Below are positions 1-64,000 of a DNA stretch of 64,000 nt, in pieces. The stretch spans positions 310,001 to 374,000 of the forward strand of contig NZ_JBGUAX010000002.1 in assembly GCF_041821065.1 (NCBI RefSeq), read 5' to 3'. Position 1 is the first letter of the stretch. Each line of letters begins with the position of its first letter. This DNA comes from Egicoccus sp. AB-alg2. Its GTDB lineage: Bacteria > Actinomycetota > Nitriliruptoria > Nitriliruptorales > Nitriliruptoraceae. The notes below the pieces were generated by a model. That model saw only the letters and a program-made list of their open reading frames with translations. It was not told where the DNA came from and searched no databases. Made by a program: the position numbers and the translations under genes.

Positions 1-477
1 CGCCAGCAGCGCCTTGCCGTGGGCCGCGACCCCCAGCGGGTGGCGGAACCCGATCCGGTAGTTGACCTGCACGAACCGGTCGCCGGGTTCGATCACCTCG
101 ACGACGACGAGGTCGTCGCGGTCGCGCACGGCAAGGCAGGCCGTCTCGTTGGTGTCCTCGGACAACGCCCGGAGCGGCGGCCCGGCCAGGCGCCGGACCT
201 CCAGTCCCTGCGCGGCCCGGACCCCCAACTCCAGCATCGAGAGCCCGAGGCGGTACTTGCGCGTCTCCGGGTCACGTGTGACGAAGCCCTCGCCGGTCAG
301 CGTGTCCAGCAACCGGTACAGCACTGCCCGGTCCAGGCCGGTGGACTCCGCCAGACCCGAGACGGTCGCGCCGTCGCTGTGCTCACCGAGCGCGTTCAGC
401 AGCGCCAGCCCGCGGGCGAGGGTGCGTGACCCGCTGGAACGGCGGCCGCGCTTGTCGTCGTCGTCGTCCGGTGCCAC
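1..477 (-). CDS. IclR-family transcriptional regulator (5' part, runs off the window)
   Basis: Translated from GTG at 477, the reading frame stays open to the window edge (159 codons). The N-terminus is acidic then basic (four or five Asp, then KRGRR). A winged helix-turn-helix follows at about residues 15-75, with the recognition segment TVSGLAESTGLDRAVLYRLL. The start of the IclR effector-binding domain comes next (YRLGLSMLELG, then the HPLGVAAHGKALL region near residue 150). IclR proteins are dimeric, small-molecule-responsive regulators that often control a divergent neighbour. Here the divergent neighbour is the Mce operon, 226 bp away, so control of lipid-import genes is a reasonable inference; I could not find a clear operator. 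The 3' end of the gene is missing. Confidence 0.88.
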   Translation of the reverse strand, partial: MAPDDDDDKRGRRSSGSRTLARGLALLNALGEHSDGATVSGLAESTGLDRAVLYRLLDTLTGEGFVTRDPETRKYRLGLSMLELGVRAAQGLEVRRLAGPPLRALSEDTNETACLAVRDRDDLVVVEVIEPGDRFVQVNYRIGFRHPLGVAAHGKALLA

Positions 478-703
478 GTGTCGGATCCTTGTTCGTCGGG
501 GGCCAAAGAACCCTGGGGGGACGCGTTCCGCACACCCGAGTGCGTTGTCGCGGTTGGCGAGTGTGCTGCGCGACCCGCGCACGGTCAAGCGCTGTGGCGA
601 CCGAATGGGCGGGGAGCCGTCCGTGCCCCGTCCGCGCGGTCCGTCACGACGCCGTCACCGACCCGCCACCGGCTCGTTGCGATGCACGACTCGGGAGGAC
701 CGG

Positions 704-1468
704 ATGCCCAGCGTGAAGGCGGGTGTGCAACAGCTCGGCGGCGTCGCGTCGATGGGCGTCGACGGCATGTTCGCGGTGCGCAGGGGCTTCCCGTTCGGCG
801 AATTCGTCCAGCAGTGCTGGTTCATCGCCAAGGTCACGATGGTCCCGGTCGTGCTGATCTCCATCCCGTTCGGGGTCATCCTCGCCCTGCACGTCGGCTC
901 GTTCGCCCGGCAGCTCGGCGCGGAGAGCTCGGTCGGCGCGGCGATGGTGCTCGGCATCGTGCGCGAGGCCGCGCCGGTCGCCACGGCGCTGCTGATCGCC
1001 GGGGCCGGCGGCTCGGCCATGACGGCCGACCTCGGCTCACGACGCATCCGCAACGAGCTCGACGCCATGGAGGTCATGGGCGTCGACCCGGTGCACCGCC
1101 TGGTGCTGCCACGGCTGTTCGCCGCCGCCCTCGTCGCCGTGCTGCTCAACGGGCTCGTGTCGGCCGCCGGCATCCTCGGCGGCTGGGTGATGGCCGTCCC
1201 GGTCCAGGGCGGGACCAGCGGGGCCTACTTCTCCTCGTTCACCGAGCTCGCCCACCTGCCCGACCTGTGGTCGGCGATGATCAAGGCGACCCTGTTCGGC
1301 TACCTCGCCGCGGCCATCTCCTGCTGGTACGGCTACAGCGCCCACGGCGGGCCCAAGGCGGTCGGCGACGCGGTCAACCGTGCGGTCGTGCTGACCTTCA
1401 TCGTGCTGTTCTTCGTGAACTTCGTGCTGACGGCGCTGTACTTCCAGCTCGTCCCGCCGAAGGTCTGA
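704..1468 (+). CDS. yrbEA: YrbE/MlaE-family permease A of the Mce transporter
   Basis: Integral membrane permease of an Mce-type ABC lipid importer, 254 aa. ATG at 704 is preceded by GGGAGG at suitable spacing; the frame is open far upstream but that extension is Arg/Ser-rich and non-homologous. The MlaE-domain signature is clear: EAAPVATALLIAGAGGSAM followed by the coupling segment IRNELDAMEVMGVDP, which in this family contacts the ATPase. About five or six hydrophobic segments span residues 40-250. It is followed after three bases by the second permease. YrbE proteins form the membrane channel through which Mce hexamers pass lipids or sterols inward. First gene of the operon. Confidence 0.95.
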   Translation: MPSVKAGVQQLGGVASMGVDGMFAVRRGFPFGEFVQQCWFIAKVTMVPVVLISIPFGVILALHVGSFARQLGAESSVGAAMVLGIVREAAPVATALLIAGAGGSAMTADLGSRRIRNELDAMEVMGVDPVHRLVLPRLFAAALVAVLLNGLVSAAGILGGWVMAVPVQGGTSGAYFSSFTELAHLPDLWSAMIKATLFGYLAAAISCWYGYSAHGGPKAVGDAVNRAVVLTFIVLFFVNFVLTALYFQLVPPKV

Positions 1469-1471
1469 GCC

Positions 1472-2365
1472 GTGGCCGCCACCGACCCCGGTTTCACCCC
1501 CGGTGCCCACCAACCCGGTCTCACCCCCCGCGCAGACGTCCGCGCCCTGCGTGCGGTGTCCCGGCCGCTGCGGCCCTTCGAGGAGTTCACCGACCAGCTG
1601 CGGTTCTGGGGCGAAGCACTGTCCGCGCTGCCGTTCAGCCTCAAGTGGTGGCGCAAGGTCATCCTGCCGCAGATCTCGGACGTCGTCGTCGGTGCCGGCG
1701 GGTTCATCGTCGGTGGCGGGATGCTGTTCGTCATCGCCTCGCTGGCGTTCTTCACCGGCACGCAGGTCGGCCTGCAGGGCGTCGCCGGCCTCGAGCAGAT
1801 CGGCGCGCAGGCCTACGTCGGCCTGGTCAGCTCGTTCGCGAACGTGCGTGAGATCACACCGCTGATCGCCGGCGTGGCGCTGGCCGCCAAGGTCGGGGCC
1901 GGCTACACCGCCGAGCTGGGCGCCATGCGGATCAGCGAGGAGATCGACGCCGCCGAGGTCATCGGCGTACGCCCGATCCCCTACCTGGTCTCCACGCGCA
2001 TCTGGGCGGCGCTGATCCCCACCATCCCGCTCTACCTCCTGGCGCTGTTCAGCGCCTTCTTCGCGACGCGCCTCATCGTCACCGGCTTCTACACGATCTC
2101 GCCCGGCGCCTACGACACGCGGCTGGCGCTGTTCCTGCCCGTGATCGACATCGTCTACAGCGTGGCCAAGGCGATCGTCTTCGTGATCGTGGTGGTGCTG
2201 ATCCACACCTACTACGGCTTCTACGCCAAGGGTGGCCCGGCCGGCGTCGGGGTCGCGGTCGGCCGTGCGATCCGGGCCAGCATCACGGCCGTCGTCATCC
2301 TGAACATGGTGCTGTCGCTGGCCTTCTGGGCCGCGGGCGGCGAGACGATCCGGATCGCCGGATGA
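1472..2365 (+). CDS. yrbEB: YrbE/MlaE-family permease B of the Mce transporter
   Basis: Second permease subunit, 297 aa, GTG start three bases after the stop of the first. The N-terminal ~60 residues are cytosolic and Pro/Arg-rich, longer than in YrbE-A. The MlaE motif is EITPLIAGVALAAKVGAGYT with coupling segment ISEEIDAAEVIGVRP, the EExDA form seen in YrbE proteins. Five or six membrane segments follow. Its TGA overlaps the ATG of mceA (ATGA), implying translational coupling. Actinobacterial Mce systems have paired, non-identical YrbE proteins, so a heterodimeric channel is expected. Confidence 0.95.
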   Translation: MAATDPGFTPGAHQPGLTPRADVRALRAVSRPLRPFEEFTDQLRFWGEALSALPFSLKWWRKVILPQISDVVVGAGGFIVGGGMLFVIASLAFFTGTQVGLQGVAGLEQIGAQAYVGLVSSFANVREITPLIAGVALAAKVGAGYTAELGAMRISEEIDAAEVIGVRPIPYLVSTRIWAALIPTIPLYLLALFSAFFATRLIVTGFYTISPGAYDTRLALFLPVIDIVYSVAKAIVFVIVVVLIHTYYGFYAKGGPAGVGVAVGRAIRASITAVVILNMVLSLAFWAAGGETIRIAG

Positions 2366-3453
2366 CGGGCCGGTTCGCGCGCCTGCGGCCGACACGGCCG
2401 CTCGACCCGGTCCTGCAGCGCCGCGTCGTCGGCACCGCCACCGTGGTGCTGGTCCTCGCGCTGGCCACCCTGGTGCTCGACTGGCGCTACGCCCCGCCGC
2501 GCGACTCCTACCAGGTCACCGCGCTGCTCGGCACGGCCGGCAGCGGCGTGGGCGAGGGCACCGACGTGAAGGTCCGCGGCGTCAACGTCGGTCGGGTCGA
2601 CCGGGTCCGCTACGAGGACGGCCGCGCCTACGCCGACCTCACGCTCGACCCCCACCCGCGCCTGCCTGGCCCCGACCAACTGGAGCTGGTGGTCACGGCC
2701 AAGACGCTGCTGGGCGAGAAGCAGTTGGAGCTGTCGTTCCCGGACGAGGCCTACGACCGCCCGCCGTACCTGGCCGCGGGTGACGTGCTGGAGGCCGCAC
2801 GCGAGCCGACGGAGCTGTCCGAGGTGCTGGACGTGATGGAGCCGTTCCTGGCCGCCATCGACGAACGCGAGCTCGCCACCATCGTGGACGTGCTGGGCGA
2901 TCAGCGCGGCGAGGGCGAGGCCTTCGCCCGCAACCTCGAGCTCGGCCAGCGGCTGGCGGCCTTCGGTGACCGGACCGCCCCCGACGCGCTCGACCGGATG
3001 CGGGACCTGACCCTCGTCGCCGACGCCTTCGCGGACGCGGCACCGGACCTCACCCGCCTGAACCGCGCCCTGCCCGAGGCGACGGGCGTGCTGACCGAAC
3101 GCCAGGCCGACCTGCGCGCCAACCTCGACGCGGTCTCCCGGTTCGCGCGGACCCTCGACCGCACCCTCGACGCCGAGGAGGCGGCGATCAGCGACTTCCT
3201 CGTCACGCAGCAGCCGGTGGGTGACGTGCTCGAGCGCAACCAGGACCAGCTCGGCTCGCTGGTGGAGGGCATGTCGCTGTACGCGCGGGCGCTCGGCAGC
3301 GGCGGCACGTTGCTGGACGACGGCACCGAATGGGCCGGCTTCCGGATCTTCGTCGACCCGGAGCGCTCGTTCGACCCGGTCAAGCTGCTGTGCCTGGAGC
3401 TCGAGGAGGTCTTCGGCGAGGACGCGCCCGCGCAGTGCGAGGACCGGCGATGA
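2362..3453 (+). CDS. mceA: Mce-family protein A
   Basis: Substrate-binding/tube-forming subunit, 363 aa. One N-terminal membrane helix lies at about residues 22-40 (ATVVLVLALATLVLDW). An MlaD/Mce domain (about 45-130) includes GEGTDVKVRGVNVGRVDRV and LLGEKQLELSF. A long helical region of unequal repeats follows, as in Mce tube proteins. Two Cys near the C-terminus (CLELEE and AQCEDRR) could form a disulfide. The ATG overlaps the stop of yrbEB, and its own stop overlaps the ATG of mceB. In the family, Mce proteins assemble into a hexameric periplasmic tunnel linked to the YrbE permeases. Confidence 0.94.
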   Translation: MTGRFARLRPTRPLDPVLQRRVVGTATVVLVLALATLVLDWRYAPPRDSYQVTALLGTAGSGVGEGTDVKVRGVNVGRVDRVRYEDGRAYADLTLDPHPRLPGPDQLELVVTAKTLLGEKQLELSFPDEAYDRPPYLAAGDVLEAAREPTELSEVLDVMEPFLAAIDERELATIVDVLGDQRGEGEAFARNLELGQRLAAFGDRTAPDALDRMRDLTLVADAFADAAPDLTRLNRALPEATGVLTERQADLRANLDAVSRFARTLDRTLDAEEAAISDFLVTQQPVGDVLERNQDQLGSLVEGMSLYARALGSGGTLLDDGTEWAGFRIFVDPERSFDPVKLLCLELEEVFGEDAPAQCEDRR

Positions 3454-4502
3454 ACGCGCGCCACCCGCTGCCGAAGTTCGTCGTGTTCGCGCTCGTGTGC
3501 CTCGGCTTCACCGCCTGGCTGGTCGTCATGATCGGCAACATCTCCTTCGAGTCGCGCCTGACCTACGCGGCCGACTTCGGCGACGTGCAGGGCCTGCTGG
3601 TCAACGACGACGTCAAGGTCGCGGGCGTGACCGTCGGCAAGGTCACCGGCATCGAGCACCTGCCCGGCGGTCGCGCCCGGGTGTCGTTCAGCGTGCGTGA
3701 CCAGGTGTCGCTGCCCAGCGACAGCACCGTCACCGTCCGGTGGCGCAACGTGCTCGGGTTGCGGTTCCTGTACGTCGAGCCCGGCAGCGGTGGCGAGGTG
3801 GTGGCGGCCGGGCACGTGTTCCCGCTCGAGCAGACCCGCGCTCCGGCCGACCTCGGCTCGCTGCTGCAGCGCCTGGCGCCGTTCATGCAGGCCCTCGACC
3901 CACGCCTGCAGAACGAGTTGCTGCAAGGCCTGTCCGAGGGGCTGGTCGGCAACGAGCAGGAGGTCCGCTCGCTGATCGCGCAGGGCGCCGAGCTCACGAC
4001 CGCGATCGCCGGCCGTGATGCGGAGATCGACTCCCTGCTGCGCAACTCGGCCACGGTGCTCGACGCCTACGCCGCTCGCGAACAGGAGCTGCGCGGGCTC
4101 CTGGACAGCTTCGCCGAGGTGTCCTCCACCCTCGCCGAACGCAACGACGAACTCGAGCGCGCCATCATGGCCCTGGCCGACGGACAGGAGGAGCTGCAGC
4201 GGCTGGTCGACACCAACCGTGGCGAGATCGAGGGCGGCATCGACGCGCTGGAGGACCTGACCACCGTCCTGGCGGCGGATCGTGAGGGCCTGGAACGTGC
4301 GCTGGAGACCTCGCCGCGCGGCCTGGTCAGCTACCACCTGATGTCGCGCACCGGGCAGTGGTTCAACATCCGCGCCGTGGGCGCGTCGGTGGCCGACACC
4401 GTCGTGTCCACCGAGCGCGGGGCCGCCTACCCGCGTGCGGGCGGGCGCTCGTCACGGTCCTCCGGCGCGGCCCTGTCCGAGCTGTTCGGCGGGGGTCGCT
4501 GA
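3450..4502 (+). CDS. mceB: Mce-family protein B
   Basis: Second Mce subunit, 350 aa, starting at ATG 3450 that overlaps the mceA stop. The N-terminal signal-anchor is FVVFALVCLGFTAWLVVMIG (about residues 10-30). An MlaD domain at about 35-115 contains LLVNDDVKVAGVTVGKVTGI and VLGLRFLYVEPG. A long helical region of Glu/Arg/Leu heptad-like repeats (about 150-300) is the predicted tunnel part. The C-terminus is short and basic-polar. Stop overlaps the next ATG. Order and spacing identify it as the B subunit. Confidence 0.94.
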   Translation: MNARHPLPKFVVFALVCLGFTAWLVVMIGNISFESRLTYAADFGDVQGLLVNDDVKVAGVTVGKVTGIEHLPGGRARVSFSVRDQVSLPSDSTVTVRWRNVLGLRFLYVEPGSGGEVVAAGHVFPLEQTRAPADLGSLLQRLAPFMQALDPRLQNELLQGLSEGLVGNEQEVRSLIAQGAELTTAIAGRDAEIDSLLRNSATVLDAYAAREQELRGLLDSFAEVSSTLAERNDELERAIMALADGQEELQRLVDTNRGEIEGGIDALEDLTTVLAADREGLERALETSPRGLVSYHLMSRTGQWFNIRAVGASVADTVVSTERGAAYPRAGGRSSRSSGAALSELFGGGR

Positions 4503-5743
4503 TGCTGCTCGAGCGCAACCACACCGTCGTCGGGCTGGCCGTCGTCGGCGTGATCGGCGCGGGCACGCTGTTCGCCCTGGGCGCCACCGCCGGACTGTTC
4601 GTCCGCGGCGACGTCTACGAGGCCGAGCTCGCCGACGCGGCGGGGCTGAAGGCGGGCGACTTCGTCTACGTCGCCGGGCACCGGGCCGGCGAGGTCCTGT
4701 CCGTCGACGTCGACGGCGCGCTGGTCCGGGTCCGGTTCTCCTCCACCGCCCCGGAGCTGCCGGCCGACTCGATGGTCTCGGTCATCCTCTCCAACACACT
4801 CGGCAAGCGCGGCCTGTCGCTGACCCCGGGAACGGCCACCGCGACGCTGGCGGACGGCGACGTCATCCCGCTGGCCCGGACCAGCACCCCGATCGACCTG
4901 CCGGAGGTCGGCGATCGGGCCACCGAGCTGCTGGGTGGCCTGGACGTGGAGGCGATGCAGGAGCTCACCACGGCGTTGGCCGACGTGACGGAGGGCAACC
5001 GCGAGGACGTCGAACGGCTCCTGCGCGGGGTCGAAGACGTCTCGCGGATCGTCAGCGATCGTCGCGACGAGTTGCAGACCGTGCTGGACCGCGCCACCAC
5101 GCTCGTCGACGCCGCGGCCGAGAAGGACCAGGAGCTGGTCGCGATCATCGACGACTTCGGCAGCGTCCTGGACCGGTTGGTGCAGCGCCGCGAGGACCTC
5201 TCCCGGCTGCTCGAGGTGACCGCGTCCCAGTCCGAGGCGACTGCGGCGCTGGTTGGCGACAACCGCGAGCAGCTCGACCGGGTGCTGGCCTCCTTCCACG
5301 AGGACCTCGAGGTGATCGACCGGCACCAGGTCGACCTCGCCCACACCCTCGCCTACCTCGGCGTCAGCGTGTACGGGTTCTCCTCGATCGGCGTGTCCGG
5401 CGGCGAGGCACGGGTCGACAACCCAGGTTGGGGCAACGTGTTCGTGACCGGGCTCGGCAGCGTCGGCATCGGCGCGCTGCTGGAGTGCAGCGGAGCGCTC
5501 GACGCCGTCTTCACCGACCTGCTCGGCCCCGACCCGCGCTGCGAGCCGGTCGACAACCCGGGCCAGGGGCCGCAGCCGGGCCCACCGGCCGAGGACGCCG
5601 ACGAGCGCCCGGCCGGTCCGCTGGACCCGCCCACCGTGCCGGACCCGGACGTGCTCACCGACGCGGTGACGCGGCCGCTGTCCAACCCGCAGTCGTTGTC
5701 ACGTTTCCTCGGCGGCATGACCGGCGGAGGTGAGGACGGATGA
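4502..5743 (+). CDS. mceC: Mce-family protein C
   Basis: Third Mce subunit, 413 aa; ATG at 4502 overlaps the preceding TGA. N-terminal anchor VVGLAVVGVIGAGTLFALGA, MlaD domain with LKAGDFVYVAGHRAGEVLSV and ILSNTLGKRGLSL, then about 200 residues of helical repeat with DRR/REDL patterns. Two Cys (LECSGALDA and DPRCEPV) sit just before a Pro/Asp/Glu-rich low-complexity tail (about residues 350-400). Extended Pro-rich tails are common in C-type Mce proteins. The next gene starts inside its stop codon. Confidence 0.94.
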   Translation: MLLERNHTVVGLAVVGVIGAGTLFALGATAGLFVRGDVYEAELADAAGLKAGDFVYVAGHRAGEVLSVDVDGALVRVRFSSTAPELPADSMVSVILSNTLGKRGLSLTPGTATATLADGDVIPLARTSTPIDLPEVGDRATELLGGLDVEAMQELTTALADVTEGNREDVERLLRGVEDVSRIVSDRRDELQTVLDRATTLVDAAAEKDQELVAIIDDFGSVLDRLVQRREDLSRLLEVTASQSEATAALVGDNREQLDRVLASFHEDLEVIDRHQVDLAHTLAYLGVSVYGFSSIGVSGGEARVDNPGWGNVFVTGLGSVGIGALLECSGALDAVFTDLLGPDPRCEPVDNPGQGPQPGPPAEDADERPAGPLDPPTVPDPDVLTDAVTRPLSNPQSLSRFLGGMTGGGEDG

Positions 5744-7083
5744 CGACGCGACGAACCCGCCGGCTGCCGATCGTGATGCTGGTGCTGGCCGTCATGGCCA
5801 GCGGGTGTGGCCTGCTCGGTGGCGGCACGCCCTCCGAGGTGACCGCCCAGCTGTCCCGCTCGTACAACCTGTTCCCGGGCTCGCCCGTCCGCGTGCTGGG
5901 CGTCGACGTCGGCCGGATCGTGGACATCCGTGTGGCGCCGGGGCGCCCCACCGTCGACGTGGTCATGCGGCTGGACGCCGGCGTGGAGCTCCCCGCCGAC
6001 GCGACCGCGATCGTGGTACCGGAGTCGCTGCTCGGCGAGCGCTACGTCCAGCTGCCGGCGTACACGGACGGACCGACGCTGGAGTCCGGCGCCGTCATCC
6101 CCGTCGAGCGCACCAGCGTCCCCCACGAGTTCGACGAGGTGCTCGAAGGGCTCGGCGAGTTCGTCGGCGGGCTCGACGGGACCGAGGTCGGCCGCCTGGT
6201 GTCCAACCTGTCGGAGGTGGTCGACGGGCAGGGCGAACAGCTCGGGCGCACCATCGACCGCACCCACGAGGCCATCGGGGTGCTGAAGGACAACGACGAC
6301 GAGTTGATCGCGCTCGCCAGCCGCCTGTCCGACCTGAACGAGACGCTGGCGACCCGCGACCAGCAGCTCGCCGCGATCATCCAGGACTTCGACACGGTCG
6401 CGCGCACGGTCGTCGACGATGCCGACAACCTCGACGCCGCCCTGCGGGGGCTGGTGGACCTGACCAGCGAGGTCGACGGGTTGCTGGCCACGAACGCCGA
6501 CCGGCTGGAGCAGGACGTCGCGACCCTCACGCGCGTCGGCCGGACCGCGCAGCGCAACCTCGACAACGTCTCGCTGGCCGTCCTGGGCAGCGCCGAGCTG
6601 TTCCGGCACGCGGAGCGGATCATCGACCGCGAACACAACATGCTGCCGCTGCAGGACCAGCTGTTCGCGCTCGCGCCGGCACTGACCGACAGCATCCTGT
6701 TCCGTCTGCAGGGCATCTGTCTGGCGGCGGGGTTGCCCGAGGACCAGTGCGCGTTCGAGCTGCTGGAAGGGCTGCTGGGCGGTCTCGTGTGCGCGCCGCC
6801 GTTCGTGCCGTGTCCGCCCGACGACACGGCGACCCCGTTGGAGGAGGCGCTGCTCGGCTTCGTGGCCAGCGACACGCCCGCCGGCGACGCGGTGCTCGAG
6901 GCACTGCGGGACCGGGTCGACGAACCAGAACCGGACGAGCAGGGCCCGGCCCCCGCACCGGCGCCGGACGAGCCGGCACACGTCGTCCCCGACGACGCCC
7001 CCGAGCCCGAGGCCGACGCGCCGGCCCGGCGCGGGCTGCTCGACGGCCTCCTGGGACGCCGCGGCGGGGAGGACGGCCGATGA
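5740..7083 (+). CDS. mceD: Mce-family protein D, predicted lipoprotein
   Basis: Fourth Mce subunit, 447 aa. Unlike subunits A-C it starts with a lipoprotein signal: MTTRRTRRLPIVMLVLAV then MASGC, with the acylated Cys at residue 23. The MlaD domain follows directly (NLFPGSPVRVLGVDVGRIVD, LLGERYVQLP). The helical tunnel region runs to about residue 320. A Cys-rich stretch comes next (GICLAAGLPEDQCAF, GGLVCAPPFVPCPP). The C-terminal tail is Pro/Glu/Asp/Ala-rich and ends with basic residues. In mycobacterial operons the E protein is the one usually described as the lipoprotein, so a lipidated D subunit is worth noting. Overlaps mceE by ATGA. Confidence 0.93.
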   Translation: MTTRRTRRLPIVMLVLAVMASGCGLLGGGTPSEVTAQLSRSYNLFPGSPVRVLGVDVGRIVDIRVAPGRPTVDVVMRLDAGVELPADATAIVVPESLLGERYVQLPAYTDGPTLESGAVIPVERTSVPHEFDEVLEGLGEFVGGLDGTEVGRLVSNLSEVVDGQGEQLGRTIDRTHEAIGVLKDNDDELIALASRLSDLNETLATRDQQLAAIIQDFDTVARTVVDDADNLDAALRGLVDLTSEVDGLLATNADRLEQDVATLTRVGRTAQRNLDNVSLAVLGSAELFRHAERIIDREHNMLPLQDQLFALAPALTDSILFRLQGICLAAGLPEDQCAFELLEGLLGGLVCAPPFVPCPPDDTATPLEEALLGFVASDTPAGDAVLEALRDRVDEPEPDEQGPAPAPAPDEPAHVVPDDAPEPEADAPARRGLLDGLLGRRGGEDGR

Positions 7084-8165
7084 GGCGCCTGCCCCGATCG
7101 GTGCTGGCCGTGCTGGTCACCGCGGCCCTGGGGGCCGCGGGCTGCAACCCGGGTGGCCCGGACACGATCGAGCTGACCGCCGCGTTCGACGACGTCGGCG
7201 ACCTGGTGACCAACGCCCACGTCCGGGCCGGTGACGTCCCGATCGGGCTGGTGACCGGGATCGAGCTCGGCGCCGACCACCGCGCGATCGTGACCATGCA
7301 GGTCAAGCGCGACACCGGGCTGCCGGCACGGACCGAGGCGGCACTGGACCGCACCTCGCTGCTCGGCGAGCGCTACATCGACCTGCGGCCGCTCGAGGAG
7401 GGCGGCGTCCTGGCGCACGGGGACCACCTCGAGGACGCCCGGGTGGTCACCGACTTCGAGGACCTGGTGTCGTCCGGCGACCGGGTGCTCTCCCTGGTGG
7501 CGACCGATCAGTTGCAGGCCGCCATCGAGACCGGCGCGGTGGCGTTCGGTGGCCGCGGCGGCCTGCTCGGTCAGTTCATCACCGACGTCGAAGGCTTCGT
7601 CGGCACCTACAACGAGGATCGCGACGACCTGCTGGTGATGATCGACGCGCTGGACCGGCTCGCCACGACCATGGCGCCCGACGCCGAGCTGAACGCCGAG
7701 GCGCTGGCGGTGCTCGAGGATGCGTCCCGGGTGCTGGAGGAGGAGGACGAGCGGCTCCTGGACGCGCTGGTCGACCTGACCGAGCTGTCCGTCACCGGCG
7801 GACGCATCATGTCCCAGCACCGTGAGGAGACCGAGGACGCCATCCGCCGCCTGCGGATCCTGCTCGAGCAGTTCACCGCGGTCGACGGTGCGCTGGCCGA
7901 CCTGCTGACGTGGCTGCCGCGCCACAACCTGCACGTCCCCAACGGCGTCGTGCTCGAACAGGGCTCGCAGCGCCACATGGCCCAGGTCTGGCTCGACTTC
8001 GTCGTCTGCGGCGTCAACGACACGCCCGGTGACCCGGCCCGCGCCTGCGACCCGCCCAACCCCGGCCAGCCGAGTCCCTACCCGTCCGAGCGTCCCCGCA
8101 GCGAAGCCTGCTACGACGACCTCGAGGTGTGCCGCGAGGAGACCGACGCGGAGAACCGGCGATGA
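7080..8165 (+). CDS. mceE: Mce-family protein E, lipoprotein
   Basis: Fifth Mce subunit, 361 aa, ATG 7080 overlapping the mceD stop. Signal peptide MRRLPRSVLAVLVTAALGAA is followed by GC with Cys22 as the expected lipidation site; this is the LprK-type position in the family. MlaD domain contains VRAGDVPIGLVTGIELG and SLLGERYIDLRPL. A helical region spans about 130-290. The C-terminal part has four Cys (FVVCGVNDT, RACDPPN, EACYDDLEVC), suggesting disulfides in an extracytoplasmic cap. The stop overlaps the ATG of mceF. Confidence 0.94.
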   Translation: MRRLPRSVLAVLVTAALGAAGCNPGGPDTIELTAAFDDVGDLVTNAHVRAGDVPIGLVTGIELGADHRAIVTMQVKRDTGLPARTEAALDRTSLLGERYIDLRPLEEGGVLAHGDHLEDARVVTDFEDLVSSGDRVLSLVATDQLQAAIETGAVAFGGRGGLLGQFITDVEGFVGTYNEDRDDLLVMIDALDRLATTMAPDAELNAEALAVLEDASRVLEEEDERLLDALVDLTELSVTGGRIMSQHREETEDAIRRLRILLEQFTAVDGALADLLTWLPRHNLHVPNGVVLEQGSQRHMAQVWLDFVVCGVNDTPGDPARACDPPNPGQPSPYPSERPRSEACYDDLEVCREETDAENRR

Positions 8166-9637
8166 ATCGTCGGGTCGCCGCGAACCTGGTCTGGGTGGTG
8201 CTGTTCGCCGCCGTCGTCACCGTCGGCGCGTTCCTCACGTTCGTCACGGGCGTCCTGTTCGACGACAGCTACCAGGTCCGCGTGCCCATGCCCGAGGCCG
8301 GCGGCGTCCTGCCCGACCAGGAGGTGACCGTCCTCGGCCGCGCCGTGGGGCAGGTCGCCGACGTCGAGGTCACGCGCGAGGGGGTGGTGCTCACCCTGGA
8401 GATCGACGGCGGCCAGCAGGTCCCCGACCCGGCCGTCGCACAGGTGTTGCGCCGCTCCCCCATCGGCGAACAGGCCGTCGACCTGCGGCCCACGACCGAC
8501 GACTGGGCCGCGGCCGAGCCGGGCGCCACGATCGAGCCGGTCGAGGCGATCGTGCCCGCGCCGGTGCCCTTCCTGCTCGAGCAGACCGTCGACCTGTTCG
8601 CCCACCTCGAACCCGACGAGGTGGGCGTGATCGTGCACGAACTGTCGGTCGCGCTGGACGGGCGCAGCGAGCGGTTGCGGATGCTCAACCGGGACAGCCT
8701 CGAGCTGCAGTCCACGCTGGTCGACGGGTTGCCGGAGTTCGAGCGGCTGATCGACTCGTCCGAGACGGTGCTGGGCGTCCTCCGCGAGCAGCGCGACGCA
8801 CTGCGCTCCGCCCTGCACAGCGGCGCCGACCTGACCGAGCTCTTCGCGGCCCAGCGCCCCAACGTCGAGGCCCTCCTCGACGCCGGCACGCCGGCGCTGG
8901 ACCGCACCAGCGACTTCGTGCTGGCCAACCGCGCCAACCTCGGCTGCCTGATGCGCGACGTCACCGACCTCAACGAGATGCTGCTCGGGCCGTCCACCTA
9001 CGAGGGTGCCGGAGCCAGCCCGTACGCCTCCAAACTCGACGAACTCGAACGGGCGCTGGTCACCCACCGGTTCTTCTTCCAGGAGGGCTTCGACATCATC
9101 GGTCAGTTCGCCCCCGACACCGGGCTGGGCTGGGTCCGTGTGCTGCTGGTGGCCGACGAGCTCCAGAAGGCCGAGTTCTACGGCGACTTCCGCCCCACAC
9201 CGACGACGCGGCCGGGCGCCGCCTGCTTGTCGGACCACTTCGGTCCGGGCGTGAACGCGGTGCGCCAGGACGGCGTCCAGGCACCGCACGAGACGGCGCC
9301 GGACATCGACTGGGCACCCGAGGTGGCGCCGGCCGACGCCACCGGCGACGAACGGAACCGGCCCGAGGGCGACGGCGGCGCCACCGCCGAGGGACGCGAC
9401 CGATCGGCGACCTCGGAAGACCAGGACGCCGACGCCGCCACGGCATCGCGAGCCCCCGGCGAGGGGCCCGACGGCGACCCCGACGACGGGCCGGTCGCGC
9501 TGGACACGACGGCCCCGACGACCGAACCGGGCGACCGCCTCGCGGCCACGCTCGCCGGCGTGGTGGGGCTGCTGGCCCTGCCGGCGCTGGCGGGGGTCGC
9601 GTGGTGGCTGAGGAGGAGGGACGAGGGTGCGGACTGA
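8162..9637 (+). CDS. mceF: Mce-family protein F with an extra C-terminal membrane helix
   Basis: Sixth Mce subunit, 491 aa. N-terminal anchor LVWVVLFAAVVTVGAFLTF (about 9-27), MlaD domain with LPDQEVTVLGRAVGQVADV, then the helical region to about residue 340. After it comes an acidic Thr/Ala/Pro-rich linker of about 100 residues. The protein ends with a strongly hydrophobic segment (about 463-483, LAGVVGLLALPALAGVAWW) and a basic-acidic tail RRRDEGAD. Such a C-terminal helix resembles a cell-wall sorting tail but no LPxTG motif is present. By positive-inside reasoning the tail would be cytosolic, making both ends membrane-anchored. The 3' end overlaps the next gene by 11 bases. Confidence 0.93.
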   Translation: MNRRVAANLVWVVLFAAVVTVGAFLTFVTGVLFDDSYQVRVPMPEAGGVLPDQEVTVLGRAVGQVADVEVTREGVVLTLEIDGGQQVPDPAVAQVLRRSPIGEQAVDLRPTTDDWAAAEPGATIEPVEAIVPAPVPFLLEQTVDLFAHLEPDEVGVIVHELSVALDGRSERLRMLNRDSLELQSTLVDGLPEFERLIDSSETVLGVLREQRDALRSALHSGADLTELFAAQRPNVEALLDAGTPALDRTSDFVLANRANLGCLMRDVTDLNEMLLGPSTYEGAGASPYASKLDELERALVTHRFFFQEGFDIIGQFAPDTGLGWVRVLLVADELQKAEFYGDFRPTPTTRPGAACLSDHFGPGVNAVRQDGVQAPHETAPDIDWAPEVAPADATGDERNRPEGDGGATAEGRDRSATSEDQDADAATASRAPGEGPDGDPDDGPVALDTTAPTTEPGDRLAATLAGVVGLLALPALAGVAWWLRRRDEGAD

Positions 9638-10244
9638 CACGGACACACCTGGCGAGTCGACGTCCGTGGCCGGGTACACAGCTGACGTCGACGCACCGGC
9701 GGACGCGGGCGAGGCGCGTGGCCGCCGGTCGAGCTGGCTGCCCTGGCTGCCCTGGCTGCTGGTCGCGCTGGCCGTCGCGGTCGCGGTCGTCGCGACGTGG
9801 CGCTGGCAGGAACTCGCCGGCCACGAGCGACAGCGGGCGGCCGTCACGGCCGCGGCCGGCGACTTCGCGGTCGCCCTGACCAACTGGGACGCCGGCGACG
9901 GCATGGCCGACACCCGCGAGTCGCTGCGTGCCGGTGGGACCGAGACGTTCGCGCAGGACGTCGACGACCTGTTCGGTGGCACTGAAGACCTGGCCGCGTT
10001 GACGGAGCTCGGCGCCCGCAGCGACGGGGACGTCCGCGACGTGTTCGTCCAGTCGCTCGACGGCGACCGTGCCGAGGCACTGGCCGTGGTGGTGCAACGG
10101 CTGACGACCGACGAAGGCCAGGAGACCAACGTCCGCTACGCCCGGATGACGCTCAGCGCGGCCGACACCGGCTGGCTGGTGGACGACGTCGAACTGCTCG
10201 TGGACGCGGCGCAGCAGGCCGCCCCCGGCGAGGCACGCGGATGA
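9627..10244 (+). CDS. Mce-associated membrane protein
   Basis: 205 aa, GTG start at 9627 inside the end of mceF, with a strong GAGGAGGAGGG stretch upstream. A ~36-residue cytosolic N-terminus precedes one membrane helix at about 40-60 (WLLVALAVAVAVVATW). The remaining ~140 residues form a small soluble domain (AAAGDFAVALTNWD, LTTDEGQETNVRYARM, WLVDDVELL) of the NTF2-like type found in Mas proteins. Mas proteins follow mceF in most actinobacterial Mce operons and are thought to stabilise the complex. Stop overlaps the uspA-like ATG. Confidence 0.88.
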   Translation: MRTDTDTPGESTSVAGYTADVDAPADAGEARGRRSSWLPWLPWLLVALAVAVAVVATWRWQELAGHERQRAAVTAAAGDFAVALTNWDAGDGMADTRESLRAGGTETFAQDVDDLFGGTEDLAALTELGARSDGDVRDVFVQSLDGDRAEALAVVVQRLTTDEGQETNVRYARMTLSAADTGWLVDDVELLVDAAQQAAPGEARG

Positions 10245-11077
10245 GCTACCGACACGTCGTCGTCGGTACCGACGGTTCGGCCACGGCGCAGCGGGCGGTC
10301 ACCGCGGCCGGCCGGGTCGCGGCCGCCCTCGACGTGCCGCTGGTCGTCGTGACGGCCTGGCGCCGGGAGCTGGCCGACCCGCCGCCACGCTCCGAGGAGG
10401 CCCGGTACCCGGGCGGCAACGCGGCGTCCCAAGAGTCGCACTGGGCGGTGGAGGTGACCTCGGACGCCGCCGGGGCCGCCCGCCGGCTGGGCGTACGCGA
10501 GGTGCGTCAGGCTCAGCCGATCGGCGAGCCGTTGGCGGCGCTGCTGGAGGTCGTCGACCGCCACCCCGACGCACTGCTGGTGGTCGGGACCCGCGGGCTG
10601 GAGGACGCCGGTGAGCGACTGGTCGGCAACCTGCCGCACCAACTGACCCATCACAGCCCGGTCGACCTGCTGCTGGCCGCCCGCCCCCACACCGATGCCG
10701 GCTGGACGACCGTCGGACTGGCCACCGACGGTTCGCGCACGGCCGCGCGGGCGGTGCGCCGCGGGCTGGACCTCGCCCAGGGACTGACGGCCACGCCGGT
10801 GCTGCTGACCGTCGCGCGCGACGATGCACGCGGGCAACGCGTCCTCGCCGAGGTGGCCGCCGACCTCGGCGTGGACGGGTCCGTTCGAGCGGACGTCGTG
10901 GTCGGCGGCGAGGTGGCACGGGCCCTGGCCACCGCAGCGGCCGAGGTGGACCTGCTGGTGCTGGGCAACAAGGGCATGACCGGCCCGTCACGGCTGCTCG
11001 GGTCGGTCGCCAACCGCATCACCCACGAGGTCCCCACCGACCTCCTGCTCGTCAACACGACCCGCCGCCGCGCCTAG
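10241..11077 (+). CDS. Universal stress protein, two tandem UspA domains
   Basis: 278 aa with two UspA folds: residues 1-145 (HVVVGTDGSATAQRAV ... VVGTRGLEDAGERLVGN) and about 150-278 (TVGLATDGSRTAARAV ... VLGNKGMTGPSRLLGS). The ATP-binding pattern G-x2-G-x8/9-G(S/N) is present in both. ATP-binding Usp proteins act as stress or energy sensors. ATGA overlap with the Mas gene and location before the transporter ATPase put it inside the Mce transcription unit, which is not a standard Mce operon member. A role in tuning lipid uptake to energy state is speculative. Confidence 0.92.
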   Translation: MSYRHVVVGTDGSATAQRAVTAAGRVAAALDVPLVVVTAWRRELADPPPRSEEARYPGGNAASQESHWAVEVTSDAAGAARRLGVREVRQAQPIGEPLAALLEVVDRHPDALLVVGTRGLEDAGERLVGNLPHQLTHHSPVDLLLAARPHTDAGWTTVGLATDGSRTAARAVRRGLDLAQGLTATPVLLTVARDDARGQRVLAEVAADLGVDGSVRADVVVGGEVARALATAAAEVDLLVLGNKGMTGPSRLLGSVANRITHEVPTDLLLVNTTRRRA

Positions 11078-11119
11078 GCAGCGCCGCTCGCCACCTGCGA
11101 CCGGATCGAAGGGATGGCC

Positions 11120-12040
11120 ATGTCCGACGTCGTGAACTACGTGGAGAACTTCGCGCCCGTCGGGGCCGGGATCGGCTTCGGCGGCTCGCGCCTGCACGAA
11201 CCGCCCGCCGACTACGACAAGTCGGTCGACCCGGTCTTCCCCGGCAACACCGTGATCGACGACCCCGTCATCAGCGTGCGCGGCCTGACGAAGTCGTTCG
11301 GGCGCAAGACCGTGCTCGAGGACATCTCGATCGACTTCCCGCGCGGGAAGATCACGACGGTGCTCGGCCCGTCGGGAACCGGCAAGTCCGTGTTCCTGCG
11401 CAACCTGATCGGGCTGCTCACGCCCGACCGGGGCGAGATCTGGGTCGGCGAGGACGACATCCCGACGCTGCGGCGCCGACGGCTGCTGGAGGTCCGCAAG
11501 AAGTTCGGGGTGCTGTTCCAGGACGGCGCGCTGTTCGGGTCGATGACGATCTACGACAACGTGGCCTTCCCGCTGCGCGAGCACACCGCCAAGTCCGAAC
11601 GCGAGATCAAGCAGATCGTCTTCGAGAAGCTCGAACTGGTCGGACTCGAGGGCGCCGCCGACCTGATGCCCGACGAGATCTCGGGCGGCATGCGCAAGCG
11701 GGCCGGCCTGGCACGTGCCCTGGTCATGGAGCCGGAGATCCTGCTGTTCGACGAGCCCGACTCGGGCCTGGACCCGGTGCGCACCGCCTACCTCAACGAC
11801 CTGGCCCGCGACATCGTCCGTGAACTCGGCTCGACCATCGTCATCGTCACGCACCACATCCCCTCGGCGCAGCAGGTCGCGGACTACGTCGGGATGCTGT
11901 TCCGACGCAACCTCGTCGCCTTCGGCAAGGTCGACGACATGTTCAACAGCTGGTACGCGCCCTGCCAGCAGTTCCTGCATGGCATCACCGAAGGACCGAT
12001 CGGGATGTCGGAGGAGCGCGACCGACCAGAACTGCTCTGA
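11120..12040 (+). CDS. Mce transporter ATPase (MlaF/Mkl-like)
   Basis: ABC ATPase of the Mce importer, 306 aa. ATG 11120 is preferred over ATG 11114 because GAAGGGA lies at better spacing. A ~48-residue N-terminal extension precedes the nucleotide-binding domain. Walker A is GPSGTGKS (about 83-90), the Q-loop region is VLFQDGALFGSMT, the ABC signature is SGGMRKR, Walker B is ILLFDEPDSGLD, and the H-loop is VTHH. SGGM and DEPDSGLDP are typical of the MlaF/Mkl group. The C-terminal 60 residues (FGKVDDMFNSWYAPCQQFL) match the regulatory tail of that group. Its linkage to the operon differs from mycobacteria, where the ATPase gene is usually elsewhere. Confidence 0.94.
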   Translation: MSDVVNYVENFAPVGAGIGFGGSRLHEPPADYDKSVDPVFPGNTVIDDPVISVRGLTKSFGRKTVLEDISIDFPRGKITTVLGPSGTGKSVFLRNLIGLLTPDRGEIWVGEDDIPTLRRRRLLEVRKKFGVLFQDGALFGSMTIYDNVAFPLREHTAKSEREIKQIVFEKLELVGLEGAADLMPDEISGGMRKRAGLARALVMEPEILLFDEPDSGLDPVRTAYLNDLARDIVRELGSTIVIVTHHIPSAQQVADYVGMLFRRNLVAFGKVDDMFNSWYAPCQQFLHGITEGPIGMSEERDRPELL

Positions 12041-12160
12041 CCGGCCCGGCAAACATCGGTCCGGTCCGAAACGGTGTCCGGTGGTCGGCGTTCGGACGTC
12101 GCGCCGCGCGCGTGAACGTGGTCACCCTGCAGCACCGTGCCCCCTGCCGCAGGACTCGAC

Positions 12161-13522
12161 GTGACCTCGACCGAATCCGTGCCGGAGACCATCGACCTCG
12201 GCCTCGTCCCCCAGGCCTCGGCGGCAGACACCGCCCGCGCCGTCAACCTCGTGCTGCTGCCCCTGCTCGCGCGGGGCCTGATCGTGCGCCGCCCGCCGAT
12301 CGTCGCCGGGGCGGAGAAGCTGGACCTCGACCGGCGCGCCGTCCGGGAGCTGCAGCGGCTGCGCCACCGCTACGGCCCGGGGCCGCTGCGCCTGCCACTG
12401 CCCCGCGACCTCGCGCTCGTCCTCGATCCCGAGCACGCCAAGCGGGTCCTGGCGGAGTCCCCGGAGCCGTTCCGCCCGGGCAACCTGGAGAAGCGCCACG
12501 CGCTGGGCCACTTCCAGCCCTACGGCGTGCTGGCCAGCCACGGGACGATGCGCGACGACCGACGGGCCTACAACGAGAAGGTGCTCGACACGCCGTCGCC
12601 GATCCACTGCCTCGCGGGGGACCTGCTCACGAAGGTGCGCGAGGAGGCCGATGCCGTGCTCGCCATCGGCGAGGCGACCGGGCGCATCACGTGGGACGAC
12701 TTCATCCAGCGCTGGTACCGGATGGTGCGTCGCGTGGTGTTCGGTGACCACGCCGCGGACGAACCCGAGACGACGGAGCTGCTCGGATCGTTGCGGGCGG
12801 ATGCGAACTGGGGCTATCTGAAGCCCAAGAACCGGCGCAAGTTCGAGCGCTTCGAGGTCCGCCTGCTGCAGCACCTCGCTCGCGCCGAGCCGGGCAGTCT
12901 CGCCCATCTGATGCACGAGACTCCCTCCTCGGCGATCACCGTGCCGCACATGCAGATCCCGCAGTGGCTGTTCGCCTTCGACCCGGCCGGGATCGCGACC
13001 TGGCGCGCCCTGGCACTCCTCGAGGGGCACCCCGAGGCGGCCGCCCGCGCCCGCGACGAAGTAGCCGGCGTCGATCTCGCGCAGCCGCACGAGCTCGAGT
13101 ACCTGCGTGCCTGCGTGCTGGAGTCATTGCGGCTGTGGCCGACGACCCCGGGCATCCTGCGCGACACGACGCAGGACACGGTGTGGGAGTCGGGCGTGCT
13201 GCCGGTCGGCACGGGCATCGTGATCTTCGCCCCGTTCTTCCACCGCGACGACGAGCGGCTGGAATTCGCCGACCGCTTCGAGCCGTCCCTGTGGACCGGC
13301 GACCACGACCCCGACGCCTGGCCGTTCGTGCCGTTCAGCGCCGGGCCCGTGGTCTGTCCCGGCCGCAACCTGGTGTTGCTGCTGACCAGCGCGATGCTCG
13401 GGTCGCTCGTCCAGCGTCACGAGTACCGCCTGCCGGCCTCGCGCCACCTCGACCCGACGGCGTCCATGCCGTCGATCTACGACCCGTTCCATGTCACCTT
13501 CGCGGTGCGGCCGCTGACCTGA
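12161..13522 (+). CDS. Cytochrome P450
   Basis: Heme-thiolate monooxygenase, 453 aa from GTG 12161 (AGGA six bases upstream); GTG 12137 is the alternative, adding eight residues. The K-helix ExxR motif is ESLRLWPTTPGILRD, the meander is DRFEPSLW, and the heme-binding loop is PFSAGPVVCPGRNL with the proximal Cys. The I-helix motif is atypical: around FDPAGIATWRALALL there is DPAGIAT instead of the usual AGxxT, so the oxygen-activation residue may be the Thr of GIAT. The substrate cannot be read from sequence. It starts 120 bp after the Mce operon on the same strand, so steroid or fatty-acid oxidation is a possible link, not shown. Confidence 0.9.
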   Translation: MTSTESVPETIDLGLVPQASAADTARAVNLVLLPLLARGLIVRRPPIVAGAEKLDLDRRAVRELQRLRHRYGPGPLRLPLPRDLALVLDPEHAKRVLAESPEPFRPGNLEKRHALGHFQPYGVLASHGTMRDDRRAYNEKVLDTPSPIHCLAGDLLTKVREEADAVLAIGEATGRITWDDFIQRWYRMVRRVVFGDHAADEPETTELLGSLRADANWGYLKPKNRRKFERFEVRLLQHLARAEPGSLAHLMHETPSSAITVPHMQIPQWLFAFDPAGIATWRALALLEGHPEAAARARDEVAGVDLAQPHELEYLRACVLESLRLWPTTPGILRDTTQDTVWESGVLPVGTGIVIFAPFFHRDDERLEFADRFEPSLWTGDHDPDAWPFVPFSAGPVVCPGRNLVLLLTSAMLGSLVQRHEYRLPASRHLDPTASMPSIYDPFHVTFAVRPLT

Positions 13523-13658
13523 CGCAAGACCGCGGGCACCGGCCGACGGCCCGGCGCCGCTCCCCTGCGGGCGGACGACTCAACCTGCGAGGCCCCGCCA
13601 CGGCCGTCGCTACCATCGGCCGCCCGCCTACCGGCAATCCCCGACCGGGAGACCCATC

Positions 13659-14240
13659 GTGGCCGAAGACGAAGGTTTCGAGCTCGAGCAGCTGCTCGGC
13701 GCCCCCCGGCGCGTCTACGACAAGCTCTTCGAGCAGCGCATGCTCTTCCTCAAGGGCCCGCTGGAGGACAAGAACGGCGACCAGCTCGTCGCCCAGCTGC
13801 TGGCGCTGGACGCCGACAGCAACAAGGACATCACGCTCTACATCAACTCCCCTGGCGGCATCATCACCGGGATGTTCGCGCTCTACGACACGATCCAGCT
13901 GCTGCAGAGCAAGGTGAACACCCGCTGTGTCGGTCTGGCCGCCTCGGCTGCCGCGTTCCTGCTGTGCACCGGCACCGGGACGCGCTCGGCCACCGAGAAC
14001 GCCCGGATCATGATCCACCAGCCCCTGGGCGGCGCCCGCGGTACCGCCAAGGACATCGAGATCCAGGCGAAGAACATCGTCTGGATGCGCGAGCGCATCA
14101 ACGACATCATGGCCGGCAAGACCGGACAGTCGGTCGACAAGATCCGCCAGGACACCGACCGCGACTTCTGGATGACGGGCGCCGAGGCCGTCGACTACGG
14201 CCTCATCGACGAGGTGCTCCAGCCCGGTCGCGGCAGCTGA
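13659..14240 (+). CDS. clpP: ClpP-family ATP-dependent serine protease subunit
   Basis: 193 aa, GTG start, close to the normal ClpP length. All catalytic elements are visible: Ser96 in GLAASAAAF, His120 in MIHQPLGG, and the Asp of DTDRDF. YINSPGGIITGMFALYDT matches the oxyanion region, and HQPLGGARGTAKDIEI the handle. ClpP forms a 14-mer that degrades unfolded proteins delivered by ClpX or ClpC. Actinobacterial clpP1-clpP2 usually sit together beside tig and clpX; here a single gene stands alone, so this is probably an additional paralogue. The N-terminus (EDEGFELEQLLGAPRRVYDK) differs from housekeeping ClpP. Ends at a strong hairpin. Confidence 0.93.
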   Translation: MAEDEGFELEQLLGAPRRVYDKLFEQRMLFLKGPLEDKNGDQLVAQLLALDADSNKDITLYINSPGGIITGMFALYDTIQLLQSKVNTRCVGLAASAAAFLLCTGTGTRSATENARIMIHQPLGGARGTAKDIEIQAKNIVWMRERINDIMAGKTGQSVDKIRQDTDRDFWMTGAEAVDYGLIDEVLQPGRGS

Positions 14241-14254
14241 CCAGATCCGGCGCC

Positions 14255-14283
14255 ACGCCCCGCCGCCCCTGGCGGCGGGGCGT
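14255..14283 (+). terminator. Hairpin terminator after clpP
   Basis: Perfect 13-bp inverted repeat: ACGCCCCGCCGCC at 14255-14267, a three-base loop, and its complement at 14271-14283. It begins 14 bases after the clpP stop. No U-tract follows, as is common in GC-rich actinobacteria. Confidence 0.8.
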
Positions 14284-14321
14284 CGCCGTCCGGTGCCCTC
14301 CCCGCCGCCGAACCCTGGAAC

Positions 14322-15035
14322 ATGATGCGCATCGGCCTGCTCGAATCCGACCACGTCGCCGGCCACCTGCACAACGTCGCCGGTGACTACGCCGACATGC
14401 TGGTCCGGCTGCTCGCCGAGCACGCTCCGGATCTCGAAGTCGTCCGTCACGACGTGGTCGCCGGCGAACCGGTCCCCGACCCGAGCACCGCGGACGGTTG
14501 GATCCTGCCGGGCAGCCGCTACGGCGTGCACGACCAGGGCATCCCGTGGATCGACGAGCTCGTCGACTTCGTCCGTGACGCCGACGCCCAGGACGCCCCG
14601 ATGGTCGGGATCTGTTTCGGGCACCAGCTCCTCGCCCACGCGTTGGGTGGCGAGGTCCGGCGCGCCGATCACGGCTGGGGCGTCGGGGTGCACGAGGCCA
14701 CGGTCGTGTCCGCGACCGACTGGATGGACCCGTCGCTGCCGAGCTACCGGCTCCTGGTCAGCCACCAGGACCAGGTCGTCCGGCTGCCCGAGGGTGCCTC
14801 GCTGCTCGCGACCAGCCGGCACGCGCCCGTCGCCGCCTACCAGCGCGGCCGGGTCGTCGGCTTCCAGGGCCACCCGGAGTTCGTCGCCGACTACGCCGAC
14901 GCGCTGATGGCCGAACGGGTCGAACGCATCGGCGCCCCGGTCGTCGAGGCGGCCCGGGCGACGCTCGACACCCCCACCGACCACGGCGCGGTCGCCCGCT
15001 GGGTCGGCCGCTTCTTCCACGCCTCGGGCGACTGA
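14322..15035 (+). CDS. Class I glutamine amidotransferase-like protein
   Basis: 237 aa. The triad of class I amidotransferases is visible: nucleophile elbow GICFGHQLL with Cys98, and the His-Glu pair in GFQGHPEF. WILPGSRYGVHD is the oxyanion strand. The fold and length match stand-alone GuaA-type amidotransferase homologues of the YfeJ/gamma-glutamyl-hydrolase-like group, not the fused GMP synthase. ATG 14322 and ATG 14325 are adjacent; either could start. No partner synthetase gene is nearby, so the physiological substrate is unknown. It could hydrolyse a gamma-glutamyl compound rather than donate ammonia. Confidence 0.85.
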   Translation: MMRIGLLESDHVAGHLHNVAGDYADMLVRLLAEHAPDLEVVRHDVVAGEPVPDPSTADGWILPGSRYGVHDQGIPWIDELVDFVRDADAQDAPMVGICFGHQLLAHALGGEVRRADHGWGVGVHEATVVSATDWMDPSLPSYRLLVSHQDQVVRLPEGASLLATSRHAPVAAYQRGRVVGFQGHPEFVADYADALMAERVERIGAPVVEAARATLDTPTDHGAVARWVGRFFHASGD

Positions 15036-15190
15036 GTCGCGGCGCCGGGGAAGCGTGACGGTGGGGTGTCGCCCCAGCCCTCCCAGACCGCCACGAAGAC
15101 GTCGTCGGGACTGGTGGTCGCGCCCTGGCTCCGGCAGGGACGGCCCTGGGGACCGCTACCGTGTCGTTCAGGAGCGAGCGGGGACATACC

Positions 15191-16021
15191 GTGGAACGAC
15201 GACGGATCGCGTCGGTGGCGGCCCTCTTCTCGGCGGCACTGCTGCTGGCGCAGGCGACGCTCGGCTGGTCCACGGCGGTCGCGCTGGGCCATCCGTTCGG
15301 TCGCGTTCCGCTGGTCACCCTGGCGCCGCTGGCCTCGGTGCTCGTCGTCGTGGTTGGGGCATCCCTGCTGTGGCGGGGCCACGTGCGTTCCGGCGCGGCG
15401 GTGCTGGTCGCCTCGACCGTTCTGTCGCTGCCGCTGCTGGCGTCGACGCTGCTGTTGTTGCGCGGGCCACGGGCCTCGCCGCTTGTCGGCAGTGTGCTGC
15501 TGTTCGTCAGCGCGTTCGCGCTGCTCGCGGTGGCGGCGGCGCTCGCCGCCTCCGAGATGAAGGCCTGGCCGTCACGCCGCCCGTCCCATCCCGGTGCCCT
15601 GTTCGTCATCGGGATGGCGCTGAGCGGCGTCGTCTGGCCGGTGGTGTCCACGCAGGTCCCGCTGGAGACCTACGACCCGACCGCGTGGAGCCAGCCACTC
15701 GTGTTCACGACCGCCGACGTCTGGTCGCGTTGGGTGTTCGTCCTGGCGGCCGTCGCCACCGCGACCGTGCTGCTGTACGCCGCTTCGGCGACCCGACGTG
15801 TCGGTGCCGTCGTCGTCGTCACGGCGGTGGTGCCGTGGCTCCTCGGCGACCTCGGTGCGGCGATCGACGCCGCGCGGCGGCCGGATGCCTTCTTCACGCC
15901 GGCCGGTTGGGTCTCGATCGCGGGGCAGGTCCTGCTGCTCGCACTGGCCGCGACCTGGTGGGTGAGGGGCCGTGACGATCGCGCGCCCGCCGCGGCCCAG
16001 TCGGTCGGGTCCCCGTCCTGA
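15191..16021 (+). CDS. Multi-pass membrane protein of unknown function
   Basis: 276 aa from GTG 15191, chosen because GGAG and CGGGGA lie upstream; GTG 15161 is possible. About seven or eight hydrophobic segments are visible, for example RIASVAALFSAALLLAQATL, PLASVLVVVVGASLLW, VLSLPLLASTLLLL, LLFVSAFALLAVAAALAA, ALFVIGMALSGVVWPV, WVFVLAAVATATVLLYAA and VSIAGQVLLLALAATWWV. I do not recognise a family. The C-terminus is short and cytosolic by its RGRDDR sequence. Ends 12 bp before the convergent deacetylase gene. Confidence 0.75.
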   Translation: MERRRIASVAALFSAALLLAQATLGWSTAVALGHPFGRVPLVTLAPLASVLVVVVGASLLWRGHVRSGAAVLVASTVLSLPLLASTLLLLRGPRASPLVGSVLLFVSAFALLAVAAALAASEMKAWPSRRPSHPGALFVIGMALSGVVWPVVSTQVPLETYDPTAWSQPLVFTTADVWSRWVFVLAAVATATVLLYAASATRRVGAVVVVTAVVPWLLGDLGAAIDAARRPDAFFTPAGWVSIAGQVLLLALAATWWVRGRDDRAPAAAQSVGSPS

Positions 16022-16033
16022 CGGCCGACGTCG

Positions 16034-17323
16034 TCAACCGGTGGCACCCGCACGATCCAGGAACGCGGCCATGTGCCCACGGATGACCGGCGCGTGGGGG
16101 CGGTAGTCGCCGTTCGGGTACCCCTCGGCGATGCCGGCTTCGGCCACGGCGGCGATCGCCTCGGCGTGGGCGTGGTCGGCGGGGACGTCACCGAACGGCG
16201 CGCCGCCCGACGCCTCCAACCCGTAGGCCCGCGCCAGGAAGGCGGCCATCTGCGCCCGGGTGATCGAGGCGGCCGGACGGTACGTGCCGTCCTCGTAGCC
16301 CTCGGCGATGCCGTCGGACGCGACGGCAGCGACGCCGTCGGCGTGCTCGTCACCGGCGTCGAGGTCCGGGAACGGCGGTGACCCGGCCGCGTCCAGCCCC
16401 AGTGCGCGTGCCAGGAACGACGCCATCTGGTCACGGCGGACGTCGTCGGCGGCACAGAACCGGTCGCCGACAGGGTTGCACCCGTCGGTGATGCCGGCGG
16501 CGCGCAGGTTGGCGATGGCGTGGAGGTGCTCGCGGCCCTCGACGTCCTGGAACCCCCCGGGCCGTGTCAGCCCGTCGCGGTCGGTGAGTCCGAAGCAGAA
16601 CCCTTGCGCGCGGGCCTCCTCGATGATGCCCGGCAGGGCGGCGATCGTCTCCGGGGTGTTGCTGGAGCCGTCGTGGAACAGCACCACGTCCCCGCCTTGC
16701 AGGTCGGACAGCACCCGTCGTTCGATCTCGGTGGCGGTGGACTCCCAGTCCCGTGAGTCCAGGTCCCACAGGATCGTCCGGTAGCCGACGGATTCGACGG
16801 CGGCCTGCACCCGCGCGTCGCTGTCCCCGAACGTCGGCCGCAACAGCGGCAGCGGCACCACCCCGGCGTCGCGTATGGCGTCGTCGGTGGCCGTGACCGT
16901 CCAGCGGATCTCGTCGTCGTTCAGGCTCGTCAGGCGTTCGTGGTGAAAGGTGTGGTTGGCCACCTGGTGGCCCGCGTCGGCGGCACGGCGCACGAGCTGC
17001 GGCCGCTCCTGCACCTTGGCGCCCTCGACGAAGAACACGGCCGGCACCGCGTGTGCCGCCAGGACGTCGAGTATCTCGTCGGTGTGGACGTCGGGGCCGT
17101 CGTCGAAGGTGAGGCTCACGTAGCCGGCCGGGCACGGGCTTTGACGCGTCGTCCCCGACGCGGCCTCGGCATCGATCGACCCTGCCTCACTCTCGATCAT
17201 CGCCGCCTCGGCCCGCGAGGCAACGGCCGGCACAGCCGTCGTCGCGTCCGTGGCTGCCGCCGCCGGTGCCGCGAGTCCGAGCACGACCATGGACAGGACG
17301 GTCGTGGTGCGGCGTGCCAGCAC
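16034..17323 (-). CDS. Secreted polysaccharide deacetylase (NodB domain) with SLH anchor
   Basis: 429 aa from GTG 17323. A signal peptide (LARRTTTVLSMVVLGLAAPA) leads to a NodB domain at about 65-255. Motifs are TFDDGPD (catalytic Asp and metal Asp), NHTFHH (metal His pair), RPTFGDSD, LWDLDSRDW and VVLFHDG. The usual RPP of motif 3 is RPT here. The C-terminal ~165 residues carry three SLH-type repeats, two of them marked by EGYEDGTYRPAASITRAQMA and EGYPNGDYRPHAPVIRGHMA. SLH domains bind secondary cell-wall polymers, so the enzyme is probably wall-anchored and de-N-acetylates peptidoglycan or another envelope glycan. Convergent with the preceding membrane-protein gene. Confidence 0.92.
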   Translation of the reverse strand: MLARRTTTVLSMVVLGLAAPAAAATDATTAVPAVASRAEAAMIESEAGSIDAEAASGTTRQSPCPAGYVSLTFDDGPDVHTDEILDVLAAHAVPAVFFVEGAKVQERPQLVRRAADAGHQVANHTFHHERLTSLNDDEIRWTVTATDDAIRDAGVVPLPLLRPTFGDSDARVQAAVESVGYRTILWDLDSRDWESTATEIERRVLSDLQGGDVVLFHDGSSNTPETIAALPGIIEEARAQGFCFGLTDRDGLTRPGGFQDVEGREHLHAIANLRAAGITDGCNPVGDRFCAADDVRRDQMASFLARALGLDAAGSPPFPDLDAGDEHADGVAAVASDGIAEGYEDGTYRPAASITRAQMAAFLARAYGLEASGGAPFGDVPADHAHAEAIAAVAEAGIAEGYPNGDYRPHAPVIRGHMAAFLDRAGATG

Positions 17324-17400
17324 GTGAGTCCGAGGTCGGGCGTGTTCACCACCGTACGGGCGAGGCTTTTGCCCGCCCCGTCCTGACCAGCACGGTCGCC

Positions 17401-17420
17401 GCCCGGCCGCTCGGCCGGGC
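17401..17420. repeat. Perfect 9-bp inverted repeat upstream of the deacetylase gene
   Basis: GCCCGGCCG, two bases, then its exact complement. It lies in the 288-bp divergent gap between the deacetylase and the small secreted protein. With a two-base loop it is a poor RNA hairpin and might instead be a protein-binding palindrome. Confidence 0.5.
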
Positions 17421-17448
17421 GACGGGTGGCCGTCGACTAGTCGCCTCG

Positions 17449-17495
17449 GGTACGCGAGCGGCCGACGTGGTACGCGAGCCGGGACATCTGTCCCG
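17449..17495. promoter_or_regulatory. Direct repeats and palindrome in a divergent promoter region
   Basis: The 11-mer GGTACGCGAGC occurs at 17449-17459 and again at 17469-17479, exactly 20 bp apart (about two helical turns). It is followed directly by the palindrome CGGGACA-TC-TGTCCCG at 17480-17495. Such phasing is typical of a regulator binding one DNA face. The two divergent genes, both for exported proteins, could share it. No regulator is identified. Confidence 0.45.
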
Positions 17496-17611
17496 CGAGG
17501 TCACCGACGCCCGCAAGTTCGTCGCCGCCGCGACACTTTCGTGCCACGTCGCTGCTTAGAGTCGCGCGCCGGGCGATCGGCGCCTGGAACCGAATCACGT
17601 TCGGAGCGTGA

Positions 17612-17905
17612 GTGGGCAGGAAGAGGAAGCTGGGCCTCGTGCTGTGCGCGGGGGCGATGGTGGGCATGACCGCCAGCGCGGCGTCCGCCGGTGAGATCAC
17701 CGGCAACGGCAAGGTCCTGGAGGTCAAGGCACGCTCCATCTGTGCCTACTCCGGCCTCGACGACGACGATGACGACGGTTTCGACCGCACGCAGAACTGG
17801 GGCCAGATCCCCAAGGCTGACCGGGAGTTCCTCGCCGGCATCGGCGCTCACCCGGGGCAGGCCTGCAACGCCCGGCTGAACCCCTACACGGGCGGAGGTC
17901 ACTGA
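17612..17905 (+). CDS. Small secreted protein of unknown function
   Basis: 97 aa, GTG start with GGAG five bases upstream. A basic N-terminus (MGRKRK) and hydrophobic core (LGLVLCAGAMVGMTASAASA) form a signal peptide cleaved near residue 27, giving a ~70-residue mature protein. It contains a run of six Asp after SGL and two Cys (RSICAYSG and GQACNAR) that could form one disulfide. GEITGNGKVLEVKARSICAY resembles small secreted actinobacterial proteins I recall without function. The Asp run could bind cations. It is followed by a very strong terminator and has its own transcription unit. Confidence 0.75.
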   Translation: MGRKRKLGLVLCAGAMVGMTASAASAGEITGNGKVLEVKARSICAYSGLDDDDDDGFDRTQNWGQIPKADREFLAGIGAHPGQACNARLNPYTGGGH

Positions 17906-17947
17906 GGGAGGCGGCCGGCTCCGGTCACGGAACCGGCTAGGTCGTGA

Positions 17948-17985
17948 ACGAACCGCCCCCGGCTCCCCAGCCGGGGGCGGTTCGT
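17948..17985. terminator. Strong bidirectional hairpin terminator
   Basis: Perfect 17-bp stem (ACGAACCGCCCCCGGCT and its complement) around a four-base loop CCCC. It sits between the convergent small secreted protein gene and the NYN/OST-HTH gene and can serve both. Confidence 0.88.
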
Positions 17986-18033
17986 GTTCGCAGGCGTCGC
18001 GTCGCGGGCGCGACCGCCTACCAAGCACGCAGG

Positions 18034-19203
18034 TCAGGACCCCTTCGCGTCGTCCTCGACGTAGAGGTAGTACTCCTGGTCGGCCTCTTCCCAGTCCATC
18101 TCGACGACGTCCTTGTTGACCGCCGCCTTGCAGAACTGCAGGAAACCGGAGTAGCCGAGGTCCTTCTCCGAGAAGTCGGGTTGACGCTTGCGCAGTTGGT
18201 CCTTGAGACCGGACAGCGGCGGATCCCCGCCGAGCTCGTCCATCAGCTCCTTGACCGTGTCGCGCAACAGTTGGAACGCGGCGTCCTCGTCGCGGGGTGC
18301 CGACGGGAAGTCGACCTCGGGGTCGCCCTTGGCGCTGCCCTCGCTGAGCACGATCACCTTCTGCTCCTCGAGGTGGCGCAGCAGCTCCCGGAAGCCGCGG
18401 AAGCCGTAGTCCTGTTCGTTGAAGGTCGGGTCCTTGCGAAGCAGTGCCCGTTTGAGGTTGGAGGCCTGCACGGCGCCGGCCGACGACGACTGCACGCCCG
18501 ACAGCGTCCGGGTGATGAGCCGCTCGAGTTTGCGCAGGTCCTGCTTCTGCGTCGAGGTCTCCGCATGCGCGGGTGGCCGTGCCTCCTCGACGGACGGGGG
18601 CTCCTCGGCTGGCGTGGCTCCGCGCTTGTCGACGGTGGTGGCCTTGGCAGCAGCCTTCTTCGCGGGGGCGGCACTCTTCTTCTTGGCCCGGCCGGCGGGC
18701 TGGTTGTTGCTGGTCCGCCGCGGTGCGCCCTCGAGCCGGTCGTAGAACAGGAACTCGTCGCACGCGGGCGGCAGCATCGCCGAGGTGGAGCCCTTCAGAC
18801 CGACGCCGATCACGCGCTTGTTGAGCTCGCGCAGCTTGCCGACCAGCGGTGTGAAGTCCGAGTCGCCGGACACGATCACGAACGTGGAGACGAAGTCGCG
18901 CGTGAAGGCCAACTCCATCGCGTCGACCGCCATCTGGATGTCGGCGGCGTTCTTGCGCACCGAGTCGGAGCGCTGCGGGATCTCGATCAGCTCGACGTTG
19001 CTGTCGACCATCCCGCGGCGATCCTCGCTGAACAGGTTCCAGTCCGCGTATGCCTTGCGGACCAGGAGCTTGCCGCGTTCGGCGAGCGCCTCCATCAGGG
19101 GCGCGGGGTCGAAGCGGAAGCCGATGTCGCGGGCACCGATCGCCACGTTCTCGTGGTCGATGAACAGCGCGAGGCGTTCTTCTGGGGGTTCGTTGATCGT
19201 CAT
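18034..19203 (-). CDS. NYN-domain ribonuclease-like protein with two OST-HTH (LOTUS) domains
   Basis: 389 aa from ATG 19203. Residues ~10-157 are an NYN/LabA-like PIN-fold domain: ALFIDHENVAIG (Asp16), NAADIQMAVDAMEL (Asp88, Asp94) and VIVSGDSDFTPL (Asp114, Asp116) supply the acidic metal site. An Ala/Lys-rich flexible linker (AKKKSAAPAKKAAAKAT) follows. Two winged-helix OST-HTH repeats come last, about 235-305 (FNEQDYGFRGFRELLRHLEE) and 315-389 (FSEKDLGYSGFLQFCKAAV). Family knowledge: NYN domains are metal-dependent RNases, and OST-HTH domains bind RNA, including G-quadruplexes. A cytosolic RNA-processing role is likely. Monocistronic, with the terminator at 17948-17985. Confidence 0.92.
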   Translation of the reverse strand: MTINEPPEERLALFIDHENVAIGARDIGFRFDPAPLMEALAERGKLLVRKAYADWNLFSEDRRGMVDSNVELIEIPQRSDSVRKNAADIQMAVDAMELAFTRDFVSTFVIVSGDSDFTPLVGKLRELNKRVIGVGLKGSTSAMLPPACDEFLFYDRLEGAPRRTSNNQPAGRAKKKSAAPAKKAAAKATTVDKRGATPAEEPPSVEEARPPAHAETSTQKQDLRKLERLITRTLSGVQSSSAGAVQASNLKRALLRKDPTFNEQDYGFRGFRELLRHLEEQKVIVLSEGSAKGDPEVDFPSAPRDEDAAFQLLRDTVKELMDELGGDPPLSGLKDQLRKRQPDFSEKDLGYSGFLQFCKAAVNKDVVEMDWEEADQEYYLYVEDDAKGS

Positions 19204-19407
19204 GGCCCGCACCCTAGCTGGCCCCGGACCGGCCTCCGCGCTCGCACGCGCGTCCAACCGCTCCCCGCCGTCGACGGCCGCGCAGCCGTCCGCGCCCGGT
19301 CGCGGCAGCGCGCGCCGGTCGCGGCCGACGGCCACCGGGGGGCAGGCAGGCGCGACCGTTGCCGCCACACGCGACCGGGTGCCGGCCCGTGCGACCCGGC
19401 GGTCGTG

Positions 19408-20049
19408 TCAGTCGCCGCGCAGCGGCATGCCGAGGTGGTCCTCCAGGGCCGCGATGGTCGTGTCGTCGTCGACGTGCAGCACGGTGCGCATCCCGAACCG
19501 GTCGGCGACCCGCAGATTGCCGCCGAGATCGTCGACGAACGCGATGCTGGACGCCGCCAGCCCCATGCGCGCCAGCGCGAGCTCGTAGATGGCCGGCTCC
19601 GGCTTGCGCAGCCCCACCTCGCCCGAGATGACCTGCACCTCGAAGTGCGCGTCGAGCAGGTCACGGGGATACATCTCGGTGCCCCAGGAGTTCGACAGCA
19701 GCCCGACCCGCACGCCCGCCGCGCGGGCCCGACGCGCGACGTCCCACAGCGCGCCGGCCGGCTGCAACCCGGCGAACATCCGCGCCACCAGCGCACCGTC
19801 GACCGGGTCGTGGCCGGCGTCGTAGAGCAGCTGGCGCAGGTGTCCGTCGAAGTCGTCGACGGTCAGCTCGCCGCGCTCGATCGCGCCGATGAGACCGCCA
19901 CCGGGGTCGCGCGACGCCGCCACCAGCAGCTCGAACGTGCGCCCGGGCGGGATGCCGTGCTCGGCCTCGAAGACGGCGAAGGACCGCTCGACCGGCGGCG
20001 TGAGCACGCCGCCGTAGTCCAGCAGCAGTCCGAGCTGGCCGTCGCTCAC
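19408..20049 (-). CDS. HAD-superfamily hydrolase
   Basis: 213 aa. Motif I is LLLDYGGVL with nucleophile Asp11; the usual acid at +2 is Gly, as in epoxide-hydrolase-N and haloacid-dehalogenase-like members. Motif II is LLSNSWG, motif III Lys is in GLRKPEPAIY, and motif IV is FVDDLGGN. The cap is helical (subfamily IA, residues ~16-90). The missing +2 Asp makes a simple phosphatase role less certain. ATG 20049 overlaps the stop of the upstream kinase gene, so the pair is co-translated. Together they resemble the HAD plus APH arrangement of ACAD10-type proteins. Confidence 0.88.
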   Translation of the reverse strand: MSDGQLGLLLDYGGVLTPPVERSFAVFEAEHGIPPGRTFELLVAASRDPGGGLIGAIERGELTVDDFDGHLRQLLYDAGHDPVDGALVARMFAGLQPAGALWDVARRARAAGVRVGLLSNSWGTEMYPRDLLDAHFEVQVISGEVGLRKPEPAIYELALARMGLAASSIAFVDDLGGNLRVADRFGMRTVLHVDDDTTIAALEDHLGMPLRGD

Positions 20050-21095
20050 CGGCCGGCCCGTCCGGCCGCTTCGGACGCCCGCTCGCCCAGCGCCAGCACC
20101 ATGTCACCGAACGCGCGGAAGCTGTCGTCGGTCTGGCCGTAGGCCCCGGCCGCGAACCGGCTGTAGACGCCCTCGAGGATGCACGCGAGCTTCCAGTACC
20201 CGAACGCGAGGTAGTAGTCGAGCTGCGAGACGTCGCGCCCGGACGCCTCCGCGTAGCGGGCCGCCACCTGCTCGCGCGTCCAGAAGCCGTCCACGGTCGT
20301 CGGCGAGTCCAGCAGCGGCAGCACCTCGTCGCCGGGCTCGGCCCAGTAGACGAGCAGCAGGCCGAGGTCAGCGAGCGGGTCCCCCAGCGTCGTCAGTTCC
20401 CAGTCCAGGACGGCCTGCACCGCGCCGGTGCCGGCGTCGAGGATGAGGTTGTCCAGCCGGTAGTCGCCGTGGACGATCGTGGCCGGGCCCTGCGCCGGGA
20501 TGTCGGCCACGAGCCGGGCGTGGACGTCGTCGAGGACCGGCAGTTCGCGGGTGGCTCCCTGCCGCAACTGGCCGTGCCAGCGCTTCAACTGGCGGGCGAG
20601 GTAGTCCTCCTTGCGGGCGAGGTCGCCCAGGCCGACCGCGTCGACGTCGACCTCGTGGAGTCGCACGAGCACGTCCACCAGGTCGGCGGAGGCGGCGGCG
20701 CGGGTGTCGGCCTCGAGGTGGTCACGGGCCGCCGCGGCGTCGCGCACCACCACCCCGTCGACGAACCGCATCACGTAGAACGGCGCGCCCGTCACCTCCG
20801 TGTCGTGCTCGTGGCCGACGGTGGGTGGCACGGGGACGTCCGCGTCCGCGAGCGCCCGGATGATGCGGTGCTCACGGCCCATGTCGTGGGCGGACTGCAG
20901 GACGCCGTGCAGGGGTGGACGACGCAGGATCAGACGCCGGCCGGCGGCGTCGGTGACGGTGTAGGTGAGGTTCGAACGCCCGCCCTGGATCACCTCGAAC
21001 GTCAACGGCGGCTGGACGTCGGTACGAGCGGCCAGCCAGTCGGTGACCGGTCCGACCTCGATGCCGTCGACCTGCCCCACGTCGCGTTCCTCCAT
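20046..21095 (-). CDS. APH-family phosphotransferase (ACAD10/11-like kinase)
   Basis: 349 aa from ATG 21095 (a TTG at 21143 is a weaker option). The kinase-like fold shows FEVIQGGRSNLTYTVT (nucleotide loop), RRPPLHGVLQSAHDM, the catalytic loop IVHGDYRLDNLIL and the metal motif VLDWELTTLGDPLADLG. FGYWKLACILEGVYSRFAAG is typical of the acyl-CoA-dehydrogenase-associated group seen in ACAD10/ACAD11. In that family a small hydroxyacyl substrate is phosphorylated before elimination. Coupling to a HAD hydrolase supports the same theme. Not an antibiotic-resistance call. Confidence 0.9.
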   Translation of the reverse strand: MEERDVGQVDGIEVGPVTDWLAARTDVQPPLTFEVIQGGRSNLTYTVTDAAGRRLILRRPPLHGVLQSAHDMGREHRIIRALADADVPVPPTVGHEHDTEVTGAPFYVMRFVDGVVVRDAAAARDHLEADTRAAASADLVDVLVRLHEVDVDAVGLGDLARKEDYLARQLKRWHGQLRQGATRELPVLDDVHARLVADIPAQGPATIVHGDYRLDNLILDAGTGAVQAVLDWELTTLGDPLADLGLLLVYWAEPGDEVLPLLDSPTTVDGFWTREQVAARYAEASGRDVSQLDYYLAFGYWKLACILEGVYSRFAAGAYGQTDDSFRAFGDMVLALGERASEAAGRAGR

Positions 21096-21207
21096 GCCGA
21101 CAACCGGGCCGGCAGCCTCGCAGATCGCGCGAAGGCCGACCAAGCCGGACCGGTCGACGCAGCCCGGCTAGCGTCGCCGCCGTGCCCTCGCCGACCGGAG
21201 TCAGGCC

Positions 21208-22011
21208 GTGGCCAGCTCGTCCGCCGGAGCGCCGGACGCGAATGCGCGTGGTTGGGACGTCCTCGCCGACGCCTACCAGCGCGAGGTCGGCTGGCCCGAC
21301 GACGCCCTGACCTGGGGCCTGCGTTGCCCCCCGGAGGAGGACCTGCGGCTGGTGACGGACCTGGTGACGGGCGCGACCACCGTCGTCGTGGGCTGCGGCG
21401 GCGGACAGGACCTGCTCGCGCTCGCCCGCATGGGCGCGGGCCGACTGGTCGGCGTGGACCCGTCGGCCCGGCAGTTGGCCCATGCCCGGCGTCGACTCGA
21501 CGAGGCCGGTGTGGAGGCGACGTTGGTCCGCGCCGACGCCGAGGCACTGCACGAGGTGCCCGACGGTGCCGCCGACCTGGTCGTGTCGGTGCAGGCGCTG
21601 AACTACCTCGAGGACGTCGACGGCGGGATGGCCGAGGCCTGGCGGGTGCTGCGGCCCGGCGGACACCTGGTCTTCAGCGTCATGCATCCGGCCGACGCCG
21701 TCACGGACGACGCCCCGCCCTATGGATTCCGCCGGTCCTGGTTCGAGGTGGCCAGCGACTGGGTCTGGGACGGGCTCGCGGAGGAGGACGTCGCCTTCCG
21801 GTCCTGGTTCCGCTCCGCGAGCGACTGGTTCACGGCCTGCCGGCGGGCGGGCTTCGACGTCGAGCGGCTGCTCGAACCGGCGCCCGCCGACGACCGTCGC
21901 TGGATCGAACGCGGCTGGCTCGACGAGGACGGCTACGCCAAGCTCGACCGTGTGCCCGCGACCATCGCGGTGCGGGCCCGTCGCCCGGTGGACGGCGCCG
22001 GGCCCACCTGA
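21208..22011 (+). CDS. SAM-dependent methyltransferase, class I
   Basis: 267 aa, GTG start with GGAG eight bases upstream. The Rossmann methyltransferase core shows motif I VVVGCGGGQDLLAL, the acidic end of strand 2 GVDPSARQLA, motif II VRADAEALHEVPDGAADLVV and LRPGGHLVFSVMHP. The C-terminal third (RRSWFEVASDWVWDGL) is likely a substrate lid. The family methylates small molecules; the substrate is not predictable. Divergent from the kinase/HAD pair and convergent with the MMPL gene. Confidence 0.88.
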   Translation: MASSSAGAPDANARGWDVLADAYQREVGWPDDALTWGLRCPPEEDLRLVTDLVTGATTVVVGCGGGQDLLALARMGAGRLVGVDPSARQLAHARRRLDEAGVEATLVRADAEALHEVPDGAADLVVSVQALNYLEDVDGGMAEAWRVLRPGGHLVFSVMHPADAVTDDAPPYGFRRSWFEVASDWVWDGLAEEDVAFRSWFRSASDWFTACRRAGFDVERLLEPAPADDRRWIERGWLDEDGYAKLDRVPATIAVRARRPVDGAGPT

Positions 22012-22015
22012 CCCG

Positions 22016-24541
22016 TCAGCCGATCGCCGCTGGGTCACGCCGTGGGGCGGGCGCGGGGCTGGGGCGGCGTCGGCCGCGCAGCCGTGTGTAGAGCGACAGC
22101 ATCGCCGGCAGGACGGCCACGCTGGCGACCAGTGCCAGACCGATCGTCATCGCGAGCACCAGGCCGAACTGCCGGAACGGGCGGATGTTCGACAGCACCA
22201 GGCACCCGAAGCCGGCGATCGTCGTCAATGCCGAGCCGACCAGGGCACCACCGGTGTGCTGCAACGTCGAGCGCAGTGCGTCGGCCAGGTCGTCGAAGCG
22301 GTCGCGGTCCTCGAGGAACCGGTTCACCACGTGGATGCCGAACGGCACGCCGATTCCGATGGCCAGCGCGGACACCATCGCCGTCATGACGTTGAACGGG
22401 ATCCCGACGGCCGCCATCAGGCCGAACACCCACGCGACGACGAGCCCGACCGACGCGATCGCCAGCACCCCGAGGACCGGCTCGCGGGTGCGGAACCAGA
22501 ACGCGAGCGACAGGATGATCGCGGACGCCAGCAACGTCAGGGCCAGCCCGGTCACCTGGGTCGCACGCAGTTCGTCCATCACGACATCGATCAGGATCGG
22601 GTCGGACGCCGCGACCGCGGTCAGGTCCAGCTCGCGCAGCGGTGCCACGACCGCATCCAGCTCCTCACGCATCCGGTCGACGTCGTCACCGGCCGCGGAG
22701 GAGAACTCGACCACCAGCGCGTCGTCCGACACCAGGGCGGCGGCGGACGGGTCGAGGGCCACCAGCGCGTCCGCGAGCGGCCGCAGCAACGCGTCCGCCG
22801 GCGGCCCGTCGGCCGTGCCGACACCTGCCTCGCTCGCCGCGGCGACGAACGTCGCGACGGCCGCAGGGTCCGGTGTCGCGACGCCCCTGGCGTCGGCCGC
22901 GTTCGCGGTGGCCGGGTCGGGCGCCGCCTGCACCCGCTCGAGGACCATCTCGGCCCGCCGCAGGATCGAATCCCCGTCCGCCCGGTCCTCGGTGGTGCGT
23001 ACACCGACGACGTCAGCGGCCGCCACCTCGACCCGGTGCACCGCAGCCAGCACCCCGGGCTGCTCGACGTCACCCTCGACCAGGACCTGGGTCGTCTCCG
23101 TCAGGTCACCGCCGAAGGCGTCGTCGACCAGGTCGAGCAGAGCCAGCGGCGCCGAGTCCTCCGGGAAGAACTCGGTCTGGCTGAACTCGGTCGACAGGTT
23201 CGTGGCGGCCACCGCCCCGATCACGGTCAGCAGTCCGGCGGCCGTGAGCACGATGCCGGGGTGGTGCGTCGCCGCCGGCGCCAGCGAGGACGAGATCCGC
23301 CCGAGCAGCGACGGCTTGGCGTCCAGCGGTGCGGGTGCGACCCGCGCGACCCGCCCGCGACGGACGCGCCAGCGGTCCGCGAGCAGCCGCAGCGCCGGCA
23401 CGAACGTGGTCATGATCAGGAACGCCGAGGTCACGCCGACGGCGGCGAACACGCCGAAGTCGCGCAGCGGCGGCAGCGGGTTGGTGACGTTGGTCATGAA
23501 GCCGACGACGGTCGTCAGCGTCGCCAGCGCCAACGCGGTGCCCACGGCACCGATGGCCCCGGCGGCGGCCCCGTCGGGGTCGGCACCCTCGGCGCGTTCC
23601 TCGCGGTAGCGCATGGTGAGGTGGATGCCGTAGTCGACGCCCAGACCGACCAGCAGGATCGGGATCGCGGTGGTCATCTCGTTCATGCCGCCGGTCCAGC
23701 CGAGCAGCCCGGGCCCGAGCACGGTGGAGATGCCCTGCATCCACACGATCGTGAAGACCAGGCCGAGCAGCGAGGCGATCACGTCCAGCGGGCGGCGGAA
23801 GATCACCACCAGGATCAGCACGATGAGGGCGAAGGCCAGTCCGAGCAGCCGACCGAGATCGGCCTGGATCTCAGCGCCGATCTCATCGCCCAGCAGCTGG
23901 AAGTCCAACGTGGAGACGGTGACCCCGGGCAGGTCGCCGGTCCGGTCCGCCAGCGCCCGAACGACGCTCTCGCGCTCGTCGAGGTCGAGCTCCCCGTCCA
24001 GCAGCACCACGACGGCGCCGACCTCGCCGTCGACCGAGCCGTCGGCCAGCAGCCGCGTGACCTGCGCCGCCTGCTGCGGCGCCAACTGCGCCACCGCGCC
24101 GTCGTGCAGCTGCTGGATCGCCGCGTCGGACAGCCCCGCCGGGTCCACCTGCTGCGCGGCGGCCGACTGCAGGACGAGGTCGGCATAGGTGACCACGGCC
24201 CCCTCGGGGATCGGCGCCAGGGCCGGCGACACGACCGCGTCGTCCTCGAGACGTTCCCGCAGCGCGGCGGCGGCCGCGACACCCTGGCCGTCGAGCACCG
24301 GACCGCGCTCCGACTCGACGATCAGTTGCACCGGGTCGAAGCTGGAGCCGAACTCCTCGCGGATCGTGGTCAGCGCCGTGGTGACCTCGTTCTCCGGCGC
24401 GAAGTTCTCGAAGCCCTGGTCCTGCACGCCGTAGGTGGCCGTCAGCCCGCCGAGAACGGCGGTGAGCACCACGACCGCGGCGACCAGGAGCCCCGGGGCA
24501 CGGCGTACGGCACCGGACAACGCTGCGATCAGGCGGGTCAC
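22016..24541 (-). CDS. MMPL/RND-family membrane exporter
   Basis: 841 aa from GTG 24541. Two homologous halves each have one N-terminal helix, a ~200-residue extracytoplasmic domain and a five-helix bundle. The MMPL signature is near LVGLGVDYGIHLTMRYREER in half one and ALAIGIGVPFGIHVVNRFLE in half two. In half two the charged proton-relay Asp of GVDYG is replaced (GVPFG), which suggests only half one is directly proton-coupled. DNA and domain order match hopanoid/lipid exporters rather than drug pumps. It is the last gene after korBA with a strong hairpin between them, so it is likely its own unit. Confidence 0.9.
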   Translation of the reverse strand: MTRLIAALSGAVRRAPGLLVAAVVVLTAVLGGLTATYGVQDQGFENFAPENEVTTALTTIREEFGSSFDPVQLIVESERGPVLDGQGVAAAAALRERLEDDAVVSPALAPIPEGAVVTYADLVLQSAAAQQVDPAGLSDAAIQQLHDGAVAQLAPQQAAQVTRLLADGSVDGEVGAVVVLLDGELDLDERESVVRALADRTGDLPGVTVSTLDFQLLGDEIGAEIQADLGRLLGLAFALIVLILVVIFRRPLDVIASLLGLVFTIVWMQGISTVLGPGLLGWTGGMNEMTTAIPILLVGLGVDYGIHLTMRYREERAEGADPDGAAAGAIGAVGTALALATLTTVVGFMTNVTNPLPPLRDFGVFAAVGVTSAFLIMTTFVPALRLLADRWRVRRGRVARVAPAPLDAKPSLLGRISSSLAPAATHHPGIVLTAAGLLTVIGAVAATNLSTEFSQTEFFPEDSAPLALLDLVDDAFGGDLTETTQVLVEGDVEQPGVLAAVHRVEVAAADVVGVRTTEDRADGDSILRRAEMVLERVQAAPDPATANAADARGVATPDPAAVATFVAAASEAGVGTADGPPADALLRPLADALVALDPSAAALVSDDALVVEFSSAAGDDVDRMREELDAVVAPLRELDLTAVAASDPILIDVVMDELRATQVTGLALTLLASAIILSLAFWFRTREPVLGVLAIASVGLVVAWVFGLMAAVGIPFNVMTAMVSALAIGIGVPFGIHVVNRFLEDRDRFDDLADALRSTLQHTGGALVGSALTTIAGFGCLVLSNIRPFRQFGLVLAMTIGLALVASVAVLPAMLSLYTRLRGRRRPSPAPAPRRDPAAIG

Positions 24542-24607
24542 GCGAGGCCCCTCGGAGAGGCGGACGACGCCGACGCCGTCCGGAGAAGGAGGACGCGCCC
24601 GCGAGGC

Positions 24608-24652
24608 GGCCGGCGCGCCGCGGGGAAGCCTACGTCCCGCGGTGCGCCGGCC
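24608..24652 (-). terminator. Hairpin terminator between korB and the MMPL gene
   Basis: Stem GGCCGGCGC plus CCGCGGG pairs with CCCGCGG plus GCGCCGGCC, interrupted by one mismatch; the loop is 11 bases. Located 72 bases past the korB stop on the minus strand. Confidence 0.7.
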
Positions 24653-24723
24653 GAGCCGCCCAGCGGTTCACACCTCGCCGCTGTGGCGCCGAGCGCGCGC
24701 CCGGCGACACACGGTCGCCCTGC

Positions 24724-25746
24724 TCAGCCCACGACGTCCCAGACGTTGCCGCCCTCCAGGAGGGCCATCAGGTCGCCTTCGCCCTGCCGTTCCCGGGCAC
24801 CCTCCAACTGCTCGCGCAGCAGGTCGTCGTAGACGGGTGCCTCGACGTCGCGGAAGATCCCGATCGGGGTGGGTCCGGTCGGGTTGAGCGCCAGCCGGGC
24901 CAGCGCGAACGCCGTGGTCGGCTCCTGCTTGTGCGGGTCGTGGATGACGACCCGGTCCCCCGCCTCGGCGGTCGGCACGATCTTCATCGAGCCATCGCCG
25001 CGGGCCACCACTGCGTGCTCGGCGTCGGGACCGAACGTGATCGGCTCGCCGGCACGCAGCCGGATCTGGTTGTGGACCTTGGCGTCCTTGTCCTTGAGCG
25101 CCGCGAAGGCCCCGTCGTTGAAGACGTTGCAGTTCTGATAGATCTCCACGAACGAGGCGCCGCGATGCCGGTAGGCCGCCTCCAGGACCTCGGTGAGGTG
25201 CTGGCGGTCGGTGTCGATGCTGCGCGCGACGAACGTCGCCTCGGCCCCCAGCGCCAGCGCGACGGGGTTGACCGGCCGGTCGATCGAGCCCATCGGCGTC
25301 GACTTGCGGATCACGCCCAGCGGCGAGGTCGGCGAGTACTGGCCCTTGGTGAGCCCGTAGATCTCGTTGTTGAACAGCAGGATCGTGATGTTGACGTTGC
25401 GGCGCAGGGCGTGGATGAGGTGGTTGCCGCCGATCGACAGCCCGTCGCCGTCACCCGTGACGACCCACACGTCCAGGTCCGGGCGGCTGATCGCGAGGCC
25501 GGTCGCGATCGCCGGCGCGCGCCCGTGGATCGAGTGGATCCCGTAGGTGTCCACGTAGTACGGGAAGCGCGACGAGCACCCGATCCCGGACACGAACACG
25601 GTCGACTCCGGCCGGGCGCCGAGCTCCGGCAGCAGGTTCTGCACCGCGGCGAGGATCGCGTAGTCGCCGCAGCCCGGGCACCAGCGGACCTCGCGGTCCG
25701 AGGTGAAGTCCTTGCGGGTCAGGCCGGTCTGCTGGTTGCCGGTCAT
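24724..25746 (-). CDS. korB: 2-oxoglutarate:ferredoxin oxidoreductase subunit beta
   Basis: 340 aa. TPP-binding subunit: GDGDGLSIGGNHLIHALRRN and LFNNEIYGLTKGQYSPTS form the diphosphate/Mg motif. Cys of WCPGCGD, GIGCSSR and QNCNVFN provide the [4Fe-4S] ligands. The enzyme oxidatively decarboxylates 2-oxoglutarate to succinyl-CoA, passing electrons to ferredoxin, in an alternative TCA step. Start ATG 25746 overlaps the korA stop. Substrate choice (2-oxoglutarate rather than pyruvate) rests on similarity to the actinobacterial KorAB type. Confidence 0.94.
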   Translation of the reverse strand: MTGNQQTGLTRKDFTSDREVRWCPGCGDYAILAAVQNLLPELGARPESTVFVSGIGCSSRFPYYVDTYGIHSIHGRAPAIATGLAISRPDLDVWVVTGDGDGLSIGGNHLIHALRRNVNITILLFNNEIYGLTKGQYSPTSPLGVIRKSTPMGSIDRPVNPVALALGAEATFVARSIDTDRQHLTEVLEAAYRHRGASFVEIYQNCNVFNDGAFAALKDKDAKVHNQIRLRAGEPITFGPDAEHAVVARGDGSMKIVPTAEAGDRVVIHDPHKQEPTTAFALARLALNPTGPTPIGIFRDVEAPVYDDLLREQLEGARERQGEGDLMALLEGGNVWDVVG

Positions 25747-27662
25747 CGCGCCACCTTCCCGTTGCCGTGCCCGGCCGTCGCGGCGAGACCGACGCCGAAG
25801 CCGAGCGTGTTGATCGCCTCCACCAGCTCCGCCGACGAGAAGGGCTGGCCGGTGACCCGGTTGTGGCTCTGTACGTCCACGAGCGTGCGAGCCCGCAGCA
25901 GCATCGCCAGCTGCCCGGTGTTGTTCTCCGCGCAGACGACCCGCCCGTAGCGCCGCAGGATGTCGGGCAGGTCGTGCGGGAGCGGCGCGAGGTGGCGCAG
26001 ATGGACCCGCGCGACCTGCTGCCCGCGCTTGCGCAGCTCGTGGCACGCCGCCAGCAGCGGCCCCTCCGTCGAGCCCCAACCGACGACCAGGACGTCGGCC
26101 TCGCCGCTGGGATCCTCCACCACCGTCGGCGGCAGTGCCTCGGCGACCTTCTCCACCTTGGCGGCGCGCAGGTCGGTCATGCGCTGGTGGTTGCTGGCCT
26201 CGTAGTTGATGTGGCCGGTGACGTCCTCCTTCTCCAACCCCCCGATGCGGTGCTGGAGGCCCGGCGTGCCCGGTACCGCCCACGGTCGGGCGAGGGTCTC
26301 CGGGTCGCGCAGGTAGGGCAGGAACTGCCCGTCCTCGCCGTTCGGGGCCGTCGTGAACGACACGCGCAGGTCGGGCAGGTCGTCGATCTCCGGCAGACGC
26401 CACGGTTCCGCGGAGTTGGCGAGGTAGCCGTCGGACAGCAGCACGACCGGCGTGCGGTAGATCAGCGCGATCCGGCAGGCCTCGAGGGCGGCGTCGAAGC
26501 AGTCGGCGGGCGAACTGGCGGCCACGACCGGCATGGGCGCCTCGCCGTTGCGGCCGTGGAGCACCTGCAACAGGTCGGACTGTTCGGTCTTGGTCGGCAG
26601 GCCGGTGGAGGGACCGCCGCGCTGCACGTCGACGACGACCAGCGGCAACTCGGCCGCCAGCGCCAGACCCATCGCCTCGGACTTCAACGCGATGCCCGGG
26701 CCGCTGGAGGCCGTGACCGCCAGCGCACCACCGAACGCGGCCCCGATGACCGAGCCGATCGCCGCGATCTCGTCCTCGGCCTGGAAGGTCGACACGCCGA
26801 AGTGCTTCTGGCGCGAGAGCTCGTGCAGGATGTCCGACGCGGGGGTGATCGGGTACGAGCCGTAGAAGAGCGGCAGCCCGGAGCGCACGCTGGCGGCGAC
26901 CAGGCCGTAGGCCAGGGCCTGGTTGCCGGTGATGTTGCGGTAGCGCCCGGGCGCGAGCTTGGCGGCCTTGACCTCGTAGGTGTAGGTGAAGGCCTCGGTC
27001 GTCTCGCCGTAGTTGCGCCCGGCGTGCAGGGCCGCCACGTTCGCGCGTGCCAACGCGGGCCGCTTGGCGAACTTGGTCTGCAGCCACTGCTCGGTGTCGT
27101 CGAGCGGGCGGTGGAACATCCACGACACGAGGCCGAGCGCGAACATGTTCTTGCAGCGCTCGGCCTCCTTCTTGTTGAGCTCGCCCGCCTCGACCTGCTG
27201 CTCCAGCGCCCGCAGCGTCAGGTCGGTGAGCGCGACCTCGTGGACCTGGTAGTCCGTCAGCGAGCCGTCCTCGAGCGGGTTGGTCTCGTACCCGGCCTTC
27301 TGCAGGTTGCGCTTCTCGAACGCGTCCTTGTTGACGATCAGCGTCCCGCCGGGCTTGAGCGCCTCGAGGTGCTTGAGCAGGGCCGCCGGGTTCATCGCCA
27401 CCAGGACGTCGGGCCGGTCGCCCGGGGTGTGGATGTCCTGGTCGGAGAAGTGCAGCTGGAACGAACTGACGCCGGCCAGCGTGCCCGCGGGGGCGCGGAT
27501 CTCCGCCGGGAAGTCCGGCAGGGTGGCGAGGTCGTTGCCGGCCAGGGCCGACTGGGTCGTGAAGCGGTCTCCCGTCAGCTGCATGCCGTCACCGGAGTCG
27601 CCGGCGAAGCGGACGACGGCGTTGGACAGCTGGACACGCTGACGGTTCGCGGTCTGGGTCAT
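25743..27662 (-). CDS. korA: 2-oxoglutarate:ferredoxin oxidoreductase subunit alpha
   Basis: 639 aa fused gamma-alpha subunit. Residues ~12-200 are the gamma domain (VVRFAGDSGDGMQLTGDRF, LVAMNPAALLKHLEALKPGG). The pyrimidine-binding domain follows (GNQALAYGLVAASVRSG, GSYPITPASDILHELS, FQAEDEIAAIGSVIGAAFGG), then transketolase-C-like domain II. This two-subunit layout is typical of oxygen-tolerant actinobacterial KorAB. No ferredoxin gene is adjacent. It lies 170 bp after the M23 peptidase gene, separated by a hairpin. Confidence 0.95.
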   Translation of the reverse strand: MTQTANRQRVQLSNAVVRFAGDSGDGMQLTGDRFTTQSALAGNDLATLPDFPAEIRAPAGTLAGVSSFQLHFSDQDIHTPGDRPDVLVAMNPAALLKHLEALKPGGTLIVNKDAFEKRNLQKAGYETNPLEDGSLTDYQVHEVALTDLTLRALEQQVEAGELNKKEAERCKNMFALGLVSWMFHRPLDDTEQWLQTKFAKRPALARANVAALHAGRNYGETTEAFTYTYEVKAAKLAPGRYRNITGNQALAYGLVAASVRSGLPLFYGSYPITPASDILHELSRQKHFGVSTFQAEDEIAAIGSVIGAAFGGALAVTASSGPGIALKSEAMGLALAAELPLVVVDVQRGGPSTGLPTKTEQSDLLQVLHGRNGEAPMPVVAASSPADCFDAALEACRIALIYRTPVVLLSDGYLANSAEPWRLPEIDDLPDLRVSFTTAPNGEDGQFLPYLRDPETLARPWAVPGTPGLQHRIGGLEKEDVTGHINYEASNHQRMTDLRAAKVEKVAEALPPTVVEDPSGEADVLVVGWGSTEGPLLAACHELRKRGQQVARVHLRHLAPLPHDLPDILRRYGRVVCAENNTGQLAMLLRARTLVDVQSHNRVTGQPFSSAELVEAINTLGFGVGLAATAGHGNGKVAR

Positions 27663-27781
27663 GTGCGGTTGTCCTCCCGAGCCGCGACCCCTGGCGGCTC
27701 CCGACGCGGCCGCGGCCCCGACAGCCTGCCACCTCGGACGCCGTGCTGCCCAACAGGCCCGCCCGGAAGACCTAGAACGCA

Positions 27782-27829
27782 CGACGCGGCCGCGACCACC
27801 ACAACGGGCGGCGGTGGTCGGCCGCGTCG
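27782..27829 (-). terminator. Hairpin terminator after the M23 peptidase gene
   Basis: CGACGCGGCC plus GACCACC (two bulged bases between them) pairs with GGTGGTC plus GGCCGCGTCG; 12-base loop. It starts only a few bases past the peptidase stop on the minus strand. Confidence 0.7.
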
Positions 27830-27832
27830 GCG

Positions 27833-29044
27833 TCAGCCGCAGACGCTCTTGAGCAGCGGGTAGGGATTGATGGCCGACCCGCCGCCGGGATGCAGCTCGA
27901 AGTGGATGTGCGGGGTGCCGCGGGCGTTGCCGGTGTCGCCGTTGGTCGCCACCTGCTGACCGGCCGACACCCGGGCCCCGTTGCCGACGGTGTGGCTCTG
28001 CAGGTGCATGTACCAGTACTGGTTGCCGTCGTCGCCACGCAGGATCGCCCACAGCCCGGCGCTGGGACCGGGGCTCTGGATCGACCACGTGCCGCTGGTG
28101 ATCGCGCGCACCGGGATCCCGTAGGGCCCCAGGATGTCCGTGCCGCGGTGCGAGCGCCCGCCCGAGCGCGGCGCACCCCAGGTGTCGGTGAAGTGACGCG
28201 GGTGGTCCAGCGGACAGGCCTTGCCGCCGGAGCCGACGCCGCCACCGCCGCCACCGCTGCTGCCGCCACCGCCGCTGCCGCCGCCGCTGCCGCCGCTGCC
28301 CGACGACGTACGGGTGGTGGCCGCGGACCGGCGTTCCCGCTCCTCGCGTTCCCGCCGTTCGCGCTCCTCGCGTTCGCGGCGCTCGCGCTCGAGACGTTCG
28401 CGGCGTTCGCGCTCGAGACGTTCGCGTTCGGCGCGCTCCTGGGCGGTCAGTCGGGCCTCGAGTTCCTTGGCCTCCTCGAGGTCCCGGGTCAGCGACGCCG
28501 CCACCTCGGCCTGGCGTTCCTGCGCGGCCTCGAGGTCACGGGTGCGCTCGTCCAGGCGCCCCTGCGCGGCCTCCAGCCGGGTCCGCGTCGCCGTGAGCAT
28601 CTCGCCGTGGGACCGGTCGCCGGCCACCAGCCGGTGCACCGTCTGGGCGCGCGACAGCGCGGCGGACGGCTCGTCGCTGGCCAGGAACACCGCGAGCGGG
28701 TCGAGGTTCGCGCCGTGCATGTACGAGCCGCGCACGCGCACGGCGATCAGGTCCGTGACGGCTCGCAGCTCGGCCGCCAGCTCCTGCACCTCGGCGGTCA
28801 GCTCGTCACGCTCGGCCTCGAGCTCGGCCATGCGGACCTGCAGTTCGTCGAGCTCCGCGGCGGCCTCGGCCAACCTCGACTCGATCGCCGCCCGCTGCGC
28901 GGCCGCCTCGGTGCGTCGCTCACGGAGCTCCTCGAGCGACTGGGCCCCCGCCTGCGTCGCGACCAGCGGCGTCAGCAGGAAGGCGGCCAATACCGCCGTT
29001 CCTCCCCGCAGGCGCACCCGGGACGCGGTCGACCGGCGACTCAC
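27833..29044 (-). CDS. Secreted M23-family peptidoglycan peptidase with coiled coil
   Basis: 403 aa from GTG 29044, which has AGAGGAAG upstream; ATG 29071 would add nine residues. A signal peptide ends near AGAQS. A long coiled coil (about 35-240) includes an Arg/Glu-only stretch. A Gly/Ser linker follows. The C-terminal M23 domain carries SHRGTDILG and HIHFELHPGG with the zinc His/Asp residues, plus WYMHLQSH. This EnvC/NlpD-like plan suggests a periplasmic or wall hydrolase, or an activator of an amidase at division sites. All expected M23 zinc ligands appear present, so it is probably active. Two Cys (KACPLDH and SVCG) flank the domain. Confidence 0.92.
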   Translation of the reverse strand: MSRRSTASRVRLRGGTAVLAAFLLTPLVATQAGAQSLEELRERRTEAAAQRAAIESRLAEAAAELDELQVRMAELEAERDELTAEVQELAAELRAVTDLIAVRVRGSYMHGANLDPLAVFLASDEPSAALSRAQTVHRLVAGDRSHGEMLTATRTRLEAAQGRLDERTRDLEAAQERQAEVAASLTRDLEEAKELEARLTAQERAERERLERERRERLERERREREERERREREERERRSAATTRTSSGSGGSGGGSGGGGSSGGGGGGVGSGGKACPLDHPRHFTDTWGAPRSGGRSHRGTDILGPYGIPVRAITSGTWSIQSPGPSAGLWAILRGDDGNQYWYMHLQSHTVGNGARVSAGQQVATNGDTGNARGTPHIHFELHPGGGSAINPYPLLKSVCG

Positions 29045-29085
29045 GTGCTTCCTCTCTGCATGACGACGCACACGACCGCCGCGAG

Positions 29086-29115
29086 AGCCTAGTCGCGCCC
29101 GATCGCACCACGACA
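29086..29115 (-). promoter_or_regulatory. Possible promoter of the M23 peptidase gene
   Basis: On the minus strand TAGGCT (29091-29086) is a plausible -10, with TGTCGT 18 bp upstream as a poor -35. It would give a ~35-nt leader. Weak evidence only. Confidence 0.3.
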
Positions 29116-29208
29116 GCCCCTGCGAGCGACCGCACGCGCGACGGCCACCACCGCTCGGCCGGCGCGGCGCGATCAGCGCACGTTCTCCGGCGAAGTCGCA
29201 TCAGACCC

Positions 29209-29237
29209 TTGTCGGCCCCTGTCGGCACGCTTAGTGT
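29209..29237 (+). promoter_or_regulatory. Promoter of a small isolated transcript
   Basis: TTGTCG at 29209-29214 and TAGTGT at 29232-29237 are separated by exactly 17 bp. The -35 has four of six consensus bases; TAGnnT is a common actinobacterial -10. A start near 29244 would give a ~105-nt leader. Confidence 0.55.
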
Positions 29238-29244
29238 CCTGCCA

Positions 29245-29303
29245 CGTCGTTCGCGCCTTTCGGGCGCCCACGACGGCCCGCGGAGAAGTCGGATTCACCG
29301 CGG
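29245..29303 (+). ncRNA. Structured leader of the small transcript
   Basis: A two-part hairpin at 29245-29275 has outer CGTCG/CGACG and inner GCGCC/GGCGC pairs. A second possible stem pairs CCGCGG at 29278-29283 with CCGCGG at 29298-29303. Together they occupy about half of the predicted 5' leader. Structure inferred by eye. Confidence 0.4.
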
Positions 29304-29348
29304 ACAGACCGCGACGAGTCACCCACGACACCGGCGAAGGAGGGACCG

Positions 29349-29426
29349 ATGATGACCAAGCGAATCGACGCTGGTACCGGCGCCCTCGCCGGCCGTCCTG
29401 CCGTGCTCGCTCGCACCGGAGTGTAG
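29349..29426 (+). CDS. Small ORF, 25-residue peptide
   Basis: ATG ATG start, 25 codons, TAG at 29424. The Shine-Dalgarno GAAGGAGGG (29336-29344) is among the strongest in this window and is ideally spaced. The peptide is MMTKRIDAGTGALAGRP then AVLARTGV: no signal sequence, no Cys, no run of one amino acid, so it is not a classical amino-acid attenuator peptide. It is flanked by its own promoter and an intrinsic terminator, which argues for a genuine transcript. It may be a small protein or the coding part of a regulatory RNA. No family recognised. Confidence 0.55.
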   Translation: MMTKRIDAGTGALAGRPAVLARTGV

Positions 29427-29453
29427 GCACCACTCCCCTCGGAACCTCGAGCG

Positions 29454-29480
29454 AGCCGGCGGATCTCCCGCCGGCTTTTT
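29454..29480 (+). terminator. Intrinsic terminator with U-tract
   Basis: Stem AGCCGGCGG (29454-29462) pairs with CCGCCGGCT (29468-29476) around a five-base loop, followed by TTTT. A textbook Rho-independent terminator 27 bases after the 25-codon ORF. Confidence 0.9.
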
Positions 29481-29613
29481 CGTGTCCCGAATACCGGTTC
29501 CTCACCCGGTCCGGTGCGGTCCTCGACCTTCTCTAGCGTCGAGATCGACCCGCCGCCAAACGCGTCCTTCGCCCGAAGGCGCGACCGTCACACCGACCCC
29601 ACGAGGTCCTCCC

Positions 29614-29808
29614 ATGCACCCCGAACTGACCCATCTCGAAGCCCAGCTGCGCGTCCGTGACGACCTGAACGACTTCGCGGTCCGCAGACAGCATCCTCGA
29701 CGCCCACGCCCACCCTCTCGGGTGCGCGTCGCCGTGGCGTCCCAGCTGGTGCGCCTGGCGGCGCGCGTCGCCGACGAGCCCGCCCACGTCCTGGCGCGCC
29801 GCGTCTGA
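29614..29808 (+). CDS. Small basic protein of unknown function
   Basis: 64 aa from ATG 29614, with GAGG about 12 bases upstream. Composition is Arg-rich (HPRRPRPPSRVRVAV) with an amphipathic N-terminal helix (ELTHLEAQLRVRDDLNDFAV). No signal peptide or known domain. It has a possible -10 (TAGCGT near 29534) and is followed by a strong hairpin before convergent gltB. Real coding is plausible but unproven. The 133 bp between it and the upstream terminator hold no other gene. Confidence 0.5.
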   Translation: MHPELTHLEAQLRVRDDLNDFAVRRQHPRRPRPPSRVRVAVASQLVRLAARVADEPAHVLARRV

Positions 29809-29848
29809 CGACGAGGTACCGCCGCGGCCGAGTTCCCGGTCGACTTCC

Positions 29849-29884
29849 CCGCCACCCGCGAGCACGTCAGCTCGCGGGTGGCGG
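29849..29884. terminator. Hairpin terminator between convergent genes
   Basis: Fourteen-base-pair stem (CCGCCACCCGCGAG and its complement) with an eight-base loop. It lies between the 64-residue ORF and the 3' end of gltB and can serve both strands. Confidence 0.8.
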
Positions 29885-29913
29885 CCGGGACCCGGCCGCG
29901 GCGGCGTCGTCGG

Positions 29914-34614
<4,701 letters not shown>

Positions 34615-34621
34615 GCTGGAA

Positions 34622-34748
34622 CTCCTGCTCGAGGTGCCGGGGCACCGGGACGGGCACGTGCTGCGACGCCGAGCAGGGCCACCGAGGTGGTCCAGGGATG
34701 CGGACGCGAAAAACGGCGCCCCGCCAGGTGTCGGGAGCGCCGTTGCTC
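34622..34748 (-). ncRNA. Candidate cis-regulatory leader RNA of gltB
   Basis: Predicted leader of about 135 nt. It holds, in order: a terminator hairpin (34744-34709), a short CCAC/GTGG hairpin with CTCG loop, a GGTGC/GCACC hairpin, and the SD. CCTGCTCG (minus strand 34677-34670) is exactly complementary to CGAGCAGG (34631-34624), and the second copy overlaps the SD GCAGGAG. This helix would hide the ribosome-binding site. The combination suggests control by transcription attenuation, translation, or both. No known riboswitch class recognised. Confidence 0.5.
34709..34744 (-). terminator. Intrinsic terminator inside the gltB leader
   Basis: On the minus strand AACGGCGC and CCCG pair with CGGG and GCGCCGTT (one bulged base), eight-base loop, followed by a run of five T (34713-34709). 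It points toward gltB and lies after the predicted promoter, so it would stop transcription before the gene unless prevented. Confidence 0.75.
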
Positions 34749-34756
34749 TGCCGGGG

Positions 34757-34786
34757 AGCGTAACGGGCGACTCGGCTGATTGTCCA
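34757..34786 (-). promoter_or_regulatory. Predicted gltB promoter
   Basis: Minus strand TGGACA (34786-34781, five of six to consensus) and TACGCT (34762-34757) are separated by 18 bp. Transcription would start near 34749, just before the terminator hairpin. Confidence 0.55.
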
Positions 34787-34887
34787 TCCCGACGAATCGG
34801 ACGGCTGACCGGACGAGGCGGCCGGGCCGGATGCGTGCCCGCGCCGATGTCACCGCTGCCATCATGCGCCTCGACCCAGGAGGCCGA

Positions 34888-36045
34888 TTGAGCAGCCAGT
34901 CGGACCCGGCGCCCTCACCTGTTCCCGTGCTCACGGGGCCGAGGTGGGACGGCCCGTCGCCAGCCCCCGCGATCGACGTCGCGGTCGCCGTCGAGGACGC
35001 CGCGACGGAGTTGGCGCGCCTGCTGGCGCAGGTGACACCCGCCGACCACGAGGCCCACGGACGGGCGTCGCGGCATCTCGCCCGGCTCGCGACCCCACCC
35101 GGGGCGCTGGGGCACCTGGCGAACCTGGCCCTCGAACTCGCGTGCCTGACGGGGCATCCGCCGCCGGTCCCCTCCCGCCCGGCCCTGCTGCTCGCGGCCG
35201 GCGACCACGGCGTGCACCGGCACGGGGTGACGCCCTGGGCGCAGTCGACGACGCGGCGGCTGGCCGAGGCGGCGTTGGCGGGGCGCGCCGGGGTGTCCAC
35301 CGCGGCCAGGACCGTCGGCGCACGGGTGTGCGTGCTCGACGTCGGGCTGGTCCAGCCGATCGCCGCGCACCCGGCATTGGTCGTCGCGCCGGTCGTGCGA
35401 GGCACCAGCGACCTCCACGAGCAGGATGCGATGTCCGTGGTCCAAGCCCGCCGCGCGCTCCTGCTCGGGGCGCGGCTGGCAGCGGGGCTCATGGCCGACG
35501 GTGCCGACCTGCTGGTGCTGGGTGACCTGGGCGTCGGCAACGCGACGGCCAGCGAGGCGCTAGTGGCCGCCACGACCGGTGTCGATCCGGACTACCTCAC
35601 GGGTCGGCCCGTCAACGGCGCGGCCGAGCACGTCGCCGTCCGGCGGCAGGTCCTGCGCACCGCGATCCGTCGCGTCGGCCTGCGCTCGCCGCTCCAGACG
35701 CTGGCGGGGCTGGGCGGGGCCGAGCACGCGGCGCTGGTCGGCGCGATCCTCGCGGCGGCCGGACGACGCGTGCCGGTGCTGCTCGACGGTCTCGCGGACG
35801 CGGCCGCGGCCCTGATCGCGGTCGGGCTCGCCCCCGACGCCGGGCAGGCCCTGATCGTCGGTAGCGTCTCGCCCGAGCCGGCCGCCCGCATCGCGGTCGG
35901 TCACCTCGGTCTGCGACCGCTGCTCGACCTCGACGTCCGCCTGGGTGACGGCACCGGGGCACTGCTGGCGGTGCCGGCGGTGCAGGCGGCGGCCCGGCTG
36001 CTGCACGACGTCGCCACGCTCGAGGAAGCCGGGCTGGCGACGTGA
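34888..36045 (+). CDS. cobT: CobT-like nicotinate-nucleotide:base phosphoribosyltransferase
   Basis: 385 aa from TTG 34888, favoured by CCAGGAGG five bases upstream; ATG 34864 and TTG 34780 are alternatives. CobT transfers phosphoribose from nicotinate mononucleotide to dimethylbenzimidazole for the lower ligand of cobalamin. Family motifs: LLAAGDHGVHRHGVTPW, DLLVLGDLGVGNATASEAL and LLDLDVRLGDGTGALLA. The usual Glu in the latter motif (RLGEGxGA) is Asp, and the GEMGIGNTT-type Glu is also Asp. No other cobalamin genes are nearby. It could act on another base. Confidence 0.82.
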   Translation: MSSQSDPAPSPVPVLTGPRWDGPSPAPAIDVAVAVEDAATELARLLAQVTPADHEAHGRASRHLARLATPPGALGHLANLALELACLTGHPPPVPSRPALLLAAGDHGVHRHGVTPWAQSTTRRLAEAALAGRAGVSTAARTVGARVCVLDVGLVQPIAAHPALVVAPVVRGTSDLHEQDAMSVVQARRALLLGARLAAGLMADGADLLVLGDLGVGNATASEALVAATTGVDPDYLTGRPVNGAAEHVAVRRQVLRTAIRRVGLRSPLQTLAGLGGAEHAALVGAILAAAGRRVPVLLDGLADAAAALIAVGLAPDAGQALIVGSVSPEPAARIAVGHLGLRPLLDLDVRLGDGTGALLAVPAVQAAARLLHDVATLEEAGLAT

Positions 36046-36117
36046 CGGGGCCGCTTCGTGCGCACCGGCACGGCAGGTCTAACGTTGCCGGCCCTGACCG
36101 CGACGAAAGGACACCGG

Positions 36118-36909
36118 GTGAGCGTGCGGACCGAACGCCGTGACGACGGGGTCGCGATCCTGACCCTGGACGACCCGGACCGCCGCAACGCCATGACGGT
36201 CGAGATGGGCGACGCGCTGCGCGAGGCGGCCGCGGAACTGCAGGACGACCGGGGCCTGCGCGCCGTCGTCCTCACCGGCGCCCCACCGGCGTTCTCGGCC
36301 GGCGGCGACCTCGGCATGCTCGAGGACCTCTCACGTCGGACCCGCGAGGAGGGGTTCGACGCCACCGACCACATGCGTGACTTCTACCGCCGGTTCCTGA
36401 GCGTGCGCGACCTGCCGGTACCGGTCGTCGCGGCCATCAACGGGCACGCGGTCGGCGCCGGTCTGTGCGTCGCCCTGGCCTGCGACCTGCGGGTCGTCGC
36501 CGAGGACGCCAAGGTCGGGCTGAACTTCTCCCGGCTCGGGCTGCACCCGGGCATGGGTGGCTCCTGGTTCCTGGCGCGGGCCGTGGGGCCGCAACGGGCG
36601 GCGGCATGGCTCTACACGGGCCGGCTGGTCTCCGGGCGCGAGGCCGCCGACGCCGGGCTGGCGCTGGAGGCCGTCCCGGTCGACGAGGTACTGCCACGGG
36701 CCATCGCGCTGGCCGAGGAGATCGCCGCCGCCTCCCCGGTGACCGTCCGGCAACTGAAGCAGACCCTGGCCACGACCGCGGACGCCGACCTCGACGCGGC
36801 GCTGGCACGCGAGGCCGCGTGCCAGGCGGTCAGCTACGGCAGCGACGACCTGGTGGAAGGCCTCGCCGCCGGCCGCGAGCGCCGCGCCCCCCGGTTCGCG
36901 GGCCACTGA
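36118..36909 (+). CDS. Crotonase/enoyl-CoA hydratase-family protein
   Basis: 263 aa, GTG 36118 with GAAAGGA upstream. The crotonase fold is clear: TLDDPDRRNAMTVEM, oxyanion-hole segments PAFSAGGDLGML and INGHAVGAGLCVALACDLRV, and LGLHPGMGGSWFLARAVG. The two Glu that catalyse hydration in classical enoyl-CoA hydratase appear replaced (Asn/Phe at the PE position; Ala at the second). It may therefore be an isomerase, hydrolase or other crotonase rather than a true hydratase. Beta-oxidation or side-chain metabolism is likely. Lies 72 bp after cobT, probably with its own promoter. Confidence 0.87.
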   Translation: MSVRTERRDDGVAILTLDDPDRRNAMTVEMGDALREAAAELQDDRGLRAVVLTGAPPAFSAGGDLGMLEDLSRRTREEGFDATDHMRDFYRRFLSVRDLPVPVVAAINGHAVGAGLCVALACDLRVVAEDAKVGLNFSRLGLHPGMGGSWFLARAVGPQRAAAWLYTGRLVSGREAADAGLALEAVPVDEVLPRAIALAEEIAAASPVTVRQLKQTLATTADADLDAALAREAACQAVSYGSDDLVEGLAAGRERRAPRFAGH

Positions 36910-36971
36910 CCACGGCACCGGCGTGAGGGACCGGGTGGCCGGTCTTGGCGAAGCCGCGACGCCGGTCAGCG

Positions 36972-37908
36972 CTACAGGTCGGGACGCGCTTCGAGTTCTC
37001 CATCGGCGATGGCCTGACGGTGACGGTCGAGGTCCCGCTCGTTCTGGTCCGCGTAGCGCCGGGCGAAACGGATGTCGACACCGGCTTTCATGTCCCGCAA
37101 CTGGCGCCAGTAGTAGTGCCGGCCGGTGACCGTGCTGCTCCACCCGAGGAAGATGTCGCTGGCGGCCTGCATCAGGAGTTGCCCCTGGACGACCCGCTGA
37201 CCGTGGTGCGTATAGGCGGACCGCTGGACCACCACCTCGAGGACCGAGGCCGCCGCCTCTTTGGCCTGCAGCAGCAGCCCGACGTCGAGGTGGCCGTACC
37301 AGGTGTCCAGGAAACCCGCGCGCGCGAAGTCGCCCATCGCCAGCCGGGCCGCCGCCACGGTGGACACGAGCTCGGCGCGCTGCGCCGGCGGGAACTGCCG
37401 CAGCCGGCCGGCGATCTCGAAGCTGGTGGCCAGACGCTTGACGTCCCACTCCCATGGGCCGGGCAGCGTCTCGTCGAAGTCGTTGAGGTCGAACACGAGC
37501 CGCCGCTCCGGGCTCGCGTGGACCCGCAGTTGGCGAGGTGCGCGTCGCCGCACGATTGGACCTGGAAGCCGGTCGTCGGAGTCACGGCGAGGTCGTGTGT
37601 GCCATGATCGCCCCCGCTCCCCGATAGGAGGCGAACGGGTCGGCGGTCATCCGGCCGTGCCGGATCGGGACGAGGCCGGGGATCCGCGTGGCGTCCTGCT
37701 CGCGGAGGACCGCGACGGGGTCACCCCGCTGCGATGGTGCGTCCCACTCGGCGTGGTCGCGGCGGCGGACCGACTGGCGGGCGGCGCGGCCCGCCGACGA
37801 CGCATGGATGGCACGGTCGTCCCCGTCAGCGAGCAAGCGGCTCCCCGTTTCCCGATCACGATCGTCTGCACTCGGCGGGGCGCCGCGGACTGCGCCGCCG
37901 TCACACAC
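36972..37908 (-). pseudogene. Decayed DUF2252 gene (frameshifts and internal deletions)
   Basis: Three frames hold consecutive pieces of one DUF2252 protein. Frame one (to the stop at 37582) has AARQSVRRRDHAEWDAPS, EQDATRIPGLVPIRHGRM and FASYRGAGAIMA. A two-base AC insertion in a CA repeat then shifts to the frame with TGFQVQSCGDAHLANCG. A second indel shifts to SPERRLVFDLNDFDETLPG. That frame continues through GQRVVQGQLLMQAASDIFLGW and YADQNERD to the stop. From memory, the intact family is about 450 aa; only ~312 codons remain. Residues are missing after DTWYGHLDV and after LRDMKAGVDI. This is genuine decay, not just sequencing error. Confidence 0.85.
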
Positions 37909-37977
37909 CCGCAGGATCGGGCTCTACGCGTCGGACGTCGTCTCCACCCACGGGCGGGTGGTCGAGCCAGCGAGGCG

Positions 37978-39201
37978 TCACTCCTTGGCGCTGCGCCAGG
38001 CGGTCCGGTACCCGACACGTCCGCCGGCGCGCAGGATCGAGCCCTCGTACAGGCGGGCGGCCAGCAACGTGAGCAGGGCGGCGCTCACCAGCACCACCGC
38101 GCCCGAGAGCACCGCCTCCCACAGGGGCAGCTCGACGAGGGCGAGACGCACCGGCACCACGAACGGGGCGGAGAAGGGCACGTAGGTGGCGACCACGGCC
38201 AGGGTGCTGTCCGGTGCGTTCAAGGTCGGGAACGCCAGCATGAAGGCGACGATCAGGATCGCCCACAGCGGCATGACCACCGCCTGCAGGTCCTCGATCC
38301 GCGACGCCATGGCGGCCAGGCCGCCGGTCACGCCCGCGTACAACGCGAAGCCGAGCACGAAGAACACGATCACCGACGCGACCGCCGCGCCGACGCCGGG
38401 CGGCAGCAGGTCGGGGTCGCGCACCAGCAGGAACACGAGCGCCGGCGCGACGATCGTGACGACCTGGGCCGTGCCGACGATCCCCAGGCCCAGCAGCTTG
38501 CCGCCGAGGAGCTGCCGCGGCGGCACGGCCGGCAGCATCAGCTCGACGACCCGGGAGCCCTTCTCCTCGATGACCCCGGTCGCGACGATCTGGGCGAAGA
38601 AGATCAGCGCGAGGTAGAGGAAGAACGACCCGACGTAGGCGACCGCGAACCGGGCACCGGCGGTCTCCGCGTCGACACCCGTGCCCGTCTCCACGATGTC
38701 CACCGGCACCGGCCTGGCATCCAGGGCCGTGCCGACCAGACCCGGATCGGCGCCGGCCGCCTCGAGCTCCTCGGCGACGCCGAGCGCTTCCGTGACCCCG
38801 AAGGGCACGGCCGGCGTGAACGGCCCGGCCGGCGTGGGTGCCAGCACCCGGGCGCCGTCGTCCACGATCGCGAAATCGGCTCCCTGTGCGATGGCCTGTC
38901 GGGCCGCGGCCTCGTCGGTCACCTGGCGGTAGGTCGGCTCCTGACCGACACGGGTGGCCAGCGCAGAGCGGGCCGCCTCCGAGAGTTCCCCGACGACGGC
39001 GACCTCCAGCCCGCTCGCGGCCGTTCCGGGCGCGGCGTCGGTGTCGCGGTCGCCGCCGAACAGGTCACCGCCGTTGGAGAACAGCACCGCGCCGACGAGC
39101 ACCACGACGGCCAGCAGCACAGTGGTGCCCACCAACGCCTTCGACCGCACCCGTTGGCGGATCTCGCGGCCGGCCACGAGCAGGACCTGTCGGGTACGCA
39201 T
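37978..39201 (-). CDS. ABC-2 type transporter permease (NatB-like)
   Basis: 407 aa. N-terminal helix (ALVGTTVLLAVVVLVGAVL), a ~130-residue extracytoplasmic domain with alternating Ala/Asp/Glu, then five or six helices starting at FAVAYVGSFFLYLALIFFAQ. VIEEKGSRVVELMLPAVPPRQLLGGKLLG is the conserved NatB coupling region. NatAB exports sodium in Bacillus; related systems export other small molecules. ATG 39201 overlaps the stop of the ATPase gene, so they form a two-gene unit. Confidence 0.9.
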   Translation of the reverse strand: MRTRQVLLVAGREIRQRVRSKALVGTTVLLAVVVLVGAVLFSNGGDLFGGDRDTDAAPGTAASGLEVAVVGELSEAARSALATRVGQEPTYRQVTDEAAARQAIAQGADFAIVDDGARVLAPTPAGPFTPAVPFGVTEALGVAEELEAAGADPGLVGTALDARPVPVDIVETGTGVDAETAGARFAVAYVGSFFLYLALIFFAQIVATGVIEEKGSRVVELMLPAVPPRQLLGGKLLGLGIVGTAQVVTIVAPALVFLLVRDPDLLPPGVGAAVASVIVFFVLGFALYAGVTGGLAAMASRIEDLQAVVMPLWAILIVAFMLAFPTLNAPDSTLAVVATYVPFSAPFVVPVRLALVELPLWEAVLSGAVVLVSAALLTLLAARLYEGSILRAGGRVGYRTAWRSAKE

Positions 39202-40094
39202 CAGGCCGGCTCCCCCACCGCGTCGCGGAACAACTCGGACAGTCTGGGTGGCTCGAGGCTCATCTGCAGGACCGGCCCGCTGCGTCGTGCGTGCTGGAGG
39301 ACCCCGACCGCGTCGACGTCGTCCCCGAGTACGAGGGTCACCTCGCCGTCGCGGCGGGCCACCACCTGCACGTCGTCCGGGACGTTGGCGAGCCACCCGT
39401 CGTCGCCCTCGACGACGATGCGCAGCCGTGTCGGGCCGCGGCGTTTCAACTCGCGGACGTCACCGTGCAGGACCGTCCGGCCCCGGCTGACGATGGCGAC
39501 CGTGGTGCACAGGTCCTCGACCAGGTCGAGCTGGTGGGACGAGAACACGACGGCGGCGCCACGCTCGGCCTGCTCGCGCAGCAGCGCCGACATCGTGTCG
39601 ACGGCCAGCGGGTCGAGGCCGCTGAACGGCTCGTCGAGCACGAGCAGTTCCGGCCCGTGGACCAGGGCGGCCGCGAACTGCACCCGCTGCTGGTTGCCGA
39701 GGCTCAACGCCTCCGTCGGGTCACCGATCCGCTCGGCGAGACCCAGCTTGTCGAGCAGGGCCTCGACCCGCTCGATGGCCTGGCCCTTCGACAGCCCGTG
39801 CAGGCGGGCGAAGTAGGCCAACTGCTCGCCGATCGGCATCTTGGCGTAGAGCCCCCGCTCCTCGGGGAGGTAGCCGGTGGCGGCCCGCATCTCCGCGGTG
39901 ATCGGCGCACCGTTCCAGCGCACCTCGCCACCGTCGAGCCGGGTCACGCCCAGCACGGCGCGCATGGCGGTGGTCTTGCCGGCACCGTTGGGGCCGAGGA
40001 AGCCGCACAACTCCCCCGGCCGGACGGCGAACGAGAGGTCGTCCAGCGCCACGACGTCGCCGAAGGCGCGCCGCAACCCATCGAGTTCCAGCAC
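39201..40094 (-). CDS. ABC transporter ATP-binding protein (NatA-like)
   Basis: 297 aa, GTG start. Walker A GPNGAGKTT, ABC signature LSLGNQQRVQ (with N in place of the usual G at the second position), Walker B LLVLDEPFSGLDP, and H-loop SSHQ. The C-terminal ~80 residues (GPTRLRIVVEGDD, LVLGDDVDAVGVLQHA) form the NatA-type accessory domain. Partner of the downstream permease. The LSLGNQQ form is common in NatA-like ATPases. Confidence 0.93.
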   Translation of the reverse strand: MLELDGLRRAFGDVVALDDLSFAVRPGELCGFLGPNGAGKTTAMRAVLGVTRLDGGEVRWNGAPITAEMRAATGYLPEERGLYAKMPIGEQLAYFARLHGLSKGQAIERVEALLDKLGLAERIGDPTEALSLGNQQRVQFAAALVHGPELLVLDEPFSGLDPLAVDTMSALLREQAERGAAVVFSSHQLDLVEDLCTTVAIVSRGRTVLHGDVRELKRRGPTRLRIVVEGDDGWLANVPDDVQVVARRDGEVTLVLGDDVDAVGVLQHARRSGPVLQMSLEPPRLSELFRDAVGEPA

Positions 40095-40198
40095 GTCGCC
40101 ACGCCCCTGCTACCGGCCGGTCCCTGGAGGCGGGACCCTAGGCAGGGGCGGGTGCCGGCGCCAATCGGCAGCGGGCACCGCAGGCCGCAGGGCCCCGG

Positions 40199-41836
40199 TC
40201 AGCCCGCGAGGGCCTCGCCCAGCAGCGTGCGCGCGATGACCCGGAGGGCCAGCACCTCGTCGGCGCCCTCGAAGATCGACAGCACACGGGCGTCGACGAA
40301 CAGGCGCGAGACCGTGTACTCCTCGGCATAGCCGTAGCCGCCGTGGATCTGCTGGGCCTCACGGGTGACCCATTCCGCGACCCGGCACGACAGCTGCTTG
40401 ACCTGGCTCGCCGCCAGCTGCGCGCCCTCGTCGCCGCGCGCCAGCTGGCGGGCCACGTCGGTCGCGAAGACCCGGCAGGCCGCGATGACCGCCGCCATCC
40501 GGGCGAGCTTGATGCGGTTGAGTTCGTAGGCGGCCAGCGGCGTGTCGAAGACGTGCCGTTCCTTGGCGTAGCCGGTCGCGTGCTCCAGCGCCGACTGCAT
40601 CACGCCGAGGGCCCGCGCGGCGGTCTGCAGGCGGGCGTTCGCGAACGCCTGCATCTGCAGGTAGAACCCGCGTCCGAGCCCGTCGTCCTCGCCGATCAGG
40701 TTGGCGTGCGGCACGCGCCAGCCGTCGAAGCTGATCTCGAAGGAGTGCATGCCGCGGTAGCCGAGCGTCGGGATGGCGCGGGCGTCCATGCTCCCGCCGC
40801 CGTCACCGTCCTGCTCGGCCCGCCACTCGTGGCCGGCGAAGGCCGGCTTCTCGACCACGAACAGGCTCAGGCCCCGGTGGCCGAGCGAGCGGTCCGGGTC
40901 GGTGCGCGCGAGCACCAGCAGGTACTCGGCGCGGCCACCGAACGTGCACCAGGTCTTCACCCCGTTGATGACCCAGTCGTCGCCGTCGCGGGTGGCGGTG
41001 ACCTTGACGCCGGCGACGTCCGAGCCGTGGTCGGGCTCCGTGACGGCGACCCCGCACATCTTCTCGCCGGACGCGATGGCGGGCAGCCAGGTCGCCTTCT
41101 GCTGCTCCGTGCCGCCCTTCAGGATGGCGGTGCCGATGATCTCCGGGCGGGTGATCAGCGAGCCGGCGACGCCCAGGGAGCCGCGCGAGAGCTCCTCGGT
41201 GACCAGCACCATGTTGAGCAGTTCGTCCTCGCCGCCGGCCGAGAACCCGCCGTAGGCCTCGGGGATGGACAGCGCGAAGCAGCCGAGCTCGGCCAGGCCG
41301 GCGATGACCTCCTCGGGGATGTCCTGGTCGTGGCGGTGCACCTCTTCGGCGACCGGGACGACCTTGTCCTCCGCGAACCGGCGGAAGGTCTGGCGCACCA
41401 TCTCCAGTTCCTCGGCGAGGTGGCGCGGTCCGGCCTCACCGGTGGCCAGCACCCGCTCGGCGAGGTCGTCGAGGAAGCCCGGATCGCGCCCGGCGGCCAG
41501 TGCCTCGGCGGCCTCGCCCAGCACGTCGACGTCGAGCCCCCAGTGGGCGGCCCGCCCGGCGACGCGCGCCTGCAGGTCGGCGGCCACGTCGGCGGCATAG
41601 GCGAGCGCGAGTGCCGCCTCCTGCTCGCCCTGCTCACCGTAGGTCAGCAGGTGCCGGGCAGCGGCGACGGCCGACGCGAGCGAGGCGAGGTCGTAGGCGA
41701 CGGTCTGGTGTTGGTCGAGCAGGCCGGTGCTGATCCGGCCGTCCTTCTCGCTACGGGCGGCCAACGACGCGGCGGCGGTGTCCACCGCGTCCTGCAGGGC
41801 CGAGACCAGCGTGCGGGCGTGATCGAGATGGGACAC
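40199..41836 (-). CDS. Acyl-CoA dehydrogenase, long form
   Basis: 545 aa from GTG 41836 with AAGGAG upstream. The flavoenzyme core (about 150-545) shows VVPVAEEVHRHDQDIPEEV, CGVAVTEPDHGSDVAGV (FAD), WVINGVKTWCTFGG, and the catalytic Glu region LSIFEGADEVLALRV after QIHGGYGYAEEY. An extra helical N-terminus of ~150 residues is present, longer than in ~380-aa short-chain enzymes. It oxidises acyl-CoA to enoyl-CoA, passing electrons to ETF. The substrate is unknown. Divergent from a cupin gene. Confidence 0.93.
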   Translation of the reverse strand: MSHLDHARTLVSALQDAVDTAAASLAARSEKDGRISTGLLDQHQTVAYDLASLASAVAAARHLLTYGEQGEQEAALALAYAADVAADLQARVAGRAAHWGLDVDVLGEAAEALAAGRDPGFLDDLAERVLATGEAGPRHLAEELEMVRQTFRRFAEDKVVPVAEEVHRHDQDIPEEVIAGLAELGCFALSIPEAYGGFSAGGEDELLNMVLVTEELSRGSLGVAGSLITRPEIIGTAILKGGTEQQKATWLPAIASGEKMCGVAVTEPDHGSDVAGVKVTATRDGDDWVINGVKTWCTFGGRAEYLLVLARTDPDRSLGHRGLSLFVVEKPAFAGHEWRAEQDGDGGGSMDARAIPTLGYRGMHSFEISFDGWRVPHANLIGEDDGLGRGFYLQMQAFANARLQTAARALGVMQSALEHATGYAKERHVFDTPLAAYELNRIKLARMAAVIAACRVFATDVARQLARGDEGAQLAASQVKQLSCRVAEWVTREAQQIHGGYGYAEEYTVSRLFVDARVLSIFEGADEVLALRVIARTLLGEALAG

Positions 41837-42013
41837 GGGAGCGCTCCTTCGCCGGTCGCCCGCAGGGAGGCGGGGACCGCCAGAGCCTGCCATCCCGGAT
41901 CGGCCGGCTCCAAGCCCACACGACGGCAGGATCCCCACCGGCGATCCGCCCCATCGAGCCTCGTCGGCAGTGATACTCGAACCCGACCCCGGTGGCGCGA
42001 CGAGGAGGACCTC

Positions 42014-42478
42014 ATGACCTACGTGGGAACCGGCGAGACCGACGCGCGGCTCGCCCCGCCGGCTCAGGTCCTCGACCTCGGCGCGACGCGGGTCCGGGTG
42101 CTGGCCGACGTGGCGGCGACCGATGGTCGCTACTCGCTGTACGGGCTGGACCTGCCGGCGGACGGTGGTACGGCCACGCCGCACTTCCACCGCACCTTCT
42201 CCGAGTCGTTCCTGGTGCTGGACGGCGAGGTGGAGCTCTACGACGGCCGCGAGTGGGTGGCGGTCGGCGCCGGCGCGCACCTGTACATCCCGCCCGGCTC
42301 CGTGCACGGCTACCGCAACCACAGCGGACAGCCGGCATCGATGCTGATGCTGACCTGCCCGGGGGCCCGGCGGGAGGACTACTTCGCCGCGCTGGCGGAG
42401 ATCGCCGCCGGTGGGCGGCGCCCCTCGCCCGAGGAGTGGACGGCGCTGCTGGCCGCCCACGACCAGTACAGCGTCTGA
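42014..42478 (+). CDS. Cupin-domain protein
   Basis: 154 aa, ATG with GAGGAGGAC upstream. Cupin motif 1 is ATPHFHRTFSESFLVLDGE with the metal-binding His pair and Glu, and motif 2 is IPPGSVHGYRNHSG with the third His. This is a small single-domain beta-barrel with an intact metal site. Such proteins may be dioxygenases, isomerases or sugar sensors. No adjacent pathway gene suggests which. Confidence 0.88.
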   Translation: MTYVGTGETDARLAPPAQVLDLGATRVRVLADVAATDGRYSLYGLDLPADGGTATPHFHRTFSESFLVLDGEVELYDGREWVAVGAGAHLYIPPGSVHGYRNHSGQPASMLMLTCPGARREDYFAALAEIAAGGRRPSPEEWTALLAAHDQYSV

Positions 42479-42540
42479 CGGCAACGCAGCCGGCAACGCC
42501 GGAGACGGACGACGACGGTCGACGACAGCCGGTGGCGGGG

Positions 42541-43494
42541 CTACGCGGCGTCGGCGGCCAGCAGCGCCGCGCCGATGGCCCCACCTTCGTCGCCGAGTTG
42601 TGCCGCGACCACGCGCACCCGGGGCGGCTGGAGGAACAGGTGGGGGCGCATGGCGGCGTCGACCTGCATCCGGAAGCGCTCGCCGAACCGGTCGGCGAGC
42701 CCGCCGCCGAGTACCACGACGTCGACGTCCAGCAGGTTGACGGCGCTGGCGATGCCGGCACCCAGGGCCTCGATGGCGTCGTCCAGCAGGTCGGCGACCA
42801 GCGGGTCACCGCGGTCGTAGGCCTCCTGGAACACCCCGGAGGTCGGCCGGGACTTGCCCAGTTCCTCCATGACGTCGAACAGGATGGTCGGCGTGCCGGC
42901 CGCCTTGGCCCGCTCGGCCGCCAGCGACATCGCCCGACGGCCCGCGTACGCCTCGATACAGCCCCGACGCCCGCAGGGACAGACGGCGCCGCCCTGCTGG
43001 ACGACCATGTGGCCGAACTCGCCGGCGCCGCCGGCGCCGCCCTCGAACGGCCGGCCGTCGAGGATGATCCCGCCGCCGACACCGGTGCCGACGTGCACGC
43101 CGAGCACGTCGTCGGTGCCGCGTCCGGCGCCGAGCCGATGCTCGGCGACCGCGGCGGCGGTGACGTCGTTGGCCACCCGGACCTCGTGACCCACTTTCTG
43201 CTTGAACAGGTCCGCCAGCGAGAACCGCTCGAGGAAGCCGGGGACGTTGGCCGCCCCGCCGACGGTGCCGGCCATGACGATGCCGGGCGAACCGACCCCG
43301 ACGCCGTCCACGTCGTCCATGGTGCGGCCCGCATCCCCGAGGGCGTCGCGGACCGCGGCGTCCATGACGTCGAGCACCCCCGTGCGGTCCCCTGTCGACG
43401 GAGTGCGCAGCTTGGCCCGTCCCAGTCGCTGTTCGCCGTCCAGCACCACCGCGTAGATGTTCGTGCCGCCCAGATCGATGCCGACCGTGACCAC
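42541..43494 (-). CDS. ROK-family glucokinase-like sugar kinase
   Basis: 317 aa, GTG start with GGAGG five bases upstream. Phosphate motif VTVGIDLGGTNIYAV, substrate loop GSPGIVMAGTVGGAANVPGF, catalytic Asp in RVANDVTAAAVAE, and the ROK zinc motif EFGHMVVQQGGAVCPCGRRGCIEAYA. Most likely phosphorylates glucose or another hexose with ATP. No repressor-type HTH is present at the N-terminus, so it is a kinase rather than an XylR-like regulator. Confidence 0.93.
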   Translation of the reverse strand: MVTVGIDLGGTNIYAVVLDGEQRLGRAKLRTPSTGDRTGVLDVMDAAVRDALGDAGRTMDDVDGVGVGSPGIVMAGTVGGAANVPGFLERFSLADLFKQKVGHEVRVANDVTAAAVAEHRLGAGRGTDDVLGVHVGTGVGGGIILDGRPFEGGAGGAGEFGHMVVQQGGAVCPCGRRGCIEAYAGRRAMSLAAERAKAAGTPTILFDVMEELGKSRPTSGVFQEAYDRGDPLVADLLDDAIEALGAGIASAVNLLDVDVVVLGGGLADRFGERFRMQVDAAMRPHLFLQPPRVRVVAAQLGDEGGAIGAALLAADAA

Positions 43495-43551
43495 GCATGC
43501 CTCCGTGACGGGTGACCCGCGGCCCGTGACCGTGCCGCGGGAGGGCGCAGC

Positions 43552-44532
43552 CTAGCGCTCTGGCGCGATCCGGCCCCGGGTGGTGGCCTCGTCGGCCGTG
43601 CCGTCCGGCGGTGGCTCGGGCGACGATCCGGCGGTGCTCTGGCGCTCGTTCGCGCGTCGACGCCCGGCCAGGCCGAGTCCCACCGTGACGAGCACGGCAC
43701 CGACCACGGCCGCCGCCGACAGCCGTTCCCCGACGACCAGCACGGCCAGCGCGGTTGCCGTCAGCGGCTCGGCCAGGGTGAGTGTCGTGGCGGTCGGTGC
43801 GTCGACGGTGCGCAGGCCGGCGGCGAAGAGCGTGTAGGCGGCCGCGATCGTGAAGATCGACAGCCACACGATCATCACGAGTCCGCGCGGTGTGACGGCC
43901 CAGCCGATGCTCTGTGGCAGCAGGGCCGGCGCCAGCAGGAGGCCGCTGGCGGCGAATGCGAGCGCCATGCCGCTGGTGCCGTCGACGCCACGTTCGACCA
44001 GTCGCTTGGACGCGACGGCGTAGGTGGCGTAGGCGGCGCCGGCCGTCAGGGAGGCGCCCACACCGAACAGGTCCACCCCGCTCGCGGCGTCGGGTCCACC
44101 GCCGAGGACCAGCAGCGCCGTTCCCGACACCGTCACCGCCGTCGCGACCAGCCACCGCAGGCCGGGCCGCCGGCCGGCGAGCGCCTCGAGCAGCCCCGCC
44201 CACACCGGTGCGCTGCCGATCGCGACCAGCGTGCCGACCGCCACCCCGGACAGCCGGATGCCGGTGAAGTAGCCGCCCTGGAAGGCCGTCATGGCGACGG
44301 CGGCCACCGCCAGCGGTCCGGGGGCGCGCCGGGCGGTGTCGACGACGACGGCCCGGCCGCGCCACAGCAGCACCGCGCCCGACAGCAGCGCGCCGCCGAG
44401 CAGGCTGCGCAGCGCGGCCACGGCCGGCGGCCACGCCTCCGGCGGCCCCAACTCCTGCGCCGCCCCTGCGGTGCCCCACAGGGTCGCTGCCGCCAGGACC
44501 AGCAGCGGGCCGCGGGCACCCGGCCCACTCAC
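43552..44532 (-). CDS. EamA/DMT-family transporter
   Basis: 326 aa, GTG start overlapping the upstream stop (GTGA). Ten hydrophobic helices in two five-helix EamA repeats are visible, for example LLVLAAATLWGTAGA, SGVAVGTLVAIGSAPVWAG and TATTLTLAEPLTATALAVLVV. The signature TLAEPLTATALA matches repeat two. The C-terminus is a hydrophilic tail of about 40 residues. The family exports amino acids or metabolites. Probably co-transcribed with the luciferase-like gene upstream. Confidence 0.9.
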   Translation of the reverse strand: MSGPGARGPLLVLAAATLWGTAGAAQELGPPEAWPPAVAALRSLLGGALLSGAVLLWRGRAVVVDTARRAPGPLAVAAVAMTAFQGGYFTGIRLSGVAVGTLVAIGSAPVWAGLLEALAGRRPGLRWLVATAVTVSGTALLVLGGGPDAASGVDLFGVGASLTAGAAYATYAVASKRLVERGVDGTSGMALAFAASGLLLAPALLPQSIGWAVTPRGLVMIVWLSIFTIAAAYTLFAAGLRTVDAPTATTLTLAEPLTATALAVLVVGERLSAAAVVGAVLVTVGLGLAGRRRANERQSTAGSSPEPPPDGTADEATTRGRIAPER

Positions 44533-45539
44533 CGGCGCAGTCCCGCGGCCAGGTGCGCGACGTCCTCGGCGCTCGGCTGGAACGGCGTGTACAGGCTGAC
44601 TCGGTCGGCGAGGTCGCCGTAACGGGCACGGATCGCCGCGCCGAGTCCGTCGGGGGGCGCGACGACGGCGAACGCGTGCAGCACCTCGTCGTCGACGAGT
44701 TCCGGCATCGCGTCCCACTCGCCGCGTAGCGAGCGCGTGTGGAGTTCCTCGTGCAGGTGGCCCCAGCCGTGCAGCTCGAGGACCGGCCGGTACGCGGGCG
44801 TCGACCCGTAGAAGGCCAGCTGCTGGCGCACGAATGCGTCGGCGCGGGCCACCTCGAGCTCGTCGTGGCCCGTCACGGCGAACACCGGCAGCGCCACCTC
44901 GACGTCGTCGCGGCGGCGTCCGGCACCCTCGGCGCCCGCCCCGAGTGCCGGCAGCGTGACCTCGCGCAGGTAGCGGTCGGTGGTGAAGCCGTGGCAGAGC
45001 ACCCCGTCGGCCACCTCGCCGGCCACCTCGGTCATGCGCCGCCCGACCGCCGCCAGCCACACCGGCGGCGGGCCGTGCCCGTGCGCCGGCGGGGTGAAGA
45101 ACGGTGTCATCAGCGTGTGCCGGTAGAACTCGCCCCGGTAGGCCAGCCGGTCGCCGGTCTCCCACGCGCTCCAGATGGCCCGCAGCGCCAGCACGAAGTC
45201 CCGCATGCGTGCCGCGGGCGCGGACCACGTCGCGCTGAAGCGCTTCTCCACGTGCGCCTTCACCTGGGACCCGAGGCCGAGCACGAAGCGTCCCCCGGTC
45301 AACGCCTGCAGGTCGTGGGCGGCCTGGGCGACGTGCATCGGCGAACGGGGGAACGCCACCGCGATCGCGGTCCCCACCTGCAGCCGCTCCGTGGCCACCC
45401 CTGCGGCCGTGCAGGCCAAGAGCGGCTCGTGGGCGGTCTCGCCCGTGAACCAGCCGTCGTAGCCGCCCACCTCCGCCGCGGCGGCGAGCCCTGCCACCTC
45501 GGCGAGGGGCGCGCCCAGGATCATGGCGTCGAGCTTCAC
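44529..45539 (-). CDS. LLM-class F420-dependent oxidoreductase
   Basis: 336 aa from GTG 45539. Luciferase-like TIM barrel: VKLDAMILGAPLAEVAGLAA, GYDGWFTGETAHEPLL, LQVGTAIAVAFPRSPMHVAQ, TGGRFVLGLGSQVKAHVEKRF and PVWLAAVGRRMTEVAGEVAD. The pattern fits the TIGR03617-type F420 enzymes of actinobacteria rather than FMN luciferases. The cofactor is inferred. The hydride acceptor is unknown. Sits between a thioesterase and an EamA exporter in a tight three-gene unit. Confidence 0.88.
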   Translation of the reverse strand: MKLDAMILGAPLAEVAGLAAAAEVGGYDGWFTGETAHEPLLACTAAGVATERLQVGTAIAVAFPRSPMHVAQAAHDLQALTGGRFVLGLGSQVKAHVEKRFSATWSAPAARMRDFVLALRAIWSAWETGDRLAYRGEFYRHTLMTPFFTPPAHGHGPPPVWLAAVGRRMTEVAGEVADGVLCHGFTTDRYLREVTLPALGAGAEGAGRRRDDVEVALPVFAVTGHDELEVARADAFVRQQLAFYGSTPAYRPVLELHGWGHLHEELHTRSLRGEWDAMPELVDDEVLHAFAVVAPPDGLGAAIRARYGDLADRVSLYTPFQPSAEDVAHLAAGLRR

Positions 45540-45540
45540 G

Positions 45541-46017
45541 TCAGCCACCCACCTGGTCGGAGGCGACCGCCTGCACGCGCACCTGCCCGCGGGCGACGGG
45601 CTTGCCGTCGGACTCCCGGCTGACGACGACCTGCCACAACTGCTGGGTGCGCCCCACGTGCAGGGGCACGCCCTCCACCAGCACCCGCCCCTGCCGGTGC
45701 GGGCGGAGGAAGTCGGTCGTGTTGCTGACGCCGACGGCGAGCTCCTCGTTCGACGCAGCGTGCAGGGCGGCCCCGATCGAGGCGATCGTCTCCACGACCG
45801 CGCACCACACGCCACCGTGGACGATGCCGTAGGGCTGGTGGTGGCGTTCGTCGACGTCGAGGTGGGCCGTGACCCGCTCCAGCGACAGGGTGTCCCAGCG
45901 CAGGCCGACCACGTCGCTGGCGAAGCGGTCGGCCTCGAGCACCTCCAGCTCGTCGGCCGCGACCGTCTCGCCCACCTGCAGGCGGCCCAACAAGGTCTCG
46001 AACGCTGCCTCGGTCAC
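45541..46017 (-). CDS. Hotdog-fold thioesterase (PaaI-like)
   Basis: 158 aa from GTG 46017 with GCGAGG just upstream. Hotdog motif [21 protein letters not shown] carries HGG and the catalytic Glu/Asp-equivalent position; [21 protein letters not shown] is the second signature. Likely hydrolyses an aryl- or acyl-CoA. Directly precedes the luciferase-like gene, with one base between stop and start. Divergent from ilvD. Confidence 0.88.
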
Positions 46018-46154
46018 CCTCGCCTCCGCTCCACGGGCCGATGTCCGGCGGCACGCTACCGGCGCGTTTCGACGTCCACGGCACCGTGTGGTCTGATGGG
46101 ACCGGCGCGGGTCGCCGCCGAGGACCCCGCCTCGCCGCCCCGGAGACGACAACC

Positions 46155-47837
46155 ATGGCCGACCACAAGCCACGCAGCCGCGACGTCACCGACGGGTACG
46201 AGCGCGCCCCGGCCAGGGCCATGCTGCGCGCCGTCGGCATGACCGACGAGGACTGGGGCAAGTCCCAGGTCGGCGTGGTGTCGTCGTGGAACGAGGTCAC
46301 CCCCTGCAACCTGCCGCTGGACCGGCTGGCCAAGCAGGCCAAGGAAGGCGTCCGCGAGGCCGGCGGGTTCCCCATCGAGTTCGTGACCATCGCCGTGTCC
46401 GACGGCATCTCGATGGGCCACGAGGGGATGCGCGCGTCGCTGGTGTCCCGGGAGGTCATCGCCGACTCGGTCGAGACCGTCATGCACGCCGAGCGGCTGG
46501 ACGGGATGGTGACCTTCGCCGGCTGCGACAAGTCCCTGCCCGGCATGGCCATGGCGGCCGCTCGCCTCGACGTCGCCAGCGTGTTCCTCTACGGCGGCTC
46601 GATCCTGCCCGGCCACCACCACGGCCGCGACATCACGATCCAGGAGGTCTTCGAGGCGGTCGGCGCCCGGGGGCGCGACCAGATCGACGACGACGAGCTC
46701 GCCGCCATCGAACGTGCCGCCTGCCCGTCCGAGGGTTCCTGCGGCGGGATGTTCACCGCCAACACGATGGCCTCGGCGCTGGAGGCCATGGGCCTGGCGC
46801 TGCCCGGCACCTCGGCGGCGCCGGCGACCGACCCGCGCCGCGACCACTTCGCCCGCGCGTCGGGTGAGGCGGTGGTGCGCCTGCTCGAGCAGGGCATCAC
46901 CGCCCGCCGGATCATCACCCGCCAGTCGCTGGAGAACGCGATCGCGGTCGTGATGGCGCTGGGCGGCTCCACCAACGCGGTGCTGCACCTGATGGCGATC
47001 GCGCGTGAGGCCGAGGTGGACCTGACGTTGGAGGACTTCGACCGCATCGGGCGCCGCGTGCCGCACGTCGCCGACACGAAGCCGGGCGGCCGCTACGTGA
47101 TGAACGACGTCGACCGCATCGGTGGCGTGCCGGTGGTCATGAAGGAACTCCTCGACGCCGGGCTGCTGCACGGGGACGCGCTGACCGTCACCGGTCGCAC
47201 CATCGGCGAGGAACTGGAGGCGATGGAGGTGCCCGGCCCCGACGGCGAGGTGCTGCACCGCCTGGACGACCCCATCCACGCCGAGGGCGGGCTGGCCATC
47301 CTGCGCGGCTCGCTCGCACCCGACGGCGCGGTCGTGAAGATCGCCGGCATCCACCCCTCCCAGCACGAGTTCGAGGGCCCCGCGCGGGTCTTCGACGGCG
47401 AACAGGGCGCCATGGAGGCGGTCCTGACCGGCCAGATCGTCGACGGCGACGTGATCGTCATTCGCTACGAAGGCCCGAAGGGCGGGCCCGGCATGCGCGA
47501 GATGCTGGCCGTGACCTCGGCGGTGAAGGGCGCGGGCCTCGGCAGCACGGTCGCGCTGCTCACCGACGGTCGCTTCAGCGGCGCGACCCATGGGTTCTCG
47601 ATCGGCCACGTCGCACCCGAGGCGACCGACGGCGGACCCATCGCCTTCGTCCGCGAGGGTGACCGGATCCGGATCGACGTCAGCAACCGCCGCATCGACC
47701 TGCTCGTGGACGACGAGGAACTGGCCAGCCGCCGCGAGGGCTGGTCCCCGCTGCCGCCGCGCTACACCCGCGGGGTGCTGGCCAAGTACGCCCGCACGGT
47801 GCGCTCGGCGTCCGAGGGCGCGACCACGTCGGTCTGA
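46155..47837 (+). CDS. ilvD: Dihydroxy-acid dehydratase
   Basis: 560 aa. Third step of valine and isoleucine synthesis: dehydrates dihydroxy acids to 2-oxo acids. Fe-S ligands are in [20 protein letters not shown] and [20 protein letters not shown]. Further motifs: [24 protein letters not shown] and [17 protein letters not shown] with the catalytic Ser. Length and motifs fit the IlvD type rather than Edd. Single gene, not linked to ilvBNC. Confidence 0.96.
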
Positions 47838-47863
47838 GCGGACGAACGCTCGAAGGGGGTCGC

Positions 47864-48346
47864 GTGCAGTTCGAGGAACTCCGCTACGTCTGCCAGGAGG
47901 CGGCGATCGACGTGGTGCGCACCAAGGGCCGACCGGTGCCGCCGACGATCGTGCTCCCGCGGGCCGACCGCACGCAACTGGTGGCCCTGCCGGACTTCCC
48001 GGACGAGGACGAGGCGCGCCACGCCCTGCTGGCCCAGTTCGCGGCCGACCGCATGACCCCGGACGCGATCCCGGCGTGGGGGTTCCTCGCGGAGGCCGAG
48101 GTCGGCGGGGCCGACGCGCTGGTGGTCGCGTTCGGTGCCCGGCGCCACGCACCGCACATCACGGCGTCATGGTTCGGTGACGACGGCGGCCTGGTCGAGT
48201 TCGCGCCGTCGGAGGAGCTCGATCCGACCGCGCTGCCGTTCCTGCACCCCCTCCAGCACGCCGTCGACGCGCTCCCGGCCCAGCCACCCGAGGGTGGTCC
48301 ACCTGGCGACGTCCTCGGCGGCGGTCTGCCCCTGCACCCGGGCTGA
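47864..48346 (+). CDS. Conserved protein of unknown function
   Basis: 160 aa, GTG start with GAAGGGGG upstream, 26 bp after ilvD and probably co-transcribed. Soluble and acidic. Visible parts: RYVCQEAAIDVVRTKGRPVP at the N-terminus, a beta-rich middle (VALPDFPDEDEARHALLAQF, WGFLAEAEV, LVVAFGARRHAPHITASWF) and a Pro/Gly tail. I cannot assign a family. The ilvD link is positional only. Confidence 0.75.
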   Translation: MQFEELRYVCQEAAIDVVRTKGRPVPPTIVLPRADRTQLVALPDFPDEDEARHALLAQFAADRMTPDAIPAWGFLAEAEVGGADALVVAFGARRHAPHITASWFGDDGGLVEFAPSEELDPTALPFLHPLQHAVDALPAQPPEGGPPGDVLGGGLPLHPG

Positions 48347-48362
48347 TCGCACCAGCGATCAG
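48343..48362. terminator. Short hairpin between convergent genes
   Basis: Perfect 8-bp stem (CTGATCGC and its complement) with four-base loop ACCA, overlapping the stop of the upstream ORF. No U-tract; may terminate either strand. Confidence 0.4.
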
Positions 48363-48374
48363 GAGGGCGTTGGA

Positions 48375-49963
48375 TCAGCGGGCGTGGCGCCGTCCCGAGC
48401 CGACCGGGTGCCCCCGCAGGCCCAGCGCGGCGGCCGCCGCGTCCGCGAGCCGGAGCTTGGTCGGCCCGTCGTCGGTCGTGCGGGCCCAGGCGACGTGACC
48501 GTCCGGTCGGACCAGGATCCAGCCGTCGCGGCCATCCAGCAGCGACCGGAGCGTTCCCGTGCCGTCCTGATGGCCACCGGGGCCGATGCGCACGACGGCC
48601 TCCACCGGCAGGTCGGCTTCCTCCGCCGAGCTCGCATGGCTGCTGGTGACCGTCAGCAGTGCCGCACCGACAGGAAGCAGGTCGTGGAGCCGGCGCACGG
48701 TTCCGTCGGGCGCGCGGACCAGCGGGTCGGGAAGGCGGCGGCCGGCCCCCCGCTCTTCGCCGAGCAGCGGTGAGGGCGGCAGTCGCAGGTCGAGCATCGC
48801 GAACCGGCGCAGCGCGGCCCGGTGCAGGCGGCGACTGCGCATCGCGGTCCGTTGCACGGCGAAGGCGCCGCGACGTACCGGGCCCGGCACCATCAGGTAG
48901 ACGCGTGTGAGCAGGTCGGTGAAGCGGGTCACGCCACCGACGACGACCTCCCGCCGCTCCACGTCGTAGGCCTCGAGGAGCCGTTCGGCGTCGCCGCCGC
49001 GCAGCGCGCCGGCCAGCTTCCAGGCCAGGTCGGCCGCGTCCTGGATGCCGGCGTTCATGCCCTGGCCGCCGACCGGACTGTGCACGTGGGCGGCGTCACC
49101 CGCCAGCAGGACGCGCCCCTGCCGGAACCGGGGGCTGGAACGTCGGTGGATGCGGAAGCGGCTGCGCCAGACGATGTCCACCGGCCCGGGACCGAGGACC
49201 GCCTCGGCCCGCTGCTGCACCTCGGCGTCGGGAACCTCCTCGCCAACGGCGGAGGCGCCGAGGTGGATGATGCGCCACAGGCCGGGTCGCAGCCGGATGC
49301 CGACCGTCAGCCCGTCGGCGCGGTCGTCCAGGCGCGGCCAGGGCAAGCCGTCGCGGGCGGCGTCGGCGACGGTGACGTCGGCCAGCAGCGGCCGCAGCCG
49401 ATAGGTCCGCCCGGTGAACGGCAGCCCGAGCACGTCGCGGACGCGGCTGCTCGCGCCGTCGCATCCGACCACGTACGCGGCGGTCAGGCGGCCGCCCGTT
49501 CCGTCGCGGTCGAAGCGCACCTCGGTCGCGTCGTCACGCGGGTGCAGGCCGGTGACGTCCGTACCGAAGGCGACCTCGGCCAGGCCGGATGCGCGGACCG
49601 CCTCCAGGAGCAGGCGTTCGGTCTCGCTCTGTTCCAGCACGAGCATCCCGGGCCGCGCGGCCTCGTCGGCGAGCAGGCGGACGTCGAGGTGCAGGAGCTC
49701 GCGGCCGGTGCCGACGTCGTGCAGACGGATGTCCTCGACCAGGTTGCCCGCGGCGAGAAGCGGCTCCTCCGCGCCCCACCGGCGCAGCACCTCGCGTGTG
49801 CGTACGTGCAGGCCAGCGGCCTTCGAGTGCGGCTGAGCTGGCGGTGGCGTTCCAGCACGACGCTCCGGACGCCGTGGCGCGCGAGGCCGAGGGCGAGCGC
49901 CAACCCGACCGGCCCGGCGCCCACGATCGCGACCGGCACGTCGGCCGGCGGCGGGCTGGCCAT
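48375..49963 (-). pseudogene. FAD-dependent monooxygenase, single frameshift
   Basis: The N-terminal FAD motif (MASPPPADVPVAIVGAGPVG, then ARHGVRSVVLERHRQL) starts at ATG 49963 in one frame. The rest starts at about 49832 in another: PHSKAAGLHVRTREVLRRWG, GCDGASSRVRD, LLAGDAAHVHSPVGGQGMN. Adding one C in the short C-run near 49831-49833 restores one ORF of about 530 codons reading QLSPHSKAAG. The intact protein would be a class A aromatic-ring hydroxylase (PF01494) with a C-terminal thioredoxin-like domain. Apart from this site nothing looks damaged, so either a very recent mutation or a sequencing error. Confidence 0.85.
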
Positions 49964-50075
49964 CGTCTCGCCTCGGTTCCGGGGGCAGCGACGACGGTAG
50001 GAGCGCCCGCCCACGACCGCCAGAGGCGTGCCCGTCCGGCCGGGAAGACGATCGATCGTCGTAGGCGCCGGCGAC

Positions 50076-51167
50076 CTATCGCGCGCGGATCTCCACGCGC
50101 GGGGAGACCCCGCGGGCGTTGGCGGCCCCCGCCGGGCGCACGACCCGGTAGGCCCATGTGCCCTTCGGCGGATAGACGTGCACCCGGTACTGGGACGTGT
50201 CGGAGAGCTTGCGCCGGGCCACCTCGACCCAGCGGCTACCGTCGTGGCGCTGGACCACGACCGTCTGGCCGGCGGCCTTCGGCGACACCTTGCCCGACAG
50301 CGTGGCGCGCGCACCCGGGCTCACCCGGGTCGCGGACGTGGCGATCGTGACCTTCGGACGCACGTTCACCGGCCGGACCGGCGACCGGTTGCCCGCCACG
50401 GCAGCGGTCGACGTGAAGTTGGTCCCGGCGGCGGACGCCGAGGTGCCGGGGCTGAAGATGCCGCTTCCGGCGAACCGTGCCTGGTACTCGGTGTTGCGCG
50501 TGGGCGTGACGTTGAAGACGGCGCGGCCGTTGGTGCTGCCGGGTTCGAGGTTGCCGGTGTTGCCGGTCGCGACGCGCGTCCATTCCTCCGTGCCGATCCG
50601 GCGGGCGTGCAGCGTCACCGGGCGGTCGTAGAGCGGCAGATAGCGCTGCTCGGTGGCGTCGTACCCCGACACACCGACCGTCAGACGCACCGTGTCGCCG
50701 ACACCGATCTCCTCCGTCGACGTGGCCAGACTGACCCGCGAGGACCGGGCGGTCTCGCCGCTGAAGTACCCGATCCCGTGCTGCGAGCAGGACGGGTTGA
50801 GGGTGAAGAACGCCAGACCGTAGGAGCGGTCCTGCGGCAGCCCGCGCACCGTCACCGATCGGGTCGCCCCCGAGACGCCGTTGCCACCGTCGTCGAAGAT
50901 CCGCAGGCCGTCGCTGGGCGTACGCGGCCAGGTCGCGTCCGCGGAGCGGTGCATCACGATCCGGTCACCGGCTGCGAGGCGTGGGTTCGTCCACTCGACG
51001 CGGAACCCGTCGGCCAGCACGACCACGTCGTCCGGCAGCAGGTCCGGGCGAGGGCAGGTAGGCGCGGCATCGGCGGGTCCGGCACTCGCCAGGAGCGCCA
51101 GGACGACGGCCGCCGTCATCATCGCCGCCGTCACCACCGCCGGCATGCCATGCGTGCGCCGCCCCAT
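50076..51167 (-). CDS. Secreted Ig-like-domain protein of unknown function
   Basis: 363 aa from ATG 51167 with AGGGGG upstream. A signal peptide (MPAVVTAAMMTAAVVLALL) ends near ADAAP. Residues ~30-145 may be a beta-rich module (GFRVEWTNPRLAAGD, SYGLAFFTLNPSC). Residues ~150-260 and 265-363 look like immunoglobulin-like folds (VGDTVRLTVGVSGYD, SPGARATLSGKVSPKAAGQ, HDGSRWVEVARRKLSD). Such tandem beta domains are common in surface proteins; no enzyme motif. Function unknown. Confidence 0.8.
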   Translation of the reverse strand: MGRRTHGMPAVVTAAMMTAAVVLALLASAGPADAAPTCPRPDLLPDDVVVLADGFRVEWTNPRLAAGDRIVMHRSADATWPRTPSDGLRIFDDGGNGVSGATRSVTVRGLPQDRSYGLAFFTLNPSCSQHGIGYFSGETARSSRVSLATSTEEIGVGDTVRLTVGVSGYDATEQRYLPLYDRPVTLHARRIGTEEWTRVATGNTGNLEPGSTNGRAVFNVTPTRNTEYQARFAGSGIFSPGTSASAAGTNFTSTAAVAGNRSPVRPVNVRPKVTIATSATRVSPGARATLSGKVSPKAAGQTVVVQRHDGSRWVEVARRKLSDTSQYRVHVYPPKGTWAYRVVRPAGAANARGVSPRVEIRAR

Positions 51168-51242
51168 GAACCCCCTGTCGTCACGCCGCCCCTCGGCACG
51201 ACGGTGGGAGGCTAAAGGAAAGCTGAAGGGCCTGGGCCGTGG

Positions 51243-51265
51243 CGGGTCGCGCTGCCCGCGACCCG
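51243..51265 (-). terminator. Hairpin between mug and the secreted-protein gene
   Basis: Perfect 9-bp stem (CGGGTCGCG and its complement) with a five-base loop, 84 bases past the mug stop on the minus strand. The TAGCCT at 51213-51208, downstream of it, could be the -10 of the next gene. Confidence 0.6.
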
Positions 51266-51348
51266 GGCGCCGCCCGCGCGGCACCGCCTGCGCCCGCCAA
51301 GCGGCTGCTGGCAGTCAGCGAGCTGGCGGTCGTCGGACCTGGCGGCCG

Positions 51349-51915
51349 TCAGCAGATGCCGGCGGCCTGTGCGACCCGCCGGTACCAGTCGGCGAGGGTG
51401 TCGGTGGTCTCGTGCGCGTTCAGACCACTCGGGTTCGGCACGACCCACAGCTCGGCGCCGGCCAGCGGCTCGGGCTGGCGTCCCATGACGGCCTTGGGAC
51501 GGCCGAACGCGGCCCGGTAGGCCGTCACCCCGGCGATTGCGACCACCTCGGGACGCCAACGTTCCAGGCGAGCGACCAGCCGCTCTCCGCCCGCGCGCAG
51601 CTCCTGGCGGGTCAGCTCACTGGCCGCGGCCGTCGCGCGCGGCACGACGTTGGTGATCGCGATACCCCGGTCGGTGAGCTGACGCCGGTCGGCGTCGGTG
51701 AGTCCGGCCGCGCGGTCCAGCACGCGGTCGGTGATGCCGGCGCGGTGCAACGCCGGGTAGAACCGGTTGCCGGGGTGGGCGAAGTGGGTCTGGGTGGCGG
51801 CGGTCCACAAGCCGGGGTTGATCCCGACGAACACCAGCCGAGGTGGCTCGTCGCCGACCAGGTCCGGCACGGTGGCGTCCCGGAAGCTCTCCAACTCCTC
51901 GCGGGTGAAGCCCAC
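51349..51915 (-). CDS. mug: G/U mismatch-specific DNA glycosylase (Mug)
   Basis: 188 aa from GTG 51915; the frame is open upstream but the extension is not family-like. VGINPGLWTAATQTHFAHPGN matches the Mug catalytic segment with Asn; NRFYPALHRAGITD, LTRQELRAGGERLVARLERW and WVVPNPSGLNAHET complete the fold. Mug removes uracil or ethenocytosine opposite G, starting base-excision repair. Useful in a GC-rich genome prone to cytosine deamination. Single gene. Confidence 0.93.
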   Translation of the reverse strand: MGFTREELESFRDATVPDLVGDEPPRLVFVGINPGLWTAATQTHFAHPGNRFYPALHRAGITDRVLDRAAGLTDADRRQLTDRGIAITNVVPRATAAASELTRQELRAGGERLVARLERWRPEVVAIAGVTAYRAAFGRPKAVMGRQPEPLAGAELWVVPNPSGLNAHETTDTLADWYRRVAQAAGIC

Positions 51916-52052
51916 GTCCTCGGCCGCCTTCGTCGCTGTCGGGCGCGAAGCGTGACACCCAGGTCGGCCGGACGCGAAACCGATGGTGGGACGGGCCCCG
52001 GCGCGGCGGTCGCCGGGGCCCGTCCGGGGTGCGCCGGACACCGGTCGGCGAA

Positions 52053-53822
52053 TCAGCCGGCCGGCGTCGTGAGCGCGCCGTCGGTGACGAGCGTGCTGGC
52101 GGTCCGCGCCAGCACGGACGCGGTCTGGCCACGGGTGATCGAACGGCTCGGCGCGAACCGGCTGCCGCCGACCCCCGCCACCCAACCGGCCCGGTGGGCC
52201 CGATCGATGTTGCGCTCGTGAGGGCTGCCGGCGATGTCGGTGAACGGGCTGGCGGGCGCGGCCGGTAGGTCGTCACCGACGAAGTCGTAGGCCCCGACCA
52301 TCATCGTCACGGCCTGGGCACGGGTGATGTTCGCCTGGGGCCGGAACGTCCCGTCGGAGAATCCCTGCACGATGCCGGCCGTCGCCAGCTGCCGCACGGC
52401 CCTGCCGTGCACGTTGCCGGCGAGGTCGGGAAAGCGCGTCCGTGGTGCCGGCAGGTCGGTTCCCGTCGCCTCGATCAGCCGCACGACCGCGCTGGCGAAC
52501 TGTCCGCGGGTGATCGAGTCGCCGGGCCGGAACGAGCCGTCCGTCCTGCCGAGGAAGACGCCGTACCACGCCATGCACAGGATGGCCTCACCGTGCACGC
52601 TGCCGCGCAGGTCGGTGAAGCCGCTGACCTCGAGCCCGTCCATCGGGCAGGCGGCGCGGATCGCCGGGTCGCCGGCCAACGACGGGTCGACGCGCAGCAG
52701 CGAGCCCGTGGGCAGGATCGCGCCCGCACTGACGTAGAGGAAGCCCCTGGAGTCGGCGGCGACGCCGTACGGCAGGACGAACTCCTGCGCGAACAGGTCG
52801 GCCCGGGCACCGTTCGGCCAGACCCGTGCGACGGCGCCACGCGGGTCCTGTTGCGCCTCCATGAGCCCACGGACGGCCAGCTGGACGGCGAACACGTCGG
52901 CGCCGCGGACCGCGACGCCGGTGACGCTGGTCAGGCCGGTCGTGCGCACCACGGGTTCGCCGACGGCCGGGTCCACGTCGTAGAGGTTCGCACCGCCCAC
53001 CGGGAACGGGAAGCCGGTCAGCTCACCGACCACCAGGCGGCCCTCGACGTCCTGGGTGATCGACGTCGGCACCGACTGCATGGGGATGGGATCGTTGCCG
53101 GGCAGGAAGGGCGGCGGAGGCACGTCGCGGGTGGGGAAGAGCGCGAGCAGTTCGATGTCGCCGCTGTCGAGGTCCACGCCGAGCAGCGTGTTGCCCCCCG
53201 CATCGACCACGTACAGCGTCCCGTCGTCGACGAACAGGTCGCTCGGATTGCTGTCGGGGTCGGCCGGTGGTGCCTGATCGGGGTTGTTGTCCTCCTCCCA
53301 CCTCGCGATGTCGGCCACCTCGGTCAGCGACCCGTCCCGCTCGAGGCGCTGCACGGTGCCGAACAGCGCCGCCGGCGGGAAGACGTCGGCGACGGCGTCC
53401 CGAGTCGAGGCCGACTGGCCCCAACCGAAGGCCACGTAGATCATCCCGTCCGCGGCGACCGCCACCGCCGTGGCGCCCACCGCCCCCTCGTCCCCCATCG
53501 CCAGCGACGGCAGGTCGTCGATGAAGTCCGCCTCCACGGTCCCGCCGGCCGTGACGCGTGTGATCGCCGAGGTGGTCCCGAAGCACACCTCGGCGCTCAC
53601 GCCGTCCTCGCCGGGTACGTCGAGGCACACGTCGCCCCCGCCGCTGCCGGACTCCGCGACGTAGACGTTGTCGTCCGCGTCGACGGCGACCCCGCGCGGG
53701 TTCTGCAGGTCGTCGACGAGCACCGTGACGCGTTCGGCGTCCCGTGCCCGCGCCGGCGAGGCAACGGCCGCTGGCACCGCCAGCGCCGCCGCGAGCACGG
53801 CTGCACGCAGTCTCCCCCTCAT
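52053..53822 (-). CDS. Secreted ScyD/ScyE-family beta-propeller protein with SLH anchor
   Basis: 589 aa. Signal peptide MRGRLRAAVLAAALAVPAA. Residues ~30-390 form a ScyD/ScyE-like NHL/beta-propeller domain: LVDDLQNPRGVAVDADDNVY, RWEEDNNPDQAPPADPDSNP, LYVVDAGGNTLLGVDLDSGD and GVAADSRGFLYVSAG. The family is widespread in actinobacteria with no known reaction. The C-terminal ~190 residues contain three SLH repeats (FLGRTDGSFRPGDSITRGQF, QGFSDGTFRPQANITRAQ, AGVGGSRFAPSRSITRGQ), so the protein is probably wall-attached. Confidence 0.92.
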   Translation of the reverse strand: MRGRLRAAVLAAALAVPAAVASPARARDAERVTVLVDDLQNPRGVAVDADDNVYVAESGSGGGDVCLDVPGEDGVSAEVCFGTTSAITRVTAGGTVEADFIDDLPSLAMGDEGAVGATAVAVAADGMIYVAFGWGQSASTRDAVADVFPPAALFGTVQRLERDGSLTEVADIARWEEDNNPDQAPPADPDSNPSDLFVDDGTLYVVDAGGNTLLGVDLDSGDIELLALFPTRDVPPPPFLPGNDPIPMQSVPTSITQDVEGRLVVGELTGFPFPVGGANLYDVDPAVGEPVVRTTGLTSVTGVAVRGADVFAVQLAVRGLMEAQQDPRGAVARVWPNGARADLFAQEFVLPYGVAADSRGFLYVSAGAILPTGSLLRVDPSLAGDPAIRAACPMDGLEVSGFTDLRGSVHGEAILCMAWYGVFLGRTDGSFRPGDSITRGQFASAVVRLIEATGTDLPAPRTRFPDLAGNVHGRAVRQLATAGIVQGFSDGTFRPQANITRAQAVTMMVGAYDFVGDDLPAAPASPFTDIAGSPHERNIDRAHRAGWVAGVGGSRFAPSRSITRGQTASVLARTASTLVTDGALTTPAG

Positions 53823-53973
53823 CTTGCCCCCTTGGCGCGCCGCGACGCGCCGATCCGTGCCCCGGCGCCCGGAGCGATCGATGGACGCTACGGACGGCGC
53901 CGTCCCTACCGTGGGGCAGATGTCCCGCGGCCGCGGTTCGGGTGGGCGGTCCGGCCCGCCCGTGACGACCCCT

Positions 53974-53996
53974 TATACTGCGAGTCGCTCGCAACA
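53974..53996 (+). promoter_or_regulatory. znuC promoter -10 and overlapping metalloregulator palindrome
   Basis: TATACT (53974-53979) is a near-perfect -10. A palindrome TGCGAG-TCG-CTCGCA (53979-53993) overlaps it. The 21-mer 53976-53996 matches the perfect operator at 55694 in 15 of 21 positions. Binding here would block polymerase. Zur is the likely regulator given the genes. Confidence 0.7.
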
Positions 53997-54007
53997 GGAT
54001 CGGTGGC

Positions 54008-54829
54008 GTGACAGCGGCAGCAACGGCTCCGGCCATCGAGCTCACTGGCGTGGTCGCCGGCTACGGCGGCCTGACGGTGCTCGAGCGGCTCGACCTGCGC
54101 GTCGAACGTCGCGAGCTCGTCGGGATCGTCGGCCCGTCCGGCGCGGGCAAGACCACCCTGCTGCGCCTGCTCACGGGCGACGTCCGGCACTACCAGGGCA
54201 CCGTCCGCATGTTCGGCGAGCCGGTGGGGCGACGGCCGCCGCGACGGGTCGGTGTCGTGCCGCAACTCGGCGGCATCGACTGGGACTTCCCGGTGACCGT
54301 GCGGCAGGCCGTGCTGCTCGGGCTCGTGCCGCGTACCCGGCGACGGCCGTGGTTCGACCGTGGCGAGCGGCGCCGGGCGGACGCACTGCTCGAACGGCTC
54401 GGGATCGGGGAGCTGGGCAGTCGGCACATCGCCGACCTCTCCGGCGGGCAGCAGCAGCGGGTGCTGCTCGCCCGCGCCCTCGTGCGTGACGCGGAACTGC
54501 TGCTGCTCGACGAGCCCACCAGCGGGGTGGACCTCGCGACCCGCCACGACGTACTGCACCTGCTCGGCGACCTCAACGCCGAGGGCATCGCCGTCGTGCT
54601 CACCACCCACGACCTGAACTGGGTCGCGACGCACCTGCCGCGCATCGTCTGCTTCAACCGCGGCATCGTCGCCGACGGGCCCCCGGCCGACGTCCTCGAT
54701 GCCGAGACCCTCCTGCTGACCTACGGAGCCCCGATGCGGGTCGTCCACGACGGCGGCACCGTCGCGGTCGTGGACGAGGAGCCGCTGCTCGGCGCCGGCG
54801 ACGCGCTGCTGCGCCGTCCTCGGGTCTGA
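54008..54829 (+). CDS. znuC: Zinc/manganese ABC transporter ATP-binding protein
   Basis: 273 aa, GTG start with AGGA upstream. Walker A GPSGAGKTT, ABC signature LSGGQQQRV, Walker B LLLLDEPTSGVD, H-loop TTHD, Q-loop VVPQLGGIDWDFPVTVRQAV. The sequence IDWDFPVTV is typical of the ZnuC/MntB-type ATPases. Energises uptake by the ZnuB permease and the His-rich binding protein downstream. Starts about 22 bases after the predicted start site, so the leader is very short. Divergent from the propeller gene. Confidence 0.93.
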   Translation: MTAAATAPAIELTGVVAGYGGLTVLERLDLRVERRELVGIVGPSGAGKTTLLRLLTGDVRHYQGTVRMFGEPVGRRPPRRVGVVPQLGGIDWDFPVTVRQAVLLGLVPRTRRRPWFDRGERRRADALLERLGIGELGSRHIADLSGGQQQRVLLARALVRDAELLLLDEPTSGVDLATRHDVLHLLGDLNAEGIAVVLTTHDLNWVATHLPRIVCFNRGIVADGPPADVLDAETLLLTYGAPMRVVHDGGTVAVVDEEPLLGAGDALLRRPRV

Positions 54830-54831
54830 CC

Positions 54832-55689
54832 ATGGACGTGCTCACCGAGCCGTTCGCCTACGCCTTCTTCACGCGTGCCGCCGTCGCCGGCGTGCTGGTC
54901 GGGGCCCTGTGCGGCGCGCTGAGCATCTTCGTCGTGCTGCGGCGGATGAGCTACATCGGCCACGGGCTGGCACACGCCGTGCTCGGGGGCGTCGCCGTCG
55001 CGGTGGCGCTGGACGTCGACCTGTACCTCGGCGCGCTGGCGGCGACGCTGCTGTCGGCCCTGCTCATCGACCGCGTGTCGCGCCGGCGGGGCCTGCACGC
55101 GGACGCGTCGATCGGCATCGTCACCACCGCGATCTTCGCGCTGGGCATCCTGGTCGTGTCGGTCGTGCCGGTCCGTGTGAACCTCGAGGCACTGCTGTTC
55201 GGCAACATCCTCGGCGTCGCCGCGCAGGACCTCGCCGTCGCCGGCGGCATCGGGGTGCTGCTCGCGGGCGCGCTGTTCCTCGGCTGGAAGACGCTGGTGG
55301 CCGTGACGTTCGACCCGCAGGTCAGTCGCGTCCACGGCGTCCGGACGACCTGGGTGGAGCTCGGCTTCAACCTCCTCACGGCCGCGGTCGTGGTCGCCAG
55401 CGTGCGTGTGCTCGGCGTGCTGCTGATCGCGGCCGCCGTCGTGATCCCCGGGGCGCTGGCCCGGCTGGTGTCGCGTTCGATCGGCACCATGCTCGCAATC
55501 GCGGTCGGCGTGGGCGTCGCCGCCGCGATCGCGGGTCTGTACGTCTCGTTCCACGCCAACGTCGCGTCGGGCCCGTCGATCGTGTTGACGGGGGCGCTCG
55601 CGTTCGGCGTCGCGTACGCCGCGACGAGTGCGACCGCCCGACTGCGGACCCGCCGGGCGCGGGTTGCCGCCCGTGGCACGGCCCAGTAG
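54832..55689 (+). CDS. znuB: Zinc/manganese ABC transporter permease
   Basis: 285 aa, two bases after znuC. Eight or nine helices: AAVAGVLVGALCGALSIFVV, GHGLAHAVLGGVAVAVAL, SIGIVTTAIFALGILVVSVV and VRVLGVLLIAAAVVIPGALA. The ABC-3 family signature is SYIGHGLAHAVLGGVAVA, with ALLFGNILGV. TTWVELGFNLLTAAVVVAS is the coupling region. Translationally coupled to znuC. Confidence 0.93.
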   Translation: MDVLTEPFAYAFFTRAAVAGVLVGALCGALSIFVVLRRMSYIGHGLAHAVLGGVAVAVALDVDLYLGALAATLLSALLIDRVSRRRGLHADASIGIVTTAIFALGILVVSVVPVRVNLEALLFGNILGVAAQDLAVAGGIGVLLAGALFLGWKTLVAVTFDPQVSRVHGVRTTWVELGFNLLTAAVVVASVRVLGVLLIAAAVVIPGALARLVSRSIGTMLAIAVGVGVAAAIAGLYVSFHANVASGPSIVLTGALAFGVAYAATSATARLRTRRARVAARGTAQ

Positions 55690-55693
55690 CTTC

Positions 55694-55714
55694 TGTTGCG
55701 AATGATTCGCAACA
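55694..55714. promoter_or_regulatory. Perfect 21-bp metalloregulator palindrome before znuA
   Basis: TGTTGCGAAT, central G, then its exact inverse. It starts five bases after the znuB stop and 14 bases before the znuA ATG. Perfect symmetry of 10+1+10 is typical of Fur/Zur-family operators. The sister site is at 53976-53996. Confidence 0.75.
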
Positions 55715-55727
55715 AAGGACGTGGGGT

Positions 55728-56924
55728 ATGCGGCAGCGCCGCCTGTGGCCGGGCGTGACGATCGGGGCAGCGCTGGCACTCCTCGTCGTGGCCTGCGGCG
55801 GGCCGGGCGCCGACGCACCGGATGGCGCCGCCCCGTCGCCCGGCACGGGGGCCGACGCGCCCGGCGGAGCGGACGGCCCCGACGCCGACGGTGGTGAGCC
55901 GAACGACCAGGAACTGGACACCGCCGAGCAGGTGCGCCTCCAGGTCGTCGCGACCGTCGCCCCGGTCGCGGACCTGGTGGCGCGCGTGGGCGGGCCGGGC
56001 GTCGAGGTCGACACGCTGGTCCCGGCCGGCGCCGACTCCCACACCTACGAGCCACGGCCGCAGGACGTGGTCGGCCTGTCCGAGGCCGACGCCTTCTTCG
56101 GGATCGGCCTCGATCTGAACCCGGCCAGCGTCGCCCTGGCGGAGACGAGCCTGCCCGACGAGGCACCACTCCTCCTGCTCGGCGAGCGCATCGACGGCGA
56201 CGGCCTGATCTACGACCACGTGCACGGCGAGGACGGCCACAGCCACGGTGCCGACACCGGCCACAGCCACGGTGACGACACCGGCCACACCCACGACGAC
56301 GACGGCCACACCCACGACGACGACGGCCACACCCACGACGACGACGCGACCGACGACGAGCAGCAGGCCGGCCCGAACCCGCACGTGTGGACCAGCGTGC
56401 GCCTGGCCGCCGAGCTGGTCGAGGAGATCGCCTGGGTCTTCGCCGACCTCGACCCCGACCACGCCGACGAGTACCAGGAGCGTGCCGAGGAGCTGCAGGT
56501 CGAGCTGGCCGACCTCGACCGCCGCATCCAGACGGCCGTCGGAACCATCCCCGCCGACCAGCGCACCCTGGTCGCCTACCACGACGCGTGGAGCTACTTC
56601 GCACGCGACTACGGCTTCGATCTCGTCACCGCGGTGCAGCCGTCGGACTACGCGGAGCCGAGTGCCGGCGACGTCCGCGCCGTCATCGACCTGATCCGCG
56701 AGCACGACGTGCCGGCGGTGTTCGGCAGCGAGGTCTTCCCCAGCGGGGTGCTGGACACGATCGCCGCGGAGACCGGCGCGACCTACGTCGGCGACCTCGC
56801 CGACGACGAGCTGCCGGGTGAGCCCGGCAGCGACGAGCACACCTACGTCGAACTGATGCGCCGCAACGCCGTCACGATCGTCGAGGCGCTCGGCGGCGAA
56901 CCCACCGCCCTGACCGACGGCTGA
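55728..56924 (+). CDS. znuA: Zinc-binding lipoprotein of the ABC transporter (ZnuA-like)
   Basis: 398 aa. Lipoprotein signal ends at VVACGGPG with Cys at about residue 22. An acidic Gly/Pro/Asp-rich linker follows, then the two-lobed solute-binding domain: VATVAPVADLVARVGG, ADSHTYEPRPQDV (metal His), GPNPHVWTSVRLAAELVEE, TLVAYHDAWSYFARDYGFDL and VFGSEVFPSGVL. Between the first two metal ligands lies a flexible His/Asp-rich loop of ~35 residues, a hallmark of zinc rather than manganese proteins. The loop is encoded by tandem 21-bp repeats. Confidence 0.93.
   Translation: MRQRRLWPGVTIGAALALLVVACGGPGADAPDGAAPSPGTGADAPGGADGPDADGGEPNDQELDTAEQVRLQVVATVAPVADLVARVGGPGVEVDTLVPAGADSHTYEPRPQDVVGLSEADAFFGIGLDLNPASVALAETSLPDEAPLLLLGERIDGDGLIYDHVHGEDGHSHGADTGHSHGDDTGHTHDDDGHTHDDDGHTHDDDATDDEQQAGPNPHVWTSVRLAAELVEEIAWVFADLDPDHADEYQERAEELQVELADLDRRIQTAVGTIPADQRTLVAYHDAWSYFARDYGFDLVTAVQPSDYAEPSAGDVRAVIDLIREHDVPAVFGSEVFPSGVLDTIAAETGATYVGDLADDELPGEPGSDEHTYVELMRRNAVTIVEALGGEPTALTDG
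56283..56345 (+). repeat. Three perfect 21-bp tandem repeats inside znuA
   Basis: The unit GGCCACACCCACGACGACG plus AC occurs three times without a mismatch (56283-56303, 56304-56324, 56325-56345). Each encodes GHTHDDD. Looser copies (GHSHGxDT) precede it. The copy number is likely variable and sets the length of the zinc-binding loop. Confidence 0.9.
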
Positions 56925-57103
56925 CACGCGGTGGTCCGCGCCTTCGGGCGAGAGGAGCCGGGATCCCAACCGTCTCGGACGGCGGGTCCCGTGCGCGTCG
57001 ACCGGGTCGTTCGTTGCGCTGGACGTGCCGTCCGGCCCTGCCTGCCGCCGATCGCCATCGTCACGATCAGCACATGGCGCGCCGCCCGCGCGAGGGCTTG
57101 CTC

Positions 57104-57772
57104 ATGTCGTCCGATCCGTTTGCGACCACCGGACCCGCGGTCGACCTGTACTGGCTTCCGCTGGGAGCCGGGGACCACGTGGTCAAGCACACCGGGCGGC
57201 TGTACGAAGCGGTCGTTGCCGCACGGCAGCGTCGGGCGCGCTGCGACCTGTACCACGCGGCCCTGGAGGTGCACCTCGACGGGGCCCGCTACGTGATCGA
57301 GTCCGCACCCGCGTGGGACCGGGCGGAACCGGACCGCGGCGTGGTGGTCGAGGGCCCGGTCGGCCTGGTCTGGCTCGGCCGCTCGAAGTGGTTTCGCTAC
57401 GAGGTGCGGCGCTGGCGCGACGGGACCATCCCGGACGCCGCGGACGCGGTCGACAGCCCCCGACCGGTGAGCACCGACCGGCGCCACGCGGAGGCGATCC
57501 TCGAGCTCGCACCGAGGTTCCCGGCGCTCACCTGGGGTCGTGACGAGCTGGGCACCGGCGACATGTGGAACTCGAACTCGCTGATCGCCTGGCTCCTCGC
57601 GAGCAGCGGCCATGACCTCGAGGCGATCCGTCCACCGGTGCACGGCCGCGCCCCCGGCTGGTCCGCGGGCCTGATCGCCGCCCGCCGCCGCCCCACACCC
57701 TTCTCTCCTCCGCTGCGGAGCCCGAGCGGCGGCGCGGAACCGCCGCCGACCAACCGGGAGGCGCGGTCATGA
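57104..57772 (+). CDS. Conserved protein of unknown function
   Basis: 222 aa from ATG 57104 with GAGGG seven bases upstream; ATG 57074 and 57014 are alternatives. Soluble, no signal. Visible parts: VDLYWLPLGAGDHVVKHTG (with a His), RYVIESAPAW, WLGRSKWFRYEVRRW and a segment TGDMWNSNSLIAWLLASSG near the C-terminus that resembles the NxC motif of NlpC/P60 or LRAT enzymes but has Ser where Cys would be. The ending is a Pro/Ser-rich tail. Overlaps the CPBP gene by ATGA, suggesting functional pairing. Confidence 0.75.
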   Translation: MSSDPFATTGPAVDLYWLPLGAGDHVVKHTGRLYEAVVAARQRRARCDLYHAALEVHLDGARYVIESAPAWDRAEPDRGVVVEGPVGLVWLGRSKWFRYEVRRWRDGTIPDAADAVDSPRPVSTDRRHAEAILELAPRFPALTWGRDELGTGDMWNSNSLIAWLLASSGHDLEAIRPPVHGRAPGWSAGLIAARRRPTPFSPPLRSPSGGAEPPPTNREARS

Positions 57773-58644
57773 GCGCAGCGGTCGGAACGAGCAGTCCCCG
57801 ACGAGCGAGACGCCGCGAGGCGCTCCCCGTCCTGCAGTACTTCGTCCTGACGTACCTCTGGACGTGGGGGCTGTGGTGGGCCGCGGCCGCGAGCGGAGGG
57901 TCGTTCGGTGAGCCGACCGTCCTGCTGCTGTTCGTGACGGGTGGCCTGGGACCGCTCGCGGGTGCGTCCTGGGTGGTGCGGCGACGTGGTCCGTCCTACC
58001 GGCGCGAGTTCCTCCGGCGCGTTTGGGATCCTCGTCGGATCCCCGCCGCGTGGTGGCTCGCCCTCGTGGCCGTCGCGACCGGACCGGCGCTCGTCGGCGC
58101 CGCCGTGACGCGTGTGACCGGAACGGCAGCGACCGTGCCCGACCACGGTGTCGAAGCCGTCGCCGGCGTGGTCGTCTTCGCGCTGGCGGCGGGCCTGGTC
58201 GAGGAGCCGGGCTGGCGGGGCGCGGCGTCGGACGCCTGGCAGGCCACGACACGTCCGCTGTTGGCCGCGACGGGGATCGGGACCCTCTGGGCGCTCTGGC
58301 ATCTGCCTCTCTATTTCGTCGATGGCTCCTACCAGCACGGTCTCGAGTTCGGATCGTTGCGGTTCTGGCTCACCAACCTCGTACTCGTGCAGCTCGGCGT
58401 GCTCTACCTGTGGCTGGCCAACGGTTCCAGGGGCAGCATCCTGGTCCCGATCCTGGCCCACGCGGGTTTCAACGTCGCCGGTGAGCTCGTTCCGCGCAGC
58501 ACGACGGGTGACGTCGTCGCGTTCCTCGTCGTCACCGTGGCCACCGTGGTCGTCGTCGTGACCACGCGGGGACGGCTGGAATTAGATGTGGCCGGCCGGC
58601 GCGGGTCCGAGCCGGCCCGGTCCGCGTCCGTCGATGACGAGTAG
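57769..58644 (+). CDS. CPBP-family intramembrane metalloprotease
   Basis: 291 aa. About eight helices. The Abi/CPBP motifs are all visible: motif 1 GLVEEPGWRG (EExxxR, with the catalytic Glu pair), motif 2 WHLPLYFVDG (FxxxH-type His) and motif 3 LAHAGFNVAGE (HxxxN). Family members process prenylated or signal-related substrates and occur in bacteriocin self-immunity. ATG overlaps the upstream stop. The partner gene is unknown. Confidence 0.9.
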   Translation: MSAAVGTSSPRRARRREALPVLQYFVLTYLWTWGLWWAAAASGGSFGEPTVLLLFVTGGLGPLAGASWVVRRRGPSYRREFLRRVWDPRRIPAAWWLALVAVATGPALVGAAVTRVTGTAATVPDHGVEAVAGVVVFALAAGLVEEPGWRGAASDAWQATTRPLLAATGIGTLWALWHLPLYFVDGSYQHGLEFGSLRFWLTNLVLVQLGVLYLWLANGSRGSILVPILAHAGFNVAGELVPRSTTGDVVAFLVVTVATVVVVVTTRGRLELDVAGRRGSEPARSASVDDE

Positions 58645-58801
58645 TCCTATGGCGCCAGGCAGCGGACGGATGCGTCCGGCTCGCGTTGCTCGCGTCGCGT
58701 TCCAGGACAGGTGCCGGGTGAGCGGGTGGCCTTCGCCTCTGGCTGCCGAACGCCGTCGCCGGTGACCATGCGCGCAAGCGACCCCGGCGCGGTTGAGGGT
58801 G

Positions 58802-60070
58802 ATGCAGCTGTTCGTGTACGTGCGTGAGCGCGACTGGGTGCCGGTCGTCGGCTATCTGTTCTATGTCGCGGCGATGGCGGCTGGCTACTACTACAACCTG
58901 ACGTTCGTGCAGCTGGGGCTGGTGGACCTGGGCACCCGTCTGATCGGGATGACGCGCCAGGACGTCTCGATGGTGATGGCGGTGCTGGCGCTGGTGACGC
59001 TGGCGGTGGCGCTGGCCGCCGGAGTGGTGATGGACCGGCGCGGGTGGGGCGCCGACCTGCACGTCAAGATCCGGTTGCTGCTCGCGGTGCTGACCGTGCA
59101 GCTGGCGTTGACCGTCGTCGCACCGTCGATCAGTTCGGCGGCCGGGCTGCTGGTGTGGGTGCTGGTGTGTTCCCTCCCGCTGGGGGTGGGGATCCCGGTG
59201 ATGTTCTCCACCATGGTCGACTTCGTCCCGGTACGGGACCGCGGCTATGTCGCCGCGGTCGTGGCCGGACTCTCGTTCTTCCTCGCCGCGCTGTATCCGT
59301 TCGAGTGGCGCATCGAGGAGTTCGCCGTCGTCGTGTCGGCCGCCATGGCCCCGGCGGTGGTCGTCCTTGCCGTGCTGTCGTGGCGACGGTTCGCGTTCCT
59401 CGACGCGCTGGCCGGCCAGCATCGCCGGTTCGGCACCGGCCGGTACTGCCGGCCGCGACCCGTGCGTACCGCCAGCCTGACGTTCTTCGGGTTGGTGGCG
59501 GTGATGTTCCTCGTGTTCTTCATCGACAGCCTCGGGTTCCTGCGCATCATCGAGACGCCCACGATCATGGCCGCCTCCTGGCAGTCCCCCGACGTCGGGG
59601 TACGGCTGTTCATCGCCGTCTCCCACGTCGTCGGCGCGTTGGCAGCCGGTGTGCTCTACACCAACTTCGGACGCCGCTGGCTGCTGCTGTGGATCGTCGG
59701 GCTGTTCGCGTTCACCCACCTGCTGGCCACCTTCGGGCTGCGGGTCAGCGGTGACGCACCGCCGCCGTTGACGATGCCGCTGTTCTACGTCCTGGCGGTC
59801 AGCTTCTACACCACGGTGAACTTCGCGTTGTGGCCCGATCACGCCACGCCGGCCACGATCGGGGTGCGCACGGCCATCGGTGTCGGCGTAGCGGGGTGGC
59901 TCGCGTCGTTTCTCAGCACCGCCCTGGCCCTGTACTCCGAGGCCGCCGGCGTGACGCTGCTCGATCACCTCGTCCACGTCAACGCGTTGGCCCTGCTCGC
60001 CCTGTTCACCCTTCCCGCGGTCTTCTACGTGCGGCGCATGGCCGTGCTCGCCCGGCAAGGAGCCCCATGA
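58802..60070 (+). CDS. MFS-like multi-pass membrane protein
   Basis: 422 aa from ATG 58802 (GAGGGTG upstream; TTG 58793 possible). About twelve hydrophobic segments, for example VVGYLFYVAAMAAGYYY, LTVVAPSISSAAGLLVWVL, SLTFFGLVAVMFLVFFIDSL and AIGVGVAGWLASFLSTALAL. Helix pattern and loops fit the major facilitator superfamily. GVVMDRRGWGADLHVKIRLL resembles the MFS cytosolic loop motif between helices 2 and 3. Substrate unknown. Overlaps the next gene by ATGA. Confidence 0.82.
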   Translation: MQLFVYVRERDWVPVVGYLFYVAAMAAGYYYNLTFVQLGLVDLGTRLIGMTRQDVSMVMAVLALVTLAVALAAGVVMDRRGWGADLHVKIRLLLAVLTVQLALTVVAPSISSAAGLLVWVLVCSLPLGVGIPVMFSTMVDFVPVRDRGYVAAVVAGLSFFLAALYPFEWRIEEFAVVVSAAMAPAVVVLAVLSWRRFAFLDALAGQHRRFGTGRYCRPRPVRTASLTFFGLVAVMFLVFFIDSLGFLRIIETPTIMAASWQSPDVGVRLFIAVSHVVGALAAGVLYTNFGRRWLLLWIVGLFAFTHLLATFGLRVSGDAPPPLTMPLFYVLAVSFYTTVNFALWPDHATPATIGVRTAIGVGVAGWLASFLSTALALYSEAAGVTLLDHLVHVNALALLALFTLPAVFYVRRMAVLARQGAP

Positions 60071-60936
60071 GCCTCGATGCCCTCGTGATGCTGGTCCTCT
60101 CCCTGCTGCTGCTCACCACCGGCGGCGACGACCCGCAGTCGGTGCAGCTGCTGCTGGCCGGACAGCACGAGACCGTCGGCGTCGACGGCGCGGTGATCGC
60201 CGTCGACGCGCAGGTGACGGTTCCGGCCGACACCGAGATCGGCGGGCCGGTCCACGTGATCGGTGGACACACCCGGATCGCCGGCACCGTCGACGGCGAT
60301 GTCACCCAGCTCGGCGGCCGGCTCACCATCGAGCCGGGTGGTCGGGTCACCGGCACCCTCCAGCACGTCGCCGGCAGCCTCGAGATCGATGCGAACGCCG
60401 CCGTTGGCCGCCGTGCCGCAGTCCCGCTGACCGCGGCCGACCCGGACCCGGCCGCCCGGCTGCTCCCGGTCCTGGTGGCCACGGGGCTGCTCGCGCTGGT
60501 CGGGGCTCGCCAGGCACGCCGTACTCCACGCACCCTCGACAACGTCCGTGCGGCCATCGCCGGCCATCCGCTGGTGTGCGTCACGGTCGGCGTGCTCGTG
60601 GCCGTGACCGCCATCTCGCTGTTCGTGTTCATGGCCTTCACCCTGCTGCTGATCCCGGTCAGTCTGCTCGGACTGGGCGCCGGCCTCGTCGCGCTCGGCT
60701 ACGGCGTCATCGCCCTCGGCTTCCTGGTCGGCCGGTGGCTGCCCGGGGTCGGCCCGGTCCCGGCCACCGCGCTCGGGGTCGTGGCGGTCATGGCAGCCTT
60801 GCAGCTCGCGGGCGCCATCCCGCTCGTCGGCGACCTCGCGGTCGGCGCGCTGCTGGCCAGCGGGCTGGGCGCCGTCCTGCTCACCTACTTCGGCCTGGCC
60901 CCGTTCACCCCGGCGCGGTTCCCCGACGACTCGTGA
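60067..60936 (+). CDS. Membrane protein with bactofilin-like beta-helix segment
   Basis: 289 aa. A hydrophobic N-terminal helix is followed by about 100 residues of short repeated turns (GVDGAVIAVDAQVTVPADTE, GGPVHVIGGHTRIAGTVDGD, VTQLGGRLTIEPGGRVTGTL) that match the polymer-forming bactofilin/PF04519-type beta-helix. Four or five helices follow (LLPVLVATGLLALVGA, VCVTVGVLVAVTAISLFVFM, LLGLGAGLVALGYGVIALGF, ALGVVAVMAALQLAGAIPLV). The extracytoplasmic beta-helix may organise envelope material. Translationally coupled to the MFS-like gene. Confidence 0.8.
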   Translation: MSLDALVMLVLSLLLLTTGGDDPQSVQLLLAGQHETVGVDGAVIAVDAQVTVPADTEIGGPVHVIGGHTRIAGTVDGDVTQLGGRLTIEPGGRVTGTLQHVAGSLEIDANAAVGRRAAVPLTAADPDPAARLLPVLVATGLLALVGARQARRTPRTLDNVRAAIAGHPLVCVTVGVLVAVTAISLFVFMAFTLLLIPVSLLGLGAGLVALGYGVIALGFLVGRWLPGVGPVPATALGVVAVMAALQLAGAIPLVGDLAVGALLASGLGAVLLTYFGLAPFTPARFPDDS

Positions 60937-60985
60937 CCTGGAAGCGGCTCTCGCCGTCGAAGGCTCGCTCAGCGCCGGAGCATGC

Positions 60986-61868
60986 TCAGGGACCTGCCTG
61001 CTCGATGGAGCGGTCCAGGTCGGCGTCGATGACGATCCCCTCGGTCCGGAGACGTGCCCAGGGCGTGCCTTCGTCCGCCCACGTCACCGCCGTACGCAGC
61101 GGGACCGGCATGCCGCCCAGCTCGTCCCAGTCCTGGGCCTGGTTCGTCCAGAGCACCTTCGCATCGTCCGTCTCGTCCTTGAACCGCATCGACTCCATAC
61201 GTTCGAGCAGCCCCGTTCCCGGGTCGAAGGTCACCGTCAGGACCTCGGTGTCGTCGCCGAAGGGCACGATGAGCCGCGCCGAGGTCGTGTCCACGGGCTC
61301 CCACCGCGCCGAGCATCGGTCAGCCAGATCGCGGGGAACCAGACGGCTTCCGCCCACAGCGCGAGGTTCGCGCCCTGGTCGGTGTTGGGCCCCTCCACGA
61401 CCCCGAACGGCAGGTCGAGCTTCGCGTGTCCGTCCAGGAACCACTCGTCCACCTGCAGCACGCCGCGGCGGAACCAGGTCAGCTCGATGTGGTGGCGTAC
61501 GACCGTCCCGCGACGTGGCTGAACCGGAAGCGGGCCGGGAACGTGATGCCAGCGATCCTCGGGTGTCCGCGTCCGCTGATCACCACCGTCTCCACGACGG
61601 GGATCTGGTTTCCGTAGAGCGTCCGGTAGAAGCGGTCGACCGGTTCGGGCAGGCCGCCAGGGATCGGGAGGTGCGAGACCGGTGCCGAGGTGACCCCGGC
61701 CGACGGGAACGGGTCGGGCTCGAGGTGCAGACCCGCCCAGCCGATGGCACCGAGGAGCAGGACACTGCTGAAGGTGGAGGCGGCGAGCCGCACCGCTCGG
61801 CGGCGTCTCCGAGCAGGTGGTGGCCAGGGCGTGGAGTCTCGACGCTCGAGATGGAGCTCGGTCGCCAT
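60986..61868 (-). pseudogene. Membrane-anchored protein gene with two frameshifts
   Basis: One protein split over three frames. Part one starts at ATG 61868 (GAGAGGA upstream): membrane segment LAASTFSSVLLLGAIGWAGL, then GGLPEPVDRFYRTLYG and FRFSHVAGRSYA. Part two: RHHIELTWFRRGVLQVDEWF, GVVEGPNTDQGANLALWAEA, FPAIWLTD. Part three: RWEPVDTTSARLIVPFGDDT to the stop at 60986. Adding one C near 61500 and one base near 61318 would join all three. The protein resembles DUF6544-like actinobacterial proteins; the function is unknown. Decay or sequencing error. Confidence 0.78.
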
Positions 61869-62083
61869 CTTCTGGTCCTCTCCGACCCTGACGGTCGGCC
61901 GTGGGCGGCTCGCTGCCGTACGACGTTGCGCCGACGCGGACATCCCGGCCAGGGGCGGTAGGTGACCGATCCTCGGGACCTCCGGCCCCGGCCGAGGACC
62001 TCCTCCTCTGGGAGCGTGCGGAGCGCTCGTGCGAGCCTGTGCTTCGGCCGAGGAGCCGCTCGGCCTCGACGGAGGAGGCGGTG

Positions 62084-62995
62084 GTGCGAGCGCAGGAGAC
62101 GTCAGGCTCGGATGCGCGGGGCGTCACCACAGCGGCGCGCGACCAGGGGCAGGCGGTCGATCGTGACGGGCGACCGCTCCCGCTCGCGTACACCTTCGCG
62201 CTCGCGGCCGTCATCGTCGCCGCGGGGCTCTACGGCCTGTTCGTCGACGGTGCCTACCCCGCCCCGGAGGGCGTGCGGCCCACCCTGCCCGAGACACTGC
62301 GGGGGCAGGACGTGGTGAACCTGCTCGCCGCCGTCGCGCTCGTGTGGGGCGGCGTCCGCGCACACGCCGGCAGGCTCGGCGGCCACATCGTCTGGCTCGC
62401 CGTTTGCCTCTACGTCCCCTACACCTACCTGATGTACGTCGTCGCGCCCTACAACGATGCGCTGCTGCTGTACATCGCCGGCATCGGCCTGGGGACCTAC
62501 GGGCTGGTCGACGGACTGGTACGGCTGGACGCGACCACCGTGGGTCGCGCCTTCGAGAACCTGCCCCGCCGTGGCCTGGCCTGGTTCTTCATCGCGCTCG
62601 CCACCCTGTTCGCCGCGCTGTGGCTCTGGGCCATCCTCTCGGTCTGGCCGGGTGGGATCCCCGAGGACCTGTTCGCCTACGACATCCCCAGCATCGTGCA
62701 CGTCCTCGATCTCGCGATCGTGCTCCCGCTGCTGGCCATCACCGGGGTGCTGCTGTTGGGGCGCCACACCGTGGCGCCCGTACTCGCGGCGATGCTGCTG
62801 GTCAAGACCCTCACCCTCGGCCTGGCGCTGCTGTCGATGAACGCGTTCGTCGCCGCGTCGGGACAGCCGGTCGACCCCGGCGAGCCGATCATCTGGTCGG
62901 TCGTGGTCATGGCCAGCGTCGCGTGGCTCGTGCTCTTCGCCCGCCGAATGAGCCAGCCCGATCGGGCGTGGCTCCGGCCGTCGATCTGGTGCTGA
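62084..62995 (+). CDS. Multi-pass membrane protein of unknown function
   Basis: 303 aa from GTG 62084, chosen because AGGAGG sits five bases upstream. About seven helices: FALAAVIVAAGLYGLFV, QDVVNLLAAVALVWGGVRA, GGHIVWLAVCLYVPYTYLM, GLAWFFIALATLFAALWLW, IVHVLDLAIVLPLLAITGV and IIWSVVVMASVAWLVLFA. No domain recognised. The ~25-residue N-terminal tail is hydrophilic. The 215 bp upstream hold no other gene. Confidence 0.72.
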   Translation: MRAQETSGSDARGVTTAARDQGQAVDRDGRPLPLAYTFALAAVIVAAGLYGLFVDGAYPAPEGVRPTLPETLRGQDVVNLLAAVALVWGGVRAHAGRLGGHIVWLAVCLYVPYTYLMYVVAPYNDALLLYIAGIGLGTYGLVDGLVRLDATTVGRAFENLPRRGLAWFFIALATLFAALWLWAILSVWPGGIPEDLFAYDIPSIVHVLDLAIVLPLLAITGVLLLGRHTVAPVLAAMLLVKTLTLGLALLSMNAFVAASGQPVDPGEPIIWSVVVMASVAWLVLFARRMSQPDRAWLRPSIWC

Positions 62996-63022
62996 CCCGC
63001 CTGACAGGCGCGACGTCGCAGG

Positions 63023-63670
63023 TCAGGAGCGGAAGCGGGTGAGGTCGATCACGACGAAGGTCGCGCGGGCGGTGGCGACCGCGTCGCCCTCGCCGCCGTC
63101 GGGATCGATCACCCGCGCCTCGGCGGAGGTCAGCAGCTTGCGGCCGTCGCGCTGCTCGACGCGCCCCCGGAACCGCAGGCGCTGCCCGATCGGCGTGGGC
63201 GCCAGGTAGCGGACGGTCAGCTCCCCGGTGAAGCCGGGCTCCTGCCGTAGGGTCAGCAGGTAGCCGAGCACGTCGTCGAAGATGGCCGCGACGATGCCCC
63301 CGTGCGAGCGGTCCGGTGCACCCTCGAAGGCGGCGCCGAGCTCCACCTCGGCGACCGCCTCGTCGCCTTCGCGGTGGACCTCGATCGCGATGCCCATCGG
63401 GTTCCACGGCCCGGAGACGAAGCACTCGTCGAAGTGGACGACGGTGCCGCCGTCGGGCACCTCGATGTCGAACATGCGTCGCTTGAGCTCCAGCAGGTCC
63501 CGCTGACGCGGTGGCTGCCGTTCGAGGTCGGCGGCGACCCGGTCCGCGGTCACGGCGACGCGCTCGAGCAGTTCCTCGTCGGCCTCGTGCCCCATCAGCG
63601 CGTGACCGAGGCGCCGCAGCGCCGCGGCGGCGCGCGCCCGGACGTCGGCGTCGGTGTCGGTCTGGGACAC
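63023..63670 (-). CDS. Hotdog-fold thioesterase, long form
   Basis: 215 aa from GTG 63670 with GAGGAG six bases upstream. A ~90-residue helical N-terminus precedes the hotdog domain. Motifs: GAPDRSHGGIVAAIFDDVLG (HGG and Asp, catalytic) and TGELTVRYLAPTPIGQRLRF. Likely an acyl-CoA thioesterase. The N-terminal extension (TDADVRARAAAALRRLGHAL) has no known role. Second thioesterase in the window; little similarity to the one at 45541. Confidence 0.87.
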   Translation of the reverse strand: MSQTDTDADVRARAAAALRRLGHALMGHEADEELLERVAVTADRVAADLERQPPRQRDLLELKRRMFDIEVPDGGTVVHFDECFVSGPWNPMGIAIEVHREGDEAVAEVELGAAFEGAPDRSHGGIVAAIFDDVLGYLLTLRQEPGFTGELTVRYLAPTPIGQRLRFRGRVEQRDGRKLLTSAEARVIDPDGGEGDAVATARATFVVIDLTRFRS

Positions 63671-63703
63671 GGCGGCTCCTCGCAACCTCGGGGCGGACCG
63701 AGA

Positions 63704-64000
63704 CTAGTTGCCGGCCCCGCCGGAGCCGCCGTCGGCGTGGCCGGCCTCTGCGTGACCGGCCTCGTCGTGGGCGGCCCCGTCGTGGGCGGCGGCGCCGGCC
63801 ACCTGCTCCGGCGCGCGCACCTCGATCTCCCCGGCGCGGCGACCCTCGAGGCTGAGCACGGTCAACTGCCACCCGTCGTCGGTCCGCAGACGGTCGCCAC
63901 GCACCAGCAGACGTCCCAGCTGTTCGACGACCGCGCCGGAGATCGTCTCCGCGTCGCCACCGAGCTCCAGGCCCGTCAACCGCTCCAACTCGTCACGGCG
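63704..64000 (-). CDS. C-terminal end of a CorC/HlyC-type membrane protein gene
   Basis: 99 codons visible; the 5' part lies beyond the window. RRDELERLTGLELGGDAETI, SGAVVEQLGRLLVRGDRLRT and WQLTVLSLEGRRAGEIEVRA match the CorC_HlyC transporter-associated domain found at the end of hemolysin-C-like CBS proteins. The last ~30 residues are His/Ala/Gly/Asp-rich (AAHDGAAHDEAGHAEAGHA). Family members are linked to Mg/Co efflux. A His-rich tail is an unusual extra. Confidence 0.8.
   Translation of the reverse strand, partial: RRDELERLTGLELGGDAETISGAVVEQLGRLLVRGDRLRTDDGWQLTVLSLEGRRAGEIEVRAPEQVAGAAAHDGAAHDEAGHAEAGHADGGSGGAGN

Follow-up and report, generated by a model that had tools for sequence, protein, structure and literature searches.

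A putative ribosome-controlled transcription attenuator preceding the gene of a small arginine-rich protein in one family of Actinobacteria

The segment 29209-29480 (+ strand) of the window, the 64-kb stretch of DNA analysed here from a high-GC actinobacterium (G000), probably subjects the gene at 29614-29808 to transcription attenuation controlled by the ribosome. To this reading, which is drawn from sequence and genome comparison, we give a probability of about 0.75. The anatomy is well supported by the same comparisons: the unit, the frame of its leader ORF, two RNA helices, the terminator and the downstream gene. That the leader switches, in which direction and in response to which signal, we infer. 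In silico, the segment combines a short ORF led by a Shine-Dalgarno (SD) sequence, an intrinsic terminator, an antiterminator exclusive with it, and a spacer before the gene in which no promoter is predicted, as in a uORF attenuator.

The unit, its downstream gene and their distribution

The predicted promoter (29209-29237, + strand) consists of a -35 element TTGTCG (29209-29214), a 17-nt spacer and a -10 element TAGTGT (29232-29237). This actinobacterial-type pattern, TTGNNN-17-TANNNT, outdoes shuffled sequences (0/300 as good), and a scan for E. coli-type sigma-70 promoters did not find it at the unit. The 5' leader (29244-29338, +) carries a hairpin, ACGTCG..CGACG, close to where transcription presumably starts (about 29244), and is followed by the SD sequence GGAGGG (29339-29344, +), read directly, and by the leader ORF, or uORF (29349-29426, +), of 25 codons (MMTKRIDAGTGALAGRPAVLARTGV), with an ATGATG start at 29349 and a TAG stop at 29424-29426. 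The intrinsic terminator (29453-29482, +) reads GAGCCGGCGG-ATCTC-CCGCCGGCTT then TTT, that is, a stem (29453-29462 / 29468-29477) and a T-run; one terminator-like site was found compared with 0.1 expected in shuffles, and GCCGGCGG-n-CCGCCGGC occurs once in 64 kb compared with 0.03 expected. The transcript of about 240 nt is predicted to be structured, its fold being better than those of 200 shuffled sequences (z = -4.1). No Rfam covariance model matched at gathering score anywhere in the 64-kb window. Direct reading confirmed all the elements that a preliminary description had placed here (promoter, leader, SD, 25-codon ORF and terminator), and the peptide indeed contains no amino-acid run and is not a signal peptide.

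The preliminary description also took the unit for an orphan, unconnected to its neighbours. It had missed a 64-codon ORF on the same strand (29614-29808, +), 136 nt past the terminator stem, and a small-protein gene follows the unit in every relative whose contig permits checking. The 64-aa arginine-rich product (MHPELTHLEAQLRVRDDL...) has homologs in the family and a codon-like substitution pattern, with 47, 70 and 124 substitutions at codon positions 1, 2 and 3 among the congeners; it is about 70% identical in the three congeners. Its relatives are mostly 58-79 residues long and arginine-rich. Two main helices are predicted, with an RPRPPGR-like stretch between them, and the AlphaFold model is helical (pLDDT 85, pTM 0.37). 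The protein has no fold match in the PDB, belongs to no Pfam family (DUF1127 included) and no NCBIfam family, and has no match in a scan of named public genomes; searches of phages with the small protein and of plasmids with the leader DNA gave no match. The gene does not look like one for a biosynthetic enzyme or a transporter.

Both flanking genes lie on the - strand. By recognition of their sequences, we tentatively take the left one (29071-27833) to encode a secreted peptidase of M23 type and the right one (34614-29914) the large subunit of glutamate synthase. Where the 64-aa ORF and the glutamate-synthase gene converge, a 14-bp perfect inverted repeat lies between them (29849-29884, CCGCCACCCGCGAG-n8-CTCGCGGGTGGCGG), probably an end-of-transcript hairpin serving both genes. 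Antisense to the glutamate-synthase gene runs an open frame of 1633 codons (29878-34779, +), most likely a by-product of the high GC content.

A DNA search of 41 genomes gave clear matches limited to three congeners, at the same position. A profile of the small protein recovered more copies within the family, with an identical layout upstream of each, and the G004 locus was located via its glutamate-synthase neighbourhood. In all, the promoter-SD-ORF-terminator layout was found in 13 genomes from seven genera of one family; some genomes of the family do not have it. In 11 of the 13 genomes the SD-led ORF, the terminator and then a gene for a small basic protein are on one contig. G004 shares this layout, with a downstream protein that has diverged further. 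In G001 the two halves of the unit are on separate contigs (L027, L022), and linkage of leader and gene is presumed; both contigs end at the inverted repeat of the terminator, an assembly break at the hairpin. The unit is next to other genes in G005 and G017, which indicates that it is inherited as a leader together with its small-protein gene and not via the glutamate-synthase neighbourhood.

When 396 genomes of the phylum were searched with the profile, the only small-protein relatives found beyond the family were in G040, G072 and G150, without the leader. Distant relatives in other actinobacterial families (L114, L115, L062) have different upstream regions with no leader ORF or terminator; they make up a family of short arginine-rich proteins that is scattered and has no name. 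A second small-basic-protein copy in G017 (L116, G017:C211:5578-5739), also without the leader unit, is 3' of an apparent regulator fragment.

The elements of the unit vary differently among the 13 loci. TTGTCG-17-TANNGT is common to all four congeners (G000 and the three others), and a promoter of the same type scores better than shuffles (p<0.05) at 11 of the 13 loci, those of G062 and G010 being no better than shuffles. The 5' leader differs in length and sequence among genomes. A GGAGG-type SD is present at 13/13 loci, and several of the terminators have short T-runs. The terminator stem with an SD-led short ORF upstream is confined to these loci; elsewhere in the class the terminator sequence occurs as inverted repeats without SD-led short ORFs, which were rejected as further units. 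Between terminator and gene, promoter prediction gave no signal above shuffles (0/12 loci). The G000 spacer contains a -10-like TAGCGT at about 29532-29540, which is not above chance as a promoter; a CTCTAGC stretch in G001 is similar to it, and none was seen in G002.

Frame and peptide of the leader ORF

The leader ORF is 24-37 codons long, and its stop codon lies 14-32 nt upstream of the terminator at 13/13 loci, whereas the first stop in either of the other frames falls there in 0/26 cases. The frame, whose conservation in relatives had been proposed as a check, is thus kept in the three congeners and in 13 genomes in all. The peptides, in contrast, share almost nothing across genera. In the 15 peptide codons that can be aligned among the four congeners (a short sample of low power), there are 21, 21 and 27 differences at positions 1, 2 and 3. 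Compared with the pattern in the downstream ORF, these counts suggest that the leader peptide is under no clear coding constraint and that the downstream protein is constrained.

These results bear on the proposal, made in the preliminary description, that the 25-codon ORF is a functional small protein or part of a dual-function RNA. A small protein, or a small RNA acting alone, with a terminator that merely ends its gene, would account for the strong SD, the promoter, the terminator and the structured transcript of about 240 nt. It would also account for the C-terminal motif R-x-x-V-x-A-R-x-G-V, which is retained within the genus; however, the retained codons coincide with the stop hairpin and the antiterminator described below, which they build. 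As the substitutions are moreover spread across codon positions, the peptides have almost nothing in common beyond the genus, and the unit precedes a like downstream gene even at the moved loci (G005 and G017), we consider this explanation unlikely.

No repeated or shared control codons were found in the first 12 codons across the 13 leader ORFs. Attenuation had earlier been dismissed for the lack of amino-acid runs, an argument that does not hold, since attenuators that sense impaired translation need none. Ten of the 13 peptides contain one Cys, and five of the 13 ORFs open with ATGATG.

Two helices in the leader RNA

The stop codon lies in a predicted hairpin (29418-29436, +), formed by GGAGTG (29418-29423), TAGGCAC and CACTCC (29431-29436). 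Its arms change between genera yet remain complementary: GGGACC/GGTCCC in G010, GGACGGG/CCCGTCC in G006, TGGACG/CGTCCA in G062 and GTCGGTCT/AGACCGAC in G017. A MAFFT alignment failed to bring the stop hairpins into register. In a first test, by folding energy against shuffles, the signal was weak at single loci, with a combined p of 0.0025 for one locus per genus. Arm-swapping tests came after this one: the mean score was 15.8 for the arms of the same locus and 10.8 for arms swapped between loci (0/4000 permutations; 1/4000 in the energy version). With one locus per genus, 2-30 of 5040 permutations did as well.

The second helix is a candidate antiterminator, in which the last third of the ORF pairs with the 5' arm of the terminator and the stop hairpin is nested inside. 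Its 5' strand (29397-29413, +; core GCTCGCTCG, 29405-29413) is within the ORF, and its 3' strand (29448-29462, +; core CGAGCGAGC, 29448-29456) comprises the linker and the terminator 5' arm. The core, GCTCGCTCG:CGAGCGAGC in G000, is CTCGTGC:GCACGAG in G010, CTCCCG:CGGGAG in G059 and CGCCGTCTC:GAGACGGCG in G004; in this last genome an altered terminator (GAGACGGCGG) is accompanied by a matching CGCCGTCTC in the ORF. Pairs from the same locus averaged -23.2 kcal/mol compared with -21.0 kcal/mol for permuted pairs (6/4000 and 67/20000). When each genus was represented by a single locus, p in the energy-based permutations had a median of 0.01-0.02 and a worst value of 0.15-0.2, in a small sample of seven genera and for helices that had both been noticed by eye or in folds prior to testing. 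Pairing of the terminator arm with windows further upstream gave no signal.

A stop codon in a hairpin ahead of a terminator is reminiscent of the trp leader, and the single Cys of most peptides would be in line with a trp/ilv-type attenuator that senses starvation for one amino acid through one charged tRNA. The classical trp topology (2:3, the 3' arm of the stop hairpin with the terminator) was rejected, as 3810/4000 permutations were at least as good. Since this pairing is absent, the opening 12 codons lack any repeated or shared control codon and the downstream gene is unlike those of biosynthesis, such an attenuator is very improbable.

It could also be that the same leader and uORF exert control mainly through Rho or through sequestration of the leader SD, the hairpin being only a final stop. 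There is a C-rich stretch 3' of the leader stop codon, and the SD region pairs somewhat better with the middle of its own ORF than with swapped ones (17/4000; one-per-genus median p 0.05); against this, a well-formed intrinsic terminator and a compensating antiterminator are found at all loci, and we regard control of this kind as improbable. The pairing of the SD region with mid-ORF is possibly an extra layer of control. We also considered, and rejected, a leader SD sequestered by the C-rich stretch past the stop, for which the pairing test gave no signal.

Proposed switch, related systems and significance

In the ribosome-controlled attenuator that we favour, RNA polymerase would start near 29244, and a ribosome loaded at the strong SD would trail it over the 25-codon ORF. 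On reaching the stop codon the ribosome would melt the stop-codon hairpin and cover or clear the last third of the ORF; the terminator 5' arm would then have no upstream partner, the terminator would form and transcription would end at about 29482. In the absence of initiation, or if the ribosome stalls in about the first 12 codons, 29397-29413 would pair with 29448-29462 before the terminator 3' arm is synthesized, with the stop hairpin nested within; polymerase would read through and the small basic protein would be made.

This direction was modelled at the 13 loci by folding the nascent transcript as far as the loop of the terminator, with the position of the ribosome masked. Mean pairing of the terminator arm was about 0.85 with the A site at least 14 codons upstream of the stop, about 0.5 once the A site was within 10 codons of it, and 0.38 at the stop itself. 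The modelled change from 0.85 to 0.38 is a shift and not an all-or-none switch; in G000 pairing of the arm remained at 0.85 even when the ribosome had reached the stop, so that the predicted relief is incomplete. According to this model, termination should be favoured when the ORF is translated to its end, and read-through when it is not translated or when the ribosome stalls early. Established uORF attenuators follow this logic, among them the M. tuberculosis ilvB1 and vmlR leaders described below. The signal, the least certain step, is most likely impaired translation generally (a shortage of ribosomes, or inhibitors of translation): the leader has no control codons and no shared arrest motif, which argues for translation capacity in general and not for one amino acid.

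We found no description of the unit in the literature, and we regard it as probably an undescribed uORF-dependent transcription attenuator with an unusual target. Its closest parallels are a Sinorhizobium DUF1127 leader and the streptococcal fthC motif. In Sinorhizobium meliloti, a translated uORF represses the DUF1127 gene, which encodes a small arginine-rich protein, by premature transcription termination, and repression is relieved by tetracycline or by removal of the uORF start (PMC12218461). That leader has no functional intrinsic terminator, probably depends on Rho and has C-rich codons at the uORF start (PMC12218461), whereas the unit described here has an intrinsic terminator and an antiterminator formed from the uORF end, and its protein is not DUF1127 by Pfam; the two are alike but not homologous. 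The Streptococcus fthC motif is a uORF candidate with three hairpins, of which the second often holds the uORF stop and the third is the terminator; it belongs to another phylum, with another sequence and target (5-formyltetrahydrofolate cyclo-ligase), and its mechanism is only proposed (PMC11109978).

Other leaders share parts of this organization. Bacillus subtilis vmlR, switched on by ribosome stalling on its uORF, likewise has an intermediate hairpin, an intrinsic terminator and an antiterminator formed from RNA of the uORF region, but differs in its target (an ABCF resistance factor), its separate anti-antiterminator, its SD-sequestering hairpin and its unrelated sequence (PMC9226507). 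Stalling in the uORF of whiB7/wblC of Actinobacteria induces the downstream gene (described in PMC13236596), which is a transcription factor; the likeness to the present unit is drawn from this description. In Mycobacterium tuberculosis ilvB1, a ribosome that has reached the uORF stop covers about 26 nt, which keeps the antiterminator from forming and lets the terminator form (PMC13236596). Both this leader and Corynebacterium ilvB (PMC10272879) sense branched-chain amino acids via control codons, of which there are none here.

What appeared to be an orphan micro-gene becomes a regulatory switch that can be tested, in an actinobacterial lineage that has been little studied. It gives a first clue to an arginine-rich small protein without known family, which is probably needed when translation falters. 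With a peptide that changes fast, a fixed frame and compensated RNA helices, the unit is a natural showcase of a leader ORF read for position and not for product. More tentatively, it may monitor translation capacity across the family. It would then be a uORF attenuator that has neither control codons nor an arrest motif and whose antiterminator encloses the stop hairpin; it would be dedicated to one arginine-rich translation-stress protein and would be an independent counterpart of the alphaproteobacterial DUF1127 leader. Should translation capacity be the signal, this would be a second, independent small arginine-rich protein controlled in this way.
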